A DNA stretch of 15,939 nucleotides from Byssothecium circinans (lineage: Eukaryota > Ascomycota > Dothideomycetes > Pleosporales > Massarinaceae), in assembly GCA_010015675.1 (NCBI GenBank), contig ML976998.1, forward strand, positions 700,259-716,197. Direction: 5' to 3'. Below the pieces are notes generated by a model. It did not search any database. It saw only the letters and a list, made by a program, of their open reading frames with translations, and was not told the origin of the DNA. A program made the translations under genes and the position numbers. Of the stretch, positions 1-15,939 are shown piece after piece. Each line of letters starts with the position of its first letter. Within the stretch, counting starts at the first letter, position 1.

Positions 1-143
1 TCTATATTATATATATCTGTATTTAAAATTTCAGCTTAATAGCTCTTATATTTAAATTGTTATTAAGATAATACAGTTTGATTTTCCTTGCCAAGCAAAA
101 GTAGCCGTCTCGGTGGTTTGGCCGTCTCAGTAGTAGAATACGT
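1..143. mobile_element. Right end of a family-A foldback/MITE-like element (copy A4)
   Basis: Bases 1-100 match the right-hand end of the complete family-A element at 2199-2290, sharing a block around 'aaaatttcagcttaatagct' followed by a TTGATTTTCC-CCAAGC block. Beyond that the terminus is a diverged variant, with two 'gccgtctc' sub-repeats where the complete copy has 'tgcgcggttcgg'. It ends in ACGT followed by TA at 144-145, the same terminal bases and presumed TA target as the complete copy. The rest of the element lies to the left of the window. No coding capacity is visible. Confidence 0.75.
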
Positions 144-145
144 TA

Positions 146-917
146 CCTAATTATCTTAATTAACCTATACTAATCTACTATTCTAATATAGTTCTCTACT
201 ATCTTTAAATAGTTTATTCTAGACGTTCTAGTCTTACTATACTTATATAGTTCCTTATAGTTTATTACTATTTAAGAACTATCCTATATTACTTTAGTAT
301 TAAGTAAGTAACTTAAGCTAAGTACTAAGAGTATTCTTACTATATAATAGTATAAGCTTTATACTTAAAGCTTCTAAAGCTTAGGGGGTAGAGCTTATAG
401 TACTAGTCTAAATAGTTCTAAACTATTTAGAACTATTCTTAATTTATTTAACCTACTATATTAGATACACCTTATTATTTTCCTATCCTAGGTTTAAGGT
501 AATTACTAAGTCCTCTCTCTTTATTCTAATTACTACGTAGCTATATAAGAACCTGCTAGCCTTTAGAGGCTCCTTCTTATTACTATTCTCTTACTAGGTT
601 AGGTATTTTACTAGAGTTACCTTATATCTATATTCTTCTTCTTCTCTTTAGTCTTACTTTCCTTAACCTACTAAAGGGGTAAGAAGTATACTATACATAC
701 TATTTCTTATAGTTCTTAATAGTTCTTTTATCTTACTAGCCTTCTAGCTAAGCTAAGGGGGTGTATTAGACCTATAGTACTAAATAGTTCTCTACTATTC
801 TCTAGCTTTATCTAGCCTAGCTTTAGCCCTTTACTTATATAATCTAGCCTCCTAAGCTTTACTACTTTATACATAATTCATTCTTTTCTCTCTATGCTCT
901 TAGTGCTTAGCTATCTA
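146..917. other. Unassigned RIP-mutated flank with no complete gene
   Basis: This extremely TpA-rich stretch lies between the family-A end and the first transposase relic. It contains a copy of the dispersed palindrome (411-437) and a minus-strand coding-like segment listed separately. I found no terminal inverted repeat, LTR or recognisable domain in 146-430 or 833-917. It may be the remains of another transposon truncated at both sides. Confidence 0.5.
430..832 (-). pseudogene. Unidentified coding-like relic, possibly the C-terminal part of a DDE transposase
   Basis: Read on the minus strand from 832, one frame gives a plausible basic protein once TAA/TAG are treated as mutated Gln/Trp codons. 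It contains ENSRELF, then HPLSLARRLVR, then a lysine cluster (TKEKKK) and an arginine-rich stretch (KRIVIRRSL). The plus strand is correspondingly pyrimidine-rich here. The layout of a basic, charged tail after a 'NSREL'-type motif resembles the region behind the DDE domain in fungal pogo-like transposases, but no catalytic motif is present and I would not rely on that family name. It is truncated on both sides and could equally be part of an unrelated retroelement gag. Confidence 0.3.
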
Positions 918-1273
918 ATAATATATATAGAATTACCTTTTAACTAAGAATAGTTCTAAACTATTTAAAACTATCTATAACTAAAGAGGAGATAATTATC
1001 TAATATATTCTTAACTTTAATTTATAAGGATTTCTACCCTATTTATATAAGGTAGTAGATATAGCTAATAAAATACTAGCTATATAGGGTAGTAAGCTAG
1101 TAGGCTATAACTAGGTAGTATAGTTTATAAACTATTTAGAACTATTATATATAGTCTAGAACTATTTAAAGGACTATTAAAGAGTTCTATAAAAAAGTCC
1201 TAAGGTAATTAGTATATAGTTTAAGCTTATAGAGGATACTAAAGTAAAGTATAGCATATATAATAATAATATA
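918..1273 (+). pseudogene. Pogo/Fot1-type transposase relic, copy B1, N-terminal half
   Basis: This segment aligns base for base with 3320-3660 of the longer copy B2. It covers the second DNA-binding helix-turn-helix region (HTH_Tnp_Tc5/CENP-B type), with 'aactaaagaggagataatta' reading T-K-E-E-I-I. It runs on towards the segment before the first catalytic Asp, where 'tagtttaagctta' reads W/stop-F-K-L. The start codon and the N-terminal psq-like helix-turn-helix found in B2 at 3168-3310 are missing. Stops of TAA/TAG type occur throughout, as expected after RIP. The relic stops at the TA that flanks the family-A insertion at 1276, and the gene resumes after it at 2326 with about 420 bp of the catalytic core absent. 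Confidence 0.8.
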
Positions 1274-1275
1274 TA

Positions 1276-2323
1276 ACGTAAAGCACTACCGAACCGCGCA
1301 CACCACCAAACCGCGCAGAAATGCTTGGCAAGGAACATCAACTAGTATTATCTTAATAACAAAGCCAAATCTTAATATTTTCTTTTAAAATGTTAAACCT
1401 AGATAGATATATATATAAACTAATAGCTATTAGAATTATATAGCTATGGCTTACGTAATAAAATAGTTATTAGTAAAAAAAGGAAATCTTAGGTAAAACC
1501 TACCTTATACTATAGATTAATAGCTAAACGTTAGTAATATACTATATAACTTTTAGGACTTACTTATTAGTATATTAGTTAATAGCTATTAAGTTATTAT
1601 AGCGTGCAGCCTAGGTTTAATACTATAATAGTAGGTGTAAGGTAGAGGGTAAGAAAAGTTAAAAACCCTTCTAAATCAAGTTATATATATTAGATATCTC
1701 TACCTTCTTCTTAGGAGGAGGATAGTGTATACTAAATAAAGCTATATATAGAGTTTAAAGTAAGTAAATACCTCTAAAACTAAAAGATCTAGCTTAGAAT
1801 AAGTTTTTAAAAAATTTAGACACTACCTTATTATAAAGCTTATATAAGCTAATTTCTAGTAGCTAACTATTTATATAACTTCTATATATATATAAAGTAT
1901 ATCTATAGATAAAAAGTAAGAATATCTAGCTATATAAAATCTTTAATTATGTTTTTCTAATTTTAGGTATCTCTACCCTCCCTACGCTAGTTCTCTAATA
2001 GGTCTAGGCTGCACGCTATAATTTTAGTACTAATAGGTATATTATATATATATAAACTAGCTCTAAAGTTATTATAATTTATTAAGCTAGTTTATTAGGT
2101 GTTGTAGGGTATAGAGCTTAAGCGACCTAATATTCTCTATACTTATATAGCTTACTAAGATATTAGAAATCCTAGAATATTTTTTTATAATCTTTTAGAT
2201 CTATATTATATATAGCTGTATTTAAAATTTCAGCTTAATAGCTCTATTATTTAAATTGTTATTAAGGATTGAATATTTGATTTTCCGCCAAGCATTTCTG
2301 CGCGGTTCGGTGGTGCTTTACGT
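1276..2323. mobile_element. Complete family-A element (copy A1), 1.05-kb foldback/MITE-like, TA target
   Basis: The ends are inverted: 'acgtaaagcactaccgaacc' on the left against 'tggtgctttacgt' preceded by 'gcgcggttcgg' on the right, and similarity continues inward through a GCTTGGC..GAAAATCAA block. TA dinucleotides flank both sides (1274-1275 and 2324-2325), as for Tc1/mariner-type movement. A perfect 14-bp inverted pair, 'agcgtgcagcctag' (1601-1614) and its complement (2004-2017), sits about 0.3 kb from each end, so the element has long imperfect symmetry. The left terminus has an extra ~17-bp tandem unit (two 'ccgcgca' sub-repeats) that the right end and copy A2 lack. I see no transposase-like frame; it looks non-autonomous. 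It lies inside the B1 transposase relic. Confidence 0.8.
1601..2017. repeat. Internal inverted-repeat pair of family A (arms 1601-1614 and 2004-2017)
   Basis: The arms are exact reverse complements over 14 bases (agcgtgcagcctag / ctaggctgcacgct). They recur at the matching places in copy A2 (15375-15388 with one change, and 15784-15797) and, mutated, on the left side of A3 near 14775. They are 325 bp and 306 bp from the two ends of A1, so they are symmetric within the element. They could form the base of an internal hairpin or be binding sites for a transposase supplied in trans. Confidence 0.7.
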
Positions 2324-2325
2324 TA

Positions 2326-3090
2326 CTAGTATACTTATTATATCTCCTTTAGCTACTTAATATAGTATTATTCTTACTACTTAAGTATAAGTACTCTAAG
2401 ATTATTCAGGACTTAGTATACTAATATATCTTTTATATTAATAAGGAAGCATTCCTACTAGCTTTTAAAAATATATTTTTAAGTATATTTATAGTTTAGA
2501 ACTATTAAAAGGCCTTTAAGGCATTAGGGCTAGTCCCTTTAAACGCGTAGGTAGTACTTAATTACTTTAATATATATATATATACTTTACTAGGACCCCT
2601 ACTACTAGAGATACTATAGCTATTAAAGACTCTAAGTAATATACGTAAATTTAGCTTTTAGTTAAAGTTTATATATAATTCTATTACTTATTTACTATAG
2701 ATAGCTTAGGGTAAGCTTTTATAGCTTATTAAAGGCGTAGAGTTAATGCTATATAGTAGTATACTAATAAAGGCGCATATTAAAGAGCTTAAGAACTAAC
2801 TTAAAGTAATAACTAAGTAAAAAACATATAAGTATAAGTATATTTAGAAGGGTAGTACTATAGAGTATAGTTCTATAATAGACTAAAATAGTTCTAAACT
2901 ATTAGGAATAGTTTAGAACCTTAAAAGAGTAAGAGTAAAGAGTAAGTATAAGGTATAATAACTAAGTATTTAGTACTATAGTAATTGCAGGAAAGCTATA
3001 TATAATATAAGAATATATTAAGCTAATAAAAAAGGTTCTTCTAAGTTAGAGGCTAGTACTTAGTTTATTATATTAAGTAGTAATATAATA
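2326..3090 (+). pseudogene. Pogo/Fot1-type transposase relic, copy B1, C-terminal half
   Basis: This matches 4084-4594 plus 14098-14345 of copy B2 and is uninterrupted where B2 carries the Helitron, so it serves as the empty-site reference. It begins with the segment for the third catalytic Asp, where 'ctacttaatata' reads L-L-N-I with AAT in place of GAT (family motif Q-P-L-D). It continues through the basic linker at ~2815-2860. It ends with a zinc knuckle near 2970-3020, where 'tatagtaattgcaggaaagc' starts a CX2CX4HX4C pattern with several Cys/His codons turned to TAT. B1's own right terminal repeat is not seen, because B2 begins at 3093 directly after a TA. Confidence 0.85.
2891..2919. repeat. 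Strong hairpin formed by the dispersed palindrome in copy B1
   Basis: The arms gttctaaacta (2891-2901) and tagtttagaac (2909-2919) are perfect 11-bp complements around a 7-base loop. The same site in B2 (14151-14180) is a mutated version. This is the clearest example of the AGTTCTAAA/TTTAGAACT motif family found repeatedly in the pogo copies and at 411-437. Confidence 0.7.
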
Positions 3091-3167
3091 TATTCCCCTA
3101 TCAAGCGTGCTACCTTATTAAGCGCGCTAGTTTTCCTTATCAATACTAATACTATACTTATTATAAA

Positions 3168-4594
3168 ATGCCTTAACTAAATAACACGATACTTGTTTAA
3201 TAAGAAGGGAGAATTAAGCTTACCCTTTAAGCTTACTATTTAGGCTAATTTTAAAGCCTTTAATATACTGCTAAGGCTTTTAACGTTCGCTATTAGACCC
3301 TCTTTTAATATGTTAATAGAATTACCTTTTAACTACTAATAGTTCTAAACTGTTTAAAACTATCCCTAACTAAAGAGGAGATAATTATCTAATATATCCT
3401 TAACCTTAATTTGCAAGGATTCACGCCTACGTTAGGTAAAGTGTTAGATATAGCGAATAAACTACTACGTAAGTAGAGTAGAGAGAACGTTAGCAATTAC
3501 TAGATAAAATAGTTTATAAACTATTTAGAACTATTAAAAATAGCCTAAAACTATTTAAAGGACTATTAGAGGATACTATAAGAAGGTCCTAAAGTAATTA
3601 GTACATAGTTTAAGCTTATAAAGAATACTAAAATTAAGTATAGTATATATAATAATAATATCTACAACTTTAATAAGACTAGCTTTTAGATAGGTCTTAT
3701 TAGTTCTATAAAAGTAGTTACTAGCTTAAAGAGGTAAGCAAGGCCTACTATTATTTAGCTAGGCAATAAAGAGTAGGTAATAGATATCTAAAGTATATAT
3801 TTAAATAGTAAATTTACTCTACTATTTATTATCTATAAAGGACGTGTCTATATCTTTTTGTAGTATTAGGAAGCTAATATACTACGTAATTAAAAGCTCT
3901 CTATCTTAGAGAATAGATAGACGACTAATAAGCTTAGCCTCGTGTAGTTAAAGCACTTTAATACGCATATAAAGGACATAGTAATAGGCGTCTATTAGTT
4001 GCTAATTTTAGATAGCTATAAAAGCTACCTAAATTAAAATTTTAAGGATTATTATTAAGATAATAAGATCCTTATGCTTTATATGCTAGCGCACTTGTTA
4101 TATATCCTTTAGCTACTTAATATAGTGTTATTCTTACTACCTAAGTATAAGTACTCTAAAATTATTTAGGACTTAGTACGCTAGTATATTTTTTATATTA
4201 ATAAGGAAGCGTTTCTACTAACCTTTAAAGACATGTTTAAAGCTATATTTATAGTTTAGAACTATTAAAAGGTCTTTAAGGCATTAGGGCTAGTCCCTTT
4301 AAACGTATAGGTAGTACTTAATTACTTTAATATACGTATATATACCCTACTAGGACCTTTACTACTAGAGACGCTATAGCAATTAAGAATACTAAGTAAT
4401 ACACGTAAATTTAGCTTATAGTTAAAGCTAGTACGTAATTCTATTACTTAATTACTATAGATAGCTTAGAGTAGGCTTTTGTAGCTTATTAAAGGCACTA
4501 AGTTAGTACTGCATAGTAGCGCGCTAATAAAGGCGCGTATTAAAGAGCTTAAGTATTAACTTACAGTAGTAACTAAGCGTAAAATACGTAAATA
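3168..4594 (+). pseudogene. Pogo/Fot1-like DDE transposase relic, copy B2, main part
   Basis: The ATG at 3168 opens a frame that can be followed to 4594 without a shift, broken only by TAA/TAG of RIP type. The order is as follows. A psq-like helix-turn-helix (E-G-R-I-K-L .. A-K-A-F-N-V, ~3200-3300). An HTH_Tnp_Tc5/CENP-B-type domain (~3370-3560, T-K-E-E-I-I, G-F-T-P, V-L-D-I-A-N). The DDE_1 catalytic domain: first Asp codon now AAT at 3672 within Y-N-F-N-K-T-S-F (family Y-N-F-D-E-T-G-F), second Asp intact GAT at 4011 (L-D-S-Y, family L-D-G-H), third now AAT at 4119 (L-L-N-I, family Q-P-L-D). There are 35 residues between the second and third. The enzyme would cut and paste the element at TA sites. 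It is split by the Helitron after codon CGT-AAA-TA. Confidence 0.9.
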
Positions 4595-4600
4595 AGATCC

Positions 4601-4628
4601 TTCTAATTTTCGTAAACGGGAATTAGAA
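4601..4628 (-). repeat. Subterminal hairpin at the Helitron 3' end
   Basis: The perfect 8-bp arms ttctaatt (4601-4608) and aattagaa (4621-4628) enclose a 12-base loop. The hairpin lies six bases from the inferred 3' terminus at 4595. Helitrons typically have a short hairpin a few bases before the 3' end that acts as the transposition terminator; position and size fit that role. Confidence 0.7.
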
Positions 4629-4640
4629 TTTGCGGAGCGA
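4629..4640. repeat. Asymmetric terminal inverted repeat, 3' side of the Helitron
   Basis: The sequence tttgcggagcga is the exact reverse complement of 14085-14096. Here it sits 34 bp inside the element, behind the hairpin, whereas the partner is at the very end. That asymmetry is the ATIR arrangement of Helitron2-type elements. Confidence 0.7.
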
Positions 4641-4821
4641 TTTATCACTTAGGGTAGAGAAGAAGAGTAGTTACGCAATAAAGCTTTTTTATTTAGATAG
4701 TTAAGCTACTTATCCTAGCTAGTATGCTAGAAACCTTCCGTGTTCTAGTCTATCATAACTCCTTAAATTAAGTAGTATAGAAAGCTATACTTTGTAGATA
4801 ATATCCATTTAACGCTAGTAG

Positions 4822-5636
4822 TCATGCCTCATACCGCCTAATACCCTTAAGCTTGATATGTAGGAGATAGGTAGCATAGTAAGATACAGCATTAGGCAGA
4901 CAAGTCCTGCAGAATCTTGCTGTATAGAGCAAGAATCTTGCTAACACTAATAACATGCTTAACGTCCTTAGCTTAAATAGTAACGCGCTTCCTATAGATA
5001 GCACTAAAGTTTATAGCTAAGCACTATTATTAGTAGAGGCTAATACTATACGAATTAAACTAATACCTTGCAAGATGTCTACTAGGAAGGCCTTAGTAGC
5101 AGCCTGTAAGGCGTCTAAAGCCCTAGACTAGAAATAGGACACAAGGTTACTATTTCCCTCTTAATTATTCTATAGCACTTTGCGAACTAATCTCTTAAAT
5201 GGCGCTACTAGAATTAAGTTACCTAGAGTCTTCTAGTAGAAACGGATCTCTGCTAGAGTAAAGGCTAATACTAGTATTAGTCTAGCTATAGTAATATAGG
5301 TTAAAAACTTACTACTAAGCTTACGACGCCTAATGCGAGAGCCTCCCTTGCTAGGGCCTTTGTAGATGGGAGCACGCTCTTTCTATAGCGTAGCTTATTA
5401 GCTTCCGTATTAGTAGCGGTAACCCTCTCTTCTTCTTGCGACCCTTATATAGGTTCGTGCTAGTATTGGTAGGAAGCTTCTTCTAGCCTTTCTTGCAAGG
5501 ACCTAAAGCTAGATATAATTAACATATAGCTAATACTAAGACTAATACCTAGCCTATCTTAGGCGCCATAACTCTTGCTAGCTCTGCTACGAGAAGCCTT
5601 TATAGGTAGCTTGCCTTGATTCTTCTTAGCGGCCAT
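4822..5636 (-). pseudogene. Histone H3-family relic (possible CenH3/CENP-A-like) carried by the Helitron
   Basis: In the minus-strand frame running from about 5530 to the TGA at 4822-4824, residues encoded at ~5260-4985 line up with the H3 fold. The alpha-N helix reads T-L-A-E-I-R-F-Y-(TAG)-K-T (family ALREIRRYQKST). Helix 1 reads L-I-L-V-A-P-F-K-R-L-V-R-K-V (family LLIRKLPFQRLVREI). Helix 2 reads F-(TAG)-S-R-A-L-D-A-L-Q-A-A-T-K-A-F-L-V-D (family FQSSAVMALQEASEAYLV). Weaker similarity continues through helix 3 to L-S-I-G-S (family RRIRG). Loop 1 has about 14 residues between the helix-1 Val and the Phe, against 9 in canonical H3; lengthened loop 1 is typical of centromeric H3. An ATG at 5636 starts a basic, histone-tail-like MAAKKNQGKLPIKASRSR, but in another frame, so at least one frameshift lies between. 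An in-frame tail of ~55 residues follows the fold. Canonical H3 ends there, so this is odd. The gene is inactive. Confidence 0.72.
4898..4954. repeat. Short direct/palindromic repeat in the 3' extension of the H3-like relic
   Basis: The motif gaatcttgctgtatagagcaag begins a repeated 'gaatcttgct' pair (starts near 4912 and 4932). The second copy is part of a perfect 13-base palindrome, gcaagaatcttgc. On the minus strand this encodes a duplicated A-R-F-like stretch within the unusual C-terminal tail of the H3-like frame. Confidence 0.5.
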
Positions 5637-5840
5637 GATGGTATGTTGTAAGGTGTATAAAAGAAAATAAAGTAGACGTAAACTAACTACTTTTTAGTTA
5701 GAAAACAGACGGAAAACTAATAACGTTAATAGTAAAAGTAAAAGTAAGAAATAAAAATAGTAAAAGTAAGAAATAGGTATAGTAATAGTACGTAAGGAAG
5801 TTGAAATTAGTAAGCAATAAAAGGGGAAATTGTAAGAGAG

Positions 5841-5856
5841 TATATATATAAAAAGG
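5841..5856 (+). promoter_or_regulatory. TATA-like element in the divergent intergenic region
   Basis: The run tatatatataaaaagg reads as a TATA box on the plus strand. It is ~780 bp before the first coding-like bases of the plus-strand gene, so a direct promoter role would need a long leader. In this AT-rich, RIP-mutated background the match may be coincidental. Confidence 0.2.
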
Positions 5857-5880
5857 CTAATACTAAGCCTAATACTTTAG

Positions 5881-5903
5881 TTGTAGCTATACTGCAGCTA
5901 CAA
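5881..5903. repeat. Perfect hairpin in the intergenic region
   Basis: The arms ttgtagct (5881-5888) and agctacaa (5896-5903) are exact complements around a 7-base loop containing CTGC. It directly follows a pair of CTAATAC motif units. The function is unknown. Confidence 0.5.
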
Positions 5904-6627
5904 AGCTTTGCGACTACAAAGACAGCAAAATCGCAAAAATCGAGAGTTATTAAAGTGCGGGGTGGTAAGTAAGCGCAAGAGGTAAGAAAGCAACGTAAAA
6001 GTAGCTAATAAAGGTAAGCGGTAAAAGTAAGTAGTAAAAGTAAAAGCATAAAGAAAAGTAAAATAAAAAAGAAAACATTACGTTAGCAAGAAAACTACGT
6101 ATAAAGATAGGAAATAGCTTCTAAAAAGAGACTAATACCTAACCTAATACTATGATTCTAGTATGTACTTATGTAGCTAACTAAGCTGCACACGCTTATG
6201 CTAGAATTATGTCGTAAAGTGTTGAGCGCATTTAACGCACACGATAGGCTAGTAATAATTTCCTGTAATTGCTACCTAGCCCTACTTTTAATTTCGTGTA
6301 ACTATAAATAAACTTATTACTAAAAATTTGCTACTTAATACTACTTTTTATATACTTCTTATATAACATCTACGTACTATACGTAACTTTGCCCTACTAC
6401 TAAATAACGCTTAATACTTACCTAATACATCCTACTAAGCCTTTTTACTGCAATAGTAGACTAGAAGAAGGTAAAGGCTACTAATACATACTTATTAAAT
6501 GTAAGCACCATTAAAAATAATAAACTTTGCGCAAGCAAGTAAGGCGAAGACTGCATGATTTAAAAGGGAAAAAACGCTAATAATAAGGTATAACAACTTC
6601 CCTATACCTAAATAATTATATACTAAC

Positions 6628-8241
6628 TTAGTAAAGGCGTGCTTTACTTTCTAGATAAAAAAGTTCTTGCTACGTATTCAGCACCTGCTTGATAGCGCTA
6701 TAGATGAAAATGAGCGTAAGCAACTTAAAGACATGCTTCGAATTTAGAGTCGTAATGCAGCGCTTAAGGCTAGGTATAAGAAGAGTATTAGTCTAGTATT
6801 AGGTATAACTAATAATACATAAAAAAAGTTAGAATCTGCTCTAGATATAGCTAGCTATGGCATGCACTAGAAAGCTAGAATCTAACTATAAAACTATAAG
6901 ATTAGTCTTTAAGCCTTAAAAAAAGGTCTAGGCACTAGAAGATAAGTTTATACCGCCTTAGTATATTATTAACGCTACCTCGTCTACTATTAATAAGAGT
7001 GTAGAGAGTAGCAAGTCAAGTAAAAAGGGCAAATCTAACGCAGGCAAAGCGGATAAAAAAACGACGGACATTAAAGAGAAAAAAGAAAAATTTGATATAA
7101 TAGTGCCTAACCTAAGCAATAAAGAAAGGAAAGAATAGACAGAGCTTAGCTACTAGCTACAGGTAAAAAGATACTAGAATAGAGAGCTTAACATTATAGT
7201 AGAAAAGTTAAAGATTCTCCGTTATTAAAAGCTAAAAGAATTTATTCTACGCATGTCGTAAAGCATGTTTATTGTAAGTGCAACGTAACTAACCTAATAC
7301 TATAGCTAATACTAAGCAGCGCTATATCTAGTAGCTTAACCTAACACTTAATAACTAAGTTGCTCTTCTAGTAGCTAGAAAGAAGCTAGTGCATTTAAAA
7401 TAAGTAAGTAAGGTATTAAACCTAGTATTAGTCTAGAACTAACTATTAATAGGCTAGTTCTACTTAAAAGGTGTTTAAGAAGACTAAATTAAAGCTACCT
7501 ATGCGATAGGGTTAAGTAAGTGTAGTATTAGTTAGAGTATTAGGCATAAGCTAACTATAATAGATTATTGCTGCAAGGTTAGTACTATAGAAGTTAGAAG
7601 TGCCTTATAGATACCTAATTAGCGTTAATACTAAGTTAAAGATGCCTATTCCGCTATTCCTTATGCTATTCCTTTAATAACAACGCATGCTACTCTCTCT
7701 AATCTACTAAGTATAGCGTGATAAGGATTATATAGACTCTACTATCTAACTTTTTCGCGATAGTAAAGCATGCAAGCTTCTTAGTGCGTATAATCTATGC
7801 ACTATTAAAGACTATAGCGCATATTTCCCTAAGGTATAAAGCGAGAATGCGGGATATACTACAGATCTACTTAACTATATTATTATAGAACTTTCTACAG
7901 AGAATACTTCCCAAGGCGAACTAATAGAAGGTGTGTAAATAGAAGAAAATATAATAAAAGGTATTAAGCTAGAGGTTCCCTATTAAGGCTATAATTATAG
8001 TATAAAAATGCCTAACATTACGAAATTTATAAAGCTTAAAAGGCTAGGCGATAAGAGTAACATTAATCTAAGTCTGTATGTAGTAGATAGTACAGACACA
8101 GAGACTATATACTTTAAAGATTAAGATATAGTTACGGAGTATTAGACTGTAGTATTAGGCGCTCTATCTATCTAAATAGATTAAGGAAACTTTTATAGGA
8201 ATGCTTGTATTATAGGAAACTACCTTCGCAAAACCTCTTAA
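6628..8241 (+). pseudogene. Unrecognised cargo gene of the Helitron
   Basis: I do not recognise this gene, but the coding signal is clear once RIP stops are ignored. Segment 1 (6628-~6905) reads L-V-K-A-C-F-T-F, then L-L-D-S-A-I-D-E-N-E-R-K-Q-L-K-D-M-L-R. The frame slips by one base around an A7 run near 6909. Segment 2 (~6905-7495) is charged and lysine/serine-rich (E-S-S-K-S-S-K-K-G-K-S, then E-K-K-E-K-F-D), then glutamine-rich. A second slip near 7495 returns to the first frame. Segment 3 (7501-8241) has a more folded look (V-P-Y-R-Y-L-I-S-V-N; L-F-R-D-S-K-A-C-K-L-L-S-A-Y-N; L-S-L-Y-V-V-D-S-T-D-T-E-T-I-Y-F) and ends in a cluster of stops at 8239-8250. Total size is about 535 residues. It converges on RepHel, 44 bp away. 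CTAATACTA motifs lie in frame (S-I-S-L-V-L-G). No catalytic motif is evident; it may be a captured host gene or a Helitron accessory gene. Confidence 0.55.
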
Positions 8242-9605
8242 TAATAGTAGTATTAGTCTAGGTATTAGACCTAGAAAATAGTCTGCTATACTATAACGTA
8301 ATAACGTGCCTTATGCTTTATATCCTGCTCTCGCATCTTTAATACCTTGCTTCTTTTTTGCTTTAACTGCTGATAGGAAAATACATCTTTAAACATTAAA
8401 CCATTAATAGTTTTAACCCTTAAAAGCGCAACGTACATTAAGCTAAGGTATTAATCTTGCTTTCTACTAACCGTAATTACAGCCTTATCCACACTTAAAC
8501 CCTAGGATTTATGAACTGTAATAGCCTAGGCAAGTGTAATAGGGAATTAAATACGTACATGTATACTCTAATTAATAGTAAATTCCTAAATAAAAGGAAA
8601 CACTAGAATAACCTTTGTACCATCTAGAAGACTGTAAAGACATAGCCTATCATACTTATCTATAGCGACTAATACCGCCTTTAGTGTAGCCTTGCGATAA
8701 TCCTAAGTATTAAGCTGCTAAAGGATATTGTTGATAACCCCTATAGCCCTATTAACTAAACCACGCTCTATTTAGATATTGTTAAGTAGCATAATCTAGG
8801 CACTAATAAATATAGGGAGCTAGTTATAGAGATTCCCCGCATCCTTAGTAGACACCTTCTCTTAATTTTAACTATTATATATAGCCTATAAAATAAGGAT
8901 AGGCTAGCTAGAGTCCTAGAGGTAGTTATAATTAATAGCAGCTACTTCTATCCTTTTTGCGCATATACGTAAGGTAGAATTAAAGGAGTTCCGTTCTACC
9001 TCGCTAAGCTTAATGTTGCAGCGTTTTATAAAGAGAAGCTAGTCATAGACATTAGGCTTCTCCTTACGAATACGTATAAAAGCATTACAAAAGGAAGCCT
9101 ATTTAGAACCCTGCTAGCGCATAACTACATCTAGAATAATAGTCCTAGTAAATAGTTTATATAGCACCGCACTAGCTATATCTAAAGAGCTATGGCTCTT
9201 TGTAGTATCAAACATAAGCCTTCTTGCAATAGGGGGTAACTAGTAAAAATCACTAGCTAGGATAATATTTAAACCGCTAAAAGGATAGCTAGCCTATGCT
9301 AGAAAGATTTTACGGCACTTTATATTTAACTACGCTAGTGTTGTTAGCCCTACTATAGACTTCTTGTCTATAATAAAGTAATAAATATTAGTAAATAGCG
9401 CTTAGGTCTAAGCTAATGCTGCTAGAGTAAGAGGTAGAAGCACACCACTAAGAGGTTAAATTAGTATGCGGAAGGTAGAGTAAATAGTCTTTCCTAAAAT
9501 AAGAAAAGCAGCTACTCTAGTTAGTACGCACCGTATAATAAGTAATTTTTTCTTTAAAGCCTTTACAATACTATCTATAGTAGAGGTTATAACCTTAATA
9601 GCGTA

Positions 9606-9626
9606 CGTCTTTCTAGTACCACCTTA
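9606..9626 (-). other. Walker A site of the helicase domain, mutated
   Basis: The minus-strand codons read S-(TAA)-G-G-T-R-K-T. The family sequence is G-x-G-G-T-G-K-T, so the Gly before Lys has become Arg (AGA) and one position is a stop. The site would not bind ATP even if the reading frame were restored elsewhere. Confidence 0.85.
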
Positions 9627-10634
9627 GCTGTTAAGGTTAAAAAGAAGCTACTCTAGCCTATTCCTATCTAGGTAGGCTTAATAATAATTAATGATAAGAT
9701 TAAACAGTAGCTACTATTTAGACTAGAAAGTATTAAGCGAGGTATTAAGTCTAGTAGCGTAATTAACTAGATAAGCTATCTTTATCTCCTTCTAATATTA
9801 ACGTGCATTAAGGCCGTAACTATCTTTATGCTTAAGTATGTTCTAATTCTTCTCTAGATTAACTAGCTAACTGCTTAGGTTATTCTTATTAATGATAACA
9901 CTATTAGTACTAGGGAGATAGCTAGCAAGCTTATTCTACAATAACTTATCTACTAAATCTACGTCTTCCTAATCTAGATCTTCTTCCTCGTTTTTAGGTA
10001 ACACCTCTTTAAAGCTATTGGGTAAAGGGTGATTGTATACTAACAGGCAGTTCTAATAGACTTGCAAGAATAACTAGTACTCCTAGCTGGCAAAGGTCTT
10101 TACATCTAATACTTATTAAAATAGATAATGTAGTATAAGCTTAACGCAAGAGAAGTCTTCTCTATCTAACTTAGGAGAGTATAGAGGGTAAAACTTCAAA
10201 ATCCTAGGCCTAGCCTAGGGCTTAACTTAATTTTTTGTATAGTTGTAATAAAGAAGGTAGTCTAAATAAGATACGGCTTTAAGTAACGGAGGCCTCTCCT
10301 TATATTTTACTAGCATAAAACGGCCCTTAGTAAACTAAGGTATATCTTCCTTAAATACTTTATTATTAACTTAATAATTAGCTTAAAAGACGTACGTCTT
10401 AGGCTAATCCTCTTTACAATGAAGGTTAACGTTAAGAATAGTACGACTATAATCTATAAGAAGTAGATTAAAAAGGATGTAGCAAACTTTTTAAGCGCTA
10501 TAGTCCCTCTAGCCCACCAATTTGTTTATTAACTTTGTCGTAAACTTAAATATAGCATTCTCAGACTAGATATAATGCAGTATCTTAGTAGCTATATCCT
10601 TAAACAACATCGTCTACTACTTTGCCTTGCTAAC

Positions 10635-11138
10635 ATATAGACTAACATATTAAATAACACCTACAGTACTAGTGCAAGGCTGTATGTTAGTATTAGCCCG
10701 CTAGCCTAATACTAGAGTTCAACAGTACACGTTTAGAAGTAGATGATTCCGTTAAGCGTAAAGATAATAAAAAAACTTCTTAACTAATTTAGCGAAGTAA
10801 GGATTAGCTGTACGTAGTTAGGGAGTTTTAAAGCAATAGACTATCTTACCCGTCTTCTTATTTTTCTTTTAGTAGTAACTAAGATAACATACATGCATGT
10901 AGCACTTAGTTAAGATAGTAGCAAGTTCGTAAAAGTTAAAAACTATCTAATTAAATGTAAGAGATAAAGGGGAGCTATATAAATGCTCTAGAGCAGCCTT
11001 ATATAGGTTAAGATGAATAGCGCTAATGTAATAGCCCTAATACTTTGCTAATTATTGCTTCTTAAGCTTAGTAGCATTCTAAGCTAAATACTAATTAAGA
11101 TAAGGTGCATCCTTATAGTAGTATAGGCTATGGTTATA
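10635..11138 (-). other. Rep catalytic core: HUH (11138-11130) and Tyr motif (10649-10635)
   Basis: The HUH stretch sits in W-Q-G-R-S-S-T-Y-N-H-S-L-Y, in the place of the fungal Helitron pattern with R-G-S-x-H-x-H-G. The first His is TAT, one RIP transition (CAT to TAT) away. The Tyr region Y-V-S-L-Y-V-S-K keeps both tyrosines and the lysine. Between them lies a Cys/His-containing segment (C-Y-M-H-V-C near 10904-10887), as in Helitron Rep proteins. Confidence 0.85.
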
Positions 11139-12937
11139 AGTACTACTACGGCCCTGCTACTTGTAACAATGCTAGAAGTTAACAAGGTTAAACTTAGGCG
11201 TTATAACATGCTTTTTAAATAGTTTAAATTAACGGTAGAACTAGTAAGCAATAATGTGTAAGTTATCGCGTACAAAATCCTATGCTAGCCTTGCTTGACG
11301 TGCATTAGTTATAGTCTACTACTTAGCAAAAGCCTCCTCTTCTATAAATCTTATAAGATTAGCCTAATAGTAATCCGTAGTAGAGTATATAACAAATAGA
11401 TAAAAACATTGCAGCTAACGAACTTATTAATAAAAGTTAAGTATTAATAATAAGAGTATTAGCTAGGTATTAAGTAGACTATACGTACTATAGCTTTTAG
11501 GTTTATACTCCCCACTTTCTAATACGCATAAGAACTTTAAATAGAGGTAGAGAACTATACTATAGCGTTAATTAAACTCTACCTACTATTAGCGCTGTTA
11601 AACTAAGCTTAAATATCTTTAGCTATTATAGAAGCACCGTCTAGTGTCTTCCTTACAAAGAAACCCGCCTTTGTAGTAGTTTGCCTATGGAGAAGCGTAT
11701 TAAAGGCAACAAAACGGAAACGTAAGTAACAAGCAAAACGTCTATCCTTATAGCTTATTATGTACTAAACATAGTCCGCATATGTAACCTTCTATATTTT
11801 TAGTTGCATATAGTCACTAATTCCATTTAAATACAAGGTAGGAAATGTAAGACTAAGGATCTTTTCCTAATTACTATATTTAGAAATAGGTGTCCTTCGC
11901 ATTAAGCCTATAGTAAGGTAGGAAGGTCTTAATTAAATTTAACGACGCAAAGTCTTAAATTTGCTAATATTAGGAATAATATTAGGAACTACAGTCGTGT
12001 TAGCTCTATTATTGTTATTATCGTCCTTGTCAAAAATCGAGCTACTATCGTAGTAGGAATCCGCGCTAGTATTAAGCCTAGTATTAGGTAGTAACCTATC
12101 TAGTATATAGGCGGTCGCAGTAGGTATAAACGATAAGGGTAAATAGTCTAGCGTATAAGATGGCGATACTAGCTCTTACGTATTAAAATAATCCCTTAGC
12201 CTAATGTCTATATCCTTATGCTAAAGCATAGTAAATTAATCGTCTACATACCTATTAATAAGAAGTTCTTAAATAGCCTTATTATTAATAACAATATTGC
12301 TGTATCTAGAGTAATGTGCCTTTAACTATTATAGCTAACGCAACACTATAGTGCGCCTTACTTTTTAGCTCTTCTTAAATTAACGTTTAACTAAAGCATG
12401 GTCGTCCTTATCTAAATATGGTAGTTTAAAGATAATAATATTAAGCTTAAATAGAAAGATAGGAAGCCTTAAAAATACCCTAGCTATATTAATAGTAAAA
12501 TGACATATATGCCCTCTATACTTATACTACTACCTACGATGCTAACATATCTGCATAAAATAGTAAACCTAGGCAATAAGCATCTCCTTAACATTAGTAA
12601 GAGAAGGGAGGTTAAGCATTACACTTAAATCTATATTATTTGTAGCACTAAATATAGGCACCTAATCTTCTTTAGCACTATATTTAACGTAATTAGTTAA
12701 ATAGGCAGCATATTCCCTACGGCAAACGTTTAGGCAAAACTAACGACGGTTGCAAATTGTACACGTCTCTATCTCTTCTTTCTTAAGTACGTTGTAAAAC
12801 GTAGAGATATACGTTTTATCTTAATTAGATAATATAGGATTAGAAAGATAGGAACTGTCGTCTTAAATTTATAATAAGGGCTCTTCTAGAGAGAAGTCGT
12901 ATATATTCTTTTCCGTCTTTATAAGCATCTCTTTATT

Positions 12938-13039
12938 TATACTATTATTAAACTTATTAACTACATGTTTTTAAGACTTAGCTGCTGCTATACTATTATC
13001 TAACTCGTTAACTACATGTTCTTTAGACTTAGCTGCTGT
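12938..13039 (-). repeat. Two tandem 51-bp units within RepHel
   Basis: The units at 12938-12988 and 12989-13039 share 'tatactattat' at the start and 'agacttagctgctg' near the end. The length is a multiple of three, and on the minus strand each encodes a 17-residue block containing A-A-K-S-x-x-H-V-V-N. This keeps the frame, so it arose while the gene was under selection or by neutral in-frame duplication. Confidence 0.75.
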
Positions 13040-13651
13040 ATAGGTTATACGACTAATACTAGGACTAATACTAGAGTAAGTATCGCGTGATTGCACTAAA
13101 GATAGAGGGATATTCTATAAAATACTCTCTCTTTGCTATTGTAAATACTACGGCTGCGATATAGAATATATCGCGGCTATTTATAGTAATAGTTAACTAG
13201 AAAGCGTTTGTAACGATGATAGGGGTTTAATAAGAGTCGTAGCGCTTAGCAGTGCTAATAGGGGAAGTTAAGATAAGCAAAGTAATAGTAACGTATTTAA
13301 AGACTAAGATAGTAGCCTAATACTAAGACTAATACTAGCTACACGAAAAAGCTACTACTTAAGTAGAGTCCTTAGTGCAGTTAGCGTATACAGCGTAGAC
13401 GTTAGTATAGATTAAGATTAAACTAGCGTTAGAGTATAGAGAATACTAGATAAAAGACTAAAGTCTAACGTTAACGTTATGTAATACTTTATAGGAGGTG
13501 CAGCTTTATGCTCTAACGTATTTGCTTGCCGTTTATAACTTTAAGTAACTATAAGGCAAGCCTAACAGTTCTTCTTTTATTTATTATTGCGAAATTGATT
13601 AACGCTAGGCGTAAGAGGTGTGTTACAGCAATTGCAATGTAAAACATCTAT

Positions 13652-14084
13652 AATAATGTATAAGAGTACATAGATAGAGGGAAGTAGTATTAGGTAGTAT
13701 TACGAGGTATTAGGCCTATAGTATAGCAAATTTTTTCTTTACAACATAGGGTTTAGTCATGTTGCCGCATATAGTAGCTAGTAGACAAAGTAGCATAAGT
13801 AGCTTTTAGACCCTAAGCCCCTATTTCACTGCCTAATACAGGACACGCGACACGCGTATTAGTCGTAATTCCGAAGAACATTATTTAAAAAATACTATTT
13901 TATCTACACATACCTATTACAACGAATTAAATATAGGCTACTATTAGTAGGACTATCAAGAGTATAGTTTTTAGCATATATAGAAAAATCAGCAATAAAA
14001 TTCAATAGGTAGAAGTACGTCAAAATGCGATTTTTTGGAAGCCCTTAGGCGCGATTTAGATTGTAGATTTGCTACGCTCGTTCC
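13652..14084. other. 5' region of the Helitron, upstream of RepHel
   Basis: No reading frame of note is seen in this stretch, which should contain the RepHel promoter and start. It includes a CTAATAC motif cluster (13685-13715, 13826-13840) and, close to the terminus, a CG-containing stretch 'gctacgctcgttcctcgctc' (14071-14090) with repeated CGCTC units. Confidence 0.4.
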
Positions 14085-14096
14085 TCGCTCCGCAAA
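14085..14096. repeat. Terminal inverted repeat at the Helitron 5' end
   Basis: The sequence tcgctccgcaaa is the exact complement of 4629-4640 and lies at the extreme end of the element; the flanking transposase sequence resumes at 14098 (taagtatc). Confidence 0.75.
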
Positions 14097-14097
14097 A

Positions 14098-14373
14098 TAA
14101 GTATCTTTAAAAAGGTAGCACTATAGAGTATAGTTCTGTAGTAGACTAAAATAGTTTTAAACTATTAGAAATAGTTTAGCACTATAAAAAGGCAAGGGTA
14201 GAGGGTAAGCCTAAGGTATAACAACTAAGTATTTGCTACTATAGCAACTGTAGGAAGGCTAAGTATAATACAAGAATATATTAAGTAGATAAAGAGGGTT
14301 CTTCTAAGTTAAAGGCTAGTACTTAGTATATTTTTTTAGATAGTAATAAGGATAATAATAATAATAATAAAGT
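14098..14373 (+). pseudogene. Copy B2 transposase, C-terminal end after the Helitron
   Basis: This continues the gene interrupted at 4594. It reads K-x-L-x-K-G-S-T-I-E-Y from the basic linker, as in B1. It then gives a zinc knuckle at 14240-14281 with pattern CX2CX4HX4C, in which the second Cys is intact (TGT 14249-14251) and the first Cys, the His and the last Cys are all TAT, each one RIP transition from TGT or CAT. A CX2CX4HX4C knuckle at the C-terminus is seen in several fungal pogo-like transposases. An (AAT)n run at 14353-14370 follows, and the true stop is not identifiable. The inverted terminal repeat begins just after. Confidence 0.85.
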
Positions 14374-14440
14374 TAAGTAAGTTAGTATTACTAAGAAAAA
14401 CTAGCGCGCTTAATAGGGTAGCGCGCTTAATAGGGGAATA

Positions 14441-15065
14441 CGTTAGATAATATATTCTACTACCAAGCACGCTATACCACCGAGCGCGCTAGAATTTCTT
14501 AGCAAGGAAAATCAAATAGTATTATCTTAATAATAAAGCCAAACCTTAATATTTTCTTTTAAAATTTTAGACCTAGATAGATATATATATAATCTAGTAG
14601 GTATTAAATCTATATAGCTATATCTTACGTAATATAGTAGTTATTAGTAAGAGAAGAAATCTTAGGTAAAACTTACCTTTACTTATAGATTAATAGCTAA
14701 ATGTTACTAATAGGCTATATAACTTTTAGGACTTACTTATTACTATATTAGTTAGTAGCTATTAAGTTATTATAGCTTGCAGCCTAGATTTAACGCTATT
14801 ATAGTAGGTAGAAGGTAGGAGGTATAAAAAATTAGAAAACCTTCTAAATAAAGTTATATATATTAGAAAGCTATACTTTCTTCTTAAGAGGAGGATAGTA
14901 TATACTAAATAAAGCAATATATAAGTTTAAAGTAAGTAAATACCTTTTAAACTAAAAGATCTGGCTTTAGAAGTATAGGTTTTTATAAAAATCCTAACAC
15001 TGCCTTATAATATAGCTTATATAAGCTATTTTCTTATAGCTAACTATTTATATTACTACTATATA
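14441..15065. mobile_element. Left part of a family-A element (copy A3), interrupted by A2
   Basis: From about 14458 it aligns with the left portion of A1 (1282-1880), through the GGCAAGGAA/AGCAAGGAA block, 'attatcttaataa', and 'gcagcctag'. Its outer end is a distinct terminal variant (CTACCAAGCACGC..CCACCGAGCGCGC) resembling the A4 end at 1-143 in containing 'attctactac'. At 15065-15067 the sequence stops in a TATATA run and A2 begins. The continuation of A3 lies beyond the window. Confidence 0.75.
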
Positions 15066-15067
15066 TA

Positions 15068-15939
15068 ACGTAAAGCACCATCGAACCGCGCAGAAATGCT
15101 TGGCAAGGAACATCAAATAGTATTATCTTAATAACAAAGCTAAACCTTAATATTTTCTTTTAAAATTTAAAACCTAGATAGATATATATATAAACCAATA
15201 GCTATTAAATTTATATAGCTATAGCTTATGTAATCTAGTAGTTATTAAGAAAGGAAGAAATCTTAGGTAAAACCTACCTTATACTATAGATTAATAGCTA
15301 AACGTTAGTTATATACTATATAACTTTTAGGACTTATTTATTAATATATTAGTTAGTAGCTATTAAGTTATTATAGCATGCAGCCTAGGTTTAATGCTAT
15401 AATAGTAGGTGTAAAGTAGGGGGTAAGGAAAATTAAAAAAACCTTCTAAATAAAGTTATATATATTAAATATCTCTACTTTCTTCTTAGGAGGGAGATAA
15501 TATATGCTAAATAAAGCTATATATAAGTTTAAAGTAAGTAAATACCTCTAAAACTAGAAGATCTAGCTTAGAAAGTATAGGTTTTTAGAAAATTTAGACA
15601 CTGCCTTATTATAAAGCTTATATGACCTATTTTCTAGTAGCTAACTATTTATATAGCTTCTATATATATATATAAAGTGTATCTATAGGTTAAAAGTAAT
15701 TATTTCTAAGTAAGTAAAATATTTAATTATATATTCCTAATTTTAGGTATCTCTACCCTCCCTATGCTAGTTCTCTAATAGGTCTAGGCTGCACGCTATA
15801 ATTTTAGTGCTAATAGGTATATTATATATATATAAACTAGCTCTAAAGTTATTATAATTTATTAAGGCTATTTATTAGGTGTTGTAGGGTATAAAGCTTA
15901 AGCGACCCTACTATTCTCTATACTTATATAGCTTACTAA
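15068..15939. mobile_element. Family-A element (copy A2) nested in A3, running off the window
   Basis: It starts acgtaaagcaccatcgaacc at 15068 after TA (15066-15067) and follows A1 closely to the window end, which corresponds to A1 base ~2160, so about 0.16 kb is missing. Both internal inverted arms are present (15375-15388, 15784-15797). Unlike A1 it has a single 'ccgcgcag' unit in the left terminus. The close match to A1's end and the insertion into A3 indicate that A1 and A2 belong to a younger subfamily than A3. Confidence 0.8.

Follow-up and report, generated by a model that had tools for sequence, protein, structure and literature searches.

Does a decayed reading frame close to one end of a Helitron in Byssothecium circinans derive from a histone gene that belongs to the transposon, and if so, what use might a mobile element make of its own histone? 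The question was raised by a stretch of 15,939 nt (C22:700259-716197, referred to as the window), for which the original prediction had proposed a histone H3-like, possibly centromeric gene located inside a fungal Helitron. To answer it, the window was compared with the genome assembly, which comprises 48.4 Mb in 109 contigs. The features identified are compiled in Table 1; the H3-like gene is designated H3L and its divergently oriented neighbour gene 2.

Table 1. Features identified in the window (window positions unless a contig is given)
Feature	Position	Strand	Remarks
Putative Helitron2-like element	4593-14098	minus	9.5 kb; 5' end 14098, 3' end 4593; inserted in another repeat
3' inverted repeat TTTGCGGAGCGA (plus-strand letters)	4629-4640		36 nt inside the 3' end
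H3L exon 4	4892-5016	minus	loop 2, helix 3, C-terminal extension; stop 4892-4894
H3L exon 3	5067-5264	minus	alpha-N, helix 1, loop 1, helix 2; Pfam Histone match C22:705326-705514
H3L exon 2	5313-5508	minus	basic tail; holds the 2-nt deletion private to the window copy
H3L exon 1	5558-5636	minus	basic tail; ATG at 5636, where the annotation of protein P0010 also begins
Gene 2, multi-exon, divergent to H3L	6453-8124	plus	limits estimated visually on C62:5582-7253; borders of the inner exons provisional
Helicase exon of the RepHel gene	8274-9239	minus	C22:708532-709497
RepHel gene (DUF6570, Helitron_like_N, PIF1 helicase)	8274-12670	minus	outer limits approximate
5' inverted repeat TCGCTCCGCAAA (plus-strand letters)	14085-14096		2 nt inside the 5' end
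Heptamer GTATTAG/CTAATAC, 41 copies	4593-14098 (also C62:3720-13233)		often tandem pairs 11-13 nt apart
Uninterrupted copy of the target repeat	2326-3085		relative of 4086-4592 + 14099-14348; repeat families D3, D6

The element and its H3-like gene

The ends of the element were derived from a comparison of its termini throughout the genome, with 27 sites for the 5' end and 30 for the 3' end; a C69 site shared by two overlapping loci was counted once. The element begins with ATTTTGCGG at window position 14098 and finishes with GGATCTTA at position 4593, and in all 27 5' ends compared a T is situated two bases ahead of ATTTT. Its 12-bp inverted repeat is asymmetric with regard to the two ends, and the junction of the insertion in the target repeat fits, as judged by eye, within approximately 3 nt. 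A second copy on contig C62 (C62:3720-13233) aligned with window positions 4593-14104 at 86.9% identity. Pieces of its RepHel gene matched the Pfam families PF20209 (1.1e-22), PF14214 (7.7e-10) and PF05970 (5.7e-11). In the whole genome, PF14214 gave 20 matches, 19 of them above the cut-off, with certain copies matching twice. Judging from Rep, the PIF1 helicase and the asymmetric terminal inverted repeats, the element is probably Helitron2-like, even though its terminal words are not those of FoHeli. AT-rich repeats with inverted ends of the GCCAAGCA..CGGTTCGGTGG type flank the element at window positions 57-171, 1248-1362, 14443-14536 and 15066-15137.

The window model of H3L was transferred from the C62 copy, which is the least mutated of the family. 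The minus-strand block at approximately 5260-4985, in which alpha-N, helix 1 and helix 2 of an H3 had been predicted, covers exon 3 plus the third intron and extends into the beginning of exon 4, in which helix 3 (..AIYRKRVTI*AKDV..) is read after this block. The predicted similarity was confirmed by the Pfam Histone profile, which matched the window exon with 29.5 bits (E 2.5e-5; cut-off 26.4). Joining the four exons of the C62 copy, with an X for its single stop at codon 4, resulted in a protein of 199 residues that scored 88 bits against the same profile (PF00125, E 7.4e-25, cut-off 26.4), and the exon encoding its histone fold contains no stop. The top matches of this protein in the PDB were H3 chains (E 8.4e-23), and in the alignment alpha-N, alpha 1, alpha 2 and alpha 3 are present in the order of H3. 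A chance match of RIP-degraded DNA was ruled out by the score of the near-intact C62 copy. The gene lies, as had been stated, between the 3' end of the element and another gene, namely gene 2.

Altogether, the profile search of the 109 contigs revealed 23 Pfam Histone matches, of which 16 are H3L places. According to their translations, judged by eye, the other seven belong to H3, CenH3 (two exons), H2A (two), H2B and an NF-Y-like gene. Two annotated proteins of B. circinans stem from the family. P0001, annotated as a histone-fold-containing protein, is 100% identical to C62 H3L over 84% of the query, and the final 43 residues of P0010 match the H3L of C26 at 95%. The annotated starts of the two proteins differ, since P0001 begins further down (MAPKK..) and P0010 at the upstream ATG. 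AF2 helices of P0001 at residues 65-81, 85-99, 107-140 and 146-167 are consistent with the H3 order, at a mean pLDDT of only 57.8.

Besides P0001 and P0010, protein searches yielded nine H3-like proteins (P0002-P0009 and P0011) with local identities of 38-58%, none of them a secure H3L relative beyond B. circinans. Canonical H3, which reaches 84 bits against H3L, was also missing from these matches, and for this reason the lack of outside relatives is weak evidence. The viral contigs scanned for relatives of H3L contained none. P0007, an H3-like protein of 236 aa, has QATNLGAIHGKRVTI in common with H3L, which may reflect distant relationship or convergence.

Copies, decay and selection

To determine whether H3L is a resident of the element, 1231 nt of C62 comprising the 3' end and H3L were compared with the whole genome. 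There were 31 matches, 25 of which cover at least 1202 nt; the match at C69:129149 covers 1021 nt, that on C59 675 nt, and four are short. The C59 match represents only a part of H3L at a contig end, without the 3' end of the element. H3L is present in 28 of the 30 matches that include this 3' end, 26 of them belonging to family A and two to subfamily B (C107 and C7). The two matches without H3L are short gene-less derivatives. One (C33:228556-229566) is approximately 1.0 kb long, has both ends but no genes and resembles a miniature non-autonomous Helitron; the other (C17:643637-644195, 3' end at C17:644158) combines the 3' end with 47 nt from the 5' region and is also miniature-like. Thus, H3L belongs to the element family and is no stray host fragment. 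Taking its identity and its residency together, there is hardly any doubt that the minus-strand gene of the window and its family encode an H3-family histone belonging to the Helitron, so that the original prediction of such a gene held both for the histone match and for its presence in other copies of the element. That H3L was acquired recently from the H3 or CenH3 gene of its host was ruled out by its identity to these proteins, which amounts to 52% for H3 and 53% for CenH3 in the alignment.

The 5' region of the element gave 40 matches in the genome, 24 of them essentially full. When ends were paired by distance, 19 family A elements with both ends were obtained, 16 of 9.4-9.6 kb and three longer ones. 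Full 5' ends that stayed unpaired are located on C59, where the element reaches the contig end, at C14:1081903 and C23:107105, and on C30 and C99 (part of the stretch examined). The element is lost before H3L at C14:1081903, C23:107105 and on C30, at element positions 8301, 6964 and 7611, respectively, and none of the matches of the 3'-end query lies near these three sites. At C69:129149-132097, two copies of the element are arranged tail to tail, approximately 0.7 kb apart. Large insertions break up a strongly mutated relative with 72-75% identity to the element, which is found from C17:346171 on.

The H3L copy of the window is dead, as it contains seven in-frame stops (TAA, TAG) and the 2-nt deletion in exon 2, which occurs in this copy only among the 26 aligned. 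Of the 25 copies aligned to C62 (C59 was left out), 23 cover all four exons without any indel; the remaining two are the window copy with its deletion and C69a, for which 25 nt at the beginning of exon 1 are missing from the alignment. The reading frame is interrupted somewhere in every one of the 26 aligned copies. The C62 copy has its one stop at codon 4, where the 25 others read AAG (23) or GAG (one) or are not covered (one), indicating that this stop is private to C62. To assess RIP, differences to C62 were counted in 25 copies (1021-1231 nt each, C59 excluded). Among the 2544 differences, 2400 were C>T or G>A, and only 44 were transversions, 23 of which go back to the codon 4 change of C62. 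CpA was the context of 1000 of the 1301 C>T changes and TpG that of 812 of the 1099 G>A changes, compared to a context background in C62 of 27% of C and 25% of G. RIP has therefore struck the family heavily, and H3L gave these copies no protection in the sexual cycle.

The two subfamily B copies share their last 64 nt with family A at 86% (C107) and 83% (C7) and possess a homologous gene, H3L-B, at the same place upstream. By eye, the two comparable H3L introns interrupt the same codons in the same phases in A and B, and both proteins carry a C-terminal extension (KILAPYSK and KIIA.YIK, respectively). In the histone fold, with stops left out, B is 35% identical to A and likewise 35% identical to host H3. 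As B is no closer to A than to host H3, the common ancestry of the two H3L genes rests on the introns, the position, the C-terminus and gene 2.

Because RIP yields only transitions, transversions were counted by codon position. With codon alignments made by hand and 102 sites for each position, family A differed from C107 by 22/14/38 transversions (p = 0.001) and from C7 by 22/15/41 (p = 0.0004); C107 and C7 share history, so that the two tests are not independent. The excess at third positions, together with the occurrence of H3L in a diverged subfamily, points to selection on the protein and argues against passive capture. It is highly probable, as far as can be judged from these comparisons, that the H3L protein was kept under selection as the subfamilies diverged. 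No helicase could be securely tied to subfamily B. The candidate examined, on C47, shows 19 transversions along a helicase stretch of 966 nt, gene 2 at the same locus differs by far more, and approximately 8.6 kb separate the two.

The heptamer array and gene 2

The element is studded with the heptamer GTATTAG/CTAATAC. Its 41 copies in the element, a count obtained for both the window and the C62 copy, compare to 2.0 expected under a first-order model (100 runs). Outside the element, there are three copies in 6424 nt of window flanks and eight in 9400 nt of C62 flanks, and six host loci taken from the Pfam Histone matches (19,362 nt in total) have none. In C62, 16 pairs of adjacent copies are separated by no more than 25 nt, and in 11 of these both lie on the same strand at a distance of 11-13 nt. 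The corresponding pattern GTATTAG-N3-7-GTATTAG matched 380 times in the genome, its reversed control once. Among 100 pair matches listed of the 380, 90 fall into element copies according to their coordinates, and ten are situated at three other places, two of which are microsatellite-like. Microsatellite-like runs of GTATTAGAACTA beyond the Helitron occur at C3:590273-590351 and C7:131977-132019.

Within H3L, the 600 nt of exons are devoid of heptamers and each of the three introns harbors two. Gene 2 shows a similar picture, with none in the exons of the models tried and two copies in four of its five introns. Several heptamers are located within open RepHel frames, where they are read as PNT codons (by eye), and hence the array is not restricted to noncoding DNA or introns. 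The density is maintained in subfamily B, with 17 heptamers in 2654 nt (C107) and four in 663 nt (C7); C7:1-914, for the most part not matched to B, contains none. In the stretch that can be aligned between A and B (54% identity), all five heptamer sites are identical, compared to 28 of 703 7-mers, those five included (p = 1e-7). Since the heptamer comprises neither CpA nor TpG, it cannot be altered by RIP. This dense array is a likely candidate for a docking array of a protein of the element, either the gene 2 product or RepHel.

Gene 2 itself, with the query joined by eye, gave no Pfam match above the cut-off and no recognised DNA-binding domain, and among 7994 scored candidates no homologue was found at E ≤ 0.001. 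The exon borders as first listed do not join in one frame; when models that stay in frame were sought, several equally good ones with five stops were obtained, the ambiguity concerning the exon 3-4 junctions. A relative of gene 2 on C47, which has introns 1 and 2 in place, is located in subfamily B-like DNA, as 771 nt next to it match C107 at 89%. In exons 1 and 2, transversions by codon position amounted to 15/13/25 of 85/85/84 sites (p = 0.025).

Possible functions and related systems

Of the roles suggested in the original prediction, that of an element-encoded chromatin factor appears to be favored over passive capture, on the grounds of subfamily B and the codon-position test. The best explanation of the data is that H3L is resident in a Helitron2-like family and may act on the chromatin of the element, a reading that we rate at somewhat less than an even chance. 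H3L made by the element would form nucleosomes on element DNA together with host H4, and silencing enzymes of the host might handle these nucleosomes poorly because the tail of the protein, based on C62, lacks the ARTKQT (K4) and ARKS (K9, K27) contexts. HMMER aligned the tail stretch RKKKGG of H3L to RKSTGG of H3 with modest confidence, and it is thus conceivable that a lysine occupies the K9 place. A protein of the element, encoded by gene 2 or RepHel, may dock on the heptamer array and mark element DNA, perhaps for the deposition of H3L. The benefit to the element would be anti-silencing, functionally akin to that of VANC or of transposon-borne TET/JBP, and by this analogy an anti-silencing role of H3L can be put forward tentatively. 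That the element might be a self-marking transposon, whose own H3 variant is recruited through a RIP-proof heptamer array to element DNA only and evades H3K9/H3K27 silencing, is a more speculative proposal which we consider doubtful. If true, it would be the first known transposon encoding a core histone, within the literature searched. A histone under selection in a mobile element raises the question whether a parasite may alter its own chromatin by histone replacement as opposed to the editing of marks, and the heptamer array offers a handle for finding an element protein that recognises element DNA.

Alternatively, H3L might be loaded like CenH3 and direct insertion to centromere-like chromatin or stabilise circles via such chromatin. 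Between VRE and RFQS, loop 1 has 14 residues in H3L, nine in host H3, 12 in host CenH3 and 15 in cnp1, which bears out the predicted extension of about five residues relative to H3 and makes the loop two residues longer than in host CenH3. H3L and host CenH3 also have the APF and EAFLV residues in common, and CenH3/CENP-A proteins resemble H3L in their longer loop 1 and divergent tail. However, the residue before Q-S at the start of helix 2 is Phe in C62 H3L (FQS), as in H3 and as originally noted, instead of the Trp of CenH3 (WQS). Moreover, the identities to the two host proteins are practically equal, and a tree of 16 rows, whose end branches are long and in which good support is confined to one of the 13 inner branches, gives H3L no firm place, with CenH3 or elsewhere. 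Hence the suggestion of a centromeric histone, with which the long loop 1 alone would agree, was not established from the sequence, and mimicry of CenH3 is unlikely. The residues H113, R116 and D123, which we take to be those of H3, are retained in H3L.

An equally unlikely alternative is that H3L and host H4 wrap the rolling-circle intermediate or its nascent second strand. H3L as a resident gene of the element would suit such a packaging role, and joined-end amplicons of related Helitrons suggest circles (excerpts of PMC5148889). On the other hand, there is no sequence feature specific to this role, and host H3 would suffice for it. H3L might also enter host chromatin broadly and weaken the silencing of all repeats, like single viral histones; according to excerpts of PMC9145170, the H4 of bracovirus becomes part of host chromatin, and the same appears likely for single viral H3s. 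Such a poison subunit seems quite improbable, as the element-specific heptamer array suggests self-targeting. The poorest candidate, with little to recommend it, is the passive capture of a host H3 or CenH3 gene by end-bypass and its subsequent hitch-hiking: H3L does adjoin the 3' end, where this mechanism deposits sequence (excerpts of PMC5148889), and short derivatives without H3L exist (C33; C17, 3' end), but the Pfam Histone matches of the genome include no donor closer than host H3 and CenH3, the introns of these two genes lie, by eye, at other positions than those of H3L, and the third-position excess of transversions between the subfamilies speaks against it.

The preferred reading, a resident histone with a possible chromatin role, can be compared with several known systems. 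A literature search, whose coverage left out most subscription journals, found no report of a transposon carrying a core histone, and the word "histone" is absent from the main text of PMC5148889 and PMC4289320. In its general organization, the element resembles FoHeli/Helitron2 of Fusarium oxysporum as described in excerpts of PMC5148889. Both have a Helitron transposase, the 9.5 kb of the present element fall within the range of approximately 5-11 kb given for FoHeli, and FoHeli1 and 2 likewise possess a 12-bp asymmetric terminal inverted repeat, the 3' copy of which lies approximately 20-50 nt inside the end (36 nt here). By contrast, FoHeli elements end with TCAG...ATTTT or TGCCT...CTCCTGT and the element studied here with ATTTTGCGG...GGATCTTA; FoHeli3 has an extra ORF described in the same excerpts as lacking known domains, and the element studied here carries H3L and gene 2.

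The heptamer array recalls VANDAL21 of Arabidopsis, where, according to excerpts of PMC5735166 and PMC10398659, VANC21 binds the motif YAGTATTAY in noncoding element DNA, often in tandem repeats. This motif and RGTATTAG of our element have the core GTATTA in common, a likeness that may be due to chance. Unlike in VANDAL21 (excerpts of PMC5735166), whose short motif is found in noncoding DNA, some of the sites are located in coding frames, and no VANC homologue was identified in the element.

Single viral histones, such as the H3 of xenomavirus and the H4 of bracovirus (excerpts of PMC9145170), are similar to H3L in that a lone core histone, sometimes with a divergent tail, is carried on a mobile genome. 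They are mostly 73-89% identical to the eukaryotic fold, compared to 52-53% for H3L, whose carrier is a transposon. As to cargo genes, TET/JBP dioxygenases and SET methyltransferases, the latter in oomycete transposons (excerpts of PMC12730594), and VANC-type anti-silencing proteins (excerpts of PMC5735166) are known from transposons. A further parallel is offered by the fungal transposons that carry TET/JBP genes (excerpts of PMC12730594). They include Helitrons, those of P. graminis and Pezizales being described as Helitron1, with Helitron2 also listed, and have likewise captured a chromatin-related gene thought to counter silencing; the captured gene encodes a dioxygenase there and a histone in the element of B. 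circinans.
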